Part shown: positions 1 through 64,000 of the stretch, piece after piece
Numbering within the stretch: position 1 is the first letter of the stretch
How the letters are laid out: each line of letters starts with the position of its first letter
Assembly (NCBI RefSeq): GCF_020009625.1
Contig: NZ_JAIHLP010000002.1
Coordinates: forward strand, 744,001 to 808,000
Source of the DNA: Leifsonia poae
GTDB taxonomy: Bacteria; Actinomycetota; Actinomycetes; Actinomycetales; Microbacteriaceae
Reading direction: 5' to 3'
DNA: 64,000 nt
Notes under the pieces: generated by a model
Database searches by the model: none
Told to the model about the DNA's origin: nothing
What the model saw: only the letters and a program-made list of their open reading frames with translations
Position numbers and translations under genes: made by a program

Positions 1-1199
1 TCGATCTCGGCGTAGTCGCCGAGATCTTTCTCGAACTGGCCCTTGGCCTCGGCGAGGATGATGCGGTCCTGCGGGCGTTTCGGGCCGGCGATCGACGGCA
101 CGACCGTGCCGAGGTCGAGCTCGAGGTACTCGCTGAACGCGGGCTCCTTGCTGGCGTCGTGCCACAGCGTCTGCAGCTTGGAGTACTCCTCGACGAGCTT
201 GATCTGCTCCTCGCTGCGGCCGGTGAGCCGCAGGTAGTCGAGGGTCACATCGTCGATCGGGAACATGGCGGCGGTCGAGCCGAACTCCGGGCTCATGTTG
301 CCGATGGTGGCGCGGTTGGCCAGCGGGACCTCCGCGACACCGGCGCCGTAGAACTCCACGAACTTGCCGACCACGCCGTGCTTGCGCAGCATCTGGGTGA
401 TGGTGAGCACCACGTCCGTCGCCGTGACGCCGGTCGGGATGGCACCGGTGAGCTTGAAGCCGACCACCTTCGGGATGAGCATGGAGACGGGCTGGCCGAG
501 CATGGCCGCCTCGGCCTCGATGCCACCGACGCCCCAGCCGAGCACGCCGAGACCGTTGACCATGGTGGTGTGCGAGTCGGTGCCGACGCAGGTGTCGGGG
601 TACGCCTGCAGCGCACCACCGACCTCACGGGTCATGGTCACGCGCGCCAGGTACTCGATGTTGACCTGGTGCACGATGCCGGTTCCCGGCGGGACGACCT
701 TGAAGTCGTCGAACGCGGTCTGGCCCCAGCGGAGGAACTGGTAGCGCTCGCCGTTGCGCTCGTACTCGATGTCGGTGTTGCGCTCCAGCGCGTTCTCCGT
801 GCCGAAGAGGTCAGCGATGACGGAGTGGTCGATGACCATTTCGGCGGGGGCGAGCGGGTTGATCTTCTTCGGGTCGCCGCCGAGCGCCGAGACGGCCTCG
901 CGCATGGTCGCGAGGTCGACGATGCAGGGGACGCCGGTGAAGTCCTGCATGATCACGCGGGCGGGGGTGAACTGGATCTCGGTGTCGGGGTCGGCCGCCG
1001 GATCCCAGCCACCAAGTGCCGTGATGTGGTCGGCTGTGATGTTCGCGCCGTCTTCGGTGCGAAGCAGGTTCTCCAGGAGAACCTTGAGGCTGAACGGGAG
1101 CTTCTCGTAGCCCTCGACTCTGTCGATCCGGAATACCTCGTACTCGGTCGACCCGACTTTCAGAGTGTCTTTCGCTCCGAAGCTGTCTACAGCAGACAC
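1..1199 (-). CDS. acnA: Aconitate hydratase A, N-terminal part (cut by window edge)
   Basis: Aconitase of the TCA cycle, interconverting citrate and isocitrate through a 4Fe-4S cluster in the cytosol. The visible 399 residues begin at a GTG with a good AGGAG site 8 nt upstream and read [13 protein letters not shown], then the family segments [11 protein letters not shown] and GTDSHTTM (near residue 206), a substrate-binding region. The family is about 900 residues; the rest, including the three cluster cysteines expected in the second half, lies beyond position 1. The gene follows ctpE on the same strand after a 160-nt gap that holds a strong palindrome (1307-1330), so it probably has its own regulated promoter. 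The family assignment is certain; only the C-terminal half cannot be checked. Confidence 0.96.
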
Positions 1200-1306
1200 A
1201 GTGCCCTCTCCTTCATCGGCCGGCCTGGTATTGCAAGCCTTCGTCCATCTTGGTTGTGCGCCGAAGTGTGTTTCCAGCAAGGCAAGCCTAAGTCGCCCGC
1301 TCGATT

Positions 1307-1330
1307 ATTTATCTCGACATCAAGATAAAT
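1307..1330. promoter_or_regulatory. 24-bp near-palindromic operator upstream of acnA
   Basis: The arms ATTTATCT and AGATAAAT match perfectly, and 20 of 24 positions are symmetric overall. The site is 108-131 nt upstream of the acnA start. About 20 nt further downstream on the minus strand is TAGGCT (about 1285-1290), which fits the -10 style used across this window, so the palindrome would overlap the -35 region. It is AT-rich in GC-rich DNA. I read it as a binding site for a dimeric regulator of acnA. The regulator is not identifiable from this window. Confidence 0.6.
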
Positions 1331-1359
1331 CTACCACGTCGGATCGGGTGGGTCGGCAC

Positions 1360-3735
1360 TCACTCGCGATCGAAAACGAGACCCCGCCGACGGGCGAGAC
1401 GGTAGAACAGTTCGATGCCGGCCGCTCCCACTGCGCCGACCGCGATGCCCCACAACAACTCCGGCGAGAACGACACGTGCATCTCGAAGAAGGCGCGAGT
1501 GGAGGGCAGCACGCACACAAGCACCATCGCCGCACTCACCCCGCCGAGCAGGCCCCACCGTGGGCCGCTGAGGGGCCGTGTGAGCACGCAGAGGATCCAC
1601 AACGACACGCAGAACAGCGCGATGGTCGTCACGCTGCGTGCCTCACGCAGCGGGATCGAGCGATACAACGGCAGATAGGCCACGATGCAGGTGAGTCCGG
1701 CGATGATCCCGGTCGGCACCGAATACCGGATGATCCGCTTCAGCACACCCGGCGTGTAGATCCGTCGGTTCGGCGCCAACGCCAGGAAGAACGACGGGAT
1801 GCCGATGGCCAGCGTCGACACGAGCGTCAGCTGACGCGGCAGGAACGGGAACGGCCAGAGCAGCGCGGCGCTCACCAGCGCCAGCAGGATGCCGTAGACC
1901 GTCTTCGCCAGGAAGATGTTCGACACCCGTTCCACGTTCGCGATCACGCGCCGTCCGAAGGCCAGCACATCGGGCAACCTGTCGAACCGGTTATCGAGCA
2001 GCACCAGGCGCGAGACGGCCTTCGTAGCCGCGGTGGCCGATCCCATGGCGATGCCGAGATTCGCATCCTTGATGGCCATCGCGTCGTTCACCCCGTCACC
2101 GGTCATCGCGACCGTGTGCCCCTCGGCGCGGAGGAGCCGGATGGCCGTGCGCTTCTGTTCGGGACTCACTCTTCCGAAGATGTCGGAGGTCGCGAGCGCG
2201 GTGGCGAGCGCCTCGTCGTCACCGAGGGTGGAGGCGTCGACGGCGTCGCCGCCCAGATCGAGGCTCCGCGCGATGGCCGCGACGGTGATGGGGTTGTCGC
2301 CCGACATCACGACGACCCGCACCGACTGTTCGGCGAAGTAGCCGAGCGTGGCGGCCGCCTCGGGTCGTATCGACTCACTGAGCACGATCAGGCTCGCCGG
2401 CTCGACGGCCAGCCCGGACAGCGGAACATGCGAGCCGGGCGGGAGCGGTTCGAGCGTGCGGACGAGAGCGAGGGTGCGCTGCCCGGTTGCGGCGATGATG
2501 TTCGCCCTGTCGAGCTCGACCGGGTGGTCGGTGAGCACCCGCTCGGGAGCGCCGAGCACCCACGACGATTCGACGCCGTCGACGGTCAGCACGACCCCGC
2601 TGTATTTGGTCGCCGAGCTGAACGGCACCCGCCGCACCACCCGGTAGCGGTCGGACCGGAACCGGCTCGAGAGGATGCCGGAGGTCGCGTTCCCCGTATC
2701 GTCGGCCCCGAACGCAGCCAATGCGATGTCGGCGTCGGCGACGGACACCGCCCCACCGATCGGCTCGGCGCGGTCGAAGGCGAGCTCCCCGCTGGTGAGC
2801 GTTCCCGTCTTGTCGAGGCAGAGTACGTCGACCCGCGCCAGGACCTCCACCGCGGCGAGCTCCTGCACGAGCACCTTGCGCCCCGCGAGCTGGATCGCGG
2901 CCACCCCGAACGCGAGACTCGTCAGCAGCACGAGACCTTCCGGGATCATGCCAACCACTGCCGCCACCGCGTCCAGCAGCGCACGCCGCCAGCGGGTGTC
3001 GACGAACAGCTCGTTCCAGCCGCCGTAGGCGAGCACCCGGCCGACGAGGGTGATCAGGATGACCGGGCCGAGAATCCAGGAGAGATAGACGAGGATGCGG
3101 TTGGTCGCATCCCGCAGCTCCGAATGCACGAGCGAATGCTTGCGGATCTCGCTCGTGAGCTTGCTCGCGTACGAGTCCGCTCCGACCGCCGTGACGATCG
3201 CATATCCTGTGCCGCTCACCACATGCGAGCCGGAGAGCAGCGCGGCGCCCTCGTCTTTGAACACCGGGTCGGCCTCGCCGGTCAGCATCGACTCGTCGAG
3301 CGAGAGGCCGGTGCTCTCGGCGACACGCGCATCCGCCGGAATCTGGTCGCCTGGGCGCAGGACGAGCAGATCGTCGAGCACGACTCCCTCCAGCGGGATG
3401 GTCGCCACTTCTCCGTCGCGCCGCACCCGGCTCTCGGGAGCGGCGAGCAGGGCTGCCCGGTCCAGTACCAGTTTCGCGCGCACCTCCTGAACGATCCCGA
3501 TCAGCGCATTCACGATCACGACACCGTAGAAGAACCCGTCGCGCAGATCGCCCAGCACGATCACCGCGACGAAACAGACGGTGAGGATGCCGTTGAACAG
3601 CGTGAGGATGTTCTCACGCAGGATGTCGCCGATCGAGCGCGAACTCGACTGCTGCTGCGTGTTCCCCCGGCCGCTCGCGTGCCGCTGCGCAACCTCCGCG
3701 CGGGTCAGCCCCTCCCTGGTGCGCGCGTCGAGCAT
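1360..3735 (-). CDS. ctpE: P-type cation ATPase, CtpE-like
   Basis: ATP-driven cation transporter of the plasma membrane, 791 residues. The phosphorylation motif DKTGTLT has its aspartate at about residue 308. The actuator motif reads TGEADP at about 152, and the hinge motif GDGVNDAM lies near 547. Membrane segments flank these at about 40-85, 225-290 and 610-770. The opening SRSIGDILRENILTLFN and the region GSHVVSGTGYAIVTAVG resemble the actinobacterial CtpE subgroup, which is implicated in calcium uptake in mycobacteria. There is no N-terminal heavy-metal domain or CxxC, so a copper or zinc role is unlikely. The cation itself is inferred from the subgroup only. DUF3159 lies 4 nt upstream on the same strand, so the two are probably co-transcribed. 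Confidence 0.88.
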   Translation of the reverse strand: MLDARTREGLTRAEVAQRHASGRGNTQQQSSSRSIGDILRENILTLFNGILTVCFVAVIVLGDLRDGFFYGVVIVNALIGIVQEVRAKLVLDRAALLAAPESRVRRDGEVATIPLEGVVLDDLLVLRPGDQIPADARVAESTGLSLDESMLTGEADPVFKDEGAALLSGSHVVSGTGYAIVTAVGADSYASKLTSEIRKHSLVHSELRDATNRILVYLSWILGPVILITLVGRVLAYGGWNELFVDTRWRRALLDAVAAVVGMIPEGLVLLTSLAFGVAAIQLAGRKVLVQELAAVEVLARVDVLCLDKTGTLTSGELAFDRAEPIGGAVSVADADIALAAFGADDTGNATSGILSSRFRSDRYRVVRRVPFSSATKYSGVVLTVDGVESSWVLGAPERVLTDHPVELDRANIIAATGQRTLALVRTLEPLPPGSHVPLSGLAVEPASLIVLSESIRPEAAATLGYFAEQSVRVVVMSGDNPITVAAIARSLDLGGDAVDASTLGDDEALATALATSDIFGRVSPEQKRTAIRLLRAEGHTVAMTGDGVNDAMAIKDANLGIAMGSATAATKAVSRLVLLDNRFDRLPDVLAFGRRVIANVERVSNIFLAKTVYGILLALVSAALLWPFPFLPRQLTLVSTLAIGIPSFFLALAPNRRIYTPGVLKRIIRYSVPTGIIAGLTCIVAYLPLYRSIPLREARSVTTIALFCVSLWILCVLTRPLSGPRWGLLGGVSAAMVLVCVLPSTRAFFEMHVSFSPELLWGIAVGAVGAAGIELFYRLARRRGLVFDRE

Positions 3736-3739
3736 CGGG

Positions 3740-4510
3740 CTACCCCCGAGCCGGCTTCTTGTCGGTGTCGAACTGCCCCCGCACGACGAACCAGGTGATG
3801 AGCAGCAACGGCGCGTAGAGCGGAACGCCCATCAGCAGCTTGGTGATGCCGAGCGCGATCGTCGCCTGGTCGGTGTGCGCAAGATACAGCGGAACCTGAA
3901 CGATGAGACGCGCCGCGAACAGCAGGAACCAGAAGAACGTGAGCGCCTGCATCACACGGAACGTGCTGCGCACGCGACGCCAGGCGAGGCCGTCGCCCAT
4001 GAGATACCCGGCCGCGAGGCCGATGAGCGGCCAGCGCACCAGCATGGAGATCAGGATGGCGGCGCCGTAGGCCGCGTTCGTCCAGATGCCGAGAATGAAA
4101 TTGTCTTCGCCTCGCCCGGTGATCAGGGCGAGGATGGCCGAGATCCCGACCCCGAGGAGACCGGCGATCGCCTGGGTGACCGGTGTCTTGCCGACGATGC
4201 GGACGATCGTGAATACCACGGCCACGAGAACGGAGCAGCCGATCGACAGGGGGACGTTCTGGGTGAAGGTGTACAGCACCAGGAAGACGAGACCGGGGAG
4301 GATCGTCTCGGCCAGGCCGCGCACGCCGCCGAGCGCCCCCAGCAGAGCGGCTCCGGTCGGCGTCTCGCCGTCGGCGAGCTGCCCGAGCCCGGATTTCTGC
4401 GCCGCCCGGGCGAGGGACTCGCCGATGGCCGAAGGAACCGCATCGGTCTTCTCCGCCTGGTCGTCCGGGTCTCGTTGAGGGTCCTGTGGTGCGCGGTCGG
4501 TCATGCTCAC
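3740..4510 (-). CDS. DUF3159 family membrane protein
   Basis: A 256-residue integral membrane protein of unknown function. A hydrophilic N-terminus of about 75 residues is followed by five or six hydrophobic segments, beginning at LAETILPGLVFLVLYTF and ending in LLLITWFVVRGQFD. The length and sequence match the actinobacterial DUF3159 family, which commonly sits beside the DUF3710 and dut genes. It lies 3 nt after the DUF3710 stop, which suggests one transcript dut-DUF3710-DUF3159-ctpE. The start is the GTG at 4510; an ATG two codons later is an alternative. No catalytic motif is visible. Confidence 0.85.
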   Translation of the reverse strand: MSMTDRAPQDPQRDPDDQAEKTDAVPSAIGESLARAAQKSGLGQLADGETPTGAALLGALGGVRGLAETILPGLVFLVLYTFTQNVPLSIGCSVLVAVVFTIVRIVGKTPVTQAIAGLLGVGISAILALITGRGEDNFILGIWTNAAYGAAILISMLVRWPLIGLAAGYLMGDGLAWRRVRSTFRVMQALTFFWFLLFAARLIVQVPLYLAHTDQATIALGITKLLMGVPLYAPLLLITWFVVRGQFDTDKKPARG

Positions 4511-4513
4511 GGC

Positions 4514-5140
4514 CTAGAGCGACGTGTAGTTGTCGGGGCCCGTCGACGGCGCCGCCGGCATCCGGAGCGGGATGAGGTCGCGCGGCGGCATCGGAGTGTC
4601 ACCGCGCACCACGACGATGCTGCGGAAAAGATCTTCGACGAGAGCCGCGGCTTCCGGCTTCACAGCGGCATCCCCGGCGATCACGCCCCGCAGGAACCAG
4701 CGCGGCCCGTCGACCCCGACGAAACGGGCGACACGGGTCTCGCCCGGCGCACCCTGAGGCGCCGCGACCGGGATCTCGGCGACGAGTTCCGGTCCGAAGA
4801 CACCGTCGCGCTCCGAGGTGCGACCACCCTGACGTTCGACCTGCTCGGAGATCTGTTCGCGGATCTCGTGCCAGAGCCCGCTGGAGCGCGGAGCGGCGAA
4901 CGGCTGCACCTGCAGCGTCGAGTTCGCGTAGTCGAGACCGACGGCGACGACCCGCTGGGTCTCCTCCTCGACCTCCAAACGCAGGTGAAGCCCCTCACGG
5001 GGAAGGATCTTCACCCCGCCGAGGTCGACGTAGGGGCGAACCGGGTTCGCTTCGCTCTCGTCGAGCGGCCCATCGGTCTCACGGTCTTCCGGCGCCGACT
5101 TCTCCCAGTTCTGGCGGTCGGTGCTACTGCTGTCGCTCAC
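4514..5140 (-). CDS. DUF3710 family protein
   Basis: A soluble 208-residue protein of the actinobacterial DUF3710 family, function unknown. The first 30 residues are acidic and probably disordered. The folded part begins at NPVRPYVDLGGVKILPREGL and contains a conserved core with LWHEIREQI and RWFLRGVIAGDAA. It has no signal peptide or membrane segment. Its GTG start overlaps the dut stop (positions 5137-5140), so translation is probably coupled to dut. This dut-DUF3710 pairing is conserved across actinobacteria, which hints at a housekeeping role, but I know of no demonstrated activity. Confidence 0.87.
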   Translation of the reverse strand: MSDSSSTDRQNWEKSAPEDRETDGPLDESEANPVRPYVDLGGVKILPREGLHLRLEVEEETQRVVAVGLDYANSTLQVQPFAAPRSSGLWHEIREQISEQVERQGGRTSERDGVFGPELVAEIPVAAPQGAPGETRVARFVGVDGPRWFLRGVIAGDAAVKPEAAALVEDLFRSIVVVRGDTPMPPRDLIPLRMPAAPSTGPDNYTSL

Positions 5141-5610
5141 GCGTGTTCTCCTACCTGGGCACTACCTGCTGATTCCGCGCTGTATCCGGTGGAGCCGAAT
5201 CCGGCCGACCCGCGGTGGCTCTCCGGCAAATGGTCGACGGGCACGAACCGCGCCCGGGTCACCGGCATGACGATCACTTGCGCGATCCGGTCGCCGACGG
5301 CGATATCGTACGGCATCGACGTGTCGGTGTTCAGAACCGTCACGCGGATCTCCCCGCGGTAGCCGGCATCGACCGTCCCCGGCGAGTTCACGATGGTGAT
5401 GCCGTGACGGGCCGCCAATCCGCTGCGCGGAACGACGAACGCGGCGTAGCCGTCCGGCAAGGCGATCGACACGCCCGTGCCCACGGTGCGGCGCTGTCCG
5501 GGGTCGAGAGTCACGGCTTCAGTGGCACACAGATCGGCGCCGGCATCACCCGGATGCGCGTACGCGGGGATGAGGTCGGCGATGATCGGAACGTCAACAG
5601 GATCGGTCAC
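5137..5610 (-). CDS. dut: dUTP diphosphatase
   Basis: Trimeric dUTPase that hydrolyses dUTP to dUMP and pyrophosphate, keeping uracil out of DNA and feeding thymidylate synthesis. It has 157 residues, the usual length. All five family motifs are visible in order: AHPGDAGADL, PRSGLA, GTVDAGYRGEI (with the catalytic Asp), DRIAQVIV, and the C-terminal RGSAGFGSTGY that closes over the active site. The start is the GTG at 5610, preceded at 6 nt by TACCCT, so the mRNA is probably leaderless. It is first gene of the minus-strand run dut-DUF3710-DUF3159-ctpE and diverges from the DUF3093 gene. Confidence 0.97.
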   Translation of the reverse strand: MTDPVDVPIIADLIPAYAHPGDAGADLCATEAVTLDPGQRRTVGTGVSIALPDGYAAFVVPRSGLAARHGITIVNSPGTVDAGYRGEIRVTVLNTDTSMPYDIAVGDRIAQVIVMPVTRARFVPVDHLPESHRGSAGFGSTGYSAESAGSAQVGEHA

Positions 5611-5616
5611 GTGTCG

Positions 5617-5642
5617 AGGGTAGTGCAGAAGTCTGATCGAAT
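5617..5642. promoter_or_regulatory. Divergent -10 boxes for dut and the DUF3093 gene
   Basis: On the minus strand TACCCT (5622-5617) ends 6 nt before the dut GTG. On the plus strand TCGAAT (5637-5642) ends 6 nt before the DUF3093 ATG. Both spacings place transcription starts at or next to the start codon, and neither gene has a convincing ribosome-binding site. The plus-strand box is the weaker match. Confidence 0.45.
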
Positions 5643-5648
5643 AGGGAC

Positions 5649-6101
5649 ATGGACCTGTACCGTGAGCGCCTGTGGGCCGCCCCCTGGCTCTTCATCTCAA
5701 CCGCCCTCGTCATCCCGGCGAGCATCCTCGTCTTCGCGCCGATCTCGATGCCTGTCGGCATCGTCGTCGCGATCGTGCTCTATCTCGCCATCGTGGGGAT
5801 GTTGATCGCCTCCTCCCCCACGATCCGCGTGACGAAGAGCGAACTGATCGCCGGCCGCGCCGCCATCCCCCTGACCATGATCGGTCAGCCGACCGCGTAC
5901 AAGGACGATGAGGCGAGCCTCGAACGCGGGCAGCGGCTCGACGCCCGGGCTTGGCTGCTCATCCGCGGCTGGGTCAAGCCTGTGGTGAAAGTGCCGGTGC
6001 TCGATGTGAACGACCCGGCACCGTACTGGGTGCTCTCAACAAGAAACCCGGACCGATTGGTCCGGGTTCTCGATGAGGCTCGCCTCGCGCCGCTGCCGTA
6101 G
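5649..6101 (+). CDS. DUF3093 family membrane protein
   Basis: A 150-residue protein of the actinobacterial DUF3093 family, function unknown. Two hydrophobic segments near the N-terminus (about residues 11-33 and 34-58) form a membrane hairpin. The remaining 90 residues are soluble and end in the family-typical stretch PYWVLSTRNPDRL. It is transcribed divergently from dut and convergently with the DUF4193 gene, an order shared with mycobacteria. Its 3' end contains a perfect 10-bp hairpin that looks like a terminator for the opposing gene (separate entry), so the coding sequence does double duty there. Confidence 0.87.
   Translation: MDLYRERLWAAPWLFISTALVIPASILVFAPISMPVGIVVAIVLYLAIVGMLIASSPTIRVTKSELIAGRAAIPLTMIGQPTAYKDDEASLERGQRLDARAWLLIRGWVKPVVKVPVLDVNDPAPYWVLSTRNPDRLVRVLDEARLAPLP
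6045..6068 (-). terminator. Hairpin terminator for DUF4193, inside the DUF3093 coding end
   Basis: AACCCGGACC and GGTCCGGGTT form a perfect 10-bp stem with a 4-nt loop (GATT). Read on the minus strand the stem is followed by TTTCTTGTTG, a moderately U-rich tail, so it fits an intrinsic terminator 45 nt past the DUF4193 stop. On the plus strand the tail is poorer. The same bases encode residues TRNPDRLVRV of the DUF3093 protein. Confidence 0.6.
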
Positions 6102-6112
6102 GCAGCCTGCCG

Positions 6113-6406
6113 TCAGGCCGCGCACTCCACGCAGATCGGTCCGAGCTTTGTCTCGTGATCGATCTGCGAGCGGTGCTTCACCAGGAAACAGTTCACGCAC
6201 GTGAACTCATCCGCCTGGGGCGGCAAGACGACGACGTCGAGATCGAGGTCCGACAGGTCGGCACCAGGGAGCTCGTATCCGCCGGGGTTGTCCGCGTCTT
6301 CGACGTCGACAACCCCTGACATCTTGTCCGGAACTCGCTCCTTGAGGGCCTCGATCGACTCGGAGTCGTCTTCGGTCTTCCGCGGTGCGTCGTAATCCGT
6401 TGCCAT
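6113..6406 (-). CDS. DUF4193 family zinc-ribbon-like protein
   Basis: A 97-residue cytosolic protein of the actinobacterial DUF4193 family. I place the start at MATDYDAP, the family's usual N-terminus, rather than the in-frame ATG 63 nt upstream. The N-terminal half is strongly acidic (VDVEDADNP, LSDLDLDVV). The C-terminus carries two CxxC pairs (TCVNC and ICVEC), a likely metal-binding ribbon around the conserved KHRSQIDHE. The function is unknown; the family is often discussed as a dUTPase neighbour. It is divergent from sepH across a repeat-bearing intergenic region. Confidence 0.88.
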   Translation of the reverse strand: MATDYDAPRKTEDDSESIEALKERVPDKMSGVVDVEDADNPGGYELPGADLSDLDLDVVVLPPQADEFTCVNCFLVKHRSQIDHETKLGPICVECAA

Positions 6407-6469
6407 GCCCATCCACTTCTCGTACTTAACGGCCGATTCTTCGCAATCGGCGGCCATAGTTTGCATCAA

Positions 6470-6552
6470 TCCCCGGGGAATAGCAAACCACTCGGCGGGC
6501 TCTCGGCGATTGCTCGGTTTTCAACTTCCGGCGCGCCACGGTTATTCCCCGG
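6470..6552. repeat. Separated 10-bp inverted repeat between DUF4193 and sepH
   Basis: CCGGGGAATA (6473-6482) and TATTCCCCGG (6543-6552) are perfect inverted copies 60 nt apart. The left copy sits in a palindrome TCCCCGGGGA (6470-6479) and the right one in ATTCC-CC-GGAAT. The 206-nt gap between the two divergent genes (6407-6612) otherwise holds only the sepH ribosome-binding site (GGGAAGG). The pair may be operators serving both promoters, or a folding element. Confidence 0.4.
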
Positions 6553-6612
6553 AATCCAGCCCGTGACGTGGCATTCTTGGGCCGTACGTAGACAGCTGGG
6601 AAGGCATCCACC

Positions 6613-7797
6613 ATGCAGGATTTGAAGGTCATCGGGGTCGAGAACGGTGCACTCGTCGCCGTCGGCGACGACGGTGAACGGTTCCGCATCGCCATCGACG
6701 AGGTTCTCCAGTCGAAAGTGCGCCAGTTCAGGCAGGAAACGCCGACAACGGCGGCCAAACTCTCGCCGCGGGAGGTGCAGGCGCACATCCGTTCCGGCAT
6801 GTCCGCCGAAGATGTCGCCGCCGTCACGGGCTCTCCGATCGAGTACATCCTGCGCTTCGAGGGGCCGATCGTCGCCGAACGCGAGCACATCGTGGCGAGC
6901 GCGCTGAGCGTTCCGGTGCACACCTCCGTCGAAACCGATCCTCTGGGCGAGGGTGACTCGTTCGGCGCCGTCATCCGGGAACGTCTTGCCTCGCTCGGTG
7001 TCACCGGCGAGCGCTGGGCGAGCTGGAAAGACAGCGAGGCCGGCTGGATCCTCAAGCTCGAGTTCACCGCCGACCTCATCGACCACGACGCCCGCTGGGG
7101 TTATGACGTCCGCAAGCACGCGCTCGCCCCCCTGAACTCCGAGGCCACGACGCTCTCGCAGGCCGGCGAGCTGCGCGGAGCTCTCATCCCGCGCCTGCGC
7201 GCGGTGATCCCCCGCGACAGCGAGCCGGACGAATCCCGGTTCGACAGCGGAGCGTTCACCTTCGCCGAACCGCAGAGCGACCAGATCGGGCCGGACACGG
7301 CGCCGTTCCTCGAGTCGCTCGGATACGGTCGCACGGTGACCTCGGCGAACAACTCGATCGCAGTCAACGCCATCAAGCGCGCCGACGACGAGACGCCGCG
7401 CGATCTGCATCAGACCGCCGACCTGCTGGAAGCCCTGCGCCGCCGCCGAGGCGAGCGCGAAGCCGCGAACTACGAAGCCGGGCCGACCGACGACGTCGCT
7501 GGCGAGACCGCCGAGATTCCCGCCGAGACGCCGGCCGAAGCGCCGATGCGGATCGTCGAGGAACCGTTCGACATCTTCACGATCCCGTCCGACGGGGCAC
7601 CGGCACCTGCTCCGGCCGAGACGGCATCCATCGCGTCGTCGTCCACCAGCACCGCGTCGCAGCAGCTGTCGGGCCCATCATCGACCGGCCCGTCGTCGAC
7701 CGGTTCGCAGCCGCGTGCCGGCAAGAAGGGCCGCGCCTCGATGCCGAGCTGGGACGAGATCGTCTTCGGTGCCCGCACAGACGACGATCTGGCCTAG
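6613..7797 (+). CDS. sepH: Septation protein SepH
   Basis: Actinobacterial cell-division factor of the DUF3071 family. In Streptomyces SepH promotes FtsZ filament assembly at the septum. The N-terminal domain starts with MQDLKVIGVENGALVAV and contains a predicted helix-turn-helix around SAEDVAAVTGSPIEYILRFE. The middle is folded up to about residue 200. The second half is low-complexity and rich in Ala, Pro, Glu and Ser, ending in the short conserved motif MPSWDEIVFGARTDDDLA, the usual C-terminal tail. At 394 residues it is of normal length. It has a standard ribosome-binding site (GGGAAGG) 8 nt upstream. Its TAG stop shares the palindrome CTAG with the convergent phosphatase gene. Confidence 0.93.
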   Translation: MQDLKVIGVENGALVAVGDDGERFRIAIDEVLQSKVRQFRQETPTTAAKLSPREVQAHIRSGMSAEDVAAVTGSPIEYILRFEGPIVAEREHIVASALSVPVHTSVETDPLGEGDSFGAVIRERLASLGVTGERWASWKDSEAGWILKLEFTADLIDHDARWGYDVRKHALAPLNSEATTLSQAGELRGALIPRLRAVIPRDSEPDESRFDSGAFTFAEPQSDQIGPDTAPFLESLGYGRTVTSANNSIAVNAIKRADDETPRDLHQTADLLEALRRRRGEREAANYEAGPTDDVAGETAEIPAETPAEAPMRIVEEPFDIFTIPSDGAPAPAPAETASIASSSTSTASQQLSGPSSTGPSSTGSQPRAGKKGRASMPSWDEIVFGARTDDDLA

Positions 7798-8933
7798 AAC
7801 GCGCCGAATCGCAGAAGGGGCACGCGAGTCTCGTCGGCGGTGAGCGAACCGTGCTGTCCGACCATGTTCCGGCCGGTGCGCTGCAGGTCGCGGGAGTCGT
7901 AGTAAGCGACACGTTTGCGTGCCGCGACCAGCACATCCCCGATGCGCGGCAGCACCTCGGGATGCACCGAAGGACCGAACCAGCCGGCCGCCACAGCCTC
8001 TGACCGGGTCGCGATCCACGCCCGATCCCCTTCCACGGAACGCCAGCGTTCGGCGAGCTCCTGTGCGGCGCGCTCGCCCGGCGTCACGAGATGAAGCTGC
8101 AGGCACCGGGGCTCTCCGGCGATCTGTGCGACACCTTTCACGAGCTCGGGCGCCGTGTCGAACAGGATGTGCCCCGTCTCCGGAACATCGACCACCCCGT
8201 GGTCGGCGGTGAGCAGCACGCCCTGCCGCGGGCCGAGCCGCCGGGCGAACCCGGCGACGAGCGCATCGAGGGACTCCAATGCCGCTGTCCAGTCGGGAGA
8301 CTCCCAGCCCTTGGCGTGGGCTATCTGATCGAGCTCGGCGACGTAGAGGTAGGTCAGGCTGGGCTCCGGTGCCGACAGGATGCGCTCGGCGGCCTCGAAC
8401 CGGTCGGCCATCGTGCGCGCCGCGACGTACTCGGCGCCTCTCAGGATCGCCCTGGTGAACCCGGAATCGACGTATTTGGGCAGTCCGATGGCCCAGCTAC
8501 GGATTCCCGCTGCGCTCGCGCGTTCGAACACGGTTCGCGAACGCTGCCAGGTGGCGGGGTCGAGTCGGTCGCCCCAGCCGCTCAGCTGGTTGACGAGACG
8601 ATCGTTCGCCGCATCGCGCACCCGGTACCCGACGAGACCGTGCTCGCCCGGCAGAGTGCCGGTCGCGAAGGAAGCCAGGGCGGCCGCGGTCGTCGTCGGA
8701 AAGCCGGCATCGATCGTGGTCGTCTTGCCCAGCAGCGGGGCGAGGAAGCGGGCGTGGCCGGCGCGCGCCCGCAGAGCGCTGGCGCCGAGCCCGTCCACGA
8801 CGATCACGACGGCCCGATCGACCCCGGGAAGGCCCAGTTCGTTCTGCGCACCGCCGAGTGCGGCCAGCGAACTTGGCAGAACTGCGGCAAGGCTCGTCCG
8901 TGTCGTGTAGGCGGCCGGTAGCATGGGGGGCAT
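7794..8933 (-). CDS. Alkaline-phosphatase-fold phosphodiesterase
   Basis: A 379-residue enzyme of the type I phosphodiesterase/nucleotide pyrophosphatase family. The two-metal site is visible: VVDGLG (first metal Asp), FPTTTAA (Thr nucleophile in the alkaline-phosphatase position), ELDQIAH (Asp and His ligands), TADHG (Asp-His) and GQHGSLT (last His). There is no signal peptide, so it is probably cytosolic. The substrate cannot be deduced; nucleotide or other phosphodiesters are possible. Two ATGs (8933 and 8924) are candidate starts and neither has a strong ribosome-binding site. The gene is conserved between sepH and the second topoisomerase genes in many actinobacteria. Confidence 0.86.
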   Translation of the reverse strand: MPPMLPAAYTTRTSLAAVLPSSLAALGGAQNELGLPGVDRAVVIVVDGLGASALRARAGHARFLAPLLGKTTTIDAGFPTTTAAALASFATGTLPGEHGLVGYRVRDAANDRLVNQLSGWGDRLDPATWQRSRTVFERASAAGIRSWAIGLPKYVDSGFTRAILRGAEYVAARTMADRFEAAERILSAPEPSLTYLYVAELDQIAHAKGWESPDWTAALESLDALVAGFARRLGPRQGVLLTADHGVVDVPETGHILFDTAPELVKGVAQIAGEPRCLQLHLVTPGERAAQELAERWRSVEGDRAWIATRSEAVAAGWFGPSVHPEVLPRIGDVLVAARKRVAYYDSRDLQRTGRNMVGQHGSLTADETRVPLLRFGAF

Positions 8934-9017
8934 CTGGCCCAGTTTGTCATACGGCGTTCCGGTCGACGAGCGGGGCCAGCGCCGTGATCCCCCACCTTTC
9001 ATTTCCAGATTGCACGA

Positions 9018-11507
9018 ATGACTCCGACAGACGACACGCCCGCCGCGGGCACCACCGAACGCATCGAAGACGTCGACGTCACGACAGAGATGCAGGGCTC
9101 GTTCCTCGAATACGCCTACTCGGTGATCTACTCGCGCGCTCTCCCCGACGCCCGCGACGGCCTGAAGCCGGTGCAGCGACGCATCATCTACCAGATGACG
9201 GAGATGGGGCTGCGGCCAGACCGCGGACATGTGAAGTCCGCCCGTGTCACCGGCGAGGTGATGGGAAAGCTGCACCCGCACGGAGACAGCGCGATCTACG
9301 ACGCGCTCGTGCGCATGGCGCAGGACTTCACCCTGCGGGTGCCGCTCATCGACGGTCACGGTAACTTCGGTTCCCTCGACGATGGCCCCGCCGCCCCGCG
9401 ATACACCGAGGCGCGTCTCGCCGCCGCCGCGCTCGCGCTGGCCGAGGACCTCGACGAGGATGTCGTCGACTTCGTCCCCAACTACGACGCTCAGCTGATG
9501 CAACCGGATGTGCTCCCCGCCGCGTTCCCGAACCTGCTGGTCAACGGCGCCGCCGGCATCGCGGTCGGCATGGCCACGAACATGGCCCCCCACAACCTCA
9601 TCGAGGTGGTCGGCGCCGCACGGCACCTGCTCGCGCATCCCGAGGCCACGCTCGACGACCTGATGGAGTATGTTCCCGGTCCGGACCTCCCCACCGGAGG
9701 AACCATCGTCGGTCTCGCCGGCGTGCGCGACGCCTACGCCACCGGTCGGGGCAGCTTCAAGACCCGCGCCAAGGTCACCGTGGAGTCGATCACCGCCCGC
9801 AAGAGCGGCCTCGTGGTCACCGAGCTCCCCTACCTCGTCGGCCCCGAGAAAGTCATCGAGAAGATCAAAGACGGCGTCAACGCGAAGAAGCTCTCAGGCA
9901 TCTCCGACGTCACCGACCTGAGCGACCGCCAGCACGGCCTCCGCCTGGTCATCGGCATCAAGACCGGGTTCAGCCCGGATGCCGTGCTCGAGCAGCTGTA
10001 CCGCCACACGCCGCTCGAAGACGGCTTCTCGATCAACAACGTCGCGCTCGTCGCGGGCGGACCCCAGACCCTGGGACTGCGCGAGCTCCTCAGCGTCTAT
10101 CTCGACCATCGCATCCAGGTCGTCACCCGGCGCTCCCAGTTCCGCCTGGCGCGGCGCAAGGAGCGTCTGCACCTCGTCGAGGGCCTGCTCATCGCGATCG
10201 TCGACATCGACGAAGTCATCCAGGTCATCCGTACGAGCGACGACACCGACCAGGCCCGCACCCGCCTGATGGACGTCTTCGATCTCAGCACCCTGCAGGC
10301 CGACTACATCCTGGAGCTGCGGCTGCGCCGCCTCACCAAGTTCTCACGCCTCGAGCTCGAGAACGAGAAGGCGCAGCTCGAAGCCGAGATCGCCGAGCTC
10401 GAAACCCTGCTCGCCAGCCAGGCGCGCATCAACGCGCTCGTCTCCGACGAACTCGAACAGGTCGCCGTGAAGTTCGGCACTCCGCGCCGCACGCTGCTCA
10501 CCGAGGCCCGCCCGTCGATCGCGACGGCGTCTGCCCGCGGCAAGCAGCCGGTCGTGCTCGAGGTGGCGGATGTGCCGTGCCGCGTCTTGCTTTCGACGAC
10601 CGGTCGCATCCTCCGCGTCGACCAGCAGCCCGGAGGCGAGCCGGACGGCGACGGCGGACTCGACCGTATCGCCCCTCCGGCCCGGCGCAGCAAGCACGAT
10701 GCGATCCTGTCGCAGCTCGACACGACGACGCGCACCGAGATCGGCGCGGTCACCAACCGTGGCCGGCTTCTGCGCTTCTCCCCCGTCGACCTGCCGGCGG
10801 CACCGGTCAACTCGATCCAGCTGGGCGCCGGTGTGAAGATCGGCGACTACCTGGCTCTGGCCGACCGCAAGGAGAAGATCCTCGCCGTCGTCTCGCTCGA
10901 TTCGCCCCGCTCGATCGCGCTCGGCACCCGGCAGGGTGTCGTCAAACGCGTCACCGCCGGCGATTGGGCGAACAAGCCCGAGTTCGAGATCATCGCCCTC
11001 AAGCCCGGTGACGAGGTCGTCGGCGCGGTGCAGGGCGACGACACCGACGAGCTGGTCTTCATCGCCTCCGATTCGCAGCTGCTCCGGTTCCCGGCGTCGG
11101 CCGTGCGCCCGCAGGGGCGGCCCGCCGGCGGTATGGCGGGCATCAATGTGACGACGGATGCTCGGGTCGTGTTCTTCACGAGCATCCCTGCCGCCGAGAA
11201 AGACGAGGCTGTCGTCGTGACGATCGCGGCCGGCAGCGAGACGCTGCTCGGCGCCGACCCCGGCAGCGGAAAGGTCAGCGAGTTCACGGAGTTCCCGCCG
11301 AAGGGCCGCGCCACCGGCGGCGTGCGCTCCCACCGCTTCCTCAAGGGCGAGAACGAGGTCGTGCTCGCCTGGGCCGGTCGCGCGCCCGCGCTCGCTGTCG
11401 GCCCCGACGGAGCCGCTCGCACGCTCCCCGAACCCGGTGCCCGCCGCGACGCCTCCGGTGTCCCCCTCGACATGGTCGTCACCTCCCTCGGCCGCCGCCT
11501 CGGCTGA
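9018..11507 (+). CDS. parC: DNA topoisomerase IV subunit A (GyrA family)
   Basis: Breakage-reunion subunit of a type IIA topoisomerase, 829 residues. The catalytic tyrosine lies in PRYTEARL (Tyr129), after the family opening [20 protein letters not shown]. The tower and coiled-coil region run to about 480 ([19 protein letters not shown]). The C-terminal third holds GyrA-type beta-pinwheel blades, for example [11 protein letters not shown] and [12 protein letters not shown]. Many actinobacteria carry this second GyrA-like protein beside gyrA. Its likely partner, parE, is next door but convergent, so the two are not in one operon. Whether the enzyme decatenates (topo IV) or supercoils cannot be read from sequence alone. 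Confidence 0.93.
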
Positions 11508-11551
11508 CCCGCCTACCCGGACCAGCATCGGTGGGGCTCAGGCGATGTGAC

Positions 11552-13633
11552 TCAGGCGTCGATGCGGGCGCGTGAGAGGTCGTCGGCGCCGGCGATGATG
11601 AACTCTTTGCGCGGGGCGACGTCGTTGCCCATCAGGAGCTCGAATACGCGAGCAGCCTGCTCCGCGTCGGGCACCCGCACCCGGCGCAGCGTGCGGTGTT
11701 TGCGATCCATCGTCGTCGTGGCCAGCTGATCCGCGTCCATCTCGCCGAGGCCCTTGTAGCGCTGGATCGGCTCCTGATACCGCTTGCCGCGCTTCTTCAG
11801 GTCGGCGAGCACAGCCTGAAGCTCCGCCTCAGAGTAGGTGTAGATCGTCTCGTTCGGCTTCGAACCGGGGTTCACCACGATCACCCGGTGCAGTGGAGGC
11901 ACGGCCGCGAACACCCGGCCGTCTTCGATCATCGGGCGCATGTAGCGGAAGAACAGGGTGAGCAGCAGCGTGCGGATGTGCGCCCCATCCACGTCGGCGT
12001 CGCTCATGATGATGATCTTGCCGTAACGGGCGGTCGACAGGTCGAAGCTGCGGCCGGAACCTGCGCCGATCACCTGGATGATCGCCGCGCACTCCTGGTT
12101 CGACAGCATGTCGGAGACAGAGGCCTTCTGCACGTTGAGGATCTTGCCCCGAATGGGCAGCAGGGCCTGGTGCTCGCTGTCGCGGGCCCGGCGCGCCGTA
12201 CCGAGGGCGGAGTCTCCTTCGACGATGAACAGTTCGCTGTTGCTCACATCGCTCGACCGGCAGTCGACGAGCTTGGCCGGCAGCGACGAAGTCTCCAGCG
12301 CATTCTTGCGGCGCTGCGTCTCCTTGTGGGCGCGCGCCGAGATCCGCGACTTCATCTCGGCGACGACCTTGTCGAGCAGCAACGAGGACTGCGCCTTGTC
12401 GTCGCGCTTGGGCGAGGTGAACCGCTCGTTCATCGTCTTCTGGACGACCTGCGCGACGATCGCGCGCACGGCGGGGGTTCCGAGGATCTCCTTGGTCTGC
12501 CCCTCGAACTGCGGCTCGGGCAGGCGAACGGTGAGCACAGCGGTGAGTCCGGCCATCACATCGTCTTTGTCGAGCTTGTCGTTTCCGACCTTCAGCCGAC
12601 GCGCGTTCTGCTCGACCTGCGCGCGAAGGAATTTGAGCATCCCCTGGTCGAAGCCGGCCTGGTGGCTGCCGCCTTTGGGCGTCGCGATGATGTTCACGAA
12701 ACTGCGCATGACCGTCTCGTAGCCGGTGCCCCAGCGCAGGGCGATGTCGACCTGGCAGTCGCGTCTGAGCTCGGTGGGCACCATCGCACCCGAATCAGAG
12801 AGCACCGGGACGGTCTCGGTGAAATGTCCTTCGCCGGTCAGCCGCCAGGTGTCGGTGATCGGGCTGTCCGGCGCGAGGAAGTCGACGAACTCCGAGATGC
12901 CGCCCGAGTACGAGAAGGTGGTCGTCTCCCCGTCGGGGCTCCGCTTGTCGTCGATCGAGATGCTGATGCCCGGAACGAGGAACGCCGTCTGGCGGGCGCG
13001 ACCGATCAGGTCTTCCGCCTGGAACTCCGCGCCCTTCGTGAAGATCTGACGATCGGCCCAGTATCGGATGCGCGTGCCGGTGACACCACGCTTCACCTTG
13101 CCGACAACCCGCAGTTCGCTGCCGTTCTCGAACGGCGCGAACGGCGCATCCGGCGTCGGCTCGCCCGTGTCGGCGAAGATGCCGGGTTCGCCACGGTGGA
13201 ACGACATCGCCCAGGTCTTGCCGTCGCGGTCGACCTCGACGTCGAGCCGCTCCGAGAGCGCGTTGACGACCGAGGCGCCGACGCCATGCAGACCGCCCGA
13301 GGCGGCGTACGATCCCGAGCCGAACTTGCCGCCGGCGTGCAGCTTGGTGAACACGACCTCGACGCCGCTCAGGCCGGTCTTCGGCTCGATGTCCACGGGG
13401 ATGCCGCGAGCGCTGTCGCGGACCTCGACGCTGCTGTCGGCGTGCAGGATGAGCTCGATGCTGTCGCCATGGCCGGCCAGCGCCTCGTCGACGGAGTTGT
13501 CGATGATCTCCCAGAGGCAGTGCATGAGGCCGCGGGAATCGGTCGAGCCGATGTACATGCCCGGGCGCTTGCGCACCGCTTCCAGGCCCTCCAGAACCGA
13601 GAGGTGCCTGGCCGAATAATCTGAGCTCGCCAC
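11552..13633 (-). CDS. parE: DNA topoisomerase IV subunit B (GyrB family)
   Basis: ATPase subunit partnering ParC. I place the start at the GTG at 13633, which follows AAGGAG with 8-nt spacing and gives VASSDYSARHLSVLEG (693 residues); an upstream ATG would add 26 unlikely residues. Visible motifs: GLEAVRKRPGMYIG, the GHKL ATP site (EIIDNSVDEA, GLHGVGASVVNAL), and the TOPRIM segments VEGDSALG and SDADVDGAHI that bind magnesium. The C-terminus includes RYKGLGEMDADQL, the usual GyrB/ParE ending. It faces parC across only 44 nt. Confidence 0.94.
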   Translation of the reverse strand: MASSDYSARHLSVLEGLEAVRKRPGMYIGSTDSRGLMHCLWEIIDNSVDEALAGHGDSIELILHADSSVEVRDSARGIPVDIEPKTGLSGVEVVFTKLHAGGKFGSGSYAASGGLHGVGASVVNALSERLDVEVDRDGKTWAMSFHRGEPGIFADTGEPTPDAPFAPFENGSELRVVGKVKRGVTGTRIRYWADRQIFTKGAEFQAEDLIGRARQTAFLVPGISISIDDKRSPDGETTTFSYSGGISEFVDFLAPDSPITDTWRLTGEGHFTETVPVLSDSGAMVPTELRRDCQVDIALRWGTGYETVMRSFVNIIATPKGGSHQAGFDQGMLKFLRAQVEQNARRLKVGNDKLDKDDVMAGLTAVLTVRLPEPQFEGQTKEILGTPAVRAIVAQVVQKTMNERFTSPKRDDKAQSSLLLDKVVAEMKSRISARAHKETQRRKNALETSSLPAKLVDCRSSDVSNSELFIVEGDSALGTARRARDSEHQALLPIRGKILNVQKASVSDMLSNQECAAIIQVIGAGSGRSFDLSTARYGKIIIMSDADVDGAHIRTLLLTLFFRYMRPMIEDGRVFAAVPPLHRVIVVNPGSKPNETIYTYSEAELQAVLADLKKRGKRYQEPIQRYKGLGEMDADQLATTTMDRKHRTLRRVRVPDAEQAARVFELLMGNDVAPRKEFIIAGADDLSRARIDA

Positions 13634-13860
13634 GAGCGCTCCTTGCAGAAAGTCGAGGCGCCGGGTGGGGATGCGAACGGCTGGCGCCATGCCACCCACC
13701 AGCGTAAGCACTCCGCAGGCCCGCGCCCGCCACCGACACTCTCCTGGGTGTCTGCTACGCGTTGAGCGAAATAGGGCGCAAATCAGGCAGGGTTCGGCAC
13801 AGAACGTGGTTCTATAGACGTACCGAAGTTAATCCGGTTGCGATCTGGAAGGAGCATCAC

Positions 13861-14097
13861 ATGTCGACGATCACCACGGAGAACGGTGCGGTTGACGAGC
13901 TCGCATCGGGGCCGCAACTCACGGCGGCCGACCGTTGCGACAGCTGCGGAGCCCAGGCTTACATCCGCGTCGTCGTGAACAACGGCGAACTCCTGTTCTG
14001 CGCCCACCACGGCAAGAAGCACCAGGAGAAGCTGTCCGAGATCGCGCACAGCTGGCACGACGAGACCGCACGTCTCTTCGAAGACCAGCGCGCATAA
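13861..14097 (+). CDS. DUF7455 small zinc-ribbon-like protein
   Basis: A 78-residue cytosolic protein. The ATG at 13861 follows GGAAGGAGCATCAC, a strong ribosome-binding site. The core LTAADRCDSCGAQAYIRVVV then LLFCAHHGKKH shows a CxxC plus a C-x2-H arrangement that could bind a metal. The family is found in most actinobacteria near sigA, and its function is unknown. A TATAGA at 13813-13818 is a plausible -10 box with a 40-nt leader. The 227-nt gap back to parE holds nothing else I can identify. Confidence 0.85.
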   Translation: MSTITTENGAVDELASGPQLTAADRCDSCGAQAYIRVVVNNGELLFCAHHGKKHQEKLSEIAHSWHDETARLFEDQRA

Positions 14098-14131
14098 CGG
14101 TCTGCCAGCGCTCGTAGACGTTCATCGAACG

Positions 14132-14839
14132 ATGGGACAGCGGTCGACGGGTGTGCGCAGGCACGCCATCGTCGACCTTGGCCGCATCGTCGCGAACGCC
14201 GAGGCTGCGGCTGATGCACCACTCACCGACTCCACCGCCGATCTCCGCGCCGACGCGTACGGCCACGGGCTTCTGCCCGTCGCTCGTGCACTGAGGGATG
14301 CGGGGGTCGGCGGTTTTCTCGTCTCCCGGTTCGAAGACGCCGCCGAGCTCGCCGATGCCGGCCTTCCGGCCGTCCTGGTCGGGTCGGCCGCGGGACCCCT
14401 ACTCGGACCGACGATCTACGGGCTCGATCCCACGCAGCCCTCAGCGCCCACACTACGGCTCGTGGGCGAGGTCGTCGCCGTGAAGCGGGTCGAGGCCGAC
14501 CGCGGCGTCTCATACGGGTACACCTACCGCACGGGCAAGCCGACCACACTCGCCCTGGTCGCCCTCGGCTTCGCCGATGGCATCCCGCGCGTCGCCACGA
14601 ACCGCGCGCCGGTTCGGATCGGCGCCTTCACCGGACGGGTCACCGGGCGTATCGCCATGGACCAGTTCGTCGTCGACATCGACGATACGTTCGCGCGGCC
14701 GGGCGACCCCGCTGTGCTCTTCGGCGATCCGGACCGGGACGAGCCGAGCATCCACGACTGGTCTTCGGCCGTCGGCATCGCCGCACCCGTCATCGTGAGC
14801 CGCCTCGGCCGCCGCATCGAGAGGCATTACAGCGCATGA
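14132..14839 (+). CDS. Barrel-deleted alanine racemase paralogue lacking the PLP lysine
   Basis: A 235-residue relative of alanine racemase, much shorter than the usual 370. The N-terminus keeps the first barrel strands (HAIVDLGRI, then RADAYGHGLLPVARAL), but the lysine that binds pyridoxal phosphate is arginine (Arg39). From about residue 85 the sequence jumps straight to the end of the barrel (IYGLDP), so most of the TIM barrel is missing. The C-terminal domain is complete and has the catalytic-tyrosine loop VSYGYTYRT (Tyr128) and GRIAMDQFVVD. Alone it cannot be a racemase. It overlaps the next alr gene by ATGA, so the two are translationally coupled. I infer that it supplies the tyrosine to the partner encoded downstream (see findings). 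Confidence 0.85.
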   Translation: MGQRSTGVRRHAIVDLGRIVANAEAAADAPLTDSTADLRADAYGHGLLPVARALRDAGVGGFLVSRFEDAAELADAGLPAVLVGSAAGPLLGPTIYGLDPTQPSAPTLRLVGEVVAVKRVEADRGVSYGYTYRTGKPTTLALVALGFADGIPRVATNRAPVRIGAFTGRVTGRIAMDQFVVDIDDTFARPGDPAVLFGDPDRDEPSIHDWSSAVGIAAPVIVSRLGRRIERHYSA

Positions 14840-15912
14840 CGAGCATCGACGCCATCGACGAGCCGCTCCCCCGTGCCGTCATCGACCTGGGGGCACTCCG
14901 CCGAAATATCGCGCACCTCGCCGCGCACATCGCTCCGGCCGAAGTGATGTTCGCGGTGAAGGCCGACGCGTACGGCCATGGCCTGCTCCCGGTCGCGCGG
15001 GCCGGTATCGAGGCGGGAGCGACCTCGCTCGCGGTTCTGGAGATCCCGGCCGGTCTGGTTCTGCGGAGCGCCGGCATCGAGGTGCCGCTCCTCGCCTGGT
15101 TGCACGGCACCGACACCGACTTCCGTGCCGGCATCGAGGCCGGCATCGAGCTCGGTGTCTCCGCCGATTGGCAACTCGCCGCGATCGCCGCGGCCGGCGC
15201 CGACCGCCCCGCTGTCGTGCATCTCAAAGTCGACACCGGTCTCAGCCGTAACGGCGCCACCGCCGAACAATGGCCGGCCCTCGTCGACGAGGCGCTCGCT
15301 CTGCAGCGCCGTGGCCTGCTTCGCATCCGCGCCGCTTGGTCGCACCTCGCCGACGCCTCATTGGCCGACGACGAGGCCGCCCTCGCCGAATTCCATGCGG
15401 CCGTCGCCGTCGCAGAAGCCCGCGGAGCGACCTTCGAGATCCTGCACCTTGCCGCCAGTTCGGCCGGCATCCGGATGCCCGAGGCACGCTTCGACCTTGT
15501 GCGCTTCGGGATCGCCGCCTACGGGATCTCGCCCTTCGACGATCGGTCCGGGGCCGACCTCGGCCTCACTCCAGTGATGCGGCTGGAAGCCCCGGTCACC
15601 GAGGTACACGTCGACGGCACCACGCATGCCCGGCTCGGAATCGGTTTCGCCGACGGTGTTCCCACGCTGGGGACGGCCAAGGCATCAGTGGCGCTCGGCG
15701 GCCGTCCGCGCCCCATCGTCTCCGTGGAGGCCGACACGATGCTCGTCGACGTCGGCGCCGACCGAGTGCGTCGCGGTGACACGGCGACGCTCTTCGGGCC
15801 GGGGACGGCCGGTGAGGTCAACGCGGAGCTGTGGGCCGACTGGGCCGAGACCATCGCCGACGAGCTGGTGACGTGCCTCGCTCCTCGCGTCCCCCGCGTC
15901 TACGTCGACTGA
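14836..15912 (+). CDS. alr: Alanine racemase, barrel subunit lacking the catalytic-tyrosine loop
   Basis: Member of the PLP-dependent alanine racemase family (L-Ala to D-Ala for peptidoglycan), 358 residues. The barrel is intact: AVKADAYGHG with the PLP lysine (Lys42), HLKVDTGLSRNG, SHLADA, and VRFGIAAYGISP with the arginine that contacts the pyridine nitrogen. In the C-terminal domain the expected VSYGxTY segment, which carries the second catalytic base, is absent: the sequence goes from MRLEAPVTEVHVDG directly to ARLGIGFADGVP. The usual GRxxMDQ motif is also replaced, by VEADTMLVD. It overlaps the preceding gene, which has exactly the missing parts. The family is certain; activity as a homodimer is doubtful. 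Confidence 0.88.
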   Translation: MTSIDAIDEPLPRAVIDLGALRRNIAHLAAHIAPAEVMFAVKADAYGHGLLPVARAGIEAGATSLAVLEIPAGLVLRSAGIEVPLLAWLHGTDTDFRAGIEAGIELGVSADWQLAAIAAAGADRPAVVHLKVDTGLSRNGATAEQWPALVDEALALQRRGLLRIRAAWSHLADASLADDEAALAEFHAAVAVAEARGATFEILHLAASSAGIRMPEARFDLVRFGIAAYGISPFDDRSGADLGLTPVMRLEAPVTEVHVDGTTHARLGIGFADGVPTLGTAKASVALGGRPRPIVSVEADTMLVDVGADRVRRGDTATLFGPGTAGEVNAELWADWAETIADELVTCLAPRVPRVYVD

Positions 15913-15921
15913 GGCGACCGG

Positions 15922-16662
15922 TCAAAGCCTGACGCCGAGCCGCTCAGCGATCGCACGCCGCGCATTCACGGCGTAGCCGTCTACCGTCCGCACCTCCGGC
16001 ACCGCCGTCAACGGCACGGTGTCGCCGCGACGCGCCAGAGCGTCTGCCAGGATGCGATCGGCGAGCTCCGGATTCATCGGCAACAACGGACCGTGCAGAT
16101 GAGTTCCGATCGAAGCGCCGACCGTGACGCCTTCGACACGCTGATCGGCGGAAGCGTCATTTCCGAACCCGCTCACCACGGCGCCGAGCGGCTCGCCGCC
16201 GTCCAGCACCGTTCGCGCGGAATGGTTCTCGAACCCGGCAACGGTTCCGTCGGCGGTGCGCACGACCGACTCGCTGACATGCCGCTCTGCCCCGAGAATC
16301 GCCCGGCTCGGGAACACTCCGGCGCCGTGGAGTCTCTCCCCCTCGGCGGTGACGAGTTCAACGCCGAGGAGCTGCCAACCGCCGGCGATCGCCAGGATCG
16401 GCACGCCCGCATCCCGCCATGCCCGAAGCGTCGGCGCGAGACGCTGAACGTCGTCGAGCACCGCACGCTGCGAAGAGAGCGGGCCGCTGCCGATGTGCAC
16501 GAGATCGACCGACTCGGGCAGACTGTCACCCGGCTCGTGGCTCACGACCTCGGTCGCGATGCCACGCCAGCGTGCACGCTCCACCAGCGCCATCACATTG
16601 CCGGCGTCGCCGTTGATGCCGAGCTCGCGGGGATAGAGGTGCAGAATGCGCAGTGCCGTCAT
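15922..16662 (-). CDS. gatD: GatD-like amidotransferase subunit with Cys-to-Ala change
   Basis: A 246-residue CobB/CobQ-type glutamine amidotransferase. In most Gram-positive bacteria GatD hydrolyses glutamine and passes ammonia to MurT, which amidates the D-Glu of lipid II. The partner gene murT overlaps upstream by ATGA. The fold markers are present, including YPRELGINGDAGN and GTHLHGPLLPMNP with the catalytic histidine (His190). The nucleophile elbow, normally ICGGYQ, reads IAGGWQ: residue 93 is Ala, encoded GCC. Canonical glutaminase activity should therefore be absent. Either the subunit is structural, or free ammonia or another amine is used. The annotation as GatD is by family only. 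Confidence 0.87.
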   Translation of the reverse strand: MTALRILHLYPRELGINGDAGNVMALVERARWRGIATEVVSHEPGDSLPESVDLVHIGSGPLSSQRAVLDDVQRLAPTLRAWRDAGVPILAIAGGWQLLGVELVTAEGERLHGAGVFPSRAILGAERHVSESVVRTADGTVAGFENHSARTVLDGGEPLGAVVSGFGNDASADQRVEGVTVGASIGTHLHGPLLPMNPELADRILADALARRGDTVPLTAVPEVRTVDGYAVNARRAIAERLGVRL

Positions 16663-17933
16663 CGTTCTCCCCCTTCGAGATCGAGGAAGCCGAGCTGTTT
16701 GCGGATGAGCATCATCTGCTCATAGTTCACGATCATCGTCTTGGTGCCGCGGGACGGCTTCGGCAGCGACAGGAACGCCGCCAGGGCAGGGCGCAGCTCG
16801 GGCACGACCGAGCCGACGGGGATCCCCGCGTAACCGAAGCGGGTGGCGAACTGCCACGCCTTCGTTCCCGAGACCATGTCGACGTGCTCGATCGACGAAA
16901 AGTCGATGTCGTAGATCCACGACGGGTCCGGTGTTCCCTCATCCACGGCCACGAACACCTGCTCAGGCGCTTCGGCCAGGTAGTCGAGATTCAACTGCAG
17001 GCTCGGCGGGTTCTTCATCATGATGATCTCGATGTCCTCATCGCCGACCCGCAGCGTCTCACCGCGGCCGTAGACCGTGCGCAGCGATGACATCGCCCGG
17101 GCGACGGCCTCGCCACGGAAGCGCTCTCCGAGCAGCCTGCGCGCCATGGCGGTCGCGCCGGCCGCGTCGATCGCGTAGTGCAGGCCGCGGGCCGGAAGTG
17201 CGATCTGAACGCTCTCGCCGCCGACGGTCAGGTCGGCGGTGCGGCCGGTGAGCGCGTTCACGGTCACTGTCGGCGCCGGCAAGGCGGCGACGACAGTACG
17301 GGAGAAGTCCTCGACGTTGGCCAGACCGTTCGGCGACGCGTCGATCAGCGCCGGTGCGACGGCGAAGGTCGACACATCGCGTCCCTCGGCCACGAACTCG
17401 GCGCCGATGCCCGACAGGCTGTCGTCGTCGGCGTTCACAACGACGAACTCGGACGACGATGCTCCGATCGATCGGAGCATTCCGACGACACGGGCCGGCT
17501 CGAAGAACCGGTTCAACTGGTCGATCTGCACATTGAGCAGCAGTGAGCCGCGCGGTTTGAGGACCGTCGCCAGGTTCACGCCGTAGGCCTCGTCGACCTC
17601 GATCACGCCGACGTCTCCGCGCACATAGCCGTCGAGGGGCACCGTCGCCAGCAATGCTGACGCGATTCCCTGCGGCAGGTTGCCGCCCGACGGGTTCGTG
17701 AAGACGGTCAGGCCGTGCTCGCGCAGAATGCCGGTGAGCATGTTGGTCGTGGTCGATTTGCCGTTCGAACCGGAGACGAACACCACGCCGAGCGGAAGGC
17801 GCTCGACGGCGCGCTCCAGAAACCTCGGAGCGATCGCGAGGGCGACCCGGCCGGGAACGGCCGAGCCGCCGCCGCGAAGGCGCAGCACCCAGCGGGCGAG
17901 GCGGCCTGCGAGGACCGCCAGCCTGTAGCGCAC
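16659..17933 (-). CDS. murT: MurT-like Mur ligase lacking the zinc ribbon
   Basis: A 424-residue Mur-ligase-family protein with the C-terminal DUF1727 domain. MurT normally activates the alpha-carboxyl of D-Glu in lipid II with ATP so that ammonia from GatD can amidate it. The P-loop is clear (GSNGKSTTT, Lys59), as are IEVDEAYG, NVQIDQLNRF and the C-terminal SWIYDIDF and VSGTKAWQFATRFGYAG. Canonical MurT has a four-cysteine ribbon in its central domain. Here I find no cysteine anywhere in the protein, and the corresponding stretch (about 185-245) has no CPxCG pairs. Together with the Cys loss in GatD this suggests a changed reaction. The gene sits 9 nt downstream of sigA on the same strand. 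Confidence 0.88.
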   Translation of the reverse strand: MRYRLAVLAGRLARWVLRLRGGGSAVPGRVALAIAPRFLERAVERLPLGVVFVSGSNGKSTTTNMLTGILREHGLTVFTNPSGGNLPQGIASALLATVPLDGYVRGDVGVIEVDEAYGVNLATVLKPRGSLLLNVQIDQLNRFFEPARVVGMLRSIGASSSEFVVVNADDDSLSGIGAEFVAEGRDVSTFAVAPALIDASPNGLANVEDFSRTVVAALPAPTVTVNALTGRTADLTVGGESVQIALPARGLHYAIDAAGATAMARRLLGERFRGEAVARAMSSLRTVYGRGETLRVGDEDIEIIMMKNPPSLQLNLDYLAEAPEQVFVAVDEGTPDPSWIYDIDFSSIEHVDMVSGTKAWQFATRFGYAGIPVGSVVPELRPALAAFLSLPKPSRGTKTMIVNYEQMMLIRKQLGFLDLEGGER

Positions 17934-17942
17934 GCGCGCGGC

Positions 17943-19229
17943 CTACTCGAGGTAGTCGCGCAGCGACTGCGAGCGGGACGGGTGGCGAAGCTTCGCCATC
18001 GTCTTCGACTCGATTTGGCGGATGCGCTCACGCGTCACACCGAACGTGTCACCGATCTGGTCGAGGGTCTTCGGCATGCCGTCGCCGAGCCCGAAACGCA
18101 TCCGGATCACGCCGGCCTCGCGCTCCGAGAGCGAGTCGAGCAGGCTCTCCAGCTGCTTCTGCAGCATCGTGAAGCCCACCGCGTCGGCCGGGACGACCGC
18201 CTCGGTGTCCTCGATGAGGTCACCGAACTCGCTGTCGCCATCTTCGCCGAGGGGCGTGTGAAGGGAGATCGGTTCGCGGCCGTACTTCTGCACCTCGATG
18301 ACCTTCTCGGGGGTCATGTCGAGCTCGCGGCTCAGCTCCTCGGGCGTGGGCTCGCGGCCCAGGTCCTGCAGCATCTGTCGCTGTACGCGGGCCAGCTTGT
18401 TGATGACCTCGACCATGTGCACGGGGATGCGGATGGTGCGCGCCTGGTCGGCCATCGCGCGAGTGATCGCCTGACGGATCCACCAGGTGGCGTAAGTCGA
18501 GAACTTGAAGCCCTTGGTGTAGTCGAACTTCTCGACCGCGCGGATGAGGCCCAGGTTGCCTTCCTGGATGAGGTCGAGGAACTGCATGCCACGACCGGTG
18601 TAGCGCTTGGCGAGCGAGACCACGAGACGGAGGTTCGCGCCGAGCAGGTGGCTCTTGGCACGCTGACCGTCGCGGGCCACCCAGCGAAGCTCGCGCTCGA
18701 GCTCCTTGGGCATGTTCGTCGCGTTCGCGAGCTTGTCCTCGGCGAAGAGTCCCGCCTCGATGCGCATCGCGAGCTCGACCTCTTCGGCCGCGTTCAGAAG
18801 CGCGACCTTGCCGATCTGCTTCAGGTAGTCCTTGACCGGGTCGGCCGTCGCACCGGTGATCGCGGTCGAGTAGACCGGGATGTCGTCGTCTTCGTCGACG
18901 GCGCGCAGCACGAGCGCGCCGGTGGGGAGCGGCTCCTCCGCTACGGCGGTCTTCTCGGTGTCGTCGTCGGACTTGGCCTCGTCCGTCTCGGTCTCGTCTG
19001 TCTCGGCGTCGTCGACGACGACATCCTCTTCTTCGGCCTCGACGGCCTCGTCTTCGCCGATCTCGTCGTCGCTCTTCTTGGCGCGGCCCTTGGGCTTTGC
19101 CGCCGCCTTCTTGACCGGCGCGGCTTTCTTCGCTGCCGGCTTGGCCTTCGCAACCGCGGTCGCGGTCGACTCCTCGGGGTCTGCGACGGCCACGGCCGTC
19201 TTGACGGTTCCTGCTGCACGGGTTGCCAT
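17943..19229 (-). CDS. sigA: Primary RNA polymerase sigma factor
   Basis: Housekeeping sigma-70 factor, 428 residues from the ATG at 19229 (AAAGGTG upstream at 6 nt). The N-terminal 140 residues are low-complexity, first Lys/Ala-rich ([14 protein letters not shown]) and then acidic ([21 protein letters not shown]), as in other actinobacterial SigA proteins. Region 1.2 begins at [16 protein letters not shown]. Region 2 has [19 protein letters not shown] and [16 protein letters not shown] for -10 recognition. Region 4 ends in [20 protein letters not shown] for -35 recognition. The same-strand murT-gatD pair begins 9 nt downstream, so read-through is possible. Confidence 0.97.
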
Positions 19230-19307
19230 GTGAACACCTTTCATACCAAGCGGAGGGCCGAGTTCTGTTGCGCCTGGGCCTGGCTCAGGTTGCGTGCGGA
19301 CATTACT

Positions 19308-19333
19308 AAGACCCATGTCAAGTCCTGGGTCTT
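19308..19333. promoter_or_regulatory. Hairpin with embedded TTGACA upstream of sigA
   Basis: AAGACCCA and TGGGTCTT form a perfect 8-bp stem around a 10-nt loop, 79-104 nt upstream of the sigA ATG. On the minus strand the loop and stem contain CTTGACA, a -35 consensus, but I find no good -10 at 16-18 nt. A second TTGACA lies at 19389-19384 with the same limitation. The 239-nt gap 19230-19468 probably holds the sigA promoters, but I cannot fix them. Confidence 0.3.
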
Positions 19334-19421
19334 TCGCCGGGCATCCGAAGATGCACCGACCCCTGGATATGAACGGGTCCGATTGTCAATTATTGCACGT
19401 TTCGAGCGAGCCCCCTTACCA

Positions 19422-19439
19422 CCGTCCCCGTGGGGACGG
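19422..19439 (-). terminator. GC-rich hairpin after the MFS gene
   Basis: CCGTCCCC and GGGGACGG make a compact stem (7 bp with a 4-nt loop) 30 nt past the stop of the minus-strand MFS gene. There is no U tract on either strand, so it could be a non-canonical terminator of the kind common in high-GC actinobacteria, or only an mRNA 3' stabiliser. Confidence 0.35.
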
Positions 19440-19468
19440 CCGGTTGCGCCTCGTGTCGCCTCGGCGCG

Positions 19469-20839
19469 TCAGCGGGCTGAACGGTGCCCGCGGATCCTCC
19501 ACGCTTCCACAAGTGCAACCCAGAGCGGGGCCACTTCTATTCCCTCATCCTCCGACAACCGCCGCCGGGTGCGCCGCCGTGCGTGCACCAGGAACCCGAC
19601 GCCGATCCCGACGATCAGATACTGCACCGCGAATGCCCACCGGAAGGAATCGAATGCGTAGAGGTCGGAAGCTCCACCGGCCGCGACATGCAGCGAGTTC
19701 TCGGTGTCGAGCGTGACCCCGATGAGGAACATCATCACGAAGCTGGCGAGGAATCCGCCGACGTTGACGATTCCGTTCGCCGAGCCGAGGCTCCGCAACG
19801 GGTTGAACGTGCGAGCGAAGTCGAATCCGATCAGCGAGCCGGGGCCGCCGATGCCGATGACCACGAGCAGCACGATCAGCATCCAGAACGGAGGCACGCC
19901 CGGCCACAGCAGCAGAACCGCCCAGGTCACGCCCATCAGTGCCACGATCCCGAGCACCAGGTTGCTTCGCCGCAGCGGGAAGCGAGCCGTGAGAAGTCCC
20001 AGGATCGGACCCGAGATGAGGCCCGCCGCCACGGAGACGATCAACAGCCCCGACGCCTCGGCCGCATCGACCCCCAACGCGTAGACCATGAACGGCAGAC
20101 CCCACATCAGGCTGAAGACGGTGCCGGAGGACTGCGTCACGAAATGCGACCAGAACCCCAGCTGGGTTCCCGGCCGCGCCAGACTGACCCGCAGCTGCCG
20201 CATCGACTCCCCCCAGGTGGCGGGGCGCGGCCCCTCCGTCGAACCGGTCGGCCGATCCTTGATCACGAGGACGATACCGACGAGGGCGACGACCGAGAGG
20301 GATCCCGCACTCAGGAACGCCGTCGTCCAGCCGGATTGGTGGAGCAGCATCGCGAAGGGGATCGCCGAGAGCACCTGCCCGAGCTGACCGATGTTGCCGA
20401 TCCACTGGGACAGCTGCGGCACGATGCGGCCGCGGAACCATGAATTGGTCAAGCGCATCAGCGAAGTGAAGACCGTTGCATCGCCGGCGCCGACGAGGAT
20501 GCGCCCCAGGATGGCGATCCCGATCGTCGGCGCGAACGCGACGGTCACCTGTCCGGCGATCATGAGCGCGGTGCCCACCATCATCAGCGAACGCGACCCG
20601 ACGCGATCGATCAGCACCCCCACCGGGATCTGCATGGCTGCGTAGACGACGAGCTGAACGACCGCGAGAGTCGAGAGCACGGACGCGTTGACGTGGAACC
20701 GCTCGGTGGCGGCGACCCCGGCCACACCGATGGTGGTGCGCTGTGTCACGGCGACCAGGTATGCGAAGACGCCGATCCCGTAGATCAGCCAGGATCGACG
20801 CGAATTCACCTCACCAGCGTATCGCCCCGGCCAAGCCAT
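19469..20839 (-). CDS. MFS transporter, 12 membrane segments
   Basis: A 456-residue major facilitator superfamily protein. The first membrane segment begins at SWLIYGIGVFAYLVAVTQRT, and the family loop motif appears as GVLIDRVGSRSLMMVG between helices 2 and 3. The N-terminal half then shows LGRILVGAGDATVFTSLMRL. A hydrophilic loop of about 30 residues divides the two halves. The general shape resembles nitrate/nitrite or sugar-phosphate antiporter relatives, but I cannot name the substrate. The start could be the ATG at 20839 or the GTG at 20809, which begins VNSRRSW right before the first helix. Confidence 0.82.
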   Translation of the reverse strand: MAWPGRYAGEVNSRRSWLIYGIGVFAYLVAVTQRTTIGVAGVAATERFHVNASVLSTLAVVQLVVYAAMQIPVGVLIDRVGSRSLMMVGTALMIAGQVTVAFAPTIGIAILGRILVGAGDATVFTSLMRLTNSWFRGRIVPQLSQWIGNIGQLGQVLSAIPFAMLLHQSGWTTAFLSAGSLSVVALVGIVLVIKDRPTGSTEGPRPATWGESMRQLRVSLARPGTQLGFWSHFVTQSSGTVFSLMWGLPFMVYALGVDAAEASGLLIVSVAAGLISGPILGLLTARFPLRRSNLVLGIVALMGVTWAVLLLWPGVPPFWMLIVLLVVIGIGGPGSLIGFDFARTFNPLRSLGSANGIVNVGGFLASFVMMFLIGVTLDTENSLHVAAGGASDLYAFDSFRWAFAVQYLIVGIGVGFLVHARRRTRRRLSEDEGIEVAPLWVALVEAWRIRGHRSAR

Positions 20840-20863
20840 CCCTCGGCTCGGCCTCCGCGCCGA

Positions 20864-21796
20864 TCAGGACGAGGTGGGCCCGGTGTCGTCGTCGCCGTGG
20901 CGCCGGAACGCCAGGAAGTTCTCCAGCTCGGCGGCGATCTCATCGGCCGAGGGGAGTTCGCCGTCCTGGTCGGTGAGCGGCGACCGGAGTTGGTTGTCCT
21001 CCATATAGCTGTCGTGGCGCTCCTCGAGCGTGCCGACCAGCCGGCCGAGCTCGGCGTTCGACGCCACCTGCTCGTCGATGTTCGCGATGAACTCGCGATC
21101 CTCCTGACGCAGACGGTCGGTCGGGAAGATGAGGCCCGTCGCGGCGCTGATGCTGTCGAGCGCGGTGATTGCGGCCGCCGGATACTCGGTGTCGGCCAGG
21201 TAGTGCGGTATGAGCAGGATGAACCCTGCGATCGGGTACGTCATCTGCTGCAGACGGAACTCCAGCAGGTGCAGGGCGTTCGCCGGCACTTGCGTGTGCG
21301 GCCGCCAGATCGACATCGACTCGATCAGCTCCGCGCGGTTGCCGCTCACCGTGACCCCGATCGGACGCGTGTGCGGCACGGGCATCGGGATGGCGTGCAC
21401 CCAGGTGACCGACTTGACCTTGAGCCGGTCGATGAGCCCGAGCACCGCTTGCGTGAATCGCTCCCATTGGAAGTCGGGCTCGAAGCCGGAAAGAAGCAGG
21501 AACGGCTGGCGGAGTTCGTCGTAGGCGAGGTACAGCTTGAGCGTGGCCGGCTGGTAGTCGGTCAGGTGGTCCTGATCGAAGTAGATGATCGGCCGACGGG
21601 CCCGGTAGTCGAGCAGGATGTCGGTGTCGAAGGTCGCGACGACCTCGGTGTCGAGCGTGCCGAGCAGGTAGGTGCCGAGCTGGCTGACACCGGAACCCGC
21701 ATCCGCGAAGCCGGTGAGGCCGGCAACCAGGTTCAGCCCTTCCGGGACCTCGGAGAGGGCCGGACCGAGCTCGTACAGTTCGCCTGGATCGTGCAT
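20864..21796 (-). CDS. PAC2 family protein
   Basis: A 310-residue cytosolic protein of the PAC2 family, related to archaeal and eukaryotic proteasome-assembly chaperones and common in actinobacteria near sigA. The domain spans about residues 15-250: GLNLVAGLTGFADAGSGVSQ, RRPIIYFDQDHL, FLLLSGFEPDFQWERF and SVTWVHAIPMPVPHTRP. The last 50 residues are acidic and hydrophilic (LTDQDGELPSADEIAAELE). No catalytic residues are obvious, and a chaperone-like role is only inferred. TAAGGT ends 6 nt before the ATG, which suggests a leaderless mRNA. It diverges from pepA. Confidence 0.86.
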   Translation of the reverse strand: MHDPGELYELGPALSEVPEGLNLVAGLTGFADAGSGVSQLGTYLLGTLDTEVVATFDTDILLDYRARRPIIYFDQDHLTDYQPATLKLYLAYDELRQPFLLLSGFEPDFQWERFTQAVLGLIDRLKVKSVTWVHAIPMPVPHTRPIGVTVSGNRAELIESMSIWRPHTQVPANALHLLEFRLQQMTYPIAGFILLIPHYLADTEYPAAAITALDSISAATGLIFPTDRLRQEDREFIANIDEQVASNAELGRLVGTLEERHDSYMEDNQLRSPLTDQDGELPSADEIAAELENFLAFRRHGDDDTGPTSS

Positions 21797-21802
21797 GGTT
21801 AA

Positions 21803-21808
21803 ACCTTA
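21803..21808 (-). promoter_or_regulatory. -10 box of the PAC2 gene
   Basis: TAAGGT on the minus strand ends 6 nt before the ATG, with no ribosome-binding site between them. This is consistent with a leaderless transcript. Confidence 0.4.
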
Positions 21809-21893
21809 GGCCGACCCTCGCGCGGGAACGCCGGGAACCGGCTGCGAACGCACACGCCCACAGCGAACAGGCAGCGGGATGCGAGGAGAAGAC

Positions 21894-21899
21894 TAGATT
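21894..21899 (+). promoter_or_regulatory. -10 box of pepA
   Basis: TAGATT is followed by 7 nt and the pepA ATG, so transcription should start at or next to the start codon. A purine-rich GAGGAGAA lies upstream of the box, outside the predicted mRNA. The -35 region is poor. Confidence 0.5.
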
Positions 21900-21906
21900 C
21901 GAAAGC

Positions 21907-23394
21907 ATGACGGTTCCTTCCCTCTCGCTCTCGTCCGCATCCGCCCCCTCTTCCCGTGCCGACGTCGTCCTGATCGGCGCCCGCGTCTCTGACGGCCGGG
22001 CGACGCTCTTCGCCGTCGACGGTTTCGACCGGATCGCTGCGCAGCTCGAAGCGATCGGCTTCGGCGGGGGAAAGGACGAGCTCGTGCGCCTGCCGGGCGC
22101 CGACGACGGACCGTCGATCGCGGTCATCGGTGTCCCCGACGATCCCGACGCGGATGCGCTCCGCTACGCCGCGGGCAGCGGTATCCGCCAACTCGCCGGA
22201 ACCGCCGCCGTCACGATCGCCTTCCCGGTTCGCGGTGACGAGAAACTGGCCGCCATACTCGAAGGGGCTGCGCTCGGCTCCTACGCATTCACGGCCTACC
22301 GAGAGGCGTCGAAAGACGGCGCGCGTACCCCGGTGGCGACCGTCGAGGTGCTCGGAGCTTCGTCCGACGATGCCGCGACCGTCTCCAGGGCGACCGCTCT
22401 CGCCGAGGCCGCAGCGCTGGTCAAAGACCTCGTGAACACGCCCCCGCTCGACCTCTACCCCGAGACCTTCGCCCGGGCGGCCCGCGAGGAGGCCGCCGGT
22501 CTGCCCGTCGAGGTCACGGTCTGGGACGAGAAAGAGCTTGCAGAACAGGGCTTCGGCGGCATCCTCGGTGTCGGCCAGGGGTCGGCCCGGCCACCGCGCC
22601 TGGTCAAGGTGAGCTACTCCCCCGCCGGAGCCGCCCGTCACCTCGCCCTGGTGGGCAAAGGCATCACCTTCGACACCGGCGGTCTCTCGCTCAAACCTCC
22701 GACCGGGATGGTCGGGATGAAATACGACATGACCGGAGCCGCGACAGTGCTCGCCGTCACTCTCGCCGCCGCCCGCCTCGCGCTTCCCGTGAGGGTCACG
22801 GCGTGGCTCTGCATCGCCGAGAACATGCCGTCGGGGTCGGCCATCCGCCCCAACGATGTGCTGCGCGTCCGTGGCGGCCGCACCGTCGAGGTCTTGAACA
22901 CCGACGCCGAAGGGCGTCTCGTCATGGCCGACGGCCTCGCCGCCGCCAGCGAAGAGCACCCGGATGCGATCATCGACGTCGCGACACTCACCGGCGCCGC
23001 GATGGTGGCGCTCGGAACGCGCTACGCCGCCGTCATGGGAGACGACGACCTCGTCGCCCGTGTGCTCGACGCAGCGAAAGCCAGCGGGGAACTGCTCTGG
23101 CCGATGCCCCTTCCGGGCGAGCTGCGCGCCACGATCAACTCCGACGTCGCCGACATCGCCAACGCCAACCCGGGAAACACCGCCGGCGGGATGCTGCTCG
23201 CCGGCGTGTTCCTGCAGGAGTTCGTCGGACGCACAGGAGATGCAGAGGATGCGCCCCGCATCCCCTGGGCGCACCTCGACATCGCCGGACCGGCCAAGGG
23301 GCCGGCCGGGCCGTACGGGTTCACCGGCAAAGGGCCGACCGCCGTCACCGTGCGAGCACTGCTGCGGTTGGCCGAGGACTTTTCCCGACAGTAG
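21907..23394 (+). CDS. pepA: Leucyl aminopeptidase (M17 family)
   Basis: Cytosolic dizinc aminopeptidase, 495 residues, forming hexamers in the family. The N-terminal macro-like domain covers about 1-165. The catalytic domain begins with LVKDLVNTPPLDLYPETFA. The metal and active-site segments are visible: GKGITFDTGGLSLKP (Lys and Asp ligands), MKYDMTGAA, and the signature NTDAEGRLVMADGL. It is the first of two M17 peptidases in the window (see 56634-58154). It stands just upstream of lpd, an order also seen in mycobacteria, where pepB lies near dlaT. Confidence 0.95.
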   Translation: MTVPSLSLSSASAPSSRADVVLIGARVSDGRATLFAVDGFDRIAAQLEAIGFGGGKDELVRLPGADDGPSIAVIGVPDDPDADALRYAAGSGIRQLAGTAAVTIAFPVRGDEKLAAILEGAALGSYAFTAYREASKDGARTPVATVEVLGASSDDAATVSRATALAEAAALVKDLVNTPPLDLYPETFARAAREEAAGLPVEVTVWDEKELAEQGFGGILGVGQGSARPPRLVKVSYSPAGAARHLALVGKGITFDTGGLSLKPPTGMVGMKYDMTGAATVLAVTLAAARLALPVRVTAWLCIAENMPSGSAIRPNDVLRVRGGRTVEVLNTDAEGRLVMADGLAAASEEHPDAIIDVATLTGAAMVALGTRYAAVMGDDDLVARVLDAAKASGELLWPMPLPGELRATINSDVADIANANPGNTAGGMLLAGVFLQEFVGRTGDAEDAPRIPWAHLDIAGPAKGPAGPYGFTGKGPTAVTVRALLRLAEDFSRQ

Positions 23395-23500
23395 TAAGGT
23401 CGTATAGGCGAGAAAATCTTGCCAATCAACGCCTGCCTCCGAGATACACATTCGAGGGCAGAGTCGTGTCACGAATCCTGATGCGCGAGGGAGTAGCTGG

Positions 23501-24873
23501 GTGTCTGAGCAGAACTTTGACATTGTGGTGCTCGGCGGTGGAAGCGGAGGCTACGCAGCAGCACTGCGTGCGGCCGAGCTCGGTTTCACCGTTGGCATGA
23601 TCGAGAAAGACAAGGTCGGAGGCACCTGCCTGCACCGGGGATGCATCCCCACCAAGGCGCTGCTGCACGCAGCGGAGGTGGCCGACTACTCCCGCGAGTC
23701 GTCGAAGTATGGCATCGTCACCGAGTTCAAGGGCATCGACATCAACGGTGTCACGGAGTACCGCCAGGGAATCGTCGCCAAGAAGTACAAGGGACTCCAG
23801 GGCCTCGTGAAGGCCCGGAGCATCACGGTCATCGAGGGCGAGGGTCGTCTGACCTCCCCCACCACTGTGCAGGTCGGCGAAGACACCATCGTCGGCAAGA
23901 ACGTCATCCTGGCGACCGGCTCATACTCTCGCTCGCTCCCCGGCCTCGAGATCGGCGGCCGTGTGATCACCAGCGAGCAGGCCCTCGAGCTCGACTTCGT
24001 TCCGAAGAAGGTTGCGGTGCTCGGCGGTGGCGTCATCGGCGTCGAGTTCGCCAGCGTCTGGAAGTCTTTCGGTGCCGACGTCACGATCATCGAGGCGCTG
24101 CCGCACCTGGTCCCCAATGAGGACGAGACGATCAGCAAGTCGCTGGAGCGGGCCTTCCGCCGCCGCGGCATCGACTACCGTCTCGGCATCCGCTTCGCCG
24201 GCGTGACCCAGAACGAGAACGGCGTCGTCGTCACGCTCGAGAACGGCGACACGGTCGACGCCGAGCTGCTGCTCGTCGCTGTCGGCCGTGGTCCGTCCAC
24301 CGCCAACCTCGGTTACGAAGAGGCGGGCATCACGATGGACCGCGGCTTCGTCATCACGAACGAGCGCCTCGCCACGAGCGTCCCGGGTGTGTACGCCGTC
24401 GGCGACATCGTCCCCGGCCTGCAGCTCGCGCACCGCGGCTTCCAGCAGGGCATCTTCGTCGCGGAGGAGATCGCGGGTCTGAACCCGATCGTCGTCCCCG
24501 ACATCAACATCCCAAGGTCACCTATTGCGACCCGGAGGTCGCCTCGGTCGGCCTCTCCGAGGCGAAGGCCGTCGAGCAGTACGGTGCCGACAAGGTCTCC
24601 AGCTACGACTACAGCCTTGCCGGCAACGGCAAGAGCGAGATCATCGGCACGAGCGGAACCGTCAAGGTCGTTCGCGTCGTCGACGGTCCGGTCGTCGGGG
24701 TACACATGATCGGGGCCCGCGTCGGCGAGCTCATCGGGGAAGCCCAGCTGGCGGTGAACTGGGAAGCGTACCCCGAAGACATCGCCCCGCTCATCCACGC
24801 CCACCCCACGCAGAACGAGGCTCTCGGCGAAGCCTTCCTCTACCTGGCGGGCAAGCCGCTCCACACCCTTTAG
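23501..24873 (+). CDS. lpdA: Dihydrolipoyl dehydrogenase (E3), interrupted by a frameshift
   Basis: Flavin disulfide reductase that reoxidises dihydrolipoyl groups of the pyruvate and 2-oxoglutarate dehydrogenase complexes. From the GTG at 23501 the frame shows the FAD fold (VVLGGGSGGYAAALRAAELG), the redox disulfide GGTCLHRGCIPTKALL, the NAD fold (VLGGGVIGVEFASVWKSFG) and GVYAVGDI. At 24511-24513 one C is missing from a C run: the frame goes astray after NIP. With one base restored the protein continues to the interface domain, ending in HAHPTQNEALGEAFLYLAGKPLHTL at 24873, for a total of 457 residues. The E3 catalytic His-Glu (HAHPTQNE) lies after the break, so the frame matters for function. 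Confidence 0.9.
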
Positions 24874-24938
24874 TCCGTCGATCCCCGACGCGACTGCAAT
24901 AAGCTACTGAACGATCTGGTTTTGAAGGAGACAAGCTC

Positions 24939-26393
24939 ATGAGCGAATCCGTCAGCCTCCCGGCACTCGGCGAGAGTGTCACGGAAGGCACGGTCACCCG
25001 CTGGCTGAAGAACGTTGGCGACCGTGTCGAGGTCGACGAGCCCCTGCTCGAGGTCTCGACCGACAAGGTCGACACCGAGATCCCGTCGCCCATCGCGGGC
25101 GTCGTGGAAGCGATCCTCGTGCAGGAGGACGAGACCGTCGAGGTCGGCACCGCACTCGTGACCATCGGCGACGGCTCCGGTGGCGGAGAGGCTCCGGCCG
25201 CTCCCGCCGCTGAGGCGGCCCCGGTCGTGGCTGCCCCGGCGCCTGCTGCTGAGCCTGCACCGGTTGCCGAGCCTGCACCTGTTGCCGAGCCGGTTGCCGA
25301 GCCGGCCCCCGCGGCCGTTCCTGCACCTGTTGCCGAGCCGGCCCCTGTTGCTGCGCCGGCTCCGATCGCGGCTCCCGCAGTCGTCGCCGCTCCCGTTGCC
25401 GAGCCGGCCCCCGTCGCCGCTCCGGCCGCTGTCGCCGCTCCGGCTGCTGCTCCTGCCCCGGTCGCCGCTCCGGCGACCGGCGGTGCACACGCCGGCAACG
25501 CCGGCTACGTGACTCCGATCGTTCGCAAGCTCGCGAACGAGCAGGGCATCGACCTTTCCAGCGTGACGGGCACCGGCGTCGGCGGGCGCATCCGCAAGGA
25601 GGACATCCTCTCTGCGGTCGCCCCGGCTGCCGCACCCGCCGCAGCCGCCACGGCAGCACCGGCTCCCGAGGTCTCGCCGCTGCGCGGCACGACCCAGCCG
25701 ATGTCCCGCCTGCGCAAGGTCGTCGCCGAGCGCGCGGTCGTCTCGATGCAGTCCTCCGCACAGCTCACCTCCGTCGTAGAGGTGGATGTGACGAAGGTCG
25801 CCGCATTCCGTGACACGGTGAAGGCCGACTTCCTGGCCAAGACCGGCGTGAAGCTCTCCTTCCTGCCGTTCTTCGCTCTGGCCGCCGCTGAGGCGCTGAA
25901 GACGTACCCCGTCATCAACGCCACCATCGACGGCGACACGATCGTCTACCCGGACCACGAGAACATGTCGATCGCGGTCGACACCGAGCGCGGCCTGCTG
26001 ACCCCGGTCGTCCGCAATGCCTCGGAGCTCGACCTCGCCGGCCTGGCCAAGGAGATCGCGGACCTCGCCGAGCGCACCCGCGACAACCGCCTCAAGCCGG
26101 ACGAGCTCGCCGGTGGAACGTTCACGCTGACCAACACCGGTTCGCGAGGCGCCCTGTTCGACACCCCGGTGGTATTCCTGCCGCAGGTCGCGATCCTCGG
26201 AACGGGCATCGTCCGCAAGTCACCGGTCGTCATCACGGCTGACGGAAGCGACTCGATCGCCATCCGCTCCACGGTGTACCTCGCCCTGTCGTACGATCAC
26301 CGCATCGTCGACGGAGCCGACGCCGCCCGCTTCCTCGTCGCGATCAAGAACCGCCTCGAGACCGGCGACTTCGAGGGCAATCTGGGCGTCTAG
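24939..26393 (+). CDS. sucB: Dihydrolipoamide acyltransferase (E2), single lipoyl domain
   Basis: E2 core of a 2-oxo acid dehydrogenase complex, 484 residues. The order is: lipoyl domain 1-80 with the modified lysine in [14 protein letters not shown]; a very long Ala/Pro/Val linker of about 100 residues; an E3-binding domain at about 190-230 ([28 protein letters not shown]); and the catalytic domain from about 250 with [11 protein letters not shown] (His and Asp of the acyltransferase). Actinobacterial proteins of this type (AceF, DlaT) mainly serve pyruvate dehydrogenase even when labelled SucB. lpd is upstream and lipB-lipA, which attach its cofactor, are just downstream. The ATG has AAGGAG 8 nt ahead. 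Confidence 0.94.
25195..25480 (+). repeat. Ala-Pro-Val codon repeats in the E2 linker
   Basis: Imperfect tandem copies of units such as GTTGCCGAGCCTGCACCT encode a run of VAEPAP and VAAPAP modules. This is the flexible swinging-arm linker between the lipoyl and E3-binding domains. The copy number is likely to vary between strains, and the region is prone to assembly collapse. Confidence 0.75.
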
Positions 26394-28002
26394 TCCGGGA
26401 AGATCTCCCTCAACCGCCAACCGGCCTCGCTCTTGATCATCAGGAGCGAGGCCGGTTCGCTTTGCACCGCGCCCGAGCCGACCTCGGTCACCGCGATGAG
26501 GGCTGCATCCCCCAGCGCTGCACGAGCGCGAGCGTCGCACCCGAGAAGTCCCGACGCTTCGACCCGGTGGTCGTCGTGTCGGCCTGTTCGAGGGGAGAGC
26601 CCACCTGCACACTCGCCGCCAGACAGCCCGCATTCGGCGGTCTCGTCGCCCAGCACCGCCGCCGCGCTTCGAGCAGGGCATCGGCGGCCGAAACCGGATC
26701 GTCGCCCCGGATCGCCGAGACCTCCCCCGACGACGGTACCGAGGCTGACGGCGGTACCGAGGCTGACGGCGGTACCGAGGCTGACGGCGACGCTGGCGCC
26801 GACGCCGCCTGCTGAGGTACGGCTTCCGACGACGCGGCTTCCGATGGTGCGGCCGTCCACGTCGTGTCCGCAGCATCCCCGGCGGACGCCCGCACCGGCG
26901 AACCTGACCTGGAATCGCCACCCGGCGGCGCCAGCGTGAGCACCGCGCCGACGACCACTGCCGGAATCACAGCCACCCCAACCAGCTTCTTGCGCGCGCG
27001 GATCTCCCGCGCCACCCGTTTCACGATCTCCCGAATCGGGCCTGCATCCGGCTGTGGGGCCACGGTAGCGGCGCCCCGCTGCGCTCTCCTCGGCGACGTT
27101 GTCGATGTCGCAGCGCTCCGCGGTACGACGTCCACCGGCACGAGGCCCTCCGACACCTCCGAGTTGTCGTGTGGAAGACTCACCGCCTCCGGCTCGGCGA
27201 CCGAGGTGACCGCGTCGACTACGGTCTCCCACTCCGTGATCGTCGACCCCGAAGACTCCGAAGACCCCGAAGACTCCGAAGACCCCCAAGACCCCCAAGA
27301 CCCCGACGACACTGCTGACTCCGATAACCTCGGTGGCGCCGACTCGGCCCGCGACGAAGCGAGTGCGACGCGGACCGCTCCCACCAATCGGGATCCGAGC
27401 GGGCCCTCGACGGCATGCGCCAGACATTCGGCCAGCTGCACGAACGCTCGTCGATCGTTCTGCCAGCCCTCGCGCGACAGCGGACGGGCCCCTCCGAGGG
27501 AGGTGATGGCGGGGCAGGCGTCGGCTCGGAAGACCACGGAACGCGAGGTCAGCGCGCCGTGGGTCCAGCCCCGCCCGTGCAATGCGCCGAGGCCACGGGC
27601 GACGGAGACGAGGATCGTGACCGCCTCACCGGGGCGGACTTCTCGTCGCCGGTCGAGCAGGCCGGCGAGGTCGCCGCCGGGCGCATGCTCGAAGAGAAGC
27701 GCGGGTGGCGGAGCGGAACCCCGTCGGGAGTCGCGCCGTTCGCGAAAGGTGATCACCTCGCGCAAAGCCAGCACATGCTCGCTTCGGATACCCCGCCGCG
27801 CGTCGATCTCCGCACGGGCGCGCTCCTCGCCGTGCGCCTCGGCCGAACGGAGCCGGAGCACCGCGGGCTGGAGCGAACCCTGGGGAACGACGAGTTGGCT
27901 CACTTCCCCTTCGTCGTGGTGCAGGGTTCGGAGCACCTCCCACTCTTGGGCCGCGGCCAGGGCTGCTGCTCGCCGAACCAGGCTCTGCACCGATTTCGTC
28001 AT
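26390..28002 (-). CDS. Membrane-anchored pseudokinase, frameshifted near its end
   Basis: A protein-kinase-like protein of about 537 residues. The N-terminal 230 residues follow the kinase order ([51 protein letters not shown]), but the catalytic residues are gone: the HRD aspartate loop reads THGALTSRS and DFG reads SLGGARP. It is therefore a pseudokinase. A Ser/Gly/Glu-rich repeat follows, then a single membrane helix ([20 protein letters not shown]) and an extracytoplasmic tail with Pro-Ser repeats. At 26509-26513 a run of five C (G on the coding strand) is one base short: the frame stops after [11 protein letters not shown], whereas one extra base continues to [11 protein letters not shown] and REIFPD at 26390. 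The start (ATG 28002) is a best guess. It shares CTAG stops with sucB. Confidence 0.72.
26735..26788 (-). repeat. Three copies of an 18-bp tandem repeat
   Basis: Three exact copies of GGTACCGAGGCTGACGGC, 18 bp apart with no spacer. On the minus strand they encode the PSASVP repeats in the outer tail of the pseudokinase. Exact identity between copies suggests recent slippage or expansion. Confidence 0.85.
27247..27308 (-). repeat. 9-bp minisatellite in the pseudokinase gene
   Basis: Near-perfect 9-bp units (CCCGAAGAC, TCCGAAGAC and CCCCAAGAC variants) run for about 62 nt. They encode a Ser-Gly-Trp/Glu run ([11 protein letters not shown]) between the pseudokinase domain and the membrane helix. 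Confidence 0.8.
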
Positions 28003-28079
28003 TGCTCCAGTCCATCGCGGCGGGCAGCTCCCGTGTTCGGGTCTCCCGCAGTCGGTGGACAACGCGCCGGTCATGCGAA

Positions 28080-28107
28080 TTGTGGAGGAGCCTCGAACGC
28101 CTAGACT
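28080..28107 (+). promoter_or_regulatory. lipB promoter (leaderless type)
   Basis: TTGTGG (28080-28085), a 16-nt spacer and TAGACT (28102-28107) form a good promoter. The expected start of transcription, about 7 nt further, is the GTG at 28114, the third codon of the lipB frame. This favours translation from 28114. Confidence 0.55.
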
Positions 28108-28749
28108 GTGCAGGTGGTCGACTTCGTCGTCACGGGACTAAGCGCCAATTCCGTGCCGTATACCGAGGCCCTTCAACAGCAGCGTGCTCTGCACGCCGCC
28201 GTCGTCGCAGGCCGGGCGCCCGATACTGTCATCCTTCTCGAGCATCCGTCGGTATACACCGCCGGCAAACGCACCGAGCCCGACGAAAGGCCGACCGACG
28301 GTACCCCCGTCATCGATGTCGACCGCGGCGGGAAGATCACCTGGCACGGGCCGGGGCAACTCGTGGGGTATCCGATCCTCCGGCTCCCCGAACCGATCGA
28401 CGTGGTCGGCTACGTGCGGCGCCTGGAGGGCATCCTGATCGATGTCCTGGCCGAGCTCGACGTGCCCGGCGAACGGGTGCAGGGTCGCTCAGGGGTCTGG
28501 ATCCGCGGTGTGCAGCGCGACGAGAAGATCGCCGCGATCGGCATCCGGGTCGCCGAAGGGGTGACGATGCACGGCTTCGCCCTCAACTGCTCCAACGGTT
28601 TCGAGGCGTACGACGCCATCGTCGCCTGCGGCATCCGGGATGCGGGGATCACCTCGATCACTCGCGTTCTGGGGCGCACGGTCACCCCGAACGACGTGGC
28701 CCCGCTCGTTCGGGCCCGCTTCGAGCTCGAGCTGGAGTCCGTCGCATGA
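28108..28749 (+). CDS. lipB: Octanoyl-ACP:protein octanoyltransferase
   Basis: Transfers octanoate from acyl carrier protein to the lipoyl domains of E2 and related proteins, the first step of endogenous lipoate synthesis. The family signatures are [17 protein letters not shown], the catalytic lysine in DEKIAAIGI (Lys140) and the catalytic cysteine in [13 protein letters not shown] (Cys174). At 213 residues it is of standard length. A GTG at 28114 is an alternative start supported by the promoter position. Its stop overlaps the lipA ATG (ATGA), so the two are coupled, and the E2 substrate gene is nearby. Confidence 0.95.
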
Positions 28750-29735
28750 GCGCCGCACCCGAGGGACGCCGGATGCTGCGCCTGGAGGTCCGCAACGCCG
28801 AGACCCCGATCGAGCGCAAGCCGGAGTGGATCAAGACCAGGGCCAAGATGGGTCCCGAGTTCCAGCAGCTGCAATCGCTCGTGAAGAGTGAAGACCTGCA
28901 CACCGTGTGCCAGGAGGCGGGCTGCCCCAACATCTACGAATGCTGGGAGGACCGCGAGGCCACCTTCCTCATCGGCGGTTCGCAGTGCACGCGCCGCTGC
29001 GATTTCTGCCAGATCGACACCGGCAAGCCTGCGGACTACGACACCGACGAACCTCGCCGTGTCGCCGAATCGGTCACGCGGATGAACCTGCGGTATTCGA
29101 CGGTGACCGGTGTTGCGCGCGACGATCTGGACGACGAGGGCTCCTGGCTCTATGCCGAGACGATCCGCGAGATCCACCGGCAGTCCCCGGGCACCGGTGT
29201 CGAGATCCTCGTTCCCGACTTCTCGGGAAACCCTGAGCATCTCGGCGAGGTGTTCTCCGCTCGACCGGAGGTCTTCGCACACAACGTCGAGACGGTGCCG
29301 CGGATCTTCAAGCGCATCCGGCCCGCCTTCCGCTACGAGCGGTCCTTGGATGTTCTCACCCAGGGGCGCGCGGCCGGCCTCATCACCAAATCGAACCTCA
29401 TCCTGGGAATGGGCGAGGAACGCCACGAGGTCAGCCAGGCTCTGCGCGACCTGCTCGACGCCGGCACCGACATCATCACGATCACCCAGTACTTGCGGCC
29501 GAGCCCCCGGCATCTCCCGGTGGCCAGGTGGGTGCATCCCGACGAGTTCGTCGAGCTGAAGCTGGAGGCGGAAGATCTCGGCTTCCTCGGTGTGCTCTCG
29601 GGGCCCCTGGTGCGGTCGTCGTACCGCGCCGGCCGGCTCTGGGCTCAGTCGATGCAGGCGAAGGGGCGCGACGTGCCGGAGAATCTGCGGCACCTCGCCG
29701 ATGCCTCCCTCGGCTTCGCCCAAGCCGTCTCCTGA
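28746..29735 (+). CDS. lipA: Lipoyl synthase (radical SAM)
   Basis: Inserts two sulfur atoms into the octanoyl chain on lipoyl domains. It has two iron-sulfur clusters: the auxiliary-cluster cysteines in [14 protein letters not shown] (Cys55, Cys60, Cys66) and the radical SAM motif CTRRCDFC (Cys81, Cys85, Cys88). The following segments TGVARDDL and [10 protein letters not shown] are typical of LipA. It has 329 residues from the ATG at 28746, which overlaps the lipB stop. The clusters and length look intact. It belongs with sucB, lpd and lipB as one lipoylation neighbourhood, the same order as in mycobacteria. Confidence 0.97.
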
Positions 29736-29771
29736 GCGCGAACATCGTCACCAGCGGCGCGGCGGAGCCGG

Positions 29772-29777
29772 TATCCT
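29772..29777 (+). promoter_or_regulatory. -10 box of the DUF4191 gene
   Basis: TATCCT ends 6 nt before the ATG and there is no ribosome-binding site between lipA and this gene, so a leaderless transcript separate from lipA is likely. Confidence 0.45.
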
Positions 29778-29783
29778 GAATGC

Positions 29784-30482
29784 ATGGCACGCAAGGAGAA
29801 GTCCACCAAGGAGCCCGGCCGTCTGAAGCAGATGTGGCAGGTCTTCCAGATGACCCGTCGCTACGACAATCGGGCCGTCGCATACATCGTCGGCGGTTTC
29901 GCGCTGCCGATCATTGTGGGCGTTCTCGTGTCGCTGTTCTTCTCCGACGGCAACGTCTTCACCATGGTGCTGTGGATCCTCGCGGGTGTGCTCGCCGGTG
30001 TTCTGGTGGCGCTCATCATCCTCGGCCGTCGTGCCGAGCGTGCCGCATACTCGCAGATCGAGGGCCAGCCGGGCGCCGTGGGCGCCGTGCTGCGCAGCTC
30101 GCTCAAGCGTAGCTGGCGCGGCTCCGAGATGCCGATCGCGGTCAACGGCAAGACGCAGGACGCGATCTACCGGGCTGTCGGCCGCGGTGGCGTCGTGCTC
30201 ATCAGCGAAGGCCCCAAGTCGCGCACGCTCCGCATGATCGAGGAGGAGCGTCGCCGCGTCGCCCGCGTTCTCCCGAACGTGCCGGTGACTACGATCACGG
30301 TCGGGCCCGACGAAGATTCGATCCCGCTGCACAAGATCCCGCGCCGGCTGGCCAAGATCAAACCGACTCTCACCAAAGCCGAGGTCCTGGCGATCAGCAA
30401 TCGTCTGCAGTCGCTCGAGAACCCGATGCCGATCCCGAAGGGCGTCGACCCGATGAAGGTGCGCGCCCAGCGAGCACGCTAG
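29784..30482 (+). CDS. DUF4191 family membrane protein
   Basis: A 232-residue protein of the actinobacterial DUF4191 family, function unknown. A basic N-terminus (MARKEKSTKEPGRLKQMW) is followed by two membrane helices at about 33-53 and 57-80. The rest is a cytosolic domain with VNGKTQDAIYRAVGRGGVVL and RRVARVLPNVPVTTI. The gene follows lipA in mycobacteria too (Rv2219), so the linkage is conserved. Its TAG stop shares CTAG with the convergent RDD gene. Confidence 0.88.
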   Translation: MARKEKSTKEPGRLKQMWQVFQMTRRYDNRAVAYIVGGFALPIIVGVLVSLFFSDGNVFTMVLWILAGVLAGVLVALIILGRRAERAAYSQIEGQPGAVGAVLRSSLKRSWRGSEMPIAVNGKTQDAIYRAVGRGGVVLISEGPKSRTLRMIEEERRRVARVLPNVPVTTITVGPDEDSIPLHKIPRRLAKIKPTLTKAEVLAISNRLQSLENPMPIPKGVDPMKVRAQRAR

Positions 30483-30904
30483 GCGCGGATCAGCACGGTT
30501 CCTGCGATCTTGTCGTGGAACCCGCGCTGGTCGGAATCCCAGACCAGGGCGGGAACGGCCACGGCCAGAAGCACGCTGCGCACGATCGGCCGCCACAATC
30601 CGACCCAGCCCCCACGAACCGGGACCACACGCATCCCGAACAGTCGGTGGCCGAGGCTGCCACCGATCGTGGGAATGAACACCACCTGCATGAGCACGAA
30701 GATGCCGAGGTTGGCCCAGGCGTCGTAGTGGAAGAACGCCCAGGAGAGCAGCGCTGCCAGCGCCCAGTCCACGGCGAGAGCGCCGATGCGCCTCCCGGGG
30801 CGGCCGACCGAGCCGCGTCCCTCGTCGGGAAGACCGAGGCGCTCCCCCGGGTAGCGGCTCGGGGCGACGTTTCCGGATCGGGGGCTCGGAGGATTCTGGG
30901 GCAC
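30479..30904 (-). CDS. RDD family membrane protein
   Basis: A 141-residue protein with an RDD domain. The N-terminal 35 residues are hydrophilic. The domain begins at RRIGALAVDWALAALLSW (first helix with the Arg/Asp signature) and includes GGSLGHRLFGMRVVP and the final helix around RPIVRSVLLAVAVPALVWD. It is probably transport-related or a scaffold; the family has no single function. The start is a GTG at 30904. It is divergent from glnA, and its neighbourhood with DUF4191 and glnA is conserved. Confidence 0.87.
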   Translation of the reverse strand: MPQNPPSPRSGNVAPSRYPGERLGLPDEGRGSVGRPGRRIGALAVDWALAALLSWAFFHYDAWANLGIFVLMQVVFIPTIGGSLGHRLFGMRVVPVRGGWVGLWRPIVRSVLLAVAVPALVWDSDQRGFHDKIAGTVLIRA

Positions 30905-30952
30905 CCGACGAGTTTACCGGGCGTGCAATACCGCCCCCGGACGAGCGACGGC

Positions 30953-30990
30953 GTAACATGCTGGAAACATTTGCGTCACCGCGGGGAAAC
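30953..30990 (+). promoter_or_regulatory. Complete double GlnR box upstream of glnA
   Basis: The sequence reads GTAAC-N6-GAAAC-N6-GTCAC-N6-GAAAC with exact 6-nt spacings. This matches the published actinobacterial GlnR consensus gTnAC-n6-GaAAC repeated twice. It lies 72-109 nt before the glnA ATG and about 49 nt from the divergent RDD start. GlnR regulates nitrogen-assimilation genes according to nitrogen supply, so glnA here is very probably under GlnR control. Confidence 0.85.
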
Positions 30991-31061
30991 TCCCTCCCCG
31001 TACCTTTGTCTTGGGCTGCAGGTGCAGTCCACCCCGTTACAAGCCATTGGGAGTCCTCCGC

Positions 31062-32486
31062 ATGTTCCGTGATTCTTCCGAGGTGCTCAAGTTCATCAAG
31101 GACACCGACGTCAAGTTCCTTGATATCCGCTTCACCGACCTTCCCGGTGTGCAACAGCACTTCAACATCCCCGCGTCGACCGTTGATGAAGAGTTCTTCT
31201 CCGTCGGCCAGCTGTTCGACGGTTCCTCTATCCGCGGTTTCGCGTCGATCCACGAGTCGGACATGCAGTTGATCCCGGATGTGTCGACGGCCTACGTCGA
31301 CCCGTTCCGTGTCGAGCGCACACTGATCATGGTGTTCGACATCTACAACCCCCGCAACGGCGAGATCTACTCGAAGGATCCCCGCCAGGTCGCCAAGAAG
31401 GCAGAGAAGTACCTCGCCTCGACCGGCATCGCCGACACGGCGTACTTCGCCCCGGAGGCCGAGTTCTACATCTTCGACGATGTCCGCTATGAGGTGAACC
31501 AGCACTCCAGCTTCTACTCGGTCGACTCCGAAGAGGGCGCCTGGAACACGGGCCGCACCGAAGAGGGCGGCAACCTCGCCAACAAGACCCCCTACAAGGG
31601 CGGCTACTTCCCGGTCAGCCCGGTCGACAAGCAGGCCGATCTGCGCGACGACATCTCGCTGAAGCTGATCGACGCCGGCCTCATCCTGGAGCGTGCGCAC
31701 CACGAGGTGGGCACCGGCGGCCAGGCGGAGATCAACTACCGCTTCGACACGATGGTCCACTCGGCTGACGACATCCTCAAGTTCAAGTACATCGTCAAGA
31801 ACACCGCCGAGCAGTGGGGCAAGGTCGCGACCTTCATGCCGAAGCCGCTGTTCGGCGACAACGGCTCAGGGATGCACACGCATCAGTCGCTGTGGAGCGA
31901 CGGCAAGCCGCTGTTCTACGATGAGGCCGGCTACGGCGGGCTCTCCGACATCGCCCGCTGGTACATCGGTGGTCTGCTCAAGCACGCCCCGGCCGTCCTG
32001 GCGTTCACCAACCCGACGGTGAACTCGTTCCACCGCCTGGTCCCCGGTTTCGAGGCCCCGGTCAACCTGGTCTACTCGGCCGGCAACCGCTCGGCGTCGA
32101 TCCGAATCCCGATCACCGGCACCAACCCGAAGGCCAAGCGCATCGAGTTCCGCGCTCCGGATGCTTCGGGCAACCCCTACCTCGCGTTCGCCGCCCAGCT
32201 CATGGCCGGGCTCGACGGCATCAAGAACCGCATCGAGCCGCACGAGCCGGTCGACAAGGACCTCTACGAGCTGCCGCCCGAGGAGGCCAAGAACATTCCG
32301 CAGGTTCCCGGCACCCTCGCCGAGGTGCTCGACGCGCTTGAGGCCGATCACGACTTCCTGCTCGCCGGTGGCGTGTTCACCCCGGAGCTCATCGAGACCT
32401 GGATCGACTACAAGCGCGAGAAGGAGATCAAGCCCCTCGCGCAGCGTCCGCACCCATTCGAGTACGAGCTGTACTTCGGCGTCTGA
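31062..32486 (+). CDS. glnA: Glutamine synthetase, type I, adenylylation-controlled
   Basis: Main ammonium-assimilating enzyme: glutamate, ammonia and ATP give glutamine. The 474 residues match GSI-beta. The ATG at 31062 follows GGGAG. The N-terminal [19 protein letters not shown] and the active-site segments [22 protein letters not shown] and [10 protein letters not shown] are present. The regulatory tyrosine lies in [10 protein letters not shown] (Tyr402), so the enzyme should be switched off by GlnE adenylylation; glnE is 2.3 kb away. Transcription has a full GlnR box upstream, and two hairpins follow the stop. Confidence 0.97.
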
Positions 32487-32493
32487 TTCGAGC

Positions 32494-32510
32494 GCCCCGG
32501 TCAGCGGGGC
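32494..32510 (+). terminator. First hairpin after glnA
   Basis: GCCCCG and CGGGGC pair over a 5-nt loop 7 nt past the glnA stop, followed by TGTT. It is a short GC stem with a weak U tail, and may act with the larger hairpin downstream. Confidence 0.5.
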
Positions 32511-32542
32511 TGTTCAGGCGTGACGGACGCCTCAGTCCGCCG

Positions 32543-32603
32543 AGAGTCCGCACGAGATGTGGAACGGTCCGCGTCAGCGGCCGATCCGCCTCGTGCGGAC
32601 TCT
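32543..32603 (+). terminator. Long hairpin terminator after glnA
   Basis: AGAGTCCGCACGAG and CTCGTGCGGACTCT are perfect 14-bp inverted copies separated by 33 nt, which can fold further. The right arm runs into TCTTCGTTCG, a U-rich tail. It probably ends glnA transcription and insulates it from the convergent phosphatase gene. The rest of the 232-nt gap shows nothing else. Confidence 0.7.
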
Positions 32604-32718
32604 TCTTCGTTCGGGCATCGCGGCCGGGCATCACAGCCGGGCATTTCGCCGTGATGACGCACGAATCGATACCCCGCCGGTTCGAACCGTTGCGAGGATG
32701 GAGGGAGTTCGCTGCGCG

Positions 32719-33537
32719 CTAGTCCTGAATGCTGGTATCACGCAGGAGCGCGCGGAGCCGGGCTGTCTCGGTCTCGGAAAGGCCGCCTGAGCGCAGATAT
32801 CCGGCGGCATCCCCGTGGGTGTCGCCGACCCAGTCGAGCGCCGCTTCGATGGCCGTGGCCGGCGACTTGGTCGCGAGTGTCTCGAGTCGGGGCACGAGCG
32901 GAACGCCGAGGCTGGTGAGGAGGGCGGTCAGTTCGCGGCCGAGACCGTTCGCGAGATTGGTCTCGGTGAGCACGTAGTCGGCGACGACGTCGTCGCGCGC
33001 AGCGCCGGCGACGCTCAGCAGGAGTGCCGCAGCGAGCCCTGTGCGGTCCTTTCCGGCGGTGCAGTGGATCAGCACCCCCGGACGATCGGAACGCTCCGCG
33101 TCGAGCACGGCGCGGGCGACCTCCGCGAATGACGGTGCGCTGCTGGCGAGGATGGCGACGTACAGCTCTTCGAGCGTAGGGATCTGTTCGACGAGCGCGG
33201 TGATCTGGTCGGCGGTGAGGGTGGCGCCCGGCTCGGACGGCAGAAGCTGCTTGACCAGTTCGTCCATCGCTCCGCCCTGGATGGACACGCTGCGGAGCTC
33301 GACGCTCGGGGCGGCGGCGAGCGCATCCGGGGCGCGGCCCTGCTCTCCCGCCGTACGGAGGTCGATGACCGTGCCGATGCCGAGGGCAGCCAGGGCTTCT
33401 TGGCCCGACTCGGTGAGCGTCGAGAGCGCATCCGAACGGAAGACGCGACGCGAGGTGAACACAGCACCGTCAGCGAGGGGCATACCGCCGAGGTCTCGCG
33501 AGTTGTGCGTCACTTCGAGCACCGACATCAGTTCCAC
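32719..33537 (-). CDS. Protein tyrosine/serine phosphatase (PtpB-like)
   Basis: A 272-residue phosphatase of the Y_phosphatase3 family. The P-loop HCTAGKDRTG supplies the nucleophile Cys159 and Arg165. The N-terminus NSRDLGGMPLADG and RVFRSDAL are typical of PtpB-type lipid/tyrosine/serine phosphatases. There is no signal peptide, although mycobacterial relatives are exported. The GTG at 33537 has AAAGG 7 nt upstream. The natural substrate is unknown; no kinase or operon partner is adjacent. Confidence 0.9.
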   Translation of the reverse strand: MELMSVLEVTHNSRDLGGMPLADGAVFTSRRVFRSDALSTLTESGQEALAALGIGTVIDLRTAGEQGRAPDALAAAPSVELRSVSIQGGAMDELVKQLLPSEPGATLTADQITALVEQIPTLEELYVAILASSAPSFAEVARAVLDAERSDRPGVLIHCTAGKDRTGLAAALLLSVAGAARDDVVADYVLTETNLANGLGRELTALLTSLGVPLVPRLETLATKSPATAIEAALDWVGDTHGDAAGYLRSGGLSETETARLRALLRDTSIQD

Positions 33538-33633
33538 GGGTTCGCCTTTCTCGGATCGACCCGACGTCCGCGTGTCGATGGATTTGTTCCTCTCACACTA
33601 TCGAGCCGCTCCGTCGCTGGAGGGCCGCACACG

Positions 33634-34701
33634 CTAGGCAGGGCCGGCGGTCAGCGTGACGCTTTCGGGTGTCATTCCTGCGCGGCTCCGCTTCCAACGC
33701 AGGGCGCGCTTTTCGATCAGATGCCAGCTGAGCGTGGCGACGCCCAGGGTCAGAATCGTCGCGACAGCGGCGAACACCGGCACCCCCAGTGCCGCGAGGC
33801 CGGCCGAGGCCAGTACCTGCTGCAGCGGGAAGGCGTAGATGTAGGTTCCGTAGGAGACGTCGTTTCGCAGGCGGAGTCCGGGGATCTTCACGAGCGCGCC
33901 CCCGGCGATGAGCAGATAGGCGAGCGGCAGAGCGGCCACGAGACGGTAGTCGGGCAGCACGGAGGCCGTGATCGTGATCGCCGCGGCGATGCCGACCAGC
34001 CACCAGCGCGCAGGAAGTCTGTCCTTCACTTGGTGGATGAGGGCTCCCGCGGCGAACATGAGGCCGAAACGCGACCCGTTGATGAGCTCGGCGTTGTCGA
34101 GGATTCCCGCCGCGGTCAGGGCGACGCCGCCCAGGCAGGCGATGAACAGTATCGGCACGGTCACGCGGAATCGGAGCAGCCGCGTCAGCCCGAGGATGAG
34201 CACGCCGAGGTAGCAGAGGAACTCCCACCACAGGGTCCAGAGCGAGCCGTTCCAGACGCCCGGATACGGAAGAACACCCTCGGGCGTGCCGCCGATGCCG
34301 GCCTCGACGATGCGCAGGCCCGCGTTCTTCAGCACGTAGAGGAGCGAGTCACCCAGGTATCCATCGGGGAAGCCCTGGCCGACGAGGAGGATCCCGAGCG
34401 GCGCCAGCACGAATGCGGTCACGACGAGACAGAAGTAGAACGCCGGCAGGATGCGCAGCACCCGGGCCCGCAGGTAGGGCCGCCAGCGGGGGTTCCGCAT
34501 CCAGCTGGCGACGATGAGGAAGCCGGAGATCGCGAAGAAGCCGTCGACGCCGGCCTCACCGAGGAGTTGCACGACCGGCCACGGCGGTCGGGATGCACCG
34601 GTGAGGGGGAAGGAGTGCCAGACGATGACACTGACCGCCAGGAGCAGACGCACCACGTTGAGCGCATTGAGTCTCGGATCGAACACTCGCTGAAGCGTCA
34701 T
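33634..34701 (-). CDS. Membrane acyltransferase, family 3 (OafA-like)
   Basis: A multi-pass acyltransferase that in this family O-acetylates sugars of cell-surface polysaccharides or peptidoglycan. From the ATG at 34701 it has 355 residues. The first helix carries NALNVVRLLLAVSVIVWHS with the conserved His, followed by GVDGFFAISGFLIVASW and the RRI-type segment RARVLRILPAFYF. About ten hydrophobic helices run to the end, which closes with SWHLIEKRALRWKR. The acceptor cannot be named. A start at 34740 would add 13 residues and has a poorer context. It sits alone between the phosphatase and glnE genes. Confidence 0.85.
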   Translation of the reverse strand: MTLQRVFDPRLNALNVVRLLLAVSVIVWHSFPLTGASRPPWPVVQLLGEAGVDGFFAISGFLIVASWMRNPRWRPYLRARVLRILPAFYFCLVVTAFVLAPLGILLVGQGFPDGYLGDSLLYVLKNAGLRIVEAGIGGTPEGVLPYPGVWNGSLWTLWWEFLCYLGVLILGLTRLLRFRVTVPILFIACLGGVALTAAGILDNAELINGSRFGLMFAAGALIHQVKDRLPARWWLVGIAAAITITASVLPDYRLVAALPLAYLLIAGGALVKIPGLRLRNDVSYGTYIYAFPLQQVLASAGLAALGVPVFAAVATILTLGVATLSWHLIEKRALRWKRSRAGMTPESVTLTAGPA

Positions 34702-34817
34702 CGTCTCCCCGCCGTTCCCCCGGGCGCCGTGCGCCGCCACGCCGATGCGTCGCTAGTGAATAATACTCAGTTCTGACGTCGAGTGGTCCTCCCCGTCCGA
34801 GGGGCGTCGGATGTCGG

Positions 34818-37800
34818 TCATCCCGTCGGCGCCGGCCGTTCCGGCAGACCGTAGAACGCGCGCTCGAAGACCGCGCGCGCCCGGCGTGTGACCGCCAGGT
34901 AGTCCTCCTCCAGCTTGCTCGCCGACCCCGGCGGATACTCCAGAAGGCGGGCGACACCGTCGAGCTGCACCCTGTCCGACGGGAGCACATCAGCCGTTTT
35001 GTTGGTCCAGAGCGTCATCGCGGAGCGGGCCCGGGATGCGAACACCCACGCATCGCGGAGCTTCGCTGCGTCGTCCGGTTCGACGAACCTGTGGTCGGAA
35101 GCGACGGCGAGCGCTCCGAGCGTCGATGTGGTGCGCAGGGCGGGAACGGCGGCCGCGTGCTGCAATTGGATGAGTTGCACGAACCACTCGACATCGCTGA
35201 GCGAGCCGCGCCCGAGCTTCAGATGCCGCTTCGGATCAGCCCCTTGGGGCAGCCGTTCGTTCTCCACGCGTGCCTTGATCCGTTTGACCTCGCGCACGGC
35301 CTGCTCTTCGATCCGCGACGGATAGCGCACCTCGTCGGCGACGCGTTCGAAGTCCTGCAGGAGTGCCGCATCCCCGGCGACACCGCGCGCTCTCAGCAGC
35401 GCCTGCGCCTCCCAGGTGAGCGACCAGCGCTGATAGTAGGCGCGGTACGACTCGAGGGAGCGCACCGGGGTGCCGTTCTTGCCCTCCGGTCGCAGCCCGA
35501 TGTCGAGGTCGAGCGGCAGACGGTTGTCGTCGGTGAGTCGGTTCAGCTCGGAGACGACCGCCAGCGCGGAGCGGTGGGCCGCCTCCTGGTCGTCGCCGTG
35601 GGAACGGAAGACGTACATGACGTCGGCGTCAGAACCGAAGCCCAGCTCCCGCCCCCCGAACCGGCCCATGCCGATGACCGCGAACTCGTATTGGTCCTGA
35701 TCGGCGCGCGAGGCGCGGACCGCCTCCAGAACCCCAGCGATCACGTTCTCGGTGATCGCGGTCAGTCCCTGCGCCAGTTCATCGATCGAGGCGAAACCGA
35801 GAATGCCCGAGAACGCCAACCGCAGCACTTCGCGCCGCCGCGCCGCACGGAGGGCCGATGCCGCGTTCTCGGCCGACTCGTGCCGACCGAGGATGGCACG
35901 TGTCTCCTCTCGAAGCAGCTCGGCCGACCTCGGACGCAGATCGTCCTCCGACTCGAGCCATGCCACCGACTCCGGGATGCGCCCGAGCAACTCCCCGGCG
36001 AAACGCGAGCCGGAGAGCACGCGGGTCAGACGCTCGGCCGCGCCGGTGGAGTCGCGCAGCATGCGCAGATACCAGTGGGTGGAGCCGAGGTCCTCACTCA
36101 ACCGCCGGAACGTGAGGAGACCGTAGTCGGGGTCGGCGCCGTCGGCGAACCATTGCAGCATGACCGGCAGCAGGTGCCGTTGGATGGTGGCCCGTCGCGA
36201 TACGCCTCCGGTCAGCGCTGCGATGTGGGCGAGGGCTCCCCGCGGGTCCCGGAAGCCGATGGCGGCCAGGCGAGCCTCGGCCTGCGCGTTCGTGAGGCCG
36301 GCCTCACCGGTGAGGCGCGCATCCTCGTTGGAGGTCGCGGCGACCGCGCTCAGAAGCGGGCGGTAGAACAGCCGCTCGTGCAGCCCCCGCACCCTGTGCT
36401 TGATCGCGTTCCAGAGTTCGAGGAGTTGAACGGCGCCGGTCGCGAGTCCCGTCGCGCGCGCGAGCACGCGGACATCCCCCTCGTCGCGGGGCATCAGGTG
36501 CGTGCGATGGAGGTGACGCAGCTGGAGTCGGTGCTCCATGAGCCGCAGCGTGCGATAGTCGCGCGAGAAGGCAGCCGATTCCTCCCGGCCGATGTATCCC
36601 TGCGCCGCCAGCGCCGCCAGCGCCGGCAGGGTCGCCCGCTGGCGCACCCTGTCGTCGGTCTGGCCGTGCACGAGCTGCAGGAGCTGCACCGTGAACTCCA
36701 CATCGCGCAGGCCACCGGGCCCGAGCTTCAGCTGATAGTGCACCTCGTCGTCGGGGATGTTGTCCGTGACCCGCTCGCGCATGCGCTGCACCGACTCCAC
36801 GAAGTTCTCGCGGGAGGCGCTGCTCCACACTTTCGGCGCGAGCGCGTTCACGTAGCGCTCCCCCAGTTCTTCATCGCCGGCGAGGGGACGCGCCTTGAGC
36901 AGGGCCTGGAACTCCCAGCCCTTCGCCCAGCGGTCGTAGTAGGCGATATGCGATTCGAGGGTGCGGACGAGGGCGCCGTCTTTCCCCTCGGGGCGCAGAT
37001 TCGGGTCGACCTCCCAGAGCCCGGGTTCCAGGGCCGGATCCTGGATGCCGCGCATCGTGAGCATCGCCAGACGCGTCGCGATGTCCACGGCCCGGCCCGA
37101 GGTGACACCGGCCGTATCGTCGCCCTCGGCCACGTAGATCACGTCGACGTCGCTCACGTAGTTCAGTTCGCGGGCACCGGCCTTGCCCATCCCGATGATC
37201 GCGAGCCGGGTTGCGCGAACCTCGGCTTCGGGGAAACGACCGGGCCCAGTTCCCGCCGACTGCCGTCTCGCGACGGCGAGGGATGCTTCGAGGGCGGCCG
37301 CGGCCAGATCCGAGATCGCGGCGGCGACCGCGTCGAAGCCGTCGACGGGGTCGCTCTGTTCGAGGTCGAAGCTCGCAAGCTGCACGAGGCGACGACGATA
37401 ACGGAGCCGGAGTGCCGTCCACGCCGCCTCCTCGACCACATCTGCGAAACCGTCGACGGCGCCGACCGAGGCCAGCAGATCGGTTCGCAGTTCCGCCGCA
37501 GACGGGAGCCGCGTGACCGGCGCGCTGAGCGCATCCAATTGTTCCGGCTGCCGCAGGAAGAACTCGGCGATCCCATCGGAGGCACCGATCACGCGCAGAA
37601 CACGGCGGGCGCTCTCCGGATCGCGCAGATACCGCGCAACCTCTTCGGGGGCGCGGCGCACCAGGGCGATCGCGCTCGCGAGCGCCGTGTCCGGGTCGGC
37701 CGCGACCGAGAACGCCGGCAGCGCCTGCTCGATGGCGATGCCCGTCTCCCGGGCGAGCTCATCGAGCTGCGCTCGAACGGAGCTCAGACCCACGAAGCCG

Positions 37801-37841
37801 AACCGCGCCAGCGTGGTCAGGGAGATCGTGTCGCGGGTCAT
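34818..37841 (-). CDS. glnE: Glutamine synthetase adenylyltransferase/deadenylase
   Basis: Bifunctional enzyme that adds or removes AMP on GlnA in response to nitrogen status, 1007 residues, as expected. Two nucleotidyltransferase modules are visible: the N-terminal one with IIGMGKAGARELNYVSDVD (near 220) and the C-terminal one with VIGMGRFGGRELGFGSDAD (near 735), each followed by RPEGKDG or RPEGKNG. Helical bundles with KLGPGGLRDVEF and KLGRGSLSDVEW separate them. The regulated tyrosine is on glnA upstream. It is followed by glnA2, as in M. tuberculosis (Rv2221c-Rv2222c). Confidence 0.96.
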   Translation of the reverse strand: MTRDTISLTTLARFGFVGLSSVRAQLDELARETGIAIEQALPAFSVAADPDTALASAIALVRRAPEEVARYLRDPESARRVLRVIGASDGIAEFFLRQPEQLDALSAPVTRLPSAAELRTDLLASVGAVDGFADVVEEAAWTALRLRYRRRLVQLASFDLEQSDPVDGFDAVAAAISDLAAAALEASLAVARRQSAGTGPGRFPEAEVRATRLAIIGMGKAGARELNYVSDVDVIYVAEGDDTAGVTSGRAVDIATRLAMLTMRGIQDPALEPGLWEVDPNLRPEGKDGALVRTLESHIAYYDRWAKGWEFQALLKARPLAGDEELGERYVNALAPKVWSSASRENFVESVQRMRERVTDNIPDDEVHYQLKLGPGGLRDVEFTVQLLQLVHGQTDDRVRQRATLPALAALAAQGYIGREESAAFSRDYRTLRLMEHRLQLRHLHRTHLMPRDEGDVRVLARATGLATGAVQLLELWNAIKHRVRGLHERLFYRPLLSAVAATSNEDARLTGEAGLTNAQAEARLAAIGFRDPRGALAHIAALTGGVSRRATIQRHLLPVMLQWFADGADPDYGLLTFRRLSEDLGSTHWYLRMLRDSTGAAERLTRVLSGSRFAGELLGRIPESVAWLESEDDLRPRSAELLREETRAILGRHESAENAASALRAARRREVLRLAFSGILGFASIDELAQGLTAITENVIAGVLEAVRASRADQDQYEFAVIGMGRFGGRELGFGSDADVMYVFRSHGDDQEAAHRSALAVVSELNRLTDDNRLPLDLDIGLRPEGKNGTPVRSLESYRAYYQRWSLTWEAQALLRARGVAGDAALLQDFERVADEVRYPSRIEEQAVREVKRIKARVENERLPQGADPKRHLKLGRGSLSDVEWFVQLIQLQHAAAVPALRTTSTLGALAVASDHRFVEPDDAAKLRDAWVFASRARSAMTLWTNKTADVLPSDRVQLDGVARLLEYPPGSASKLEEDYLAVTRRARAVFERAFYGLPERPAPTG

Positions 37842-37871
37842 CGATCAGATCGCTGCGGTCGACACCGCGAC

Positions 37872-39209
37872 TTAGAGGATCTCGAGGTTGGTGCGCAGTT
37901 CGTAGGGAGTGACCTGCGCGCGGTACTCCTGCCACTCTTTGCGCTTGTTGAGGAGCACGTAGTTGAACACCTGCTCCCCCAGCGTCTCGGCGACCAGCTC
38001 GGAGTCTTCCATCAGCGAGATGGCGTGGTCGAGGCTCGCGGGCAGCTGGCTGTACCCGAGCGCGCGGCGCTCGGTGTCGCTCAGCGCCCAGACGTTGTTC
38101 TCGGCCTCGGGCGGCAGCTCGTACTGCTCTTCGATGCCTTTGAGTCCGGCGGCCAGCATGAGCGAGAACGCGAGGTAGGGGTTCGCTGCCGAATCGATGG
38201 CGCGGTACTCGACTCGCGAGCTCTGCCCCTTGTTCGGCTTGTAGAGCGGCACGCGCACGAGCGCAGACCGGTTGTTGTGCCCCCAGCAGACGAAACTTGG
38301 CGCCTCGTCGCCGCCCCAGAGTCGCTTGTAGGAGTTCACGAACTGGTTGGTGACCGCCGTGATCTCGGGCGCGTGGCGCAGCAGTCCGGCGATGAAGTGT
38401 CGGCCGATCTTCGACAGCTGGTACTCCGCGCCGGCCTCGAAGAACGCATTGGTGTCGCCCTCGAACAGCGACATGTGGGTGTGCATGCCCGAGCCCGGGT
38501 GCCCGGAGAGCGGCTTCGGCATGAACGTCGCGTAGACGCCCTGCTCGATCGCCACCTCTTTCACGACGGTGCGGAAGGTCATGATGTTGTCGGCCGTGGT
38601 GAGCGCATCCGCATAGCGGAGGTCGATCTCGTTCTGACCGGGGCCCGCCTCGTGGTGGCTGAACTCGACCGAGATGCCGAGGTCTTCGAGCATCCGCACC
38701 GATCGGCGACGGAAGTCGTGAGCCGTGCCGCCGGGAACATTGTCGAAGTAGCCGGCGGAGTCGACCGGCTCGGGCCCGTCTTCGCCGAACGACGACGATT
38801 TGAGCAGGTAGAACTCGATCTCGGGATGCGTGTAGAAGGTGAAGCCGCGGTCGGCCGCCTTCTCCAGCGTGCGCTTGAGGACATTGCGCGGGTCGGAGAC
38901 CGACGGCAGTCCGTCCGGGGTGGTGATGTCGCAGAACATGCGCGCGGTCGGGTCGACCTCACCCCGCCACGGCAGGATCTGGAAGGTGGTCGGATCCGGC
39001 AGGGCGAGCAGATCCGATTCGTACGCACGGGTGAGGCCTTCGATGGCGGAACCGTCGAAGCCGAGCCCCTCGGTGAACGCACCCTCGACCTCGGCCGGTG
39101 CGATCGCGACCGACTTGAGCGTGCCGACCACATCGGTGAACCACAGCCTCACGAACTTGACGCCACGTTCCTCGATCGTGCGAAGAACGAAGTCGCGCTG
39201 CTTGTCCAT
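37872..39209 (-). CDS. glnA2: Second glutamine synthetase (GlnA2 type)
   Basis: A GSI-alpha type enzyme of 445 residues, shorter than GlnA. FDGSAIEGLTRAYESDLLA, HPEIEFYLLKSS, GSGMHTHMSLF and NRSALVRVPLYKPNKG mark the active site. The adenylylation loop KDLYELPP is absent (the equivalent stretch reads EQYELPPEAENNVW), so GlnE should not modify it. Mycobacterial GlnA2 is dispensable for glutamine synthesis and its role is less clear. The ATG has AAGGGG 5-6 nt upstream and a TAGTCT further up, so this one has a normal leader. The gene lies directly upstream of glnE. Confidence 0.93.
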   Translation of the reverse strand: MDKQRDFVLRTIEERGVKFVRLWFTDVVGTLKSVAIAPAEVEGAFTEGLGFDGSAIEGLTRAYESDLLALPDPTTFQILPWRGEVDPTARMFCDITTPDGLPSVSDPRNVLKRTLEKAADRGFTFYTHPEIEFYLLKSSSFGEDGPEPVDSAGYFDNVPGGTAHDFRRRSVRMLEDLGISVEFSHHEAGPGQNEIDLRYADALTTADNIMTFRTVVKEVAIEQGVYATFMPKPLSGHPGSGMHTHMSLFEGDTNAFFEAGAEYQLSKIGRHFIAGLLRHAPEITAVTNQFVNSYKRLWGGDEAPSFVCWGHNNRSALVRVPLYKPNKGQSSRVEYRAIDSAANPYLAFSLMLAAGLKGIEEQYELPPEAENNVWALSDTERRALGYSQLPASLDHAISLMEDSELVAETLGEQVFNYVLLNKRKEWQEYRAQVTPYELRTNLEIL

Positions 39210-39298
39210 CGTGCCCCTTTCGTCAGCCTCCCCAGACTACTGGTTTACGAGCGGATTCGATGCCGTCGACCTCTCGTTCGCCGCGCGTGTCCGGTCAG

Positions 39299-39304
39299 TA
39301 GACT
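39299..39304 (+). promoter_or_regulatory. -10 box of panB
   Basis: TAGACT is followed by 6 nt and the panB ATG, giving a predicted leaderless mRNA. No ribosome-binding site is present. Confidence 0.5.
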
Positions 39305-39310
39305 GGGCAC

Positions 39311-40162
39311 ATGTCAGAGCAGTCACCGGCCGCGACGCCGGCCGTCCCCGCCCACACGATGCAGGGCTTGAAGCGGGTGCGCACAAGGCACTTCCAGGCC
39401 GCGAAAGACGAAGGGACCAAGTTCACCGGTCTCACCAGCTACGACCAGCTGACAGCACAGATCTTCGACGCCGCCGGAATCGACTTCCTCCTGGTGGGCG
39501 ACTCGGCGGGCAACAATGTGCTCGGCTACGAGACGACACTTCCGGTGACGGTCGACGAGCTCATCCCGCTGACCCGTGCCGTGGCCGGGGCCGTCAAGCG
39601 CGCGTTCGTGGTCGCGGACATGCCATTCGGTTCGTACGAGACCGGTCCGCTGGAGGCACTGCACACGGCCGTGCGTTTCATGAAAGAGACCGGCGCGCAC
39701 GCCGTGAAACTCGAGGGCGGGGTGCGCAGCGCCGAGCAGATCCGTCGCATCGTCGACGCCGGCATCCCGGTGATGGCGCACATCGGTTTCACCCCGCAGA
39801 GCGAACACGGCCTCGGCGGCCACATCATCCAGGGCCGGGGCGATGGTGCGGAGCAGCTCCTCGCCGACGCCCACGCCGTGGAAGACGCGGGCGCGTTCGC
39901 CGTCGTGATGGAGATGATCCCCGCCGAGATCGCCGGACGCGTCACGGCCGAGCTGCGCATCCCGACCATCGGCGTCGGAGCGGGGCCGGATGTGGACGGC
40001 CAACTGCTGGTCTGGACCGACTGGGCGGGCCTGACCACCGGCCGCATCCCCAAATTCGTGAAGCAGTACGCAGACCTGCGCGGCACCCTGACGGATGCGG
40101 CCGCCGCTTTCAAAGCGGATGTGCAGGGCGGAACGTTCCCGACCGCCGAGCAGAGTTTCTAG
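39311..40162 (+). CDS. panB: 3-methyl-2-oxobutanoate hydroxymethyltransferase
   Basis: First committed step of pantothenate (coenzyme A) synthesis: adds a hydroxymethyl group from methylene-tetrahydrofolate to 2-oxoisovalerate. It has 283 residues. Family segments are [31 protein letters not shown] (the metal-binding Asp lies in VGDS), [17 protein letters not shown] and MAHIGFTPQ, with the catalytic Glu in VVMEMIPAE. It stands alone between two divergently read genes, with no panC or panD nearby. Confidence 0.96.
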
Positions 40163-40210
40163 CAGAAGCGCCACAGAACGTCGGGTGACCCGACAAGCCG
40201 ACCGTGAAGC

Positions 40211-40423
40211 CTAACGATCGTCGGCGGCGTCTTCCTCGGCCCATTTGGCACTGTTCTCGCGCAGCTTCTCGAGCGCGTGCTCGGCTTCCTCGCGGGTGTC
40301 GAACGGACCGACCCTGTCTGGAGCGGGCGAGACGAAGCCCTGCTCGACCTGGCCGGTGCGCGTGTTGTACCAGTAGCGGTGCTCCGCGTCCTGCTTGATC
40401 CCGTAGTCGTTCTCGCCGGTCAT
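40211..40423 (-). CDS. Small SPOR-like domain protein
   Basis: A 70-residue cytosolic protein. The core [39 protein letters not shown] resembles the short SPOR-type proteins often annotated in Microbacteriaceae, and the C-terminus is charged. There is no signal or membrane segment, so a peptidoglycan-binding role, the usual job of SPOR domains, is not supported. The ATG at 40423 is 12 nt from the divergent map ATG, and each start codon overlaps the other gene's predicted -10 box. Confidence 0.8.
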
Positions 40424-40436
40424 AAGCTTGATCCTA
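40423..40436. promoter_or_regulatory. Overlapping divergent -10 boxes of map and the SPOR-like gene
   Basis: Plus strand: TAAGCT (40423-40428) ends 7 nt before the map ATG at 40436. Minus strand: TAGGAT (40436-40431) ends 7 nt before the ATG at 40423. The two boxes and the two start codons interlock within 20 nt, so both mRNAs would be leaderless and the two promoters could hardly be occupied together. Confidence 0.5.
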
Positions 40437-41302
40437 TGCCCAAGGATTCCGCAGGTCATCTGATCCCCGGCCGCCTCTCGCCGATGCGGCCCGTCCCCGC
40501 GAGCATCCCGCGGCCGGAGTATGTGGGCAAGAAGGGCCCGGAGCCGTACACCGGAACCGATGTGTACTCCCCCGACGAGATCGCCCTGATCCGAGAGTCC
40601 GGCCGGATCGCGGCCGAGGCGATCGCTCTGGTCGGCGCCGCCGTTCGTCCCGGCATAACCACCGACGAGTTGGATGCGATCGGGCACGAGTTCCTGATCG
40701 CGAACGATGCGTACCCGTCGACGCTCGGGTACCGCGGCTACCCGAAGTCGCTGTGCAGCTCGGTCAACGAGGTCATCTGCCACGGCATCCCCGACGACAC
40801 CGTTCTCGACGACGGTGACCTCGTCAATATCGACATCACCGCCTTCAAGAACGGCTTCCACGGCGACAGCAATCAGACGTTCATCGCCGGCACGGCGACC
40901 GAAGAGGTCGCCCAGCTCGTCGAGCGCACCCGTGGCGCACTCGACCGGGGCATCAAGGCGGTCGCCCCGGGGCGCCAGGTGAACGTGATCGGCCGCGCCA
41001 TCGAATCGTATGCGAAGAGGTTCGGCTATGGCGTCGTGCGCGACTACACCGGGCACGGCGTGGGCGCTGCGTTCCACTCGGGACTGATCATCCCCCACTA
41101 CGATTCGGCGCCCGTCTACGACACCGTGATGGAGGTGGGCATGGTGTTCACCATCGAGCCGATGCTCACCCTCGGCACCCACGAGTGGGACATGTGGGCC
41201 GACGACTGGACCGTCGTCACCCGCGACAAGAGCATCACCGCGCAGTTCGAGCACACGCTCGTGGTCACCGAGCGCGGCGCCGAGGTGCTGACCCTGCCGT
41301 GA
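40436..41302 (+). CDS. map: Methionine aminopeptidase, type I
   Basis: Removes the initiator methionine from new proteins; a dimetal enzyme in the cytosol. It has 288 residues from the ATG at 40436, with an N-terminal extension of about 40 residues ([20 protein letters not shown]) typical of actinobacterial type 1c enzymes, including a proline-rich segment. Metal ligands are visible in [27 protein letters not shown] (two Asp), [17 protein letters not shown] and AQFEHTLVV. It has no ribosome-binding site; a TAAGCT box ends 7 nt upstream. Confidence 0.95.
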
Positions 41303-41320
41303 TCCCGGGCTCCGGCGCGG

Positions 41321-41326
41321 TAGATT
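41321..41326 (+). promoter_or_regulatory. -10 box of ppgK
   Basis: TAGATT ends 7 nt before the ATG at 41334, which predicts a leaderless mRNA and argues against the GTG at 41328 as start. Confidence 0.45.
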
Positions 41327-41333
41327 CGTGCAC

Positions 41334-42089
41334 ATGAGTTCGAAGAACACCGCAATCGGAATCGACATCGGAGGAACCGGCATCAAGGGGGGTCTCGTCG
41401 ACCTCACCACCGGCGAACTCATCAGCGACCGGATCAAGCTGCCCACGCCGGAAGGCGGCAGACCAGACGACATCGTCGATGTCACCAAGAAGATCGTCGA
41501 CCAGCTCGCCTCCGAAGACCGAGAGGCGCCGGTCGGCGTCTGCTTCCCGGCGATCGTCAGCCACGGCGTCACCCTCTCGGCGGCGAACGTCTCGAAGAAG
41601 TGGATCGACCTGCACGCCGAGGATCTGTTCGAGAAGGCGCTCGGTCGCGACATCCATTTCGTCAACGATGCCGATGCGGCCGGGTACGCTGAGTCGCAGT
41701 TCGGTGCGGCGAAGGGCAAAGACGGGCTGATCATCCTGACGACGCTGGGTACGGGCATCGGCTCCGCCCTCATCTACAACGGCGTGCTCACTCCGAACGC
41801 TGAGCTCGGCCATCTGGAGATCGACGGGCACGACGCGGAATCGAAGGCTGCATACTCGGCCAAGGAGCGGGAAGACCTCAGCTGGGAGAAGTGGGCGAAG
41901 CGGCTGCAGCGCTACTACACCACGCTCGAGTTCCTGTTCACTCCGGATCTGTTCATCGTCGGCGGCGGCGTCTCGAAGAACTACCAGGACTTCCTGCCGC
42001 TGCTCGACCTCAAGACACCGATCGTCCCGGCCGTGCATCGCAACAATGCGGGGATCCTCGGGGCGGCCGCGCTCGCGACGCGGAGCTGA
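41334..42089 (+). CDS. ppgK: Polyphosphate glucokinase
   Basis: ROK-family kinase that phosphorylates glucose with polyphosphate (and usually ATP). It has 251 residues from the ATG at 41334. Visible are the phosphate loop GIDIGGTGIKGGLVDL, FVNDADAAGYAESQFG with the catalytic Asp, TTLGTGIGSALI and a His-containing ELGHLEIDG segment. Compared with ordinary ROK glucokinases it lacks the zinc-binding CxCGxxGC motif, which is typical of PpgK. In mycobacteria ppgK is close to sigA; here it lies between map and kdpD. Confidence 0.92.
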   Translation: MSSKNTAIGIDIGGTGIKGGLVDLTTGELISDRIKLPTPEGGRPDDIVDVTKKIVDQLASEDREAPVGVCFPAIVSHGVTLSAANVSKKWIDLHAEDLFEKALGRDIHFVNDADAAGYAESQFGAAKGKDGLIILTTLGTGIGSALIYNGVLTPNAELGHLEIDGHDAESKAAYSAKEREDLSWEKWAKRLQRYYTTLEFLFTPDLFIVGGGVSKNYQDFLPLLDLKTPIVPAVHRNNAGILGAAALATRS

Positions 42090-42135
42090 CCGCCGCCCCC
42101 CACCGGGCGGCCTGCGGAGAGCGACGAGGAGAACG

Positions 42136-44628
42136 ATGGCACGGGGGCAGCTGCGGGTCCTGCTCGGCGCCGCCCCCGGCGTCGGCAAGACCTACACGAT
42201 GCTCGAGGAGGGCAAGCGGCTGCTCGAGCTCGGCAAGGACGTGGTCGTCGCGGTCGTGGAGACCCACGGCCGCGCCGCCACTGCGGCGATGCTGGAGGGG
42301 CTGGAGGTCGTTCCCCGGCGCAGCGTCGGCCACCGCGGCATCGAGCTGACCGAGCTCGACCTGGATGCGGTGCTCGCCCGTGCCCCGCAACTGGCGCTCG
42401 TCGACGAGCTCGCGCACACGAACGCCCCGGGTGCGGTGCACGAGAAGCGCTGGGAAGATGTCGAGGCAATGCTCGAGGCCGGCATCGACGTGATATCGAC
42501 GGTCAACATCCAGCACATCGAGTCGCTGAACGACGTGGTCGAACAGATCACCGGGGTCCCGCAACGCGAGACGATCCCAGACGCCGTGCTCCGGAGCGCC
42601 GACCAGATCGAGGTCGTCGATCTCGCCCCGCAGGCCCTGCGCGACCGGCTCGCCGACGGTGTCGTGTATCCGGCGGCGCGCATCGACGCCGCGCTCTCCA
42701 ACTACTTCCGTCTCGGCAATCTGACCGCACTACGCGAGCTGGCACTGCTCTGGCTGGCCGACGAGGTCGATGTCGCCCTGCAGCGCTATCGCGCCGAACA
42801 CGGGATCGCCGGCCGGTGGGAGGCCCGGGAACGCGTCGTCGTGGCCCTGACCGGTGGCGCCGAAGGCGAGACGCTGCTGCGGCGCGGGGCACGCATCGCC
42901 GCCCGGTCGGCCGGCGGCGACCTCCTGGCGGTGCACGTCACCAGTCAGGACGGACTGCGCGAGCCGAACCCCGGAGCACTCGCCGCACAGCGCAGCCTCG
43001 TCGAACAGCTCGGCGGGAGCTATCACCAAGTGGTCGGGAGCGACATCCCACGCGCACTCGTCGATTTCGCCCGAGGGTCGAACGCGACACAGCTGGTGAT
43101 CGGCGTCAGCCGCCGCAGCCGGCTCTCCGCGCTGCTCTCGGGGCCGGGGATCGGCTCCACGGTCATCCGGGAGTCCGCCGACATCGATGTGCACATCGTC
43201 TCGCATTCGCAGGCGGGCGGCCGGTTCTCCCTCCCGCGGTTCCGAGGCGGCCTGACGGTTCGTCGCCGGATTCTGGGCTTCGTGCTCGCTCTGGTCGGCG
43301 GGCCGCTGCTCACCTGGCTGCTCACCGCCCTGCGTTCCCCGGACTCGATGACGAGCGATGTCCTCAGCTATCAACTCCTCGTCGTGCTCGTCGCCCTGGT
43401 CGGCGGCGTCTGGCCGGCACTGTTCGCCGCTCTGCTCTCCGGGATCACGCTCGACTACTTCTTCGTGGCACCCCTCTACACGATCACGGTCAGCGAGCCG
43501 TTGCACCTTCTCGCTCTGCTGCTCTTCCTCGTGATCGCGGCGCTCGTCAGCCTCGTGGTCGACCAGGCCGCACGACGCAGCCGGGCAGCCAAACGGGCCG
43601 CGGCCGAGGCCGAGCTGCTCGCCACGGTCGCCGGCGGCGTCATCCGGGGCGAGAACGCCGTACAAGCACTCGTGACCCGCACCCGGGAGGCGTTCGGCCT
43701 GACCGGGGTGCGTCTCCTCGACGGTGACGAGGTGCTCAGCACCGACGGCGAACCGGCGGACGCCTCCCACACCCAGACGCTTCCGGTGGGCGAGCGCGGC
43801 ACCCTGGAACTCTCGGGTCGCGACCTCGCCGCCGCCGACCGCCGGCTGCTCGCCGTGATCGTCAGCCAATTGGATGCGGCCCTCGAACACCGCGACCTCA
43901 CCGCGACGGCCAGCGAGCTGGCGCCGCTCGCCGAGACCGACCGGGTGCGCAGCGCACTCCTGGCGGCCGTCGGTCACGATCTTCGTCGCCCGCTCGCCGC
44001 CGCGACCGCCGCCGTCACCACTCTGAGGCAGGCCGACATCCCGCTCAGTGCCGACGATCGTGAGGCACTGCTCGAGACCGCCGAGGAGAGTCTGAACGGT
44101 CTCGCCAAGCTGGTCACCAATCTGCTCGATGTGAGCCGGGTTCAGGCCGGTGTGCTCGCGGTCTCGCTCGTGCCGACCGAGATCGACGACGTCATCCCAT
44201 CGGCCCTCGAAGAGCTCCACCTGGGCCCGGCCGAGGTGGAGCTCGCCCTCCCCGCCGATCTGCCCGCGGTCGACACCGATGCTGTGCTGCTCCAGCGCAT
44301 CCTCGTGAACCTCCTGAGCAACGCCCTGCGGTTCAGCCCGTCCGGGTCGCGGCCGACCGTCGCCGCCAGCGAGTTCGGAGGAACGGTTCAGGTCAGGGTC
44401 ATCGATCACGGGCCCGGCATCGCCGGCGAGCGCCGGGACGCCGTGTTCCTGCCCTTCCAACGGCTCAGCGACACCGACAACGACTCGGGGATCGGCTTGG
44501 GCCTGGCCCTCTCCAAAGGTTTCGCCGAAGGGATGGGCGGCACGCTCGAAGCCGAAGACACCCCGGGCGGTGGCCTGACGATGGTCGTCACGCTGCCCGT
44601 CGCCGCGGAGAGAGAGGACCCCCGGTGA
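42136..44628 (+). CDS. kdpD: Sensor histidine kinase KdpD
   Basis: Membrane sensor of potassium limitation and osmotic stress, 830 residues. The N-terminal KdpD domain has the P-loop GAAPGVGKT and VDELAHTNAPG, followed by a UspA-like domain (about 235-370). Four membrane helices lie at about 390-500 (LGFVLALVGGPLLTWLL and following), then a GAF-like region. The kinase core has the phospho-acceptor His in AVGHDLRRPLAAATAAV, and GLGLALSKGFAEGMGG closes the ATP lid. The ATG at 42136 follows AGGAG. It is coupled to kdpE by GTGA. No kdpFABC transporter is present in the window. Confidence 0.94.
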   Translation: MARGQLRVLLGAAPGVGKTYTMLEEGKRLLELGKDVVVAVVETHGRAATAAMLEGLEVVPRRSVGHRGIELTELDLDAVLARAPQLALVDELAHTNAPGAVHEKRWEDVEAMLEAGIDVISTVNIQHIESLNDVVEQITGVPQRETIPDAVLRSADQIEVVDLAPQALRDRLADGVVYPAARIDAALSNYFRLGNLTALRELALLWLADEVDVALQRYRAEHGIAGRWEARERVVVALTGGAEGETLLRRGARIAARSAGGDLLAVHVTSQDGLREPNPGALAAQRSLVEQLGGSYHQVVGSDIPRALVDFARGSNATQLVIGVSRRSRLSALLSGPGIGSTVIRESADIDVHIVSHSQAGGRFSLPRFRGGLTVRRRILGFVLALVGGPLLTWLLTALRSPDSMTSDVLSYQLLVVLVALVGGVWPALFAALLSGITLDYFFVAPLYTITVSEPLHLLALLLFLVIAALVSLVVDQAARRSRAAKRAAAEAELLATVAGGVIRGENAVQALVTRTREAFGLTGVRLLDGDEVLSTDGEPADASHTQTLPVGERGTLELSGRDLAAADRRLLAVIVSQLDAALEHRDLTATASELAPLAETDRVRSALLAAVGHDLRRPLAAATAAVTTLRQADIPLSADDREALLETAEESLNGLAKLVTNLLDVSRVQAGVLAVSLVPTEIDDVIPSALEELHLGPAEVELALPADLPAVDTDAVLLQRILVNLLSNALRFSPSGSRPTVAASEFGGTVQVRVIDHGPGIAGERRDAVFLPFQRLSDTDNDSGIGLGLALSKGFAEGMGGTLEAEDTPGGGLTMVVTLPVAAEREDPR

Positions 44629-45332
44629 AGATCCTGATCGCTGACGACGACCAGCAGATCCTGCGCGCGCTGCGCATCCTGCTGACCGCGCGGGGCTACG
44701 AGGTGATCGTCGCCCGCACCGGCGGTGAGGCGCTGAGCCAGGCGGTGGAGCACCACCCCGAACTTGTCATGGTCGACCTCGGCATGCCCGAGCTGAACGG
44801 CATCGAGGTCATCGAAGGGTTGCGCGGCTGGAGCGCGGTGCCGATCCTGGTCGTCTCGGGACGCACCGACTCCTCCGACAAGGTCGATGCGCTCGACGCC
44901 GGCGCCGACGACTACGTGACGAAACCGTTCGCCGCCGACGAGCTCCTCGCCCGCATCCGCGCCCTCACCCGGCGGCAGCCGACGACCACCGACGATGAGC
45001 CGATCGTCGCGTTCGGCGACATCTCGGTCGACCTCTCCGCCCGCCAGGTGACGCGGCGCGTCGGCGACGGTTCCGAGACCGTGCGGCTCACTCCGACCGA
45101 GTGGGCGATCCTCGAAGTTCTGGTGCGAAATCCGCGACGCCTCGTCACACGGCAAGCCCTGCTCACGCAGGTGTGGGGGCCGCAGTACACGAACGACACC
45201 GGCTATCTGCGGCTCTACCTCTCCCAGCTGCGCAAGAAGCTGGAGCCGGAGCCCTCCCACCCCCGCTACCTCCTCACCGAGCCCGGGATGGGCTACCGGT
45301 TCTCCCCCGAGCCGACGCCGGGCGAGGACTGA
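44625..45332 (+). CDS. kdpE: Response regulator KdpE
   Basis: OmpR-type DNA-binding regulator, 235 residues. The receiver domain has the acidic pocket DDDQQILRALR, the phosphorylation Asp in VMVDLGMPELNG and the Lys in DYVTKPF. The winged helix follows from about 135: VRLTPTEWAILEVLVRNPRRLVTRQALLTQVWG and the C-terminal YLRLYLSQLRKKLEPE. Its GTG start overlaps the kdpD stop. The target genes would be kdpFABC, which must be elsewhere, since the neighbours here are unrelated. Confidence 0.95.
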   Translation: MKILIADDDQQILRALRILLTARGYEVIVARTGGEALSQAVEHHPELVMVDLGMPELNGIEVIEGLRGWSAVPILVVSGRTDSSDKVDALDAGADDYVTKPFAADELLARIRALTRRQPTTTDDEPIVAFGDISVDLSARQVTRRVGDGSETVRLTPTEWAILEVLVRNPRRLVTRQALLTQVWGPQYTNDTGYLRLYLSQLRKKLEPEPSHPRYLLTEPGMGYRFSPEPTPGED

Positions 45333-45712
45333 CCGGGAGCTCCCTCCCGATCGAGCCGGTCCAGCGTCACTGCCGGGTCGAGCTCATCCGAACGCTCGAC
45401 GATGAGCGACTCGGCCGAGCACTCCCAGAGCCGTTGCAGGGCGCGGACGCCGAGCACCGTGATGACGACGGCGAGACCGAGCGCGACGGAGAACGCGAGC
45501 ACCCAGTAGACGAGGGAAGCCACCGAAGCCTGCATGGCGGAGCCGGGATCATTCGGCACCCAGGAGTCGCTCGGCGCCGGAACCAACCAGGGCGAGGCGA
45601 AGAACAGCCATACGCAGAACCAGTAGCCGAGGGCCACGAGGACGATCACGGTGGCGGAGAACGCGCTGGCGGTCTCGGCGATGCGCCGCAGCCGCCGCTC
45701 GTCGTCCGCCAT
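45293..45712 (-). CDS. Small two-helix membrane protein, unknown
   Basis: A 139-residue protein that I do not recognise. Two hydrophobic helices (about 17-40, VIVLVALGYWFCVWLFF, and about 67-92, LVYWVLAFSVALGLAVVITVLG) suggest a hairpin with both ends inside; the C-terminus is charged. I prefer the ATG at 45712, because GGGGAGG lies 9 nt upstream of it but only 3 nt from the in-frame ATG at 45718. Its last 40 nt overlap the convergent kdpE end. It begins only 26 nt beyond the predicted rnpB 3' end. Confidence 0.65.
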   Translation of the reverse strand: MADDERRLRRIAETASAFSATVIVLVALGYWFCVWLFFASPWLVPAPSDSWVPNDPGSAMQASVASLVYWVLAFSVALGLAVVITVLGVRALQRLWECSAESLIVERSDELDPAVTLDRLDREGAPGQSSPGVGSGENR

Positions 45713-45738
45713 CGACATCCGCCTCCCCAGACATACAA

Positions 45739-46111
<373 letters not shown>

Positions 46112-46153
46112 GTCTTCAGCCTAGCGGGCGACGGCTGAGCGTTCGCTCCCGGA

Positions 46154-46888
46154 TCAGAGACCCGACTCCTCGGTGCGCACCAGGATCGCGCTGCTGTCGG
46201 GGCAGAGCAGCACATCATCCGGCGCGGCACGGCGGATGACCGCGAGATCGGATTCGGTGAGCTTGACATTGCTCCCCATCGACACTCCGCGCACCAGCAA
46301 TGCGGCACCAAGGCCGTAGCGTGCCCGCTGCTTCTCATACAGCTCGACGAGGTCTGCCGGAAGCGTGCCGACGATCGTGGCGCGATCAGTCGCCAGAGCT
46401 TTGCGCTGCGCGTCGACCTTCGCCAACTCGCCTCCCCGGGCCTCTTCGAGGGCGTGCACACGCGTGGCGAGCTCGGCCTGCTCGGATTCGATGGTACCGA
46501 GGAGCCCTTCGAGCTCCTCCACTCGCTCCATGACCGTCAACTCGATCTCTTCCAGGTCGTCGCGGCGCTTCGACAGGGAGGCGAGCTCGCCTTCGAGAGC
46601 CTGCACATCCTTGATCGAGGAGGTCTGCTGCAGCCGTGCCGCGTCACGCTCCATGCGCGTCTCGACGAGGTGCACATCGGATTCGACGCGCTTCAATTCG
46701 GTGCGGGCGTCCTCCAGTTCACCGGTGCGCGCGATCCAGCGGGCGCGGAGCGCGTCGATTTCGGGCTGCAGTGCGGCGAGCTCGACGGTCTGCGGCAGGT
46801 TCTTCGCCGTGTGGTCGAGCTGGGCGAGACGCGTGTCCGCGGACTGGAGGCGGATGAGTTCGATCTGGTCGGTGGGGCTGGCTTTCAC
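46154..46888 (-). CDS. Coiled-coil protein with a degenerate C4 zinc ribbon
   Basis: A 244-residue protein of the family represented by Rv2229c. A long helical hairpin runs from about 10 to 180 (LAALQPEIDALRARW and LEGELASLSKRRDDLEE). The C-terminal part normally holds a zinc ribbon with pattern CxxC-22-CxxC. Here the four positions are Ser203, Ser206, Cys229 and Ser232 (GVSMGSN and LCPDSSA), so three of four ligands are lost while the surrounding LVRGV, ESDLAVIRRAAPDDV and ILVRT are kept. It is expected to be cytosolic. It pairs with the nif3-like gene upstream; the two are syntenic in actinobacteria. Confidence 0.85.
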   Translation of the reverse strand: MKASPTDQIELIRLQSADTRLAQLDHTAKNLPQTVELAALQPEIDALRARWIARTGELEDARTELKRVESDVHLVETRMERDAARLQQTSSIKDVQALEGELASLSKRRDDLEEIELTVMERVEELEGLLGTIESEQAELATRVHALEEARGGELAKVDAQRKALATDRATIVGTLPADLVELYEKQRARYGLGAALLVRGVSMGSNVKLTESDLAVIRRAAPDDVLLCPDSSAILVRTEESGL

Positions 46889-46937
46889 GGTTCTCGGCTC
46901 TTTTCGTGATTCGTATCGGGTCGGTGAGGGAGGTTCG

Positions 46938-47756
46938 CTACTGCAGGATCGCGAAATCCCAGGGGTCGGTGCGCAGCTCGCTGACCTCGATGGTCACACC
47001 GGGCAGCGCGGCCCGCAGCTGGTCGGCCGCGGTGTCGAGCCAGAGCCATTCGCTCGCCCAATGCGAGACGTCGATCAGGGCCGGACCGCCACCCAGCATC
47101 GCCTGCTCGCGCGCTTCGGAAGCGGGATGGTGGCGCAGGTCGGCCGTGATGTACACGTCGGCACCGCGCACGGCCTCCGACGATAGGAGCGAGTCGCCGG
47201 CACCACCGCACAGCGCGACACGCGAGACGGGCTGATGGAAGTCGCCGGCGGCGCGCACACCGCCCGCCGTGGCGGGAAGCACCTCGGCGAGGCGCCGGGC
47301 GAGCGCGCCGAGAGTGGTGGCCTCGGCCAGGGTTCCGACGCGGCCGATCCCGGTGATACCGTCGGGCGCCGGGACGATCGGGCTGGTGTCGGTGAGCCCG
47401 AGTCGCGCGGCCAACACGGCGGACGTTCCGTCGGCGACGACGTCGGCGTTCGTGTGGGCGGCGATGAGCGCACAGTCGGCCCGGATGAGCCGGGCGAGCA
47501 GCGCGCCCTTGTAGCGGTCTTCGGCGACGCTGGTCACACCCCGCAGGAGCAGCGGATGGTGCGCGAGGAGCAGGTCCGCTCCGAGCCCGATCGCCTCGTC
47601 GACGGTGGCCGCCACCGCATCGACGGCGAGCAGGATGCGCTCGACCGGCGCGGCCGGGTCCCCGGAGAGCAGTCCGGGCGCGTCCCAGCCCTCCGCGCCC
47701 GAAAGCGGCCAGAGTCGCTCGACGTGACGGCGGACGGAATCAAGGGTGGTGGGCAC
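46938..47756 (-). CDS. Nif3-like dinuclear metal protein
   Basis: A 272-residue member of the NIF3/DUF34 family, which forms hexamers with two metals per site. Visible metal-site segments are LLAHHPLLLRGV (two His), AAHTNADV (His, Asp) and DVSHWASEW near the end. The exact reaction is unsettled; a role as a GTP cyclohydrolase or metal chaperone has been proposed for relatives. It sits 49 nt upstream of the coiled-coil gene on the same strand, the conserved Rv2230c-Rv2229c order. It is probably cytosolic. Confidence 0.92.
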   Translation of the reverse strand: MPTTLDSVRRHVERLWPLSGAEGWDAPGLLSGDPAAPVERILLAVDAVAATVDEAIGLGADLLLAHHPLLLRGVTSVAEDRYKGALLARLIRADCALIAAHTNADVVADGTSAVLAARLGLTDTSPIVPAPDGITGIGRVGTLAEATTLGALARRLAEVLPATAGGVRAAGDFHQPVSRVALCGGAGDSLLSSEAVRGADVYITADLRHHPASEAREQAMLGGGPALIDVSHWASEWLWLDTAADQLRAALPGVTIEVSELRTDPWDFAILQ

Positions 47757-47817
47757 GGAAACGAGCCTACGGGATACACCCCCCGTTCCCCCGCCCGGCC
47801 GAGATCCCGAGACGACC

Positions 47818-50268
47818 TCACTCGGTCGCGCGCTCCTGCCGGCGCACGGCCGGGATCCCGGCGAGGAGTGGGGTGAGGATGCCGAGGCCGAGCGCCACGA
47901 GCACGCCGAGGTTGCTCATCCCGAGGTCACCGTGCGGGTCGACGCCGACGAGGGGGAACAGGTACCCCTCCCACCGGAGCCAGGGCAGATCGGAGCCGAC
48001 AAGGCCCAGGCCGACCACGGTGGCGATCACGAGCATCCCCAGATTGGTCCAGCGCCAATCCGGATAGACGCCGCCGCGGCGGAGCAGCGAGGGCTGGTGG
48101 AACCGCCGGGTGCGCAGCATCATCTCGGCAGCGAACAGCCCCGACCAGGCGGCGACCGGAACCGCGAGTGTGGTCGGCGGCCCTTTCAGAACGCTCTCCA
48201 GGTCGGGCGCCGCGGTTGCGAGCAGGATTCCGGCGAGCGCGATGGCGCCGCCCACCGCGACGGTGCTCCACGGTCGCTGCAACCGGGCGCCGAGGGCCTC
48301 CAGCGTGAATCCGCCCGAGTACACGGTGAGCACGAGGGCGGAGATCAGGCTCAGGCTGACCGCGAGTAGCAGCGGTATCGGGTACCACGCAGGCAGACCG
48401 AGCTGAGCGAACGCGCCGACAGGATCGGTGGCAAGCCGGTCGGCCAGGCCCGTGTTCGATGCCGCGAGGAGACCGCCGTAGGAGACGAGGGCGAAGGGCG
48501 GCAGGGCGGCACCGAATGTCGCCCACAGCATCCCCGACGCCCCTGACGATCCGGGCCGCTGATACCGGGCGACCTCGGCGCTGCTGTTCGCCCAGGCGAG
48601 GCCGAGGTAACTGAATACCAGCACGGCGCCGGTCACCACACGGGGCCAAGCGGCATCGGGGACCTCGAGCGCCGTCGACAGGTCGACCGACCGCCAGGTC
48701 GCCGCGATCATCACGACGATGAGCACAGCCGAAGCGATGGTCAGAACCAGCTGGACCCGGGCGACCAGCGAATACCCGAAGAACGCCACGGCGAGCGCGG
48801 CGCCGATCGTGACGACCAATCCGACGGTGGTCGGGAGCACGGCATCCTGGGCCCAGCCCTGCGAGGTGAAGACCGTTCCGACCGACACCCCGGCCAACCA
48901 CAGCAGCACGGCCCCCCAGAAGAGTCGCGTCAGCAGGGCCAGGGCCGCGGGAACGACGTTGCCACGGAGGCCGAACGTGGCGCGGGAGACCACCATCGTC
49001 GGCTGTCCGCTCCACTTGCCGGCCAGAGTGCCGAGGCCGAGGGGCAGGAACGAGAGAGCGACGCCGACGAGGGTGGCCACGAGAATCTGTCGCAGGCTGA
49101 GGCCGAGCGTGAAGAGGGTGGCGCCGACCCCCACGCTGATGAGCGAAGAGGTGCCGGCGAACCAGAGCCAGAACATCCGGGATGCGCGCCCCACCCGGCT
49201 CTCGAGCGGCGTCGGCTCCAGGTCGGCCAGCTCCACCTCGAACACCGGAGCGGCGACGGGGTCCGCGTCGAACAGCACGCGCTCCTCGGTGGCAACCCGT
49301 GGACTCGCGAGCGGGGCGGAGGTCGAACCGGTGGGAAGACGCACATCGTCGGCGTCGTCCTCGACATCGCCATCGACGGCCGACCGTCCGTACCCGGTCG
49401 CGCCGAGGTCGTGGGCGGCGATCTGATCGGCCTGCACGATCGGCAACGGAACCGAGTCGGCAGTGGGCGCATCCGGATGGTCGACGGGGAGGGGAGGCGG
49501 CGGGACGAACGGGATCGGCTGCGAGTCGGTCGGCGCCTCCTCGGGGGCGACGTAGCCGAGCGGCTCGACCCGCTGCGGCACCGGGGTGTCGACGGGCACC
49601 GGGGTGTCGACGGGCACCGGGTCGGGCGGAACCGCGTCGGCCTCGACGGCTGTGAGCCCGGCGGCCGGGGCGACCCATGCACTGAAGGTGGGCTCCGGAC
49701 CGGGATCGCGGCGTCGCAGGTCGAGGTCGTCGAAACTGATCGCCTGGGTAGGCGTCGGATCGGTGGGCGTCGGACCGGTCGGCGACGGATCGGTGAGCGC
49801 CGGATCGGTCGGCGACGGATCGGTCGGCGACGGATCGGTCGGCGACGGCTCGGTCGGCGACGGCTCGGTCGGCGACGGCTCCCGCTCCCCCGACGATGGC
49901 GCAGGAGACTGCACCGGGATCGCGGTGGTCGCCCGGGCCTCCAGCACCCGCTCCAGATGTTCGATCGCTGCGAGCGTGTCGTGCGAAGAGAGGTCCCGGT
50001 GCACGAGCGCCGCGACCTGCTCGTCCGAGAGGGAGGCCGCATCCGTCTCGCCGACGCTGCCGACGACGGTCGGGCCCGCGATGATCGGAACGGCCGCCGT
50101 CATCCTCGAAACCTGGGCCTCGATGGCGCTCGCCAGCTCGTCGTCGTCGTGGTGCTCCTGCACGGCGTCCGCCGGCGGATTCCGGCGCACCGCAGGCGTG
50201 TAGGTCGCCCGCCGTTTGCCCGGGACAGAGACGACGGACGGGTCCCTCGCGACCTCATCGCTGTCCAT
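47818..50268 (-). CDS. NCS1-type nucleobase transporter with a long disordered N-terminus
   Basis: An 816-residue protein. The last 450 residues are a purine/cytosine permease (NCS1 family): twelve hydrophobic helices beginning near MFWLWFAGTSSLISVGVGA, with LSFLPLGLGTLAGKWSGQ and VVSRATFGLRGNVVPA as family motifs. About 360 residues precede it, far longer than in other permeases. This part is acidic, Pro-rich and apparently unfolded, contains a PSPTD tandem repeat (about 130-170), then a Pro-rich zone (VPVDTPVPVDTPVPQ). The substrate could be cytosine, uracil, hydantoin or a related base. The reading frame is continuous and codon use uniform, so the extension looks genuine. Confidence 0.85.
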   Translation of the reverse strand: MDSDEVARDPSVVSVPGKRRATYTPAVRRNPPADAVQEHHDDDELASAIEAQVSRMTAAVPIIAGPTVVGSVGETDAASLSDEQVAALVHRDLSSHDTLAAIEHLERVLEARATTAIPVQSPAPSSGEREPSPTEPSPTEPSPTDPSPTDPSPTDPALTDPSPTGPTPTDPTPTQAISFDDLDLRRRDPGPEPTFSAWVAPAAGLTAVEADAVPPDPVPVDTPVPVDTPVPQRVEPLGYVAPEEAPTDSQPIPFVPPPPLPVDHPDAPTADSVPLPIVQADQIAAHDLGATGYGRSAVDGDVEDDADDVRLPTGSTSAPLASPRVATEERVLFDADPVAAPVFEVELADLEPTPLESRVGRASRMFWLWFAGTSSLISVGVGATLFTLGLSLRQILVATLVGVALSFLPLGLGTLAGKWSGQPTMVVSRATFGLRGNVVPAALALLTRLFWGAVLLWLAGVSVGTVFTSQGWAQDAVLPTTVGLVVTIGAALAVAFFGYSLVARVQLVLTIASAVLIVVMIAATWRSVDLSTALEVPDAAWPRVVTGAVLVFSYLGLAWANSSAEVARYQRPGSSGASGMLWATFGAALPPFALVSYGGLLAASNTGLADRLATDPVGAFAQLGLPAWYPIPLLLAVSLSLISALVLTVYSGGFTLEALGARLQRPWSTVAVGGAIALAGILLATAAPDLESVLKGPPTTLAVPVAAWSGLFAAEMMLRTRRFHQPSLLRRGGVYPDWRWTNLGMLVIATVVGLGLVGSDLPWLRWEGYLFPLVGVDPHGDLGMSNLGVLVALGLGILTPLLAGIPAVRRQERATE
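49754..49880 (-). repeat. 15-bp tandem repeat in the NCS1 N-terminus
   Basis: About eight copies of a GGATCGGTCGGCGAC-like 15-bp unit, with single-base variants, encode (PSPTD/PSPTE)n. The copies in the middle are nearly identical, which suggests ongoing expansion and contraction. No clear gene regulation role is visible. Confidence 0.85.
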
Positions 50269-50368
50269 GACGAAAGCCTACCGAGGTCCAGGCCGCAGAA
50301 CCCGTCTCCTACCTGCGATTTCTCTGCCCATCCGCCGGGTCGCGCGAGCGCCCGGGCCGCGAGAGCCG

Positions 50369-50374
50369 TAGCAT
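50369..50374 (+). promoter_or_regulatory. -10 box of thyA
   Basis: TAGCAT ends 7 nt before the thyA ATG and no ribosome-binding site is present, which predicts a leaderless mRNA. Confidence 0.45.
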
Positions 50375-50381
50375 CGTCTCG

Positions 50382-51191
50382 ATGAGCGAGACGATTGCGA
50401 CCCCCTACGAAGACCTGCTGCGCGATGTGCTCGCGAACGGCACCCACAAGTCCGATCGCACCGGCACCGGAACGCGCAGCGTGTTCGGCCGCCAGCTGCG
50501 CTTCGATCTGGCGGAGGGGTTCCCCCTCATCACCACGAAACGCGTGCACTTCAAGTCGATCGCCTACGAACTGCTCTGGTTCCTCCGCGGTGACAGCAAT
50601 GTGGGCTGGCTGCGTGAAAACGGCGTGACGATCTGGGACGAGTGGGCCGACGAGAACGGCGAACTCGGCCCGGTGTACGGCGTGCAGTGGCGCTCCTGGC
50701 CCACCCCGGACGGCTCGCACATCGACCAGATCGCCCAGGTGATGGAGACGCTGCGCCGCGACCCGGATTCGCGCCGCATCATCGTCTCCGCCTGGAACGT
50801 CGCCGACATCCCGGCGATGGCGCTCGCCCCGTGCCACGCTTTCTTCCAGTTCTACGTGGCCGACGGCAAGCTCTCCTGCCAGCTCTACCAACGCAGCGCC
50901 GACATGTTCCTCGGTGTGCCGTTCAATATCGCCAGTTACGCGCTGCTGACCCTCATGGTGGCTCAGCAGGCCGGGCTGGAACCCGGTGAGTTCGTCTGGA
51001 CCGGCGGCGACTGCCACATCTACGACAACCATCTCGAGCAGGTCGCCGAGCAGCTCGGTCGCCAGCCGTTTCCGGCGCCGACCCTGCGGATCCTCCGCAC
51101 GCCCGAGACGATCTTCGACTACGCCTTCGACGACTTCGCGGTCGAGGACTACCAGCACCACCCCGCCATCCGCGCGGCGGTGGCGGTATGA
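50382..51191 (+). CDS. thyA: Thymidylate synthase
   Basis: Makes dTMP from dUMP and methylene-tetrahydrofolate. It has 269 residues with the nucleophile in [13 protein letters not shown] (Cys151), the dUMP-binding [10 protein letters not shown] and [20 protein letters not shown]. It is followed by dfrA with a 4-nt ATGA overlap; DfrA regenerates the folate that ThyA oxidises, so the pair makes one functional unit. It has the E. coli type of ThyA, unlike actinobacteria that use flavin-dependent ThyX. Confidence 0.97.
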
Positions 51192-51679
51192 GCCTCGCCC
51201 TGATCTGGGCGGAGGCGCAGGGCGGCGTCATCGGTGCCGGCGGCCGGATGCCCTGGCACCTGCGCGAAGACCTGGCCCACTTCCGCGAGCTCACCGGCAC
51301 CGACACCGTGATCATGGGCAGGAAGACCTGGGATTCGCTGCCGGAGCGGTTCCGTCCGCTGCCCGACCGGGCGAACGTCGTCGTCACCCGGCAGTCCGAT
51401 TGGTCGGCGCCGGGAGCGACCACCGCGCACACCCTCGAGGAGGCCGTCGCCGGTTCCCCGAGCGAGACCACTTGGGTGATCGGCGGCTCCGAACTGTACC
51501 GGCTCGCCCTCCCCCTGGCCGATCGCGTCGAGCGCACCCTGATCGACGAAACGGTGGCGGGCGACACCTGGGCGCCCCGCCTCGACGACGACTGGCGCGT
51601 ATCCGCCACCGATCCGTTCGACGGCTGGCACACCGCCGGTACCGGGATGCGCTACCGGTTCGAGACGTACCGACGGTAG
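51188..51679 (+). CDS. dfrA: Dihydrofolate reductase
   Basis: NADPH-dependent reduction of dihydrofolate, 163 residues. The family features are [44 protein letters not shown] (NADPH-binding turn), [13 protein letters not shown] and the final strand. An Asp in REDLAHF is the usual catalytic acid position. It is translationally coupled to thyA, as in many bacteria. The next gene, DUF1345, faces it across 7 nt. Confidence 0.96.
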
Positions 51680-51686
51680 CGTCGCC

Positions 51687-52334
51687 CTAGGTGAGGCCTG
51701 CGATCAGGTTCACCGTGGTCGCCAGGATGACCGACCCGAAGAGGTAGGACAGCAGGGTGTGCCGCAGGACGGTGCGCCGGATGAACGTGTCGGTGATGTT
51801 GGTGTCCGAGACCTGGAACGTCATGCCGAGAGTGAACGAGAGGTAGGCGAAGTCGCTGTACTGCGGCGGCTCCTTCTGGTTGAAGTCCACCCCGCCCTCT
51901 GTGCCGCGGTAGTAGAGCCGCGCGTAGCGGAGCATGAACAGCGTGTGCACCAGACACCAGGAGAGCGCGACGCTCGCCACCGCCAGCACGGCGAGCGCCA
52001 CCTGCTGCAGCCCGTGCTGCTGCCGCGCCCCCACCAGGATGACGACGATCGCGACGACACCGGCGATGCTCGCGATGATCAGCAGCAGATCGGAGACGCG
52101 CCGGCTCGGGTCTTCCCGCGTCGCGTGGCTCTTCGTCGCCGCGGCGTCGAATCCCCACACCACGATCCACACCCAGAGGATATAGACGATGCACGCGGCG
52201 GCCCATCCGGTGGCCGCCGCATACGCCCAGCCGCCGGCCAGCCCGGTGACCACCGCCACCACGATCCCGACGGCGAACGCCACCGCCATCCGCAACCCCG
52301 ATCGGCCTCTGCGCCGTGCCGCCTGACTACTCAC
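51687..52334 (-). CDS. DUF1345 family membrane protein
   Basis: A 215-residue membrane protein with five hydrophobic stretches, ending at VILATTVNLIAGL. The family signature YYRGTEGGVDFNQKEPPQYSDFAYLSFTLGMTFQVSDT is present in the middle. The function is unknown. It starts at a GTG (52334), divergent from the aminotransferase. GTCAC-agtc-GTGAC, a small inverted repeat at 52346-52359, lies between the two starts and could be an operator, but it is short. Confidence 0.88.
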   Translation of the reverse strand: MSSQAARRRGRSGLRMAVAFAVGIVVAVVTGLAGGWAYAAATGWAAACIVYILWVWIVVWGFDAAATKSHATREDPSRRVSDLLLIIASIAGVVAIVVILVGARQQHGLQQVALAVLAVASVALSWCLVHTLFMLRYARLYYRGTEGGVDFNQKEPPQYSDFAYLSFTLGMTFQVSDTNITDTFIRRTVLRHTLLSYLFGSVILATTVNLIAGLT

Positions 52335-52388
52335 AGTGCGATGGTGTCACAGTCGTGACGCCACGTGGCTGCGACGCAGCGGTCCCGC

Positions 52389-52394
52389 TACGAT
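52389..52394 (+). promoter_or_regulatory. -10 box of the aminotransferase gene
   Basis: TACGAT ends 6 nt before the GTG start at 52401. The purine-rich GGAG between them is only 2 nt from the GTG, so a leaderless start fits better. Confidence 0.45.
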
Positions 52395-52400
52395 CGGAGC

Positions 52401-53699
52401 GTGACTTCCGCCGCCACCTCCCCCGCTGTCCCCCTCGCCGACCTCGACACGGAGGCGCTCCGCACGGCCCGCGACGGCTTCCGCGCTGCCTACGCCGAGC
52501 TGCAGGCCGCCGGTCTGAAGCTGGATCTCACCCGGGGCAAGCCGTCGTCCGACCAGCTCGACCTCTCGAACGATCTGCTGCACCTGCCCGATGGCGAGTA
52601 CCGCGACGCCGCCGGCACTGATCTGCGCAACTACGGCGGCGCCCTCGGGCTGCCGGAGCTGCGGGCCATCTTCGCCGATGCCCTCCGCGTTCCGCCGGCG
52701 CAGCTGCTCGCCCTCGGCAATGCGAGCCTCACGATCATGCACGACACGATCGTGCAGGCCCTCCTGCACGGGGTTCCGGGCGGCAACCGCCCGTGGGGCA
52801 GCGGTCCGATCAGTTTCATTGCGCCGGTCCCCGGCTACGACCGGCACTTCTCGATCGCCGAGCGCTACGGCATCCGGCTGATCCCCGTCCCCCTCACCGA
52901 TGAGGGTCCGGATGTGGAGGCCGTCGCCGCCCTGCTGGCGACCGACGACAGCATCAAAGGCATGTGGTGCGTACCGGTCTACTCGAACCCGAGCGGCGCC
53001 GTCTACAGCGAAGAGGTCGTGCGCGCCCTCGTCTCCCTTCCGGCCGCAGCCGACTTCCGGCTGTTCTGGGACAATGCCTACGCCGTGCACCATCTGAGCG
53101 ACGACCGGCCACAGCCGATCGACGTGCTCACGCTGGCCGCCGAGGCCGGAAACCCCGATCGCCCGCTCGTCTTCGCCTCGACATCGAAGGTCACGTTCCC
53201 GGGCGCGGGCGTCGCGTTCGTCGGCGGCTCTCCGGCCAACGTCGACTGGATCGTGCGCAATATGGCAGTGCAGAGCATCGGACCGGACAAGCTCAACCAA
53301 CTGCGTCACATGCGCCTCCTGCGCGACCAGGCGGGGCTCGCCGCGCACATGGAGCGGCACCGCGCCATCCTGGAACCCAAGTTCGCTGCTGTGTCGGAGG
53401 CACTCACCCGTCGTCTCGCCCCCTATGGCGCCGGCGTCTGGACCGACCCGAAGGGCGGATACTTCGTCAGTCTCGACGTGCTCGACGGCTCCGCGAAGCG
53501 CGCCGTGCAGCTCGCGGCAGAGGCCGGGATCGCGGTCACGCCCGCCGGTGCGACCTTCCCGTACGGCGACGACCCGCGCGATGCCAACATCCGCATCGCC
53601 CCGACCTTCCCGCCGCTCGACGAGCTCCGCACCGCCCTCGACGGGCTGTGCACCGCCATCCTGCTCGCCGAGGCGGAGACTCTGCTCGCTGCCCGATGA
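52401..53699 (+). CDS. Aspartate-type class I aminotransferase
   Basis: A 432-residue PLP enzyme resembling the actinobacterial aspartate aminotransferase family of Rv3722c. The opening LDLTRGKPSSDQLDLSN is distinctive. LRNYGGALGLPELRAIFAD, the cofactor-holding WDNAYAVHHL and the PLP lysine in FASTSKVTFPGAGVAFVGG are visible. It most likely moves amino groups between glutamate and aspartate, a central nitrogen step, but kynurenine or other amines cannot be excluded. The GTG start is at 52401. The downstream GNAT gene overlaps its stop (ATGA). Confidence 0.88.
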   Translation: MTSAATSPAVPLADLDTEALRTARDGFRAAYAELQAAGLKLDLTRGKPSSDQLDLSNDLLHLPDGEYRDAAGTDLRNYGGALGLPELRAIFADALRVPPAQLLALGNASLTIMHDTIVQALLHGVPGGNRPWGSGPISFIAPVPGYDRHFSIAERYGIRLIPVPLTDEGPDVEAVAALLATDDSIKGMWCVPVYSNPSGAVYSEEVVRALVSLPAAADFRLFWDNAYAVHHLSDDRPQPIDVLTLAAEAGNPDRPLVFASTSKVTFPGAGVAFVGGSPANVDWIVRNMAVQSIGPDKLNQLRHMRLLRDQAGLAAHMERHRAILEPKFAAVSEALTRRLAPYGAGVWTDPKGGYFVSLDVLDGSAKRAVQLAAEAGIAVTPAGATFPYGDDPRDANIRIAPTFPPLDELRTALDGLCTAILLAEAETLLAAR

Positions 53700-54202
53700 C
53701 GCTCTGGCAGGCTCGCGCCAGCGTCGAAGATGATTGGGCGGCCTACCGCGCCCTGCGTCTGGAGATGCTGGACGACACCCCGATGGCGTTCCTGGAGACC
53801 ACCGGGGATGCTCTCCGCCACTCCGAGGAGCATTGGCGTTCGCGTGCGGCCAACCGGCTCCCCGGAAGCCGGCTCTTCGGAGCGGTGGACCGCGACGGGC
53901 GCTGGATCGGCACCATGGGCGGGTTCCGCTCGCAGCGCACACCCGATCCGATCCTGGTCGGTGTGTACGTCACCCCGGCCTACCGCGGGCGGGCGAACGG
54001 GGTGGCGGATGCGCTGCTCGCCCTGGTCATCGACTGGGCCCGCACCCAGAGCGACCGGCTGCTCCTCGAGGTGCACGAGCACAATGAGCCGGCCATCCGT
54101 TACTACCGCCGTCACGGATTCGAGCCGACCGGTGTCACGGTGCCGTATCCGCTCGACACGTCCGCACGGGAGCTCGAGTTCGCTCGCCCGCTCGTTCTTT
54201 GA
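53696..54202 (+). CDS. GNAT family N-acetyltransferase
   Basis: A 168-residue acetyl-CoA-dependent acetyltransferase. The N-terminal LRLEMLDDTPMAFLET and the CoA-binding segment VGVYVTPAYRGRANGVADALL (the usual RxxGxG/A loop) are clear, followed by LLLEVHEHNEPAIRYYRRHGFEPTG. The length fits a single GNAT fold. The substrate is unknown; the acceptor could be a small amine or a protein N-terminus. It is coupled to the aminotransferase. Its TGA stop overlaps the TTGACA of the next promoter. Confidence 0.9.
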   Translation: MTLWQARASVEDDWAAYRALRLEMLDDTPMAFLETTGDALRHSEEHWRSRAANRLPGSRLFGAVDRDGRWIGTMGGFRSQRTPDPILVGVYVTPAYRGRANGVADALLALVIDWARTQSDRLLLEVHEHNEPAIRYYRRHGFEPTGVTVPYPLDTSARELEFARPLVL

Positions 54203-54244
54203 CAGCGGACGGGAACGCACCCACACTAGTTGTGTGTCTACAAC
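54199..54244 (+). promoter_or_regulatory. MFS promoter with start-overlapping inverted repeat
   Basis: TTGACA (54199-54204), 17 nt, then CACACT (54222-54227, a weak -10) would start transcription near the GTG at 54234, so the mRNA is probably leaderless. GTTGT (54229-54233) and ACAAC (54240-54244) form an inverted repeat with 6-nt spacing over the predicted start, the size of a MarR site. The marR gene lies downstream in the same operon and may bind here. Confidence 0.4.
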
Positions 54245-55705
54245 CTTTTCATCGACTCCGGTCCGGCGTCGGTCCCCCGGTCTCATCCTCGCCATCTGCT
54301 GCCTGAGCCTGCTGATCGTGTCGATGGACGCGACGATCGTCAACGTCGCCCTCCCCTCGATCCGCGCCGACCTCGCCACCTCGGTCTCCGGGCTCCAATG
54401 GACGGTCGATGCGTACACGCTCGCACTGGCGAGCTTCCTCCTTCTCTCCGGCTCGACCGCCGACCGGTTCGGCCGGCGACGCGTGTTCCAGATCGGGCTC
54501 GTCGTCTTCAGTCTCGGTTCGCTGCTGTGCAGTCTCGCGCCGACCATCGAGTTCCTCGTGGCCGCCCGTGTCCTGCAGGGGCTCGGCGGATCGATGCTCA
54601 ACCCGGTTGCGATGTCGATCATCACCAACACCTTCACCGACCGCAGACAGCGCGCTCGGGCGGTCGGCGTCTGGGGTGCCGTCGTCGGCGTCTCGATGGC
54701 GTTCGGACCCCTCGTCGGAGGGACTCTCACCGAAAGCGTCGGCTGGCGGGCGGTGTTCTGGGTGAACATCCCCGTCGGGGCATCGCCGCGATCGTGCTGA
54801 CGGCGGTGTTCGTGCCAGAATCCCGTGCCGCCCGGTCCCGACGATTCGATCCCCTCGGGCAGGCCCTCGTCATCATCGCGCTGGTCGCGCTCGTCTACGC
54901 ATTGATCGAGGCACCGCAATCAGGGTGGGGTTCCCCGTTCATCCTCGGCCTCTTCGCCCTCGTCGTCGTCGCCGTCGGCGTTCTCATCTGGCACGAACGG
55001 CGCACGGCCGTGCCGTTCATCGATCTGCGATTCTTCCGCAGCGTCCCGTTCAGCTCCGCCACGATCACGGCCGTACTCGGCTTCGCCTCCTATGGCGCCT
55101 TCCTCTTCGTCAACGCGCTCTACCTCCAAGACGTGCGCGGGCTCTCCGCTTTGCAGACCGGCATCTACATGCTCCCGCTGGCGCTGGCCACCCTCGTATG
55201 CTCGCTGCTCTCCGGCAGGCTCGTGGGGCGCTTCGGCACGCGGCCCTCCCTCGTCATCAGCGGCATCATGCTCGCCGCGAGCGGCCTGACCATGACCGTG
55301 CTCACCGTGCACACCCCGGATGCAGTGCTCGTCGTCTCGTACATCCTCTTCGGCCTCGGTTTCGGCATGATCAACGCCCCGATCACCACCACAGCCGTCT
55401 CCGGCATGCCGCTGTCGCAATCGGGCGTCGCCGCCGGTCTGGCCTCCACCAGTCGACAGGTCGGTGTCTCCCTCGGGGTGGCGCTCGCCGGAACGGTGAC
55501 CGGCGTGGGCGCGGCGAACGCGATCGGTTCCTCGTTCGCAGTCGCGACGCATCCGCTCTGGTGGGTCGTCGTTGCGGCTGGGCTCGCGATCGTAGCGATC
55601 GGCTTCGTCTCGACGAGCCCCTGGGCGCACCGCACGGTCGAGACCGTCCACCACCTGCTCGATGAGAGGACACCCACCGGGGCGACGGCGAAGGTCACCC
55701 CATGA
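54234..55705 (+). CDS. MFS drug exporter (DHA2, 14-helix type), frameshifted
   Basis: A proton-driven exporter of the EmrB/QacA type. From GTG 54234 the frame shows SLLIVSMDATIVNVALPSI (motif D1 in the first helix), SGSTADRFGRRRVFQ (loop motif) and VLQGLGGSMLNPVAM, and runs through FWVNIPVG. At 54777-54780 a G run is one base short and the frame ends a few codons on. With one base added it continues GIAAIVLTAVFVPES through helices 7-14 to KVTP at 55705, for a total of about 490 residues. It is coupled to the marR gene (ATGA). The substrate is unknown; marR suggests a xenobiotic-responsive pump. Confidence 0.82.
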
Positions 55706-55761
55706 CGACGGGCCGACTGACGACGGGCCGAATGACGACGGGCCGAATGACGACGGAGGCC
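55702..55761 (+). repeat. 15-bp repeat carrying alternative marR starts
   Basis: Units (A/C)TGACGACGGGCCGA run four times, the last one degenerate, starting at 55702, 55717, 55732 and 55747. They encode MTTGR-LTTGR-MTTGR-MTTEA. Three of the four begin with ATG, so the first gene product may start at any of them. None has a good ribosome-binding site of its own. Confidence 0.8.
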
Positions 55762-56175
55762 GACGAGGTCTGGGCGCTGATGACGACGCTGGTTCATGAG
55801 AGCCGCGTCGATTGGCGGCGCGCGGTCGGGGCGGAACTCGGCATCCCGTTCAGCCGCGTCAAAGTGTTGCGACTGCTGAAAGACGGGCCGCTCACGCAGA
55901 AGGCACTGGCGGAGGCGGCCCTCACCGATGCTCCGGCGGCGACGGTCGCGGTCAACGAACTCGTGCGCCGCGGGCTCGTGGTGCGCAGCGCACACCCCGA
56001 TGACGGCCGCGTCCGCCTGGTGTCGCTCACCGAAGCGGGCGAGGCGATGCTCGCTCGAGCGCAGTCCATCCGCAAGCCGGCGCCGCCGGGGGTGCGCGCG
56101 CTCGGCGACACCGACCTCGCCCTCCTGCGCGGGTTGCTGGAACGGGTGGCGGCGGCGCCCGAACCGCCCGACTGA
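55702..56175 (+). CDS. MarR family transcriptional regulator
   Basis: A winged-helix repressor, at most 157 residues. The real start may be at 55732 or 55747 (see repeat entry). The core is dimerisation helix WALMTTLVHESRVDW, then HTH LTQKALAEAALTDAPAATVAVNELVRRGLV and the wing RSAHPDDGRVRLVSLT. The C-terminal helix closes the dimer. It probably represses the upstream MFS gene and itself, binding the inverted repeat at 54229-54244; this is inferred from proximity only. The gene overlaps the MFS stop by 4 nt (55702-55705), and no promoter of its own is visible. Confidence 0.88.
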   Translation: MTTGRLTTGRMTTGRMTTEADEVWALMTTLVHESRVDWRRAVGAELGIPFSRVKVLRLLKDGPLTQKALAEAALTDAPAATVAVNELVRRGLVVRSAHPDDGRVRLVSLTEAGEAMLARAQSIRKPAPPGVRALGDTDLALLRGLLERVAAAPEPPD

Positions 56176-56200
56176 GCCCGCCGGCGACGGAGCCGCGCCC

Positions 56201-56608
56201 TCAGACGAGAGGTGTACCGCGGGATCCGCGAACGCGTTTCACCTTCTCGCGCAGGAAGATCATCGGCAGGAAGAAGGAGCACAGCGCGGTCACAAGCCAC
56301 ACCACGATGGTCGCCAACACCCAGGTCTGCCAACCCGAGATGTTCAGCCCGCCGGTGAAGAGCGTAGCGACGAGCAGCGCGAGGAACGTCGAGACGAGAC
56401 CGATGCCGCCGAGGAAAGCCGGCGCGTTGCGCGCCGCCAGCTTCGCGATGAACGGGGAGAGCACGCTCTGCAGGATCGCGAACAGCACGATCGACACCAG
56501 CGCACCTCCCCAACTCAGCTGGAACGTGGGGAGCAGCCAGGCGGCCACGAGCAGACCGAGAGCGGCCGAGACGAGGAAGATCGCCGCTCGGATCAGAAAA
56601 CGCACCAT
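56201..56608 (-). CDS. Holin-like four-helix membrane protein
   Basis: A 135-residue membrane protein of the family usually labelled phage holin family 4_2 (DUF360 in older nomenclature). Four hydrophobic helices are seen, the first RFLIRAAIFLVSAALGLLVAAWLL, with a short basic C-terminus. The ATG at 56608 follows AAAGGG. Such proteins are common in bacterial genomes without phage context, and there is no phage gene nearby, so a bacterial membrane role is more likely than lysis. Confidence 0.83.
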   Translation of the reverse strand: MVRFLIRAAIFLVSAALGLLVAAWLLPTFQLSWGGALVSIVLFAILQSVLSPFIAKLAARNAPAFLGGIGLVSTFLALLVATLFTGGLNISGWQTWVLATIVVWLVTALCSFFLPMIFLREKVKRVRGSRGTPLV

Positions 56609-56633
56609 GATCGTGAACCCTTTTCTGCGGTCG

Positions 56634-58154
56634 TCAGCGCACCCGGCGGAAGCCGAGCAGGAAATCGATCAGCAGGCGGGCGCCGAAACCGGTCGCCCCC
56701 TTCGATCGCCAGGAGTCGTCGGCCGCGGACTGCATGGTGCCGGCGATGTCGATGTGCGCCCAGGGCAGTCCGGCGACGAACTCGTTGAGGAACAGCGCTG
56801 CGGTCGTCGCCCCGGCGTACGGGCCGCCCAGGTTCGAGAGGTCGGCCACGTCGGAGTCGAGCTGCTTGCGGTACTTCTTCTCGAGCGGAAGCTGCCAGAG
56901 CTGTTCGTCGGTGGCCGCCGAGGCGGCCTTCGCCTGCTCCACGAGAGCCTGGTCGTTGCCGAACAGGGCAGCGGTCGCCGGGCCGAGAGAGACCAGCGCG
57001 GCGCCGGTCAGCGTGGCGATGTCGACGATCGCGTCCGGCTGCTCCTCGACGGCGAGAGCGAGGCCGTCCATCATGACGAGGCGGCCCTCGGCATCCGTGT
57101 TCTTCACTTCCACGGTCGTTCCACCCCGCGCGGTGAGCACATCGCCGAGCTTGTAGGCCGAACCCGACGGCATATTGTCGGTGCACATCAGGAATGCCGT
57201 GACCGCCGTCGTGCTGGAGAGGTCGCGCAGCGCGGTGAGGGCCGCGAAGACGGCGGCCGCTCCGCCCATGTCCATCTTCATCGCCAGGTGCATCGGGTCA
57301 GACGGTTTGAGGCTGATGCCGCCCGAGTCGTACATGATGCCTTTGCCGACCAGCGCGACGTGCCCGGTCGGTTCGCCGTTCGGCGTGTAGCCGATCTTGA
57401 TCATCCGCGGTTCCTCGGCGCTGCCCGCGTTCACGCCCAGCAGTCCGCCGCAGCCGAGATCGATCAGCTGCTGCTTGTCGAAGACCTCGACATCGAGTCC
57501 AAAGGTCTCGGCGAGGGAGAGCGCGAGATCGGCGAAATCGGTCGCGGTCAGATATCCGGGCGGAGTGTTCGCCAGATCGCGGGCGAGGTTCGCCGACCGG
57601 GCCGCGACGACACCGCGGGGAATTCCAGCCGTGACACCCGAGGTCTCCGCACCTTCCACCCGCAGTTCCACCGCGGTCAGCGCCGTGACCTTCGGTTCGG
57701 ATTTGAGCTCGCTGTACCGGTATCGCGCCAGCAGCGTTCCTTCGGCGACAACCTGGCCGACCGACTCCGGGGCGACCGCCCCGACCACGCTGAGGCTCAA
57801 CCCGATGCGCGCGTGCGAAGACGCCGCGCGGGCGAACGTGGCCGCGATGTCGCGCACCGTATCGGCGGTCAGCTCACCCGCCGCACCCGCACCGACGGCG
57901 AACACCACAGGACCGTCCACCGTCGCAATCAGCAGGCTCTGTCCGGGTTTGCCCTCGAACCCTGCGCGCGCGAGCGCCGCGCGGTCGAGGCCGAGCGCGG
58001 CATCCACTTCACCGTCGGTCGTGACCGCGAAGCCGATCGCGTCGAGATCTGGAGAGAACGCCGTCACTGCGTCGAAATCGATCACGCGTTCCGGGAGGAG
58101 CGAGGGGGCCGGCGTGAAGTCCGCCGGGATCAATCGAGAGGAGAGGGATGCCAT
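56634..58154 (-). CDS. Second M17 leucyl aminopeptidase
   Basis: A 506-residue dizinc aminopeptidase distinct from the one at 21907. The catalytic domain has LANTPPGYLTATDFAD, GKGIMYDSGGISLKP, MKMDMGGAAAVFAA and the signature NTDAEGRLVMMDGLAL, with LPWAHIDIAGT near the end. The N-terminal half lacks close similarity to the first paralogue. The active site looks complete. It lies 3 nt after an MFS gene on the same strand, so the two are probably co-transcribed; whether the pump exports peptide products is only a guess. Confidence 0.92.
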   Translation of the reverse strand: MASLSSRLIPADFTPAPSLLPERVIDFDAVTAFSPDLDAIGFAVTTDGEVDAALGLDRAALARAGFEGKPGQSLLIATVDGPVVFAVGAGAAGELTADTVRDIAATFARAASSHARIGLSLSVVGAVAPESVGQVVAEGTLLARYRYSELKSEPKVTALTAVELRVEGAETSGVTAGIPRGVVAARSANLARDLANTPPGYLTATDFADLALSLAETFGLDVEVFDKQQLIDLGCGGLLGVNAGSAEEPRMIKIGYTPNGEPTGHVALVGKGIMYDSGGISLKPSDPMHLAMKMDMGGAAAVFAALTALRDLSSTTAVTAFLMCTDNMPSGSAYKLGDVLTARGGTTVEVKNTDAEGRLVMMDGLALAVEEQPDAIVDIATLTGAALVSLGPATAALFGNDQALVEQAKAASAATDEQLWQLPLEKKYRKQLDSDVADLSNLGGPYAGATTAALFLNEFVAGLPWAHIDIAGTMQSAADDSWRSKGATGFGARLLIDFLLGFRRVR

Positions 58155-58157
58155 TGG

Positions 58158-59864
58158 TCAGTCCTTGTCAGCGGTTGCGATGGTCGTCAGAGTGTCGCCC
58201 TCGGCGACGAAAGGTTCATCGATGTCGTCCGGATCGGACGGTTCGAGCTGTTCGGGAAGGTCTCCGTCGCGGTGACCGGGCATGCGGCCGGCGGGGATGA
58301 TCGCGAGCAGCGAGACGGCGGCCAGGGCGAGCAGCGAGATGTTGAGTGCACGCAGCCGCGCATCCTCGTTCACAGCGACGGCAGCGTCGATCTGCCGTTG
58401 GGTCGCATCCGTCGTCGTCGAGAGCACACCCTTGAGGTGGTCGTTCGTCACGAAGTTGGGGCTGTCGAGGTTCACCTGTGAGACGAGCGCCGGCGGCAGC
58501 TCCGGATGGTCGGCGATGCTACTGGCGATGAGCCCGCCGAGCACGCCCACCGCGAAGACGCTCGCCACGGCGATGCCGACGCTCCCCGAGAGGTTGTGTA
58601 CGAGTCCGCGCCAGGCTCCGACGTCTCCGGCGAGCTTCTTGGGGGCGGCGGAGAGCAGCGTGTTGAACACCAGCGCCACGATCGACCCCTGACCCAGGCC
58701 GAGGACGATGAGGCCGACCACGACGACGAACTGCTCCCACTCGTTTCGCACGCTGAACGCGAGGATGATCAGGCCGACCGCCACGACGATGAAGCCGAAC
58801 CGCGCCAGCACCCGCGGCGGGAACCGCTTGTAGAGGCTGGCGACGAATGTGCTCGCCACGAAGATCGAGAGCGTGTACGGGATGACGGCGATCGAGGTCT
58901 CGAAGCTCGTGCGCCCCTGCACCACCTGGATGTAGAGCGGAATGAGGAAGTTGGCCGCCGTGCCCACGAAGAGCATCGTTCCCATGCAGATGGTCACTGC
59001 GCGCTCCGAGCCGGTGGCGAGCACACGCAGGTCGAAGATTCGCGACTTCTTCTGCGCCTGCCTCCGCCGGATCCAGACGAAGAACAGCTGACCCACGACG
59101 AGGCCGAGGATCACCAGCACAGGCGCGGGCGAGAGCCCCAGAATGGAGAACGGCGCACCGTCGGTCGCGAGCACCAGTCCCCACGGCTCGAGCCCGCTGA
59201 AGCCGAAACTGAGCAGGATGATCGAGACGGCCGCCAGCACGGCGCCCGTCCAGTCGATGACGAGGTCGCGTTGCGGGGCGATCGATTTGAACCGGAAGCT
59301 CAGGAGCAGGTTTATGGCCGCGAGCGCGACGATCAGCCAGAACGACCAGCGCCAGCCGATCGTCGAAGCGAACGACCCGGCGATGAGTAGGGCCAGGACG
59401 CCCGCTGCCGGGATCGCAGCGGCGAGGAGTCCGATCGCCCGTGCCTGCTGTTGTCCGTGGTAGTTCGTGGCGATGAACACCGTCAGCGCCGGAGCGATGA
59501 GGGCGATGACCGCGCCGGAGGCCGCCTGGGCGATGAACAGCATCGTCGCCGAGGTGCTGAGCGCCACGGCCGCCATCGAGAGACCGTGGATCACGACCGC
59601 GATCTGGAACACGCGACGGGTGCCGAACCGGGCTCCCAACTTGGCGCCGAGCAGGATGAACGCGGCCATTGCGAAGGTGCCGGCCGTGATCGCGGTGCCC
59701 ACCGAGGTCGCCGGGGTGTCGAGATCGGAGGTGATGCCGGCCATCGACACCGTGAGGGTGTTGACGGCGAACGACGCCTGGATCTGGGTGAGGACGACGA
59801 CGATCAGCGGCAGCCACGACGTCTTGGCGGTGAGTTCAGTGACAGCGGTCGATTGCGAGCTCAT
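58158..59864 (-). CDS. MFS exporter, 14-helix type
   Basis: A 568-residue major facilitator with 13-14 hydrophobic helices, from VVLTQIQASFAVNTLTVSM to a last helix SLLALAAVSLLAIIPAG. The loop motif reads GAKLGARFGTRRVFQIAV. A large periplasmic loop lies near residues 455-525 (HPELPPALVSQVNLDSPNF). The ATG at 59864 follows GAGGGG with good spacing; an in-frame ATG 27 nt upstream is less likely. The C-terminus is long, acidic and cytoplasmic. The substrate is unknown. The 165-nt gap upstream (59865-60029) shows no clear terminator. Confidence 0.85.
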   Translation of the reverse strand: MSSQSTAVTELTAKTSWLPLIVVVLTQIQASFAVNTLTVSMAGITSDLDTPATSVGTAITAGTFAMAAFILLGAKLGARFGTRRVFQIAVVIHGLSMAAVALSTSATMLFIAQAASGAVIALIAPALTVFIATNYHGQQQARAIGLLAAAIPAAGVLALLIAGSFASTIGWRWSFWLIVALAAINLLLSFRFKSIAPQRDLVIDWTGAVLAAVSIILLSFGFSGLEPWGLVLATDGAPFSILGLSPAPVLVILGLVVGQLFFVWIRRRQAQKKSRIFDLRVLATGSERAVTICMGTMLFVGTAANFLIPLYIQVVQGRTSFETSIAVIPYTLSIFVASTFVASLYKRFPPRVLARFGFIVVAVGLIILAFSVRNEWEQFVVVVGLIVLGLGQGSIVALVFNTLLSAAPKKLAGDVGAWRGLVHNLSGSVGIAVASVFAVGVLGGLIASSIADHPELPPALVSQVNLDSPNFVTNDHLKGVLSTTTDATQRQIDAAVAVNEDARLRALNISLLALAAVSLLAIIPAGRMPGHRDGDLPEQLEPSDPDDIDEPFVAEGDTLTTIATADKD

Positions 59865-60029
59865 AGCCCAGCCCCTCTCGACGCGGATCACCGTGGGATG
59901 GCCCGCGCCCTGTTCTGTTGTTCCCCGGCTGGGGTGATTCTCATTCTGGTGGCTCCCAGCCGATCTGTCATTGCCTGTATTCAGTATGTAGTCCGGTCAC
60001 GTCGGCAGACACTCCGCACGCACCGGCGA

Positions 60030-60731
60030 TCAGGCCTCCCCGAAGCCGCTCTCCACCAACTCGGCGAGGGCGTCGACCGCCTCGGCGCCCCCCGCGTCCT
60101 CTGACGCGATCTCCGCCGTCTTTCCAGCGGTGAGCCCGAGCGACATGATGCCGAGCAGACTCTTCGCGTCTTTGCCGTTCACGGTCACCTTCACACCGAA
60201 CGTGTTCGCCAATTTCACGAAGTCGGCCGCCGGCCTGGCGTGCAATCCGTCCTTATTGCGCAGCACGACCTCGCGCACGTACCGTCCGGCATCCGCCGGC
60301 GCGCTCGCGACCGGCGCCGGCACGGCGGCCGGCAGATCGGCCCAGGCCTCGCGTGCGCGCTCTGCCGCCGCGACCACCGCGGCCAGCTCCGCGCCACCCT
60401 CGGCCTCGACCGCGGCGGCGACGCCCGCCTCCACGAACGGAACGTCGACGACGGCGACCCTCGTCCGCTCGTCGTCGGCCAGCGTGTCCAATACAGTTTC
60501 CGCGATCAGCAGTGCCGAGCCGAGATCACTGATGACGAGCACGCCGGCCCCCGACTCCGCTTCGCCGACTGCGGCGCTCACCCTGGTGAAACTCGTCCCG
60601 ATGCCGTCGTCATCGGTTCCTCCGGCTGCGACCAGCCGCACCGACGGCGCCATCTGCCCGGCCAGGGCGACGACGCCGTCGGCGAGCTGCCGACTGTGCG
60701 AGACGAAGACGATGCCGACCCGCTCAGTCAT
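60030..60731 (-). CDS. dhaM: PTS-dependent dihydroxyacetone kinase subunit DhaM (EIIA-HPr fusion)
   Basis: Phosphoryl carrier that feeds phosphate from the PTS to DhaL. The 233 residues from ATG 60731 hold an EIIA-mannose-type domain (VGIVFVSHSRQLADGV, His12 as the phosphorylation site) and, after a Pro/Ala linker, an HPr domain (NKDGLHARPAADFVKLAN, His164). E. coli DhaM is longer and also carries an enzyme I-like part, which is absent here. The start was chosen at MTERVG, 8 nt inside the DhaL end; the upstream in-frame start would extend into a basic Arg run. It is last of the dhaK-dhaL-dhaM set. Confidence 0.9.
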   Translation of the reverse strand: MTERVGIVFVSHSRQLADGVVALAGQMAPSVRLVAAGGTDDDGIGTSFTRVSAAVGEAESGAGVLVISDLGSALLIAETVLDTLADDERTRVAVVDVPFVEAGVAAAVEAEGGAELAAVVAAAERAREAWADLPAAVPAPVASAPADAGRYVREVVLRNKDGLHARPAADFVKLANTFGVKVTVNGKDAKSLLGIMSLGLTAGKTAEIASEDAGGAEAVDALAELVESGFGEA

Positions 60732-61362
60732 CGGCCGCCGCCTCCGCCGCGGCACGAAGGATCAGGGCTGTGGACTGCGCTCCCGGATCCCGGTGTCCGA
60801 CCGCCCGCTCTCCCAGGTAGCTCGCGCGACCCTTGTGCGCCACAAGCGGTTCGGTCGCCACCGCGCCGGCTTCGGCCGCATCAGCCGCCTCGCGCAGCAC
60901 CTCGATCGGGTCCGCCCCCGCCTCCAGCGCGGCGGCCGCGGCGTCGACGGCCGGCGTCCAGGCATCGATCATCGTCTTGTCGCCGACGGCGGCCTTGCCC
61001 CGCGACACGATCCCGTCGCGGGCGGCGGTGAGCATCGCCACGACCGTCGCCGCGTCGAGCTCGGCCGCGTCCCCGACCGGCTCAGCCGCCTTGAGGAAGG
61101 CTGTGCCGTAGAGCGGTCCGGATGCGCCGCCCACTGTCGAGATCAGCGTCATCGCCACCGATCGGAGCGCGGCGTTCGGTGTCGCATCCACGGGGAGCCC
61201 ACCGAGGGCGTCGACCACGGCCCGGAGACCACGGTCCATGTTCTCGCCGTGGTCTCCGTCGCCGATCTCGCGGTCGAGGGTGTTGAGATCGTGCTTGTTG
61301 CGGGCGACGACATCCGCCGCCGCCGCCATCCAGGCCGTGACCCAAGTCGTGTTCAGCGTCAT
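60724..61362 (-). CDS. dhaL: Dihydroxyacetone kinase subunit DhaL (ADP-binding)
   Basis: A 212-residue subunit holding ADP that is rephosphorylated by DhaM, so no free ATP is needed. LNTLDREIGDGDHGENMDRG with the magnesium-binding Asp residues and TLISTVGGASGPLYGTAFL are typical, as is the C-terminal RASYLGERAVGHRDPGAQST. It is translated between dhaK (44-nt gap) and dhaM (8-nt overlap). Together the three form a PEP-dependent dihydroxyacetone kinase. Confidence 0.95.
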   Translation of the reverse strand: MTLNTTWVTAWMAAAADVVARNKHDLNTLDREIGDGDHGENMDRGLRAVVDALGGLPVDATPNAALRSVAMTLISTVGGASGPLYGTAFLKAAEPVGDAAELDAATVVAMLTAARDGIVSRGKAAVGDKTMIDAWTPAVDAAAAALEAGADPIEVLREAADAAEAGAVATEPLVAHKGRASYLGERAVGHRDPGAQSTALILRAAAEAAADD

Positions 61363-61406
61363 CCGCCGTCCTCCCGTTGTTCGATGTTCCCGGGGCTACC
61401 GGGTGT

Positions 61407-62408
61407 TCAGAGACCCCACCGCAGTGCGGCGGTGTGAACGGGCGCGTCCCAGAGGGCCGTGAGCTCGTCATCCAGTTTCAGCACGGAGATCGACGCGCCC
61501 TGCATCTCCAGCGAGGTCACCAGGCTGCCGACCAGCGACCGGCCGAGGATGATGCCGCGCTCATCGAGAATCTCCGCCGCGCGCCGGAACACGATGTAGA
61601 GCTCCGACAGCGGCGTGCCTCCCATGCCGTTGACGAAGAGCAGCACGGTGTCCCCCGAGGCGAAGGGCAGATCGTCGAGGATCGCGGCCATCAATCGGTC
61701 GACAAGCTGGTCGACCGGTTCCAGTTTGATCCGCTCACGACCCGGTTCGCCGTGGATGCCCACACCGAACTCGACCTCGTCGTCGCCGATGTCGAATCCC
61801 GGCTCACCGGCGTGCGGCACGGTTCCGGCAGTGAGCGCCAGACCCATCGAACGCACATTGGCGTTGACCTTCTCCGCCACCGCGGTCACCGCATCGAGGT
61901 CATCGCCGCGATCGGCCGCCGCGCCCGCGATCTTCTCCACCAGCACCGTTCCCGCCACCCCGCGCCGACCGGCCGTGTAGAGCGAATCCTGCACGGCGAC
62001 GTCGTCATTCGTCACGACGGAGCGCACGCTGATGCCCTCGGCTGCCACGAGATCGGCGGCCGTCTCGAAATTCAGCACGTCGCCGGTGTAGTTCTTCACG
62101 ATGTGCAGCACGCCCGCGCCGCCATCGGCGGCCTTGGTGGCCTCGACGATCGGCATCGGCGTCGGCGAGGTGAACACCGGCCCGGGAACGGCGGCGTCGA
62201 GCATCCCCCGACCGACGAAACCGGCATGCAGGGGTTCGTGACCGCTGCCACCTCCGCTGACGAGGCCGACTTTGCCCGGCACCGGACCATCGGCCCGCGA
62301 CACGAAATCAGGATCATGCGACACCGTGACGATGTCGGCATGAGCTCGGGCGAACCCGTCGAGAGACTCGCTCACGACGTCTGTGACGCCGTTGATGAGC
62401 TTCTTCAT
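61407..62408 (-). CDS. dhaK: Dihydroxyacetone kinase subunit DhaK (substrate-binding)
   Basis: Binds dihydroxyacetone covalently as a hemiaminal to a histidine. From ATG 62408 (AGGAAGGG upstream) it has 333 residues. KKLINGVTDVVSESLDGFA, LVSGGGSGHEPLHAGFVG, the substrate histidine in FGVGIHGEPG (His219) and VLLFVNGMGGTPLSELY are all present. The reaction makes dihydroxyacetone phosphate for glycolysis. It is downstream of trpD by 23 nt, an odd partner, and could be transcribed with it. Confidence 0.95.
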   Translation of the reverse strand: MKKLINGVTDVVSESLDGFARAHADIVTVSHDPDFVSRADGPVPGKVGLVSGGGSGHEPLHAGFVGRGMLDAAVPGPVFTSPTPMPIVEATKAADGGAGVLHIVKNYTGDVLNFETAADLVAAEGISVRSVVTNDDVAVQDSLYTAGRRGVAGTVLVEKIAGAAADRGDDLDAVTAVAEKVNANVRSMGLALTAGTVPHAGEPGFDIGDDEVEFGVGIHGEPGRERIKLEPVDQLVDRLMAAILDDLPFASGDTVLLFVNGMGGTPLSELYIVFRRAAEILDERGIILGRSLVGSLVTSLEMQGASISVLKLDDELTALWDAPVHTAALRWGL

Positions 62409-62431
62409 CGAAACCCTTCCTTTCACTTCTG

Positions 62432-63481
62432 TCAGTGCGTCGCCGCCACCCACTCATCGAGCTTCGCGGCCGCAGCCCCGGAGTCGATCGCCTGGGCGGC
62501 GACCGCCATTGTCGAACGGAACCGATCCAGGATGGCTTCCTGAACCCTCGACGGGTCGGACGCGAGCTCGTATGCCACGAGTCCGGCCGCCGCGTTGAGT
62601 AACACGATGTCGCGCACGGGACCTTCTTCGCCCGCCAGCACGGCACGCACGACGCTCGCGTTGTACGCGGCGTCCTTTCCGAGCAGATCGTCCATCTTCG
62701 CGCGCGGGATGCCGAGGTCGCGCGGATCGATGTCGTGCTCGGTGACCAGCCCGCGGGAGACCTCCCAGACGTGGCTGTGACCGGTGGTGGAGAGCTCGTC
62801 GAGCCCATCGTCACCCCGGAAGACGAGAGCGGTCGCGCCCCGCGTTTGGAAGACGCCGACGAACAGCGGCACCCGGTCGAGCGTCGCCACGCCGACGGCC
62901 GAGGCCTCCGGGCGCGCGGGGTTGCAGAGCGGTCCGAGGTAGTTGAAGACGGTCGGAACGCCGAGCTGGGCGCGCACCGGGGCGGCGTTGGCGAATCCCG
63001 GGTGGAACGCCGAGGCGAACGCGAAGGTGATCCCGGCCCGCTGAAGCACCTCCGCCACCTTCTCGGGTGGAAGGGCGAGGTCGATGCCGAGCTCGGCCAA
63101 GACATCCGAGGAGCCCGACGAGGAGCTCGCGGCGCGATTGCCGTGCTTGATCACGGGTACGCCCGTGGCCGCCGCGACGATGGATGCGGTGGTCGAGATG
63201 TTCACGGTGCCGAACCGGTCCCCCCCGGTTCCGACGATGTCGAGCGCCATCGGGTCCACGGGCAGGGGAACAGCGTGGTCGAGGATCGCGTCGCGGAAAC
63301 CGACGATCTCGTCCACCGTCTCGCCCTTGGCGCGCAGGGCGATGAGGAACGCCGCGAGCTGAGCCTGGGTGGCCTCTCCGGTCATGACCTGGTCCATCGC
63401 CCATGCCGCGTCGGCGACACTCAGATCCTCCCGCTCCAGCAATGCGGTGAGAATCGACGACCAGGACTGCATTTCCGACAT
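62432..63481 (-). CDS. trpD: Anthranilate phosphoribosyltransferase
   Basis: Second step of tryptophan synthesis: joins anthranilate and PRPP. It has 349 residues. The PRPP motif DIVGTGGDRFGTVNIST, VIKHGNRAASSSSGSSDVLAELG, FAFASAFHPGFANAAPVRAQLGVPTVFNYLGPLCNPA are conserved. No other trp gene is in the window. It diverges from ctaE, as in mycobacteria (Rv2192c-Rv2193). TAGGAT ends 6 nt before the ATG, which fits a leaderless mRNA. Confidence 0.96.
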   Translation of the reverse strand: MSEMQSWSSILTALLEREDLSVADAAWAMDQVMTGEATQAQLAAFLIALRAKGETVDEIVGFRDAILDHAVPLPVDPMALDIVGTGGDRFGTVNISTTASIVAAATGVPVIKHGNRAASSSSGSSDVLAELGIDLALPPEKVAEVLQRAGITFAFASAFHPGFANAAPVRAQLGVPTVFNYLGPLCNPARPEASAVGVATLDRVPLFVGVFQTRGATALVFRGDDGLDELSTTGHSHVWEVSRGLVTEHDIDPRDLGIPRAKMDDLLGKDAAYNASVVRAVLAGEEGPVRDIVLLNAAAGLVAYELASDPSRVQEAILDRFRSTMAVAAQAIDSGAAAAKLDEWVAATH

Positions 63482-63487
63482 AGTGCG

Positions 63488-63493
63488 ATCCTA
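63488..63493 (-). promoter_or_regulatory. -10 box of trpD
   Basis: TAGGAT on the minus strand, 6 nt from the trpD ATG, without a ribosome-binding site, which predicts a leaderless start. Confidence 0.5.
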
Positions 63494-63610
63494 CTGAGCC
63501 CGCGCGCTCGCTGCGTTCCGACGGGGTAAAAGTCGCGACTAAGGGCAGCCTTACCCGACAAATACCGCATTCCGGCCTGTCGGATGAGAAAACCACGGCT
63601 TCTTTTCAGC

Positions 63611-63616
63611 CATAAT
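63611..63616 (+). promoter_or_regulatory. -10 box of ctaE
   Basis: CATAAT, five of six consensus bases, ends 7 nt before the GTG at 63624. It overlaps an in-frame ATG at 63615, so the GTG is the better start. Confidence 0.5.
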
Positions 63617-63623
63617 GGTTACC

Positions 63624-64000
63624 GTGACGAGCACCTCAATATCTCCTACGGCGAGTGCGCCTTCCATCAACCGGCCCAATGTGGTGGCCGTCGGCACCAT
63701 TGTCTGGCTGGGCAGTGAGGTCATGTTCTTCGCGGGTCTCTTCGCGATCTACTTCACCCTCCGCTCCACGTCCCCCGGACTCTGGGCAGCGGAGACCGCG
63801 CACTTGAACGTTCCGTACTCCCTCACGAACACGATCATCCTTGTGTCGAGTTCGTTCACCTGCCAGGCCGGCGTCTTCGCGGCGGAGCGGCTCCAGCCGC
63901 GCGCCACGGGCTGGAGCCCGCGCAAATGGGGAATGGTCGAGTGGTTCACACTCACATACGCGCTCGGCGCGATCTTCGTCTCCGGCCAGATCCTCGAGTA
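63624..64000 (+). CDS. ctaE: Cytochrome c oxidase subunit III, N-terminal part (cut by window edge)
   Basis: Membrane subunit of the aa3-type terminal oxidase. About 125 residues are visible: a short hydrophilic N-terminus, then helix 1 (NVVAVGTIVWLGSEVMFFAGLFAIYFTLR), a loop, and helix 2 around LTNTIILVSSSFTCQAGVFA. In actinobacteria this gene heads the ctaE-qcrCAB run for the bc1-aa3 supercomplex; that lies beyond position 64000. I take the GTG at 63624 as start because CATAAT sits at the leaderless distance. An ATG at 63615 is in frame. Confidence 0.92.
   Translation, partial: MTSTSISPTASAPSINRPNVVAVGTIVWLGSEVMFFAGLFAIYFTLRSTSPGLWAAETAHLNVPYSLTNTIILVSSSFTCQAGVFAAERLQPRATGWSPRKWGMVEWFTLTYALGAIFVSGQILE

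Follow-up and report, generated by a model that had tools for sequence, protein, structure and literature searches.

The window analysed here is a stretch of 64,000 nt of Leifsonia poae (Microbacteriaceae; GCF_020009625.1, contig NZ_JAIHLP010000002.1, positions 744,001–808,000, forward strand), and coordinates below are those of the window unless a contig is named. Its + strand carries two overlapping genes, both of which belong by sequence and predicted fold to the Alr/DadX family of fold-type III PLP enzymes (PF01168 and PF00842). Gene 1 (14132..14839), the Tyr chain, encodes 235 residues of an Alr whose TIM barrel is mostly gone and whose C-terminal domain is whole, while gene 2 (14836..15912), the Lys chain, encodes 358 residues with a whole PLP barrel and a C-terminal domain devoid of the tyrosine loop and of the GRxxMDQ motif. 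The stop codon of gene 1 and the start codon of gene 2 overlap in an ATGA (14836..14839, +). Pfam matches followed the same division: gene 1 matched Ala_racemase_N (PF01168) only at positions 1–74 of 220 and Ala_racemase_C (PF00842) at 2–127 of 127, whereas gene 2 matched the former at 1–220 of 220 and the latter only at 32–127, so that the tyrosine loop, which lies within positions 1–31 of that model, is missing from gene 2. The predicted single-chain models of both genes were high-confidence pieces of Alr and showed the Alr fold.

At the place of the PLP lysine, gene 1 reads LRADAYGHG, with Arg39 (codon 14246..14248, +), versus VKADAYGHG in gene 2, with Lys42 (14959..14961, +), a residue invariant in two alignments. 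Other active-site residues are given here in the numbering of the Geobacillus stearothermophilus enzyme, in which, by alignment, Lys39, Tyr43, Arg136, His166 and Arg219 come from the subunit itself and Tyr265′, Tyr284′, Arg290′, Arg309′ and Met312′ from its partner. Gene 2 possesses Arg138 (15247..15249, +), His170 (15343..15345, +) and Arg223 (15502..15504, +), equivalent to Arg136, His166 and Arg219 of known Alrs. The VSYGYTYRT loop and the GRIAMDQ motif occur only in gene 1, where Tyr128 (14513..14515, +) is aligned with the catalytic Tyr265′, Arg153 (14588..14590, +) with Arg290′, the partner-supplied entryway residue, and Met176 (14657..14659, +), within GRIAMDQ, with Met312′. Less in keeping with a normal active site, gene 1 has Phe instead of Tyr at the Tyr284′ place, as do 15 of the 110 Tyr chains described below, and gene 2 has Ala where many Alrs have Asn203. 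Thus, the PLP-lysine barrel is present in gene 2 and absent from gene 1, and vice versa for the domain with the catalytic loop. ORFs, Pfam spans, motifs and alignment were in agreement with a first-pass annotation of this DNA, which had described the lengths, retained residues and losses of both genes, as well as their overlap, in these terms.

The pair lies next to a gyrB/parE-type topoisomerase subunit (11552..13711, −; Pfam and NCBIfam), which marks its conserved locus, and a small DUF7455 protein (13861..14097, +; PF24254). On its other side are a GatD-like glutamine amidotransferase (15922..16662, −; Pfam GATase_3, best NCBIfam match GatD) and a MurT-like Mur ligase (16659..17933, −; Pfam MurT_C and Mur_ligase_M, best NCBIfam match MurT). 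Both of the latter (15922–17933) score far under the NCBIfam equivalog cut-offs, and the lipid II amidation machinery at this locus may be divergent too.

Complementary residues in related pairs

The first-pass annotation had called for a search of related genomes for the same gene pair. Scans of 150 and 349 genomes of the family, in which matches were listed and loci then read, revealed pairs in at least 30 of 85 genus groups and, in the fetched loci, at least 110 distinct Lys-chain/Tyr-chain pairs, that of the window included. The best 80 candidates kept from a scan of named genomes comprised 35 split pairs, 17 complete tandem pairs, one fusion and 27 single intact Alrs, and the split pairs were hosted by Leifsonia, Diaminobutyricibacter, Pseudolysinimonas, Pseudoclavibacter, Schumannella, Frigoribacterium sp. 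CG_9.8, Agreia, Homoserinimonas, Homoserinibacter, Pontimonas and MAGs. A gyrB/parE-type gene was found within the fetched stretch of 104 of the 110 distinct pairs and of all 35 in the named set, and glmS, acpS and tsaE in the fetched stretches of none of the 110. In one MAG titled Acidobacteria bacterium G2_35 (L058), a split pair is flanked, as elsewhere, by gyrB/parE, DUF7455, GatD and MurT genes, and the title of this record is probably wrong. Outside Microbacteriaceae (230 of the 248 genomes of the order), none of the matches listed exceeded 261 bits, a value near the range of intact Alrs (the window genome's own intact Alr scored 242 bits); independent origins may exist there.

In the 110 pairs, Tyr43, Arg136, His166 and Arg219 were kept by every Lys chain, none of which had the catalytic tyrosine, and the Met312 place was held by Met in one of 110 and otherwise by V, A, L, R and others. 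Conversely, every Tyr chain kept Tyr265 and Met312, 100 of 110 kept Arg309 and none had the lysine, whose place was taken by R (73, an automatic call that includes the misaligned L123 and L124, Ser by eye), S (7), D (5), T (5), A (4), G (4) or P (1), or was absent (11). Lys39 is invariant in the Lys chains by construction, the chains having been sorted on it. A second tally, over the distinct chains rather than the loci of window-type pairs (P1), gave Tyr43, Arg136, His166 and Arg219 in 104/104, Tyr265 in 0/104 and Arg290 in 7/104 Lys chains, and Tyr265, Arg290 and Met312 in 102/102, Arg309 in 92/102 and Lys39 in 0/102 Tyr chains. As a control, 71 intact chains from the same scans were tallied: Lys39, Tyr43, Arg136, His166, Arg219 and Tyr265 were present in all 71, Arg309 was present in 65, and Tyr284, Arg290 and Met312 were each present in 70, with a gap in the remaining chain. 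Lysine and tyrosine are therefore found together in neither gene of the window nor in any single chain of the 110 pairs, and for that reason neither chain is classed alone as a standard Alr. A chance partition is ruled out by its repetition in 110 distinct pairs.

The two paralogues, one of them lacking a key catalytic residue, also travel together: among 136 fetched loci with a P1-type Lys chain, 134 contained both chains and two, both at contig ends, the Lys chain alone. Relatives in which gene 1 is absent and gene 2 still lacks the loop, which the first-pass annotation had regarded as telling against its reading, were thus not encountered in these 136 loci beyond the two contig-end cases. 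In 83 of 107 pairs gene 2 has a start codon that would create this 4-base overlap, the script having picked the in-frame start closest to that spacing. In 17 pairwise comparisons, dN/dS ranged from 0.08 to 0.48 for gene 1 and from 0.08 to 0.27 for gene 2, which indicates purifying selection on both genes. The earlier description of the paralogues as decayed is hence a misleading word for a pair that is widespread, syntenic and under purifying selection.

Reduced, fused and canonical-locus forms

The reduction of the Tyr chains is graded. Their barrel, measured between the Lys and Arg219 places, ranges from 174 residues (L153, Lys replaced by Thr) down to 0, and in five pairs, L158, L159 and L161 among them, the Tyr chain is a bare C-terminal domain. 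Long-barrel Tyr chains without the lysine, observed at L153 (G008) and at L143, L144 and L152 (genus group g80), possibly represent early stages of reduction. On the other side of the partition, the Lys chains of g38 (L162, L165, L173) keep the length of the loop with no tyrosine in it. Three natural fusions of the window pair type (L123, L124 and L183) join Tyr and Lys units in one chain. L123 (identical to L077, MAG RYN_83) and L124 belong to the same genus group, are 53% identical and are each a single ORF, in which a Tyr unit with a long barrel and, by eye, Ser at the Lys place precedes a loop-less Lys unit; L183 (g73) is a separate fusion with a short Tyr unit. Sequencing frameshifts are an unlikely source of these fusions, since one recurs in two species of a genus group whose proteins are 53% identical, and a further one is present in a second genus group.

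The intact Alr of the family sits in the order glmS-acpS-alr-tsaE-tsaB, and this canonical locus shows divided forms as well. In all seven genomes of g77 (Agreia) it is occupied by a pair of genes with the Lys chain ahead of the Tyr chain, the opposite order to the window; each of these genomes has four PF00842 matches, which its two pairs account for completely, leaving it with no intact Alr. In 14 genomes of g73 (Pseudoclavibacter) and g21 (17 fetched loci), a single ORF of about 600 aa stands here, in which a Lys unit precedes a Tyr unit; it is adjoined by tsaE and tsaB in 17 of 17 loci, and by glmS and acpS in all nine whose stretch is long enough. This fused chain is the only PF00842 protein in six of the seven g21 genomes examined. 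The complementary division of Alr is therefore wider than first noted, embracing pairs, fusions and the canonical locus too. The canonical locus of Herbiconiux, Subtercola and Planctomonas has two Alrs in tandem, both complete (L051, L052, L055–L057, L059–L063, L066, L070, L072, L074, L078, L079 and L082). Unlike the window pair, both chains of these tandems (Alr1-Alr2) keep Lys and Tyr, although the second gene shares a barrel clade with gene 2. By PF00842 matches, the split pair was absent from the four tandem genomes searched (G040, G110, G218, G295), as if the tandem and split states replaced each other. Three g73 genomes (G073, G274, G188) encode, in addition to the canonical-locus fused chain, a divergent complete Alr-like chain (L242, L246, L248) with VGYERTH for VSYGxxY and LPGMN for GRxxMDQ, and the pattern of PF00842 matches in G339 resembles theirs.

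Whether a canonical alr elsewhere could do the job had been raised by the first-pass annotation against its own reading, and the outcome differs between genomes. The window genome has two intact Alrs besides the pair, one of them at the canonical locus; the pair is accordingly not its only possible source of D-Ala, nor needed for it, and here the objection holds. In contrast, a PF00842 search of 90 genomes (1 + 7 + 38 + 36 + 8) found 17 with split or fused halves only and no intact Alr: the seven of g77; G234, G309 and G136 of g73; and G325, G020, G100, G161, G211, G255 and G293 of g21. Their completeness is 97–100%, and ten of them bear a window-type pair (the seven of g77, G234, G309 and G325). 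The remaining 73 genomes have an additional match to the whole C-terminal domain, within a reading frame of at least 368 aa, residues having been checked only in the fetched ones. All 17 genomes show a strong match to D-Ala-D-Ala ligase (Ddl), counting only the top match per genome (E 9.1e-62 or better), given that the Ddl family also matches all 14 control genomes, archaea included. A D-amino acid transaminase above the TIGR01121 cut-off was found in none of 14 genomes, which cover 13 of the 17, and in one of 14 control genomes; weaker aminotransferase matches occur in 12 of the 14 genomes tested, and another D-amino-acid transaminase, outside TIGR01121, could supply D-Ala in the 17. Judging from gene content, the complementary halves very probably are the alanine racemase of the lineages without an intact Alr, and alanine is very probably the substrate of the canonical-locus versions in Agreia, the Pseudoclavibacter-type g73 and g21. 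Outside the window, at G000:C2:892851-893930, the other intact Alr of this genome is followed within 500 bases by a D-Ala-D-Ala-ligase-like match (894421-894951); the two may form an alr-ddl unit, which would be distinct from the genome's best Ddl match (C2:120127).

Trees and number of origins

Topologies were compared by AU tests (LG+G4) on a barrel tree of 59 rows, with P2 denoting the Agreia canonical-locus pair and T2 the intact second chains of the complete tandems. A single clade of all Lys-only barrels was rejected (p-AU 0.0003), as were a clade of P1 with the canonical-locus fused Lys units (0.0025) and one of P1 without the intact T2 chains (0.018); a clade of Agreia P2 with the canonical-locus fused Lys units was not rejected (0.39). 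The T2 chains fell in two places inside the P1 clade of the barrel tree, while in the tree of the C-terminal (Tyr) domain, built from few columns by a quick method, they grouped with the Agreia Tyr chains (SH-aLRT 95). As this conflict could reflect gene conversion in T2, a possible event, origins inside the P1 clade were not counted. The Agreia Lys chain was placed among first-gene and intact barrels with weaker support (83). With its Tyr chain beside the tandem second genes and its Lys chain beside first-gene barrels, the Agreia pair is the mirror image of the window pair. We conclude that the division arose at least twice and probably three times, the third origin being suggested by the Tyr units of Agreia P2 and of the canonical-locus fused chains, which fall apart in a short alignment analysed by a quick method.

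These data make it likely that in Microbacteriaceae the symmetric Alr homodimer was converted, several times, into an enzyme that is obligately asymmetric and has only one active site, through complementary losses after duplication, and that in 17 of the 90 genomes, from three genus groups, this enzyme replaced the ancestral one. Three routes may be envisaged. In one, at the gyrB/parE locus, the second paralogue would have become the Lys donor; in its mirror image, at the canonical locus of Agreia, the first paralogue would have become the Lys donor and the second the Tyr donor; the third would have led to a single fused Lys-Tyr chain.

A proposed single-site heterodimer and the competing readings

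According to the structural account in PMC3146814, the PLP lysine and the catalytic tyrosine of solved Alr dimers, the two catalytic bases, come from different subunits, as we propose here, and the partner subunit also contributes the entryway residues Tyr282′, Arg288′ and Arg307′ (S. pneumoniae numbering). With Lys and Tyr on opposite subunits, only a 1:1 pair of gene 1 and gene 2 would have a full active site and either homodimer would have none, a logic put forward in the first-pass annotation and borne out by those structures (PMC3146814). Genes 1 and 2 very likely encode the two unlike subunits of a heterodimeric Alr-family racemase that has just one active site. What the sequences show is the conserved partition, the synteny, the natural fusions and the genomes devoid of an intact Alr, from which a 1:1 complex and its catalysis are predicted. 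Gene 2 would provide the lysine-bearing barrel along with the PLP contacts of its own subunit, and gene 1 those residues that reach in from the other subunit in a homodimer (Tyr265′, Arg290′, Met312′). The second, mirror active site would have been lost twice over, with the barrel in gene 1 and with the tyrosine loop in gene 2.

That both genes are dead remnants or sequencing artefacts is hardly conceivable: each indeed misses half of the usual catalytic residues, yet the 110 pairs, the conserved locus with its synteny and dN/dS values of 0.08–0.48 led us to reject this idea. Gene 2 might instead work without gene 1, as a PLP carrier or in a different one-base chemistry, gene 1 being in either case a regulator, given that all own-subunit PLP contacts tested are kept and that gene 2 passes the NCBIfam alr cut-off by itself. 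This seems improbable, since Tyr265′, Arg290′ and Met312′ persist in gene 1 of every tallied pair, even the barrel-less ones, the fused forms retain both sets of residues, and a solitary loop-less gene 2 appeared in the fetched loci only at two contig ends. Even less probable is a partnership of gene 1 with an intact Alr, as tyrosine donor or modulator, which would leave gene 2 with another role; intact Alrs do exist in the window genome, but gene 1 adjoins gene 2 in the fetched loci, three natural fusions join both, and ten pair-bearing genomes are devoid of any intact Alr.

A more serious alternative, which we hold tentatively and at somewhat less than even chances, accepts the heterodimer and assigns it another D-amino acid of the wall as substrate, such as D-ornithine or D-diaminobutyrate of B-type peptidoglycan; it competes only with the name alanine racemase and not with the heterodimeric reading. 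Consistent with it, the window genome already has two intact Alrs, the pair adjoins GatD/MurT-like wall genes, and either pairs or the tandem second gene related to gene 2 are found in genera including Agreia and Subtercola, whose walls are described in PMC5945732 as having L-DAB linked to D-Orn and B2-gamma DAB, respectively. On the other hand, no specificity residue was identified, the wall chemistry comes from very few genera, and Agreia has a second pair, so that either of its pairs could make D-Ala. From the GatD/MurT-like neighbours and the D-Orn/DAB walls, a diamino acid is no more than a fair guess for the substrate of the window pair.

Compared with known Alrs, homodimers with two equal sites, each chain of the heterodimer proposed here holds one half of a lone site. 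Strych and Benedik (J Bacteriol 2002) reportedly obtained Alr mutants that complement each other between subunits and are active only in combination, and a laboratory-made fragmentary Alr is said to have been produced by Toyama and colleagues in 1991; those systems were engineered, whereas pairs of the window type are natural, widespread and repeated. The open-licence PMC literature, judged partly by title, yielded no description of a heterodimeric or split Alr, as the first-pass annotation had supposed, an absence that is no proof. Students of protein evolution still debate what turns homomers into obligate heteromers, usually on the strength of a handful of examples. In the present case a single textbook enzyme displays intact tandems, barrels without the lysine, loops without the tyrosine, barrels that have vanished altogether and fused chains; its outcomes recur, even in mirror image, and many of the hosts are named isolates. 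A parallel is offered by the trypanosomatid deoxyhypusine synthase, for which PMC3663545 describes a gene duplication that gave rise to a hetero-oligomer whose two kinds of subunit, one impaired and one catalytically dead, are each essential; it is another enzyme from another kingdom, and the title of that paper refers to allosteric activation, whereas the Alr partner would supply a catalytic base.

The pair also bears on annotation. Against NCBIfam TIGR00492 (the alr equivalog, cut-off 168), gene 1 remains under the threshold with 110.9 bits and gene 2 exceeds it with 186 bits, so that the NCBI model would misleadingly give the name alanine racemase to gene 2, a protein that by itself has only one of the two catalytic bases.
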